Source: an uncultured Neisseriaceae bacterium
GTDB lineage: Bacteria; Pseudomonadota; Gammaproteobacteria; Burkholderiales; UBA11063
Direction of reading: 5' to 3'
Length of the DNA: 10,423 nucleotides
NCBI GenBank assembly: GCA_903891375.1
Contig: CAITEL010000170.1
Coordinates: forward strand, 1-10,423
Shown one piece after another: positions 1 through 10,423 of this stretch. Numbering within the stretch: the first letter of the stretch is position 1; every line of letters starts with the position of its first letter. A program made the translations under genes and the position numbers. The notes under the pieces are model-generated. The model saw nothing but the letters and a program-made list of their open reading frames with translations. It was not told the DNA's origin and did not search any database.

Positions 1-194
1 AACACATTGATATAATGTGATACTGTAGATTGTGAAAGGCCGATTTTTTGTTCGATTGATTTTAAGCACACCCCACCATTTTTTATTTCACAATTTTCTA
101 CAGAAAAATTATCCTCTGGTGTTACTAGCAAATTCAATATTTCTAATCGCTTACTATTTGCTAAAGCTTTAAATATTTCAACTAAATTGTTCAT
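1..194 (-). CDS. ArsR-type winged-helix transcriptional regulator, N-terminal part (runs off left edge)
   Basis: I translated this by hand from an ATG at 194 to the window edge: 64 residues with no stop. It begins MNNLVEIFKALANSKRLEIL, the usual opening of ArsR/SmtB regulators, and continues into a recognition-helix region reading IEQKIGLSQSTVSHYIN, which is characteristic of the family. These proteins are small dimeric repressors that release DNA on binding a metal or after a redox change. The metal-binding CVC motif of classical ArsR is not evident; there is a single Cys in GGVCLKSIE and another in VENCEI, so the inducer cannot be named. The start has only a weak ribosome binding site. The gene lies 48 bases after the SWIM gene on the same strand and could be its co-transcribed third member. 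I saw no convincing terminator in the gap. Confidence 0.82.
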   Translation of the reverse strand, partial: MNNLVEIFKALANSKRLEILNLLVTPEDNFSVENCEIKNGGVCLKSIEQKIGLSQSTVSHYINV

Positions 195-242
195 TTTAAT
201 TCGACTTTCGCATTTTTAGAATACTAGATAATGGGTTAAGTA

Positions 243-1154
243 TTATTTTTGAACCTTCTCTTTTTTAGTGGTCGCTTTTGTAGTAGTTGCCTTTACCCTT
301 ACCTTTACTAGCTTTTCTATTTTACTCGTCACTTCTGATTTTGAATCTTGGGGCTTCTTTACCATTAAGGGTTTAGATGCCACCTCTTTTTTAATTGTGA
401 CTTTTGGTTTTGGCTTTAATTTTTTCTCAATAAGTTCAACCGCAGAATCTAACTCAATGCCGAAAATAGCAGACAAGTCATCATCGGCAACTTGATTTGC
501 TTTATTTTCATTATTAAGAAGAGCATTAGCATCCCCCATAGAACCTATTAAGTCAAGGTGATCAACTTGACGCAAAGTAAATAACAGTTCTGGTTGCTTA
601 TCCAGTAGGGCACCAACTCCATACAATGTAGCAGCTACATGCTTACACATATCAGCCCAATCAGGGCAAGAGCAAGTAAGTTTGATTTCTTGTGGGTGCG
701 GAAATAAACCATGTGTCGGTTGAGTTATAATACCCATAACTGATTTAGAAAATTTACCTTGCAGTAGCTCTATTAGTGATTCAATTTGCCCTGTGCAAGT
801 CTCCACTAAAGTTTTCCATTTTGTAGAGACCATAGGCTCTATTACAATATCAATCTCATATAATTCTGACCCACTAACTAACGCTTTCACCCTACCTTGT
901 GTAATTTGCAAATCAACTACTGAGCCATTTCTTACGTATGTACGCCCTCGTGGTAAACGATTTGCATAATCACTGTATAATTCAAGGTTATTACACCATG
1001 CCTCACCCCAAAATGTACGGGCTATTTTTCTCCCCTCAATCACAATTGGATTAGCTTTCTGGCCATTATTTAGTCTTTTCTTAACTTCCTTTTCTGCATT
1101 AGCACGACGAACCGCAACAGGCACATACTTAGGCCAGCTATCGTAATAACTCAT
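243..1154 (-). CDS. SWIM zinc-finger protein with lysine-rich C-terminal tail, partner of the SNF2 ATPase
   Basis: 303 residues. The SWIM finger is visible as C161-x-C163-x6-C170-x-H172 (TCSCPDWADMCKHVAATLYG), the CxCxnCxH zinc-binding pattern of SWI2/SNF2 and MuDR proteins. The N-terminal half (FWGEAWCNNLELYSDYANRL, then RGRTYVRNG) is the conserved part of bacterial SWIM proteins encoded beside SNF2 helicases. Residues about 243 to 303 form a low-complexity tail with roughly one lysine in three, plus Ala, Thr and Val, resembling histone H1-like tails and probably binding nucleic acid without a fixed fold. The start is supported by GGAG eight bases before the ATG. It follows the SNF2 gene after 27 bases, so co-transcription and a shared complex are likely. 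The biochemical role of this protein type is not established; DNA binding or targeting of the ATPase is inference. Confidence 0.88.
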   Translation of the reverse strand: MSYYDSWPKYVPVAVRRANAEKEVKKRLNNGQKANPIVIEGRKIARTFWGEAWCNNLELYSDYANRLPRGRTYVRNGSVVDLQITQGRVKALVSGSELYEIDIVIEPMVSTKWKTLVETCTGQIESLIELLQGKFSKSVMGIITQPTHGLFPHPQEIKLTCSCPDWADMCKHVAATLYGVGALLDKQPELLFTLRQVDHLDLIGSMGDANALLNNENKANQVADDDLSAIFGIELDSAVELIEKKLKPKPKVTIKKEVASKPLMVKKPQDSKSEVTSKIEKLVKVRVKATTTKATTKKEKVQK

Positions 1155-1181
1155 ATTATTTTCTCCAACATATCATATTTT

Positions 1182-3926
1182 TTAATTATCACTCAACACT
1201 TTATGGATATCTAGTGATATTATATCCATAAGTTGATCATTATTCAACTCAGTAAACGACATTTCATTACCAACTTGTAATACATCCTGTGATAATTCTT
1301 TCTTACTACTAATTAAACTATCAATTTTTTCTTCAATCGTACCACGACAAATAAATTTGTGCACTACCACTAAATGTTTTTGTCCAATACGATAAGCCCG
1401 ATCTGTAGCTTGGTTTTCAACCGCAGGATTCCACCAACGATCAAAATGAATAACGTGTGAAGCTCGAGTAAGCGTCAATCCCGTACCACCCGCTTTAAGC
1501 GACAACACAAAAAATGGTGGGCCTTGTTCTTCTTGAAACTCTGCAACTAAGCCTGCACGTTGTTTTATAGCAGTAGAGCCATGTAAACTAAGGCCTCTAC
1601 ATCCAAAAATTTGTTCCAGAAAAGTAACTAATGCTGGTATAATCTCCGTAAACTGCGTAAAAACTAAAACTTTTTCTTGTTTCGCTGCAATCTCTTCACA
1701 TAGTTCTTTTAAGCGTAAAAACTTACCACTATGTTCAGCATGATAATCTCCATAACCAAGCCATTGCGCAGGATGATTACAAATTTGTTTAAAGCGCAGT
1801 AAAAAAGACAACACTAACCCACGGCGCTTCACTCCGTCCACAACCTCTAATTGATTTTTTAATTCTCGCACTGATAGTTCATATAGTTTAATTTGCTCTT
1901 TACTCAAACCACAAAAAGTTTGAATTTCAGTCTTATCGGGTAAATCAACAATAATTTTTTTATCACTTTTTAACCGTCGTAATATATACGGTTGAGTTAA
2001 ACTCCTAATACTTGTCAAGAATTGTTTATACCGCTCATGACTCTTTTCTTTAATCGCATTTTTTTCATAAGTAGTAAATGCCGAGCTACTACCTAATAAT
2101 CCTGGTGAAGTAAAATCAAATAACGACCATAAGTCACTCAAGCGATTTTCAATTGGAGTACCTGTTAACGTAAATCTAATATAACTGGTTAATTTTTTTA
2201 TTGCTCGTGTTTGTTTAGTGGCCGCATTTTTAATTAATTGTGCTTCATCTAGTACAATTACATGCCAATCAATCGTACTCAACCATTCTAAACGATTAAC
2301 AAATGCATAAGTGGTAATTATTAAATCACATTGAGGTAAATTTTCTTTATTTGAATGCATTATTATATCACGAGATGTTGTAGAGCTATGCATAACAAAA
2401 TATGTAAGACTTGGTGCAAAACGCATTAACTCTGATTGCCAATTACCTAATAATGAAGCTGGAACAATTAATAAATTATATTTTGGTTTTGCTTGTTTAA
2501 CTTGATGTTTCACCAATAAAAAAAATGCTATAACTTGAATTGTTTTACCTAAGCCCATATCATCAGCTAAACATGCTCCTAATTTCAATTTATATAAAAA
2601 CCATAACCAATTAACTCCAGCTAACTGGTATGGGCGTAATATGGCTTGCAAGTGTTGATTAAGTATTGTTGCCAGCGATTTTTCATTTGACATTGATGGG
2701 TCACGCAACTGATTTAATATAGTGTTTAACCAATCACCAGCTACAACACTAGACCACTCTATTGCTGACTCAATATGTTTATTTTCTTTAGAATTTAAAA
2801 TATCTTCCCCTGCCCCAGATAGTAAACGTAAACACTCCGCCAGTGACATTCCATCTTTGGTTGCATTTTTAATATCGTTCCAATGTGATAGCATAGTGTT
2901 TAAATGTTCTTTATTAACCTCTACCCATTGACCTTTAACTTTAACTAAACCATCATTCGAATTCATTAATTCTTGCCACTCTTGTTGTGACAATATTTCT
3001 CCATTACTAAGACTTAGTTGAATATTAAAATCTAATAAACTGTCCAAACCCATAACTGAAACAGGTGCATTACCTATTGTAACATTTACTTTTGAACGTA
3101 ATGGATTTTTTGCATTCCACCAATTAGGAACTCGTACTACAATTCCACTTTGTTCCATTTCTGGAACCGCTGTTAGAAATTGATGAGCCTCATGGATACT
3201 CCATGTTAAAGCTTGAAAAACCTCCCCATTATCCACAAGTTTTTTTATTAACGGAATGATTTCAGCAGCTTTTTGCACTGGCACCAATAAAGCCAGTAAT
3301 GCCGCATGATTTTTTTCACCTGCGTAATCCTGTAATGCTCGTTTTAAAGGTAAATGTTGCGTTGCTGCTTTTTGACCAAGTTTAGTTGTATATGTTGCCA
3401 TAAATGCAAATGGACGCTCATTGTTGTTTTTATTTTCAGCCAAATGAAAGCACACCCGACCAACAGAGTTCCAATTAGAATTATAGCTCTGAAAATAATC
3501 AGGTATTGATCCAGAAAAATTTTTTAATTCATTTTGTAATGTTGTATATAAATCTTGCCAAATTTTATAAAGATTGTCTGCATTTAAATATTCAAAACCA
3601 TGAATAAATGGCGCTTGACTAATTACCTGAAGCAATTCATTCTCAGTTGGTGGAGTGACTTCTGGTAATACTTTTAATGTTGATACCTCTGGGTATCTAC
3701 ATATTTGCGTGATAACTATTCTAACAAATGACTGCCAAAATATACACTCAGGAGATAATTGACTAAACTCTTGTATTCCTAGATGAAGTAGGCCAAAGAT
3801 TGGAGATTGTGCAAATAGTTGCACAATCTTTTGTTCTGTGGTATTTAACTCTATATTATTTAATTGATTTTGTTGTAAAAGATAAACATGCCCTTGCGGA
3901 GAGAGTGCTAGAGATAAATTATTCAT
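1182..3926 (-). CDS. SNF2-family DEAD/DEAH-like ATPase (HepA/Rad54 type) with bacterial SNF2-associated N-terminal domain
   Basis: 914 residues. The two RecA-like lobes occupy about residues 428 to 880. Visible motifs are Walker A DDMGLGKT (455-462), Walker B DEAQ (560-563), TGTPIEN (588-594), the second-lobe SLKAGGTGLTLT (809-820) and motif VI QATDRAYRIGQ (839-849). Residues about 1 to 425 match the bacterial SNF2-associated region; the part near 295-340 (LLDFNIQLSL to VKVKGQWVEV) is typical of the DUF3670 type. Such proteins translocate on double-stranded DNA and remodel bound proteins rather than unwind strands. All core motifs are intact, so it should be active. AGG lies eight bases before the ATG. 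It is the first gene of a pair with the SWIM protein downstream. Its start lies only 38 bases from the end of a MITE-like element. DNA repair, transcription recycling and defence are all possible; nothing here decides between them. Confidence 0.95.
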   Translation of the reverse strand: MNNLSLALSPQGHVYLLQQNQLNNIELNTTEQKIVQLFAQSPIFGLLHLGIQEFSQLSPECIFWQSFVRIVITQICRYPEVSTLKVLPEVTPPTENELLQVISQAPFIHGFEYLNADNLYKIWQDLYTTLQNELKNFSGSIPDYFQSYNSNWNSVGRVCFHLAENKNNNERPFAFMATYTTKLGQKAATQHLPLKRALQDYAGEKNHAALLALLVPVQKAAEIIPLIKKLVDNGEVFQALTWSIHEAHQFLTAVPEMEQSGIVVRVPNWWNAKNPLRSKVNVTIGNAPVSVMGLDSLLDFNIQLSLSNGEILSQQEWQELMNSNDGLVKVKGQWVEVNKEHLNTMLSHWNDIKNATKDGMSLAECLRLLSGAGEDILNSKENKHIESAIEWSSVVAGDWLNTILNQLRDPSMSNEKSLATILNQHLQAILRPYQLAGVNWLWFLYKLKLGACLADDMGLGKTIQVIAFFLLVKHQVKQAKPKYNLLIVPASLLGNWQSELMRFAPSLTYFVMHSSTTSRDIIMHSNKENLPQCDLIITTYAFVNRLEWLSTIDWHVIVLDEAQLIKNAATKQTRAIKKLTSYIRFTLTGTPIENRLSDLWSLFDFTSPGLLGSSSAFTTYEKNAIKEKSHERYKQFLTSIRSLTQPYILRRLKSDKKIIVDLPDKTEIQTFCGLSKEQIKLYELSVRELKNQLEVVDGVKRRGLVLSFLLRFKQICNHPAQWLGYGDYHAEHSGKFLRLKELCEEIAAKQEKVLVFTQFTEIIPALVTFLEQIFGCRGLSLHGSTAIKQRAGLVAEFQEEQGPPFFVLSLKAGGTGLTLTRASHVIHFDRWWNPAVENQATDRAYRIGQKHLVVVHKFICRGTIEEKIDSLISSKKELSQDVLQVGNEMSFTELNNDQLMDIISLDIHKVLSDN

Positions 3927-3964
3927 AAAAACTACCTACAACCTGAGTTATTGCCAATATAGAA

Positions 3965-4069
3965 AGTGTAATAAAATCCGCTTACAGCTTGTTGATGGTT
4001 TTTCGATAAGTAACTCACTACAAATTATTCACGCTACAACCAAGTTAAATAAGCGTATTTTATTACACT
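3965..4069 (+). mobile_element. MITE-like palindromic element, copy 1
   Basis: A 105-base non-coding element bounded by inverted ends. The left end reads AGTGTAATAAAATCCGCTTA, and the right end on the other strand reads AGTGTAATAAAATACGCTTA, one mismatch in 20. The arms stay loosely complementary further in (CTTGTTGATGG against CTTGGTTGTAG), so the whole unit can fold as an imperfect hairpin. It is 101/105 identical, without gaps, to the reverse complement of copy 2 at 5102-5206. No convincing target-site duplication flanks it. Size, terminal repeats and near-identical copies point to a miniature inverted-repeat transposable element moved by a transposase encoded elsewhere; I could not assign an IS family. 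It lies between the antitoxin stop and the SNF2 start, where its hairpin could end antitoxin transcription or alter the SNF2 promoter. The 92 bases between it and the antitoxin stop show nothing recognisable. Confidence 0.85.
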
Positions 4070-4161
4070 TCCTTGAACGTATGATACAATAAACAAAAGT
4101 TGTAAAACCCTGTAGTGATATTGTAAACTACTCTGACTTATAGAGGCCGAATTAATTCACG

Positions 4162-4500
4162 TTAAACAAGTCCGACCACACTGGAATTCTTTACTTTTTT
4201 TCTGGATTTTGGTGTGATTTTAAACTCAATGCTACACCCTATTGCATGAACATATTTTTCAATCGTTGATAATTTTGGTACAGTATTATTTTGAGCCGAT
4301 TCAAATCTGCTTAATGCAGTTTTTGATGTTCCCATTTTTGTTGCAACATCTACTAATGTCATGTGTTGTTCCTTACGAATTTTTTTTAATTGCTCTATAA
4401 TTTCAAATTGTAGTTTGAAATTTTCATATTCAACAACAAATTCTGGATTTTTGAATGCTTCAACACGCATTTCATCATGCCATTTACCATTATCTTTCAT
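4162..4500 (-). CDS. HigA-type antitoxin, XRE/Cro helix-turn-helix
   Basis: 112 residues. A lambda-repressor-like helix-turn-helix lies at about residues 36 to 88; the core (MTLVDVATKMGTSKTALSRF, 47-66) is the canonical XRE fold in which the second helix reads DNA. The N-terminal 35 residues, ahead of the HTH, are probably involved in toxin contact or dimerisation. The C-terminus is basic (SRKKVKNS). In HigBA-type modules the toxin gene comes first, as here, and the antitoxin both neutralises the toxin and represses the shared promoter. Its ATG overlaps the toxin stop by four bases (ATGA), so the two are translationally coupled, and AGGAG lies eight bases upstream inside the toxin gene. The likely operator is the TGTTAACA palindrome in the promoter. 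The pair sits between two inverted MITE-like copies, which suggests acquisition as an accessory block. Confidence 0.87.
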   Translation of the reverse strand: MKDNGKWHDEMRVEAFKNPEFVVEYENFKLQFEIIEQLKKIRKEQHMTLVDVATKMGTSKTALSRFESAQNNTVPKLSTIEKYVHAIGCSIEFKITPKSRKKVKNSSVVGLV

Positions 4501-4823
4501 TTTAGAATCTCCTTTTGCCGTTCACGAGCTATTTTTAGTTCTTTAAGAGGCGTTTTTTGTGTTTTTTTAATAAAGCTATGTAAAATCCAGATTTCATGAC
4601 CAACATTAACACAGTAAAACACACGGGCAATACCTTCAAGTGCCTTAACTCTTATTTCAAATAAACCACCACCCATTGATGATGTATGCGGTTCGCCTAT
4701 ATCTGGTCCATCTAACACCATCCTATCTACAAGTACAAAATACCTCGCAAATAGCTTTTTAGGTAAGGACTTTATCTCATCTCTAACTGATTCATTAAAG
4801 TATTTTATTTTCCATCTATTCAT
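4497..4823 (-). CDS. HigB/RelE-superfamily toxin (phage Gp49-like), probable ribosome-dependent mRNA interferase
   Basis: 108 residues. It opens WKIKYFNESVRDEIKSLPKK, as in Gp49-like/HigB toxins. It carries the family's basic strand positions in LFEIRVKALEGIARVFY (R58, R67) and the hallmark LHSFIKKTQKTP (81-92) followed by an ELKIARERQ helix. RelE/HigB toxins of this fold bind the ribosomal A site and cleave mRNA during translation, halting growth; for this protein that is inferred from the family. Length is normal and no key segment is missing, so it appears intact. The only start consistent with the family is the ATG at 4823. It has no Shine-Dalgarno sequence and lies directly behind the predicted -10 box, so the transcript may be leaderless. 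The antitoxin follows with a four-base overlap. Confidence 0.88.
   Translation of the reverse strand: MNRWKIKYFNESVRDEIKSLPKKLFARYFVLVDRMVLDGPDIGEPHTSSMGGGLFEIRVKALEGIARVFYCVNVGHEIWILHSFIKKTQKTPLKELKIARERQKEILK
4509..4513 (-). promoter_or_regulatory. Antitoxin ribosome binding site inside the toxin gene
   Basis: AGGAG on the minus strand, eight bases before the antitoxin ATG and within the last codons of the toxin. It contrasts with the toxin start, which has none. This could give the antitoxin higher translation than the toxin from the same message. Confidence 0.75.
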
Positions 4824-4830
4824 AGTACAA

Positions 4831-4860
4831 ATGTTAACACAAACGATAACTTATTGTCAA
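4831..4860 (-). promoter_or_regulatory. Toxin-antitoxin promoter with palindromic operator candidate
   Basis: On the minus strand a consensus -35 TTGACA (4860-4855) is followed after 18 bases by TAACAT (4836-4831), or after 17 bases by TTAACA, as the -10. The -10 is a poorer match than the -35. The perfect palindrome TGTTAACA (4832-4839) overlaps the -10, a natural position for HigA-type autorepression. The predicted transcription start falls at about 4823-4826, at or just before the toxin ATG. Confidence 0.6.
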
Positions 4861-4873
4861 GTTTTTTTCAGCT

Positions 4874-5034
4874 TCAATAATGCATTAATGCATTTTTCTT
4901 AGCATTTTCATCTGAATATTTTTTCATAGCTAATTGATTCATTTTCAAATATAAAGATTTTGGCTCTCCTCCTGAGAAACTAAATCATAGTAGTCTCTGG
5001 CACAATTGTTTTCACTAATATATACCCAAGGCAT
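4874..5034 (-). pseudogene. Possible small frameshifted gene remnant, about 53 codons, unknown family
   Basis: From an ATG at 5034 one frame reads MPWVYISENNCARDYYDL then VSQEESQ before a stop at 4945. A second frame joins at that point and reads SLYLKMNQLAMKKYSDENA then KKNALMHY, stopping at 4874. Restoring one A in the AAAA run near 4960 merges both into one open protein of 53 residues of plausible composition. I do not recognise the family. A different frame over 4980-5078 gives MYQEKVLKGLNKKAKCLGYI, vaguely like the C-terminal tail of some transposases; only one of the two overlapping readings can be the true ancestor. No good ribosome binding site precedes the ATG. The remnant lies between MITE copy 2 and the toxin promoter, so it may be debris from the event that brought in the toxin-antitoxin pair. 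It could also be chance in AT-rich DNA. Confidence 0.3.
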
Positions 5035-5101
5035 TTTGCCTTTTTATTTAGACCCTTAAGTACCTTTTCTTGATACATTTTGTCATAATAATTTAGACGG
5101 A

Positions 5102-5206
5102 AGTGTAATAAAATACGCTTATTTAACTTGGTTGTAGCGTGAATCATTTGTGGTGAGTTACTTATCGAAAAACCATAAACAAGCTGTAAGCAGATTTTAT
5201 TACACT
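5102..5206 (-). mobile_element. MITE-like palindromic element, copy 2 (inverted relative to copy 1)
   Basis: 105 bases, reverse-complement match to copy 1 with four substitutions (in this copy at 5145, 5152, 5177 and 5192) and no gaps. The ends are AGTGTAATAAAATACGCTTA and, on the other strand, AGTGTAATAAAATCTGCTTA. Short flanks on either side do not match each other, so no target duplication is seen. It begins 28 bases after the stop of the M48 protease gene, where its hairpin could serve as the 3' end of the dapA-bamC-M48 transcript. Confidence 0.85.
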
Positions 5207-5234
5207 ACCAGGATTGTCTGAGTAGCTACAATTT

Positions 5235-6806
5235 TTAATTATTACTTCCATATTTTGTATTAAATTTTATGATTGATTGCGTGTCAATAATTTTTGAACT
5301 TATAATATCATTCAAAGTATCGTCTTTATCACTCTTTACATACTTAATCGCCAATTGATATTGATCTAATGCTCGCTTATATTCATTTTGTATGCTGAAT
5401 TTGTTACCCAATGCATAATAATATTTCTGTAAATTATTTAAATTTGAATCAGAATAAACATACGTAATCCGTGTCCATATATCTAAATCATTTGGATATT
5501 GTTCGGATAATCTAAAGAGATATTCGCCTGCAGTATTCAACTGCCGTGCTTTGATCTCCATATCAATCTGCCCCAACCACAACCCCTTGTATGTAGCATA
5601 ACTTCCTAATCCCACCTTATATACTTTTCTTGCTTCTACATAATTTTTGCTTAACGTATATGCAGATGCCATTAGACTATAGTATGCAGGGTGCGTAGTT
5701 ACATCCGTTTCATGTATTTTATTTAAGTATATAATAGTAGCTGTAGGATTATTACTCACTAAATACGCAAAAGCCAAGCCATAATATTGTGTGTTAATAT
5801 TACTATATCTCTTAGTTTTAAGTGCATTCAAATAAAACATAATGGCTGACTTTACTCCAAGTTGTCTTACTCTACATTTTTCACGAATTATTAAAAATGA
5901 AATGCTATCTGCTCTCATTTTTACAGATAATTGATTGGCCCTCTCTTCGGCTTCACTTATACGCTCTGACGTAACTGGATGAGTTTGTAAAAATGCCAAC
6001 GCTTCGTTATTATTAAATTTATTTAGGTCTTCAAGCCTAGCAAAAAAATCAGGCATCGCATGTGGATCAAATCCACCATTATACATTATCCCCTGACCAA
6101 CACGATCAGCCTCACGTTCAAAATCACGAGAATTACCTAAAATGTTTTGAATAGCTAACCCCTGACCGCCATTAGCTGCAGCAATCGCCGCTCCAGGGCT
6201 AAATGGTGCTAACAATGCCCCAGCCAAAATACCAGCAATAGCTAACCATTGGTTTCTATTATAAATAGCAATATTTCTAAATATGTGGTGTTGCACAATA
6301 TGGCCTATTTCATGTGACATGACCCCTGCCAATTCGGCCTCGGACCTGGTCGTATAAATTAAACCGTTATATACACATATATACCCACCAGGTAATGCAA
6401 ACGCATTTACCTCTTTACCATTTAAAGAATAAAAATTAAAGGACTGGCCAGCCAAAGGAGAATTACTAGCTAATTCATCACCTATATTGTTTAAATATGC
6501 AAGTAAATCGTAATCCCATAACATTTGCCCTTGTGCTGCTATATCTTGAATAATTTGCTGACCAATAAAATTAGCATCAGCAGGACTTAGGTTTGTACGG
6601 TCAGAATCGCCCATATCAGGTAAAAATTTCGAATAATCTGAGGAGGTGCCACAGCATGTTTGAGTCACAGTCGCAAGTACGGTGATATTCAAAATTTGTC
6701 GCAAAAACCCGCGACGTGAAATATCACGCACGAGTTCTTGTTGGCATTGCGGTGTTGCACACCTTGATTTATATAATAAACTAAGGTATTTAGTAATAAC
6801 ATTCAC
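5235..6806 (-). CDS. bepA: BepA-like M48 zinc metalloprotease with TPR tail and twin-arginine-type signal
   Basis: 523 residues. The M48 zinc site is HEIGH (165-169) with the third ligand E232 in FEREADRVG; H276 in THPVTSERI matches the regulatory histidine region of BepA. A hydrophobic stretch (188-211) follows the active site. Residues from about 300 onward are TPR-like helices ending in the BepA-type closing repeat (YYYALGNKFSIQNEYKRALD). BepA is a periplasmic protease-chaperone that assists or degrades stalled outer-membrane proteins at the BAM complex. The N-terminus has SRRGFLR (30-36), a near-perfect Tat motif, then a hydrophobic core ending TQTCCG with no proper lipobox. The GTG at 6806 has a poor ribosome site; GTG at 6731 would start directly before RDISRRGFL and give a normal-length Tat signal, so the start is uncertain. 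It follows bamC by 25 bases. The family call is strong; strict BepA orthology is likely. Confidence 0.87.
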   Translation of the reverse strand: MNVITKYLSLLYKSRCATPQCQQELVRDISRRGFLRQILNITVLATVTQTCCGTSSDYSKFLPDMGDSDRTNLSPADANFIGQQIIQDIAAQGQMLWDYDLLAYLNNIGDELASNSPLAGQSFNFYSLNGKEVNAFALPGGYICVYNGLIYTTRSEAELAGVMSHEIGHIVQHHIFRNIAIYNRNQWLAIAGILAGALLAPFSPGAAIAAANGGQGLAIQNILGNSRDFEREADRVGQGIMYNGGFDPHAMPDFFARLEDLNKFNNNEALAFLQTHPVTSERISEAEERANQLSVKMRADSISFLIIREKCRVRQLGVKSAIMFYLNALKTKRYSNINTQYYGLAFAYLVSNNPTATIIYLNKIHETDVTTHPAYYSLMASAYTLSKNYVEARKVYKVGLGSYATYKGLWLGQIDMEIKARQLNTAGEYLFRLSEQYPNDLDIWTRITYVYSDSNLNNLQKYYYALGNKFSIQNEYKRALDQYQLAIKYVKSDKDDTLNDIISSKIIDTQSIIKFNTKYGSNN

Positions 6807-6831
6807 TCTAACACCAATTTAATTGAGTTAT

Positions 6832-7956
6832 TTAGTATAGCTGTTGTGCAAGCTTATTTAAATAATCACTAACCATTGCTGCTGATTTCTTAGCATTCTT
6901 ATCATTATCAACTTTTATCGGCTTCATCGTCAATGTCGTAGTACTCCCTGAAGCTGTTAATGTCACTAGATATTCTGCTTCTGGCATTTTTAAGGTTGTA
7001 CCAGCACCACTACCGAATAATTTACTAAAAAATCCTTGCTCTGGAATATTTACCTGTGATTGTAACGAATAAACATAATATTGCCCCGCAGTGCGATTTT
7101 TATCAGTAACACCTAACCCAACACGATCTAAGGCTAAACCTGTTCGCCACCACGCACGATCGAATTCATCATTTATGATAATCTTGTTTTGTTCAATCGT
7201 TGCCTTTTTTAAAGCTATTTGAGATTCAGTAATTATTGTATTTCTCACTTGTTTTATTTTGTCAGGACTTAATCCTGAAAATGCCATGAACTGCATTAAA
7301 AATTCCAACTCTAACTGTGGGTTAGGAGGCATTGCCATCCAAGAAGTACGTTGGTTTTCTGAGATTGCTTTAGATGAATTTAATGGCGAATTACATCCTG
7401 GATAAACTTCACTCATTTGCATGTCTGTCACAAATATTTGTGTATTACTTTCATTTTGCCACAACGTAACTCTAAACATATACTGAGTCGGCATTGAATA
7501 CATACTACCCCAACCAACCCAAGAGAAAAACGATCGAATCCCCGTTTGTGGTACATTTGTGTTTTGTGTAGCCCAATCTGTTTGAATCACTCCAACTGCT
7601 TGATTTTGATATTTAACAGTTAAACCCTGTTGCTCTAAAAAATCAACCATCATCGGCCATACATCATTAACTTTTTTGTTGTTAACTACCAACCAACGTT
7701 CTGATCCACCCTGTTGAACTGACATATTTTTTACATCACTCAACAAATAACTTGGTTTTTCAGGGTTTTGTGTTGCTATTTTATAGTCTTGGTTAGTCTC
7801 AGGTGCAGATAACCCAGGAGGTACAACTAAATTTTGATTGGTTTGTTCTTTTTGTGACCCTTGAGAACTGTAATGCGTATCTGGAGTGTAGTTAGCGCAA
7901 CTCGATAAAAAACATATACAAATAACCCATAAAATATTCTGATTCAATTTACGCAT
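6832..7956 (-). CDS. bamC: BamC (NlpB), outer-membrane protein assembly lipoprotein
   Basis: 374 residues. A lipoprotein signal with lipobox LSSC (Cys20) is followed by an extended Asn/Gln-rich segment, as in BamC, whose free N-terminus wraps BamD. The first helix-grip domain is visible as RWLVVNNKKVNDVWPMMVDF, and the second as EFDRAWWRTGLALDRVGLGV followed by YYVYS; both are BamC hallmarks. The protein is expected at the inner face of the outer membrane as an accessory BAM subunit. It overlaps dapA by eight bases, the usual dapA-bamC order in beta- and gammaproteobacteria, and is followed by the BepA-like protease, another BAM-associated factor. No defect is seen. Confidence 0.92.
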   Translation of the reverse strand: MRKLNQNILWVICICFLSSCANYTPDTHYSSQGSQKEQTNQNLVVPPGLSAPETNQDYKIATQNPEKPSYLLSDVKNMSVQQGGSERWLVVNNKKVNDVWPMMVDFLEQQGLTVKYQNQAVGVIQTDWATQNTNVPQTGIRSFFSWVGWGSMYSMPTQYMFRVTLWQNESNTQIFVTDMQMSEVYPGCNSPLNSSKAISENQRTSWMAMPPNPQLELEFLMQFMAFSGLSPDKIKQVRNTIITESQIALKKATIEQNKIIINDEFDRAWWRTGLALDRVGLGVTDKNRTAGQYYVYSLQSQVNIPEQGFFSKLFGSGAGTTLKMPEAEYLVTLTASGSTTTLTMKPIKVDNDKNAKKSAAMVSDYLNKLAQQLY

Positions 7957-8857
7957 TCTTACTTACCTTTGGTATAAAATGTTCTAATATCACCCTCACT
8001 CTGTCTTGATTTATATTACTTAATGTTGTTAGTGGCAAACGTAAATGTGGTGATGAAATTATCCCATTATTATATAATGCCCATTTAATTGGAATCGGAT
8101 TAGCCTCAACGAACATTTCACTATGTAATTCCAGAATTGAATTATTGACCTCTATAGCTGAGAATTTATCTCCCGTAATTGCATATTCACACATTGCACT
8201 CATTTGGCTAGGAACTAAATTACTTACAACCGAAATAACTCCATCACCACCACATAGCATAAACGCCATCGATGTTGCATCATCACCAGAAAATAACATA
8301 AACCCTTGCGGACAATGTTTAACTAGATAACACGCACGGGCTATATCACCTGTTGCATCTTTTAAGCCTACAATATTTTTAAAATCATTCGCCAATCGTA
8401 GTGCTGTATCATCTTTTAGATCGCAACCTGTACGTCCTGGTACATTATATAAAATCACAGGGTACCGACTTACATTAGCAATTTTCTCAAAATGATGGTA
8501 TAACCCATCTTGGGTTGGTTTAACATAATATGGGGTTAATGCCATCACATAATCCACACCATCGACTTCATTTAACTGTTGAGTAACAGCGACTGCGTCA
8601 CTGGTATTGGCATTAGAAATCCCAGCTATAACCTTTACTCTCGAACGGTTCTTATGAATTACTCGTTTTAAAATTTCTAATTTTTCTACCACAGATAATG
8701 ACATTGATTCCCCAGTTGACCCAAGCACCACCAGACCATTAATTTTATTGCTTATTTGTGTTTCAATTAAATTATCTAAAGCCACAAAATCAATTCCACC
8801 ATCTGTGTTCATTGGTGTTACTAACGCAGTTATTGCTCCGTTAAGCATAATAAACAT
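7949..8857 (-). CDS. dapA: 4-hydroxy-tetrahydrodipicolinate synthase
   Basis: 302 residues, normal for the family. The enzyme condenses pyruvate with aspartate semialdehyde, the first committed step to diaminopimelate and lysine, as a cytoplasmic (beta/alpha)8-barrel tetramer. Visible active-site parts are GSTGES (45-51, the paired hydroxyl residues S47/T48), PYY (109-111), YNVPGRT (137-143, Tyr137 and Arg142) and the Schiff-base Lys166 in GLKDATGD. The start is ambiguous: AGGAG (8864-8860) lies two bases before the ATG at 8857 and eleven before the ATG at 8848. The shorter form, starting MLNGAITALVTP, fits family length and opening better (299 residues). It has its own promoter candidate in the 73-base gap after nnr and overlaps bamC at its 3' end, so it leads the dapA-bamC-M48 unit. 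Confidence 0.95.
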   Translation of the reverse strand: MFIMLNGAITALVTPMNTDGGIDFVALDNLIETQISNKINGLVVLGSTGESMSLSVVEKLEILKRVIHKNRSRVKVIAGISNANTSDAVAVTQQLNEVDGVDYVMALTPYYVKPTQDGLYHHFEKIANVSRYPVILYNVPGRTGCDLKDDTALRLANDFKNIVGLKDATGDIARACYLVKHCPQGFMLFSGDDATSMAFMLCGGDGVISVVSNLVPSQMSAMCEYAITGDKFSAIEVNNSILELHSEMFVEANPIPIKWALYNNGIISSPHLRLPLTTLSNINQDRVRVILEHFIPKVSKNA

Positions 8858-8883
8858 TACTCCTAAATTTAATAATAATTAAC

Positions 8884-8892
8884 ATTTTACCA
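8884..8892 (-). promoter_or_regulatory. Extended -10 promoter candidate for dapA-bamC-M48
   Basis: TGGTAAAAT on the minus strand is an extended -10 (TGn plus a 5/6 match to TATAAT). It predicts a start near 8877 and a leader of about 20 bases holding the AGGAG ribosome site. No good -35 sits at 17 bases, as is common for extended -10 promoters. A TTGACA at 8934-8929, overlapping the nnr stop, is too far upstream to pair with it. Confidence 0.45.
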
Positions 8893-8930
8893 TAAAAATG
8901 ATTTCACATGTATTCATGGGTCCAATTTTG

Positions 8931-10423
8931 TCAAGAGATTACATCCATATAAAGCCTCCTATTTAATAATACCCGAGCTTTCGTAATGATTTCTGTTGCT
9001 GTAATACCATTATATCCACCAAGCTCTCCAACTAACACATCACTGGATAATCCCTGCAAATACACGGCAAATTTTATGGCATTAAATGAATCTAGACCTT
9101 GCCCAATAAATGATGCAATTATTCCACATAAAGCATCACCCTGACCAGCATTAGATAAAGCACAACCACCATTAGTGTTTATCGTGACTGTATCAGCATT
9201 CGCAATTAATGAGCCAGCGCCTTTTAACAACACATTGCAATTAAATTTACTTTGTAATAAACAAATGGTAAGAAATCTATTATCTTGTATATCTTTAATA
9301 TCTATACCTAGAATTCTGCTTGCCTCCAATGGATGAGGGGTTATTGCCTTATCTTCTAGTTGCTTGAATTTAATTTGTAAATCTTGATGTTTTGCTAATA
9401 AATTAAGCGCATCTGCATCAAAAATGAGTTTACATTTGGGCTTTAAATCTATAACTTTTGTTAATAATTTAAGGGCTTTCGCATCTGTTCCAAGACCTGG
9501 CCCAACCACTAAAACAGAATAATTATCTAGGTTCTTTAATATTTTATTTGCAGAACCCACCATTAACTCAGGCATCATAAAATCAACGTCAGGATGAATA
9601 TCGATATTAAAACCAAGCACAACTTTTCCACCTCCAACCAACATCGCCGCCCTACCTGCTAAAAATAATGAACCGTACATGCTAGTACCACCACCAATAA
9701 TACCAATTAAACCAAATGTTCCCTTATTGGTATTACTTTTGCGTCTAATTAGCCTCTGGTATTGTATATTATCTATGGTATTAAATACATAATTTGGTTG
9801 CGTTACTTCGTCTTTTAATTTAAGAGTTTCTACTAATCTTTCAACATAAACCTGTCCTACAAAATCAACAGCCTCACCAGTATATAAACCGACTTTATCC
9901 GAAATAAAAGTTAAGGTCGCATTTGCCTTTATACATCCATCATACACCATGCCTGTAAAAGGATTTAACCCACTAGGCGTATCTAAGGCCAAAATAAATT
10001 TATTAATCTTATTTATTTTTGTAAATAATTCTTTAGTTTTAGCATCTAATTCTTTTGCAATTCCAATGCCTAATACCGCATCAACAATAAGTTCACAATT
10101 CGATAAATTTGCTGGGAATTTAAATATAACTTTACCATGCAATTTCTTAAAATGTTCTATAAGGTTCTTCGTATTTATACTTGGATTCGCATACGCTTGT
10201 AACACGATAACCTTATAGCCAGACTCTTTTAATTTTATTGCAACACTAACACCATCTCCGCCATTATTACCGCTACCAGCAACTATTAAAATGGTTTTAG
10301 TTTTGCTAAACTCCAATGAGTTAATATAAGTTACAACAGAATTTGCAGCTAAATCCATGAGATCTAAACCAGATTTTTTAGCTACTTGCTCAAATTGCCT
10401 AAGCTGGGTTAGAGTTAAAAAAT
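8931..10423 (-). CDS. nnr: Bifunctional NAD(P)HX epimerase/dehydratase, 5' end beyond right edge
   Basis: The enzyme repairs hydrated NADH and NADPH: the N-terminal YjeF domain epimerises the R and S forms, and the C-terminal ribokinase-like domain dehydrates the S form using ADP or ATP. The first Met in the window is at 10358, but the frame stays open to the edge and the residues before it (LTLTQLRQFEQVAKKSG, then LDL) are the family's normal first helix, so the true start lies outside. N-domain signs are GSGNNGGDG, VDAVLGIGI and LDTPSGLNPFTG. C-domain signs are FGLIGIIGGGTSMYGSLFLA, VGPGLGTDAKA, FDADALNLL, ITPHPLEASRILGI and the nucleotide/catalytic NAGQGDALCG. The last has Gln where most members have Ser or Thr (GSGD/GTGD); the catalytic Asp is kept. 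The LMExAG segment reads LMDLAAN here. It stops 73 bases before dapA. Confidence 0.93.
   Translation of the reverse strand, partial: FLTLTQLRQFEQVAKKSGLDLMDLAANSVVTYINSLEFSKTKTILIVAGSGNNGGDGVSVAIKLKESGYKVIVLQAYANPSINTKNLIEHFKKLHGKVIFKFPANLSNCELIVDAVLGIGIAKELDAKTKELFTKINKINKFILALDTPSGLNPFTGMVYDGCIKANATLTFISDKVGLYTGEAVDFVGQVYVERLVETLKLKDEVTQPNYVFNTIDNIQYQRLIRRKSNTNKGTFGLIGIIGGGTSMYGSLFLAGRAAMLVGGGKVVLGFNIDIHPDVDFMMPELMVGSANKILKNLDNYSVLVVGPGLGTDAKALKLLTKVIDLKPKCKLIFDADALNLLAKHQDLQIKFKQLEDKAITPHPLEASRILGIDIKDIQDNRFLTICLLQSKFNCNVLLKGAGSLIANADTVTINTNGGCALSNAGQGDALCGIIASFIGQGLDSFNAIKFAVYLQGLSSDVLVGELGGYNGITATEIITKARVLLNRRLYMDVIS

Follow-up and report, generated by a model that had tools for sequence, protein, structure and literature searches.

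Correia elements (CREE) and other bacterial MITEs are AT-rich sequences of about 100 bp that lie between genes, carry TIRs and fold into a hairpin. In Acinetobacter, small accessory dif modules, some of them with toxin-antitoxin pairs, lie between recombination sites, the pdif sites, which are XerC/XerD sites of about 28 bp. MITEs are usually multicopy and often have short flanking direct repeats, commonly of the sequence TA (PMC4133298). The TIMEs are larger: they measure 209-262 bp, have Tn3-type ends of 38 bp and usually come with direct repeats of 5-6 bp (PMC4133298, PMC13367494). Two such Tn3-derived miniature elements enclosing cargo make up a TIME-COMP, a class that includes the integron mobilization unit and whose sizes begin just above 1 kb (PMC13367494). 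Past transposition of such composites is inferred where direct repeats lie beyond the outermost ends, and composites without direct repeats are also listed (PMC13367494); according to a review, direct repeats fade with age (PMC10969869).

The window, that is, the whole stretch of DNA analysed here, is an entire contig of 10,423 bp from a draft genome of 2.08 Mb (422 contigs, 94.3% complete, 3.3% contamination). It contains a 1,242-bp block in which two inverted copies of a short element bracket a toxin-antitoxin pair and the end of a transposase gene. The features are as follows.

Left flank: SNF2 helicase gene, its start codon 38 bp from the outer end of the left copy
3965..4072, plus strand: left copy of the hairpin (MITE-like) element, from inverted-repeat search, folding and direct comparison
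4050..4072, minus strand: TIR "B" end of the left copy, GGAAGTGTAATAAAATACGCTTA
4162..4500, minus strand: HTH (HigA-like) antitoxin gene, 112 aa; HTH_3 at E 1.8e-10; phrog_1373
4497..4823, minus strand: Gp49/HigB-type toxin gene, 108 aa, intact; PF05973; aligned with three relatives
4831..4860, minus strand: promoter-like site upstream of the toxin gene, TTGACA, 18 nt, TAACAT; a consensus match only
4980..5098, minus strand: 3' remnant of an IS110-family transposase gene, with matches in the genus and on plasmids
5099..5206, minus strand: right copy of the hairpin element, inverted relative to the left copy, 104/108 identical
5099..5121, plus strand: TIR "B" end of the right copy, at its inner border and adjoining the transposase tail
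Right flank: M48 peptidase (bepA-like) gene, its stop codon 28 bp from the outer end of the right copy

The peptidase gene is labelled bepA-like because its top NCBIfam match is BepA, under the model cut-off. On the other side, the SNF2 helicase adjoins a SWIM-domain protein (window 243-3926); the top PADLOC profiles for this pair are ZorD and DpdE, and the top NCBIfam match, again under cut-off, is the SCO1167/SCO6262 family helicase. The GC content of the toxin-antitoxin genes, 32% against 33-36% in four genes on the bepA side, is uninformative as to foreign origin.

With the TIME-COMP units, the block shares short transposase-less elements enclosing cargo, here in inverted orientation, as well as a size just above the lower end of their range. 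The elements differ from those of TIME-COMP in their length of 108 bp and their ends of about 23 bp, and the block lacks the direct repeats that mark transposition of such units. In length, AT-richness, TIRs, hairpin fold and intergenic position, they are like CREE and bacterial MITEs; yet MITEs are usually multicopy, whereas here the full copies are two in number and a clear duplication is lacking. The block also recalls the dif modules, except that its borders are 108-bp hairpins. The available parts of PMC4133298, PMC13367494, PMC10969869 and PMC11187229 describe neither the element nor a MITE composite that carries a toxin-antitoxin pair, which is not proof of absence.

The first-pass annotation had described two opposed 105-base elements, identical at 101 of 105 positions and enclosing about 1.03 kb. 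The inverted pair is real; the inverted-repeat search lengthens each copy to 108 bp, and direct comparison sets the identity at 104/108, with mismatches at element positions 15, 30, 55 and 62. The arms, of 108 nt each, are 96% complementary and 1,026 nt apart, in agreement with the enclosed length first given. A chance origin of this pair is excluded, since the remaining inverted pairs, among the 25 of 37 that were listed, reach at most 28 nt at 71-92%. Each arm contains a TIR of its own, of 24 nt at 92% in one and 23 nt at 87% in the other. The element is thus short, lacks a transposase gene and bears TIRs at its ends, which is the size (<500 bp) and structure expected of a MITE. RNA folding of both strands of both arms gives a single long stem that pairs the ends, with energies of -29.0 to -34.0 kcal/mol and z scores of -3.5 to -6.9 (200 shuffles each); the shuffles folding equally well numbered 0, 0, 0 and 1 of 200 for the four combinations. 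Rfam returned no match at the gathering threshold, and two matches of the hairpins to plant microRNA precursors, far under that threshold (E 0.049 and 0.72), were set aside as hairpin resemblance. The consensus scan listed no minus-strand promoter inside the left repeat that would drive the SNF2 gene.

HigBA type II modules combine a PF05973 toxin with an HTH_3 antitoxin, and the enclosed genes, which we take to be of the HigB/HigA type, show the same toxin-first order, the same gene overlap (4 nt here) and a full-length toxin domain: the toxin aligns over the full 90 positions of PF05973 Gp49 (E 3e-26). The intact HigB/HigA-type pair reported at first reading is upheld, in that a full-length PF05973 toxin and an HTH_3 antitoxin are present. 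In NCBIfam, the toxin has no match and the antitoxin has sub-cut-off matches only, and neither was matched in a PDB sequence search at 0.001. Promoter-like sites in the region number 7, against 9.4 expected from shuffles. Compared with HigBA modules elsewhere, the genes look ordinary, and the difference lies in the flanking repeats only.

The small ORF already recognised as decayed (4980-5147, minus strand) begins within the right repeat, and the rest of it now proves to be the tail of an IS110-family transposase, whose similarity starts at most about 4 codons from the inner border of that repeat. The 40-residue tail aligns with the C-terminus of a protein of another genome of the genus, G013 (E 0.0028, 40% over 30 aa), a full-length transposase carrying DEDD_Tnp_IS110 and Transposase_20, and with a tail remnant at the start of a contig of G022 (50% over 26 aa). 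On plasmids, 101 records match the tail at E up to 1, each weakly (E 0.01-1); among the matches listed, 22 of 30 are annotated as IS110 family transposase, and in both of the records inspected it is the 3' end of the coding sequence that matches. Because these weak single matches agree in family and position, the tail is assigned to IS110, even though Pfam returned nothing for the decayed ORF or the tail even at E 10. Further matches, in G011 and G007 (which contain a stop) and in G006 (in a gene unrelated by eye), look spurious. The upstream part of the gene is not found outside the right repeat, since only 28 bp separate this repeat from the end of the next gene, and the G013 protein as query had no match in the source genome at E 0.01, in a search run without a positive control. 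A terminator-like hairpin (AAGGCATTTTGCCTT followed by a T-rich stretch, window 5028-5042) lies inside the remnant; terminator-like sites between 3800 and 5400 number 3, against 0.4 expected from shuffles.

The distribution of the repeat was followed with a 23-bp end pattern, allowing up to 3 mismatches, alongside a control pattern. In the source draft, the end occurs at six sites: four are the termini of the two copies, and the other two are solo ends (C112:3714-3736 and C197:262-284), each of the latter with 1 mismatch in 23. The control pattern gave none. The end sequence is therefore dispersed, as the two solo ends occur away from the block. They span about 23-30 bp and have the outer bases ACACGG in common, and no remnant of the element interior was found at either of them; they may represent binding or target sites instead of remnants. 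The end on C112 lies 15 bp past the stop of an ORF, and on C197 a stretch, TTACACGGAAGTGTAA, has perfect 6-bp inverted arms. A 20-bp end pattern gave an additional 3-mismatch match (C349) together with one control match, for which reason matches seen only with 3 mismatches are not trusted. Full copies number two, about 1 kb apart and both at the block, with no third in this 94%-complete, 422-contig draft.

Outside the source genome, the 23-bp end (up to 3 mismatches) was found in 0 of 22 other genomes of the genus and in 0 of 398 other, evenly drawn genomes of the order, where the control pattern matched once; the two sets overlap by 12 genomes. The search for the element recommended in the first-pass annotation thus recovered solo ends at home and nothing in these relatives. 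The exact end pattern had no match in viral contigs, nor did the left element by blastn against plasmids, in scans that may not have included the window's own record. Among genome contigs there was a single exact match; it falls within an ORF on a contig from an uncultured bacterium and was judged to be chance. As no other match was obtained outside the source genome in the collections searched, the element appears to be private to the source species. The full-length IS with the element ends (GGAAGTGTAATAAAAT) that had also been sought was not present in the assembled contigs of the genome; fragmented drafts often lose IS copies.

Traces of movement were sought as exact matches only. Around the left copy, the longest flank match is 3 bp and offset; around the right copy, it is a flush 2-bp AC, expected by chance about 1 time in 16; around the whole block, it is 2 bp and offset. 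Target-site direct repeats of the kind that accompany MITEs are therefore not seen, and neither are direct repeats outside the outermost ends of the kind used for composites. Nor did the suggested search for the block at other loci reveal a second one: it occupies a single place in the source genome and is absent from all 40 relatives.

The reading that best fits these observations, at a probability of roughly 60%, is that of a MITE-like element whose two copies bracket a common toxin-antitoxin pair, all but the tail of an IS110 gene having been lost through movement of the unit or through outward deletion. A single short, non-autonomous MITE-like element would have inserted twice, presumably with the help of a transposase that acts in trans and is not seen in the draft genome. 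One copy would have entered an IS110-family transposase gene beside the HigBA-type pair, and the second would have inserted on the other side of this pair in the opposite orientation. Two events could then account for the loss of the IS110 part beyond the right copy, namely transfer of the bracketed piece as a unit or a deletion extending outwards from that copy; the block would now be static. The 104/108 identity, the TIRs, the hairpin fold, the solo ends and the IS110 tail all speak for this reading. The lack of a clear target duplication, the presence of two full copies only and the lack of an autonomous partner in the contigs count against it, and solo ends devoid of element interior are odd for decayed MITEs.

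A true MITE-bounded composite, whose 1,242 bp entered the gap between bepA and SNF2 as a unit by its outer ends and which may still move if given a transposase, is a less probable account, with clearly under even odds. This was the layout first proposed, and much of it stands: two inverted copies do enclose cargo, consisting of an intact toxin-antitoxin pair and decayed remains, with outer ends on both sides, and composites bounded by MITEs have been proven in other systems (PMC4133298, PMC13367494). The other part of the proposal, movement, left no trace in the searches above, with no flanking direct repeat (2 bp at best, offset), no second block and no partner transposase. Missing direct repeats do not exclude a composite, since some composites lack them (PMC13367494) and they fade with age (PMC10969869). 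One indirect point in favour of mobility is the transposase tail, cut near the inner border of the repeat and with its other part missing outside, a truncation explained equally well by excision from a longer donor or by outward deletion from the right repeat. A further point is that SNF2, at E 1e-100, is found in none of the 22 other genomes of the genus, so the region around the block has changed. The bepA-like gene is present in 17 of these 22, at no more than 62% identity, and the sequence after it varies at the loci with enough sequence. With SNF2 absent at that threshold and the sequence after bepA variable, synteny yielded no usable empty site among these relatives. Since the hallmarks of movement that were tested are not seen, the block is not classed as a MITE-bounded composite.

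An account of similar standing to the composite holds that two independent insertions caught the toxin-antitoxin pair by accident and that a later deletion removed the sequence beyond the right copy. The toxin-antitoxin family is common, and it is present in the genus without this repeat. Toxin matches occur in 9 of 23 genomes of the genus including the source genome (8 of 22 others), several of them partial or interrupted, and in 3,794 plasmid records, with the name RelE/ParE family toxin on every one of the 15 listed. Genome G021 has 74%-identical DNA over window 4188-4860 only, ending inside the repeats, and the end motif is lacking in all 22 other genomes of the genus. Around 8 of 10 other toxin loci, no comparable inverted pair is present (the longest is 41 nt at 71%; the check left out G009:C109 and G011:C25). 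Relatives carrying the pair at this locus without the repeats, together with repeats elsewhere that never flank cargo, had been named beforehand as evidence of independent insertions, and the toxin relatives found without the repeat in the genus are counted against composite mobility, the comparison bearing on the genus rather than on this very locus. Against independent insertions stand the need for an extra deletion ending at most 28 bp from the bepA-like gene and the closeness, at 1 kb, of the only two full copies found in the draft.

Some of these relatives have settings of their own. The source genome has a second, broken copy of the toxin (C122 2444-3045, 63% aa identity, one stop), near a short ORF with a resemblance, by eye, to the beginning of a group II intron reverse transcriptase. 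On G011:C8, a related pair (toxin 1498-1827, antitoxin 1820-2128) lies between exact 53-bp direct repeats (1398-1450 and 2129-2181), the second of which is the 3' end of an adjoining minus-strand ORF, 2129-2551, Fur-like by eye; the arrangement looks like a toxin-antitoxin unit of about 730 bp whose insertion at the end of a gene left an att-like duplication. On G004:C158 (about 1698-2442), a related toxin match ends beside an element of about 745 bp with 28-nt TIRs (86%) that encodes a 227-aa protein, transposase-like by eye; this is probably an IS that lies within the toxin gene or next to it.

A more specific version of movement, in which species-private, non-Tn3 MITEs dependent on a transposase in trans form a minimal addictive cassette of 1.2 kb, protected by the toxin-antitoxin pair that it carries and excised from a longer donor with the cut IS110 gene as its scar, is unlikely. 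More doubtful still is a single insertion that local inverted duplication or template switching turned into a fixed inverted pair, with a segment that homologous recombination may invert: the two full copies, 96% identical, are the only ones and both lie at the block, as such a process would have it, but the sequence immediately outside the 108 bp is not co-duplicated and the solo ends elsewhere indicate dispersal. REP/REPIN-type repeats, 30-bp units that are single or in inverted doublets and are moved by a RAYT transposase, would match the singles and inverted doublets seen here, with 65 bp between ends, but are very improbable given only four sites in the genome and no Y1_Tnp (PF01797) in its draft, the control search being positive in 5 of 14 genomes.

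Altogether, under the favoured reading of a MITE-like element present in two copies around a common toxin-antitoxin pair, the block looks like a small mobile-element relic, and nothing shows movement. As it is, the locus offers a real repeat-bracketed layout that can be read as a transposon without bearing the traces of transposition. Provided that they are active, the toxin-antitoxin genes would form an addiction or defence module of the ordinary kind, by which loss of the block is penalised, and the transposase scar yields a checkable prediction about the donor. Should the block prove mobile, it would rank as a very small mobile unit that carries no intact cargo other than its own addiction module, and it would extend MITE-bounded composites beyond those with Tn3-derived ends.
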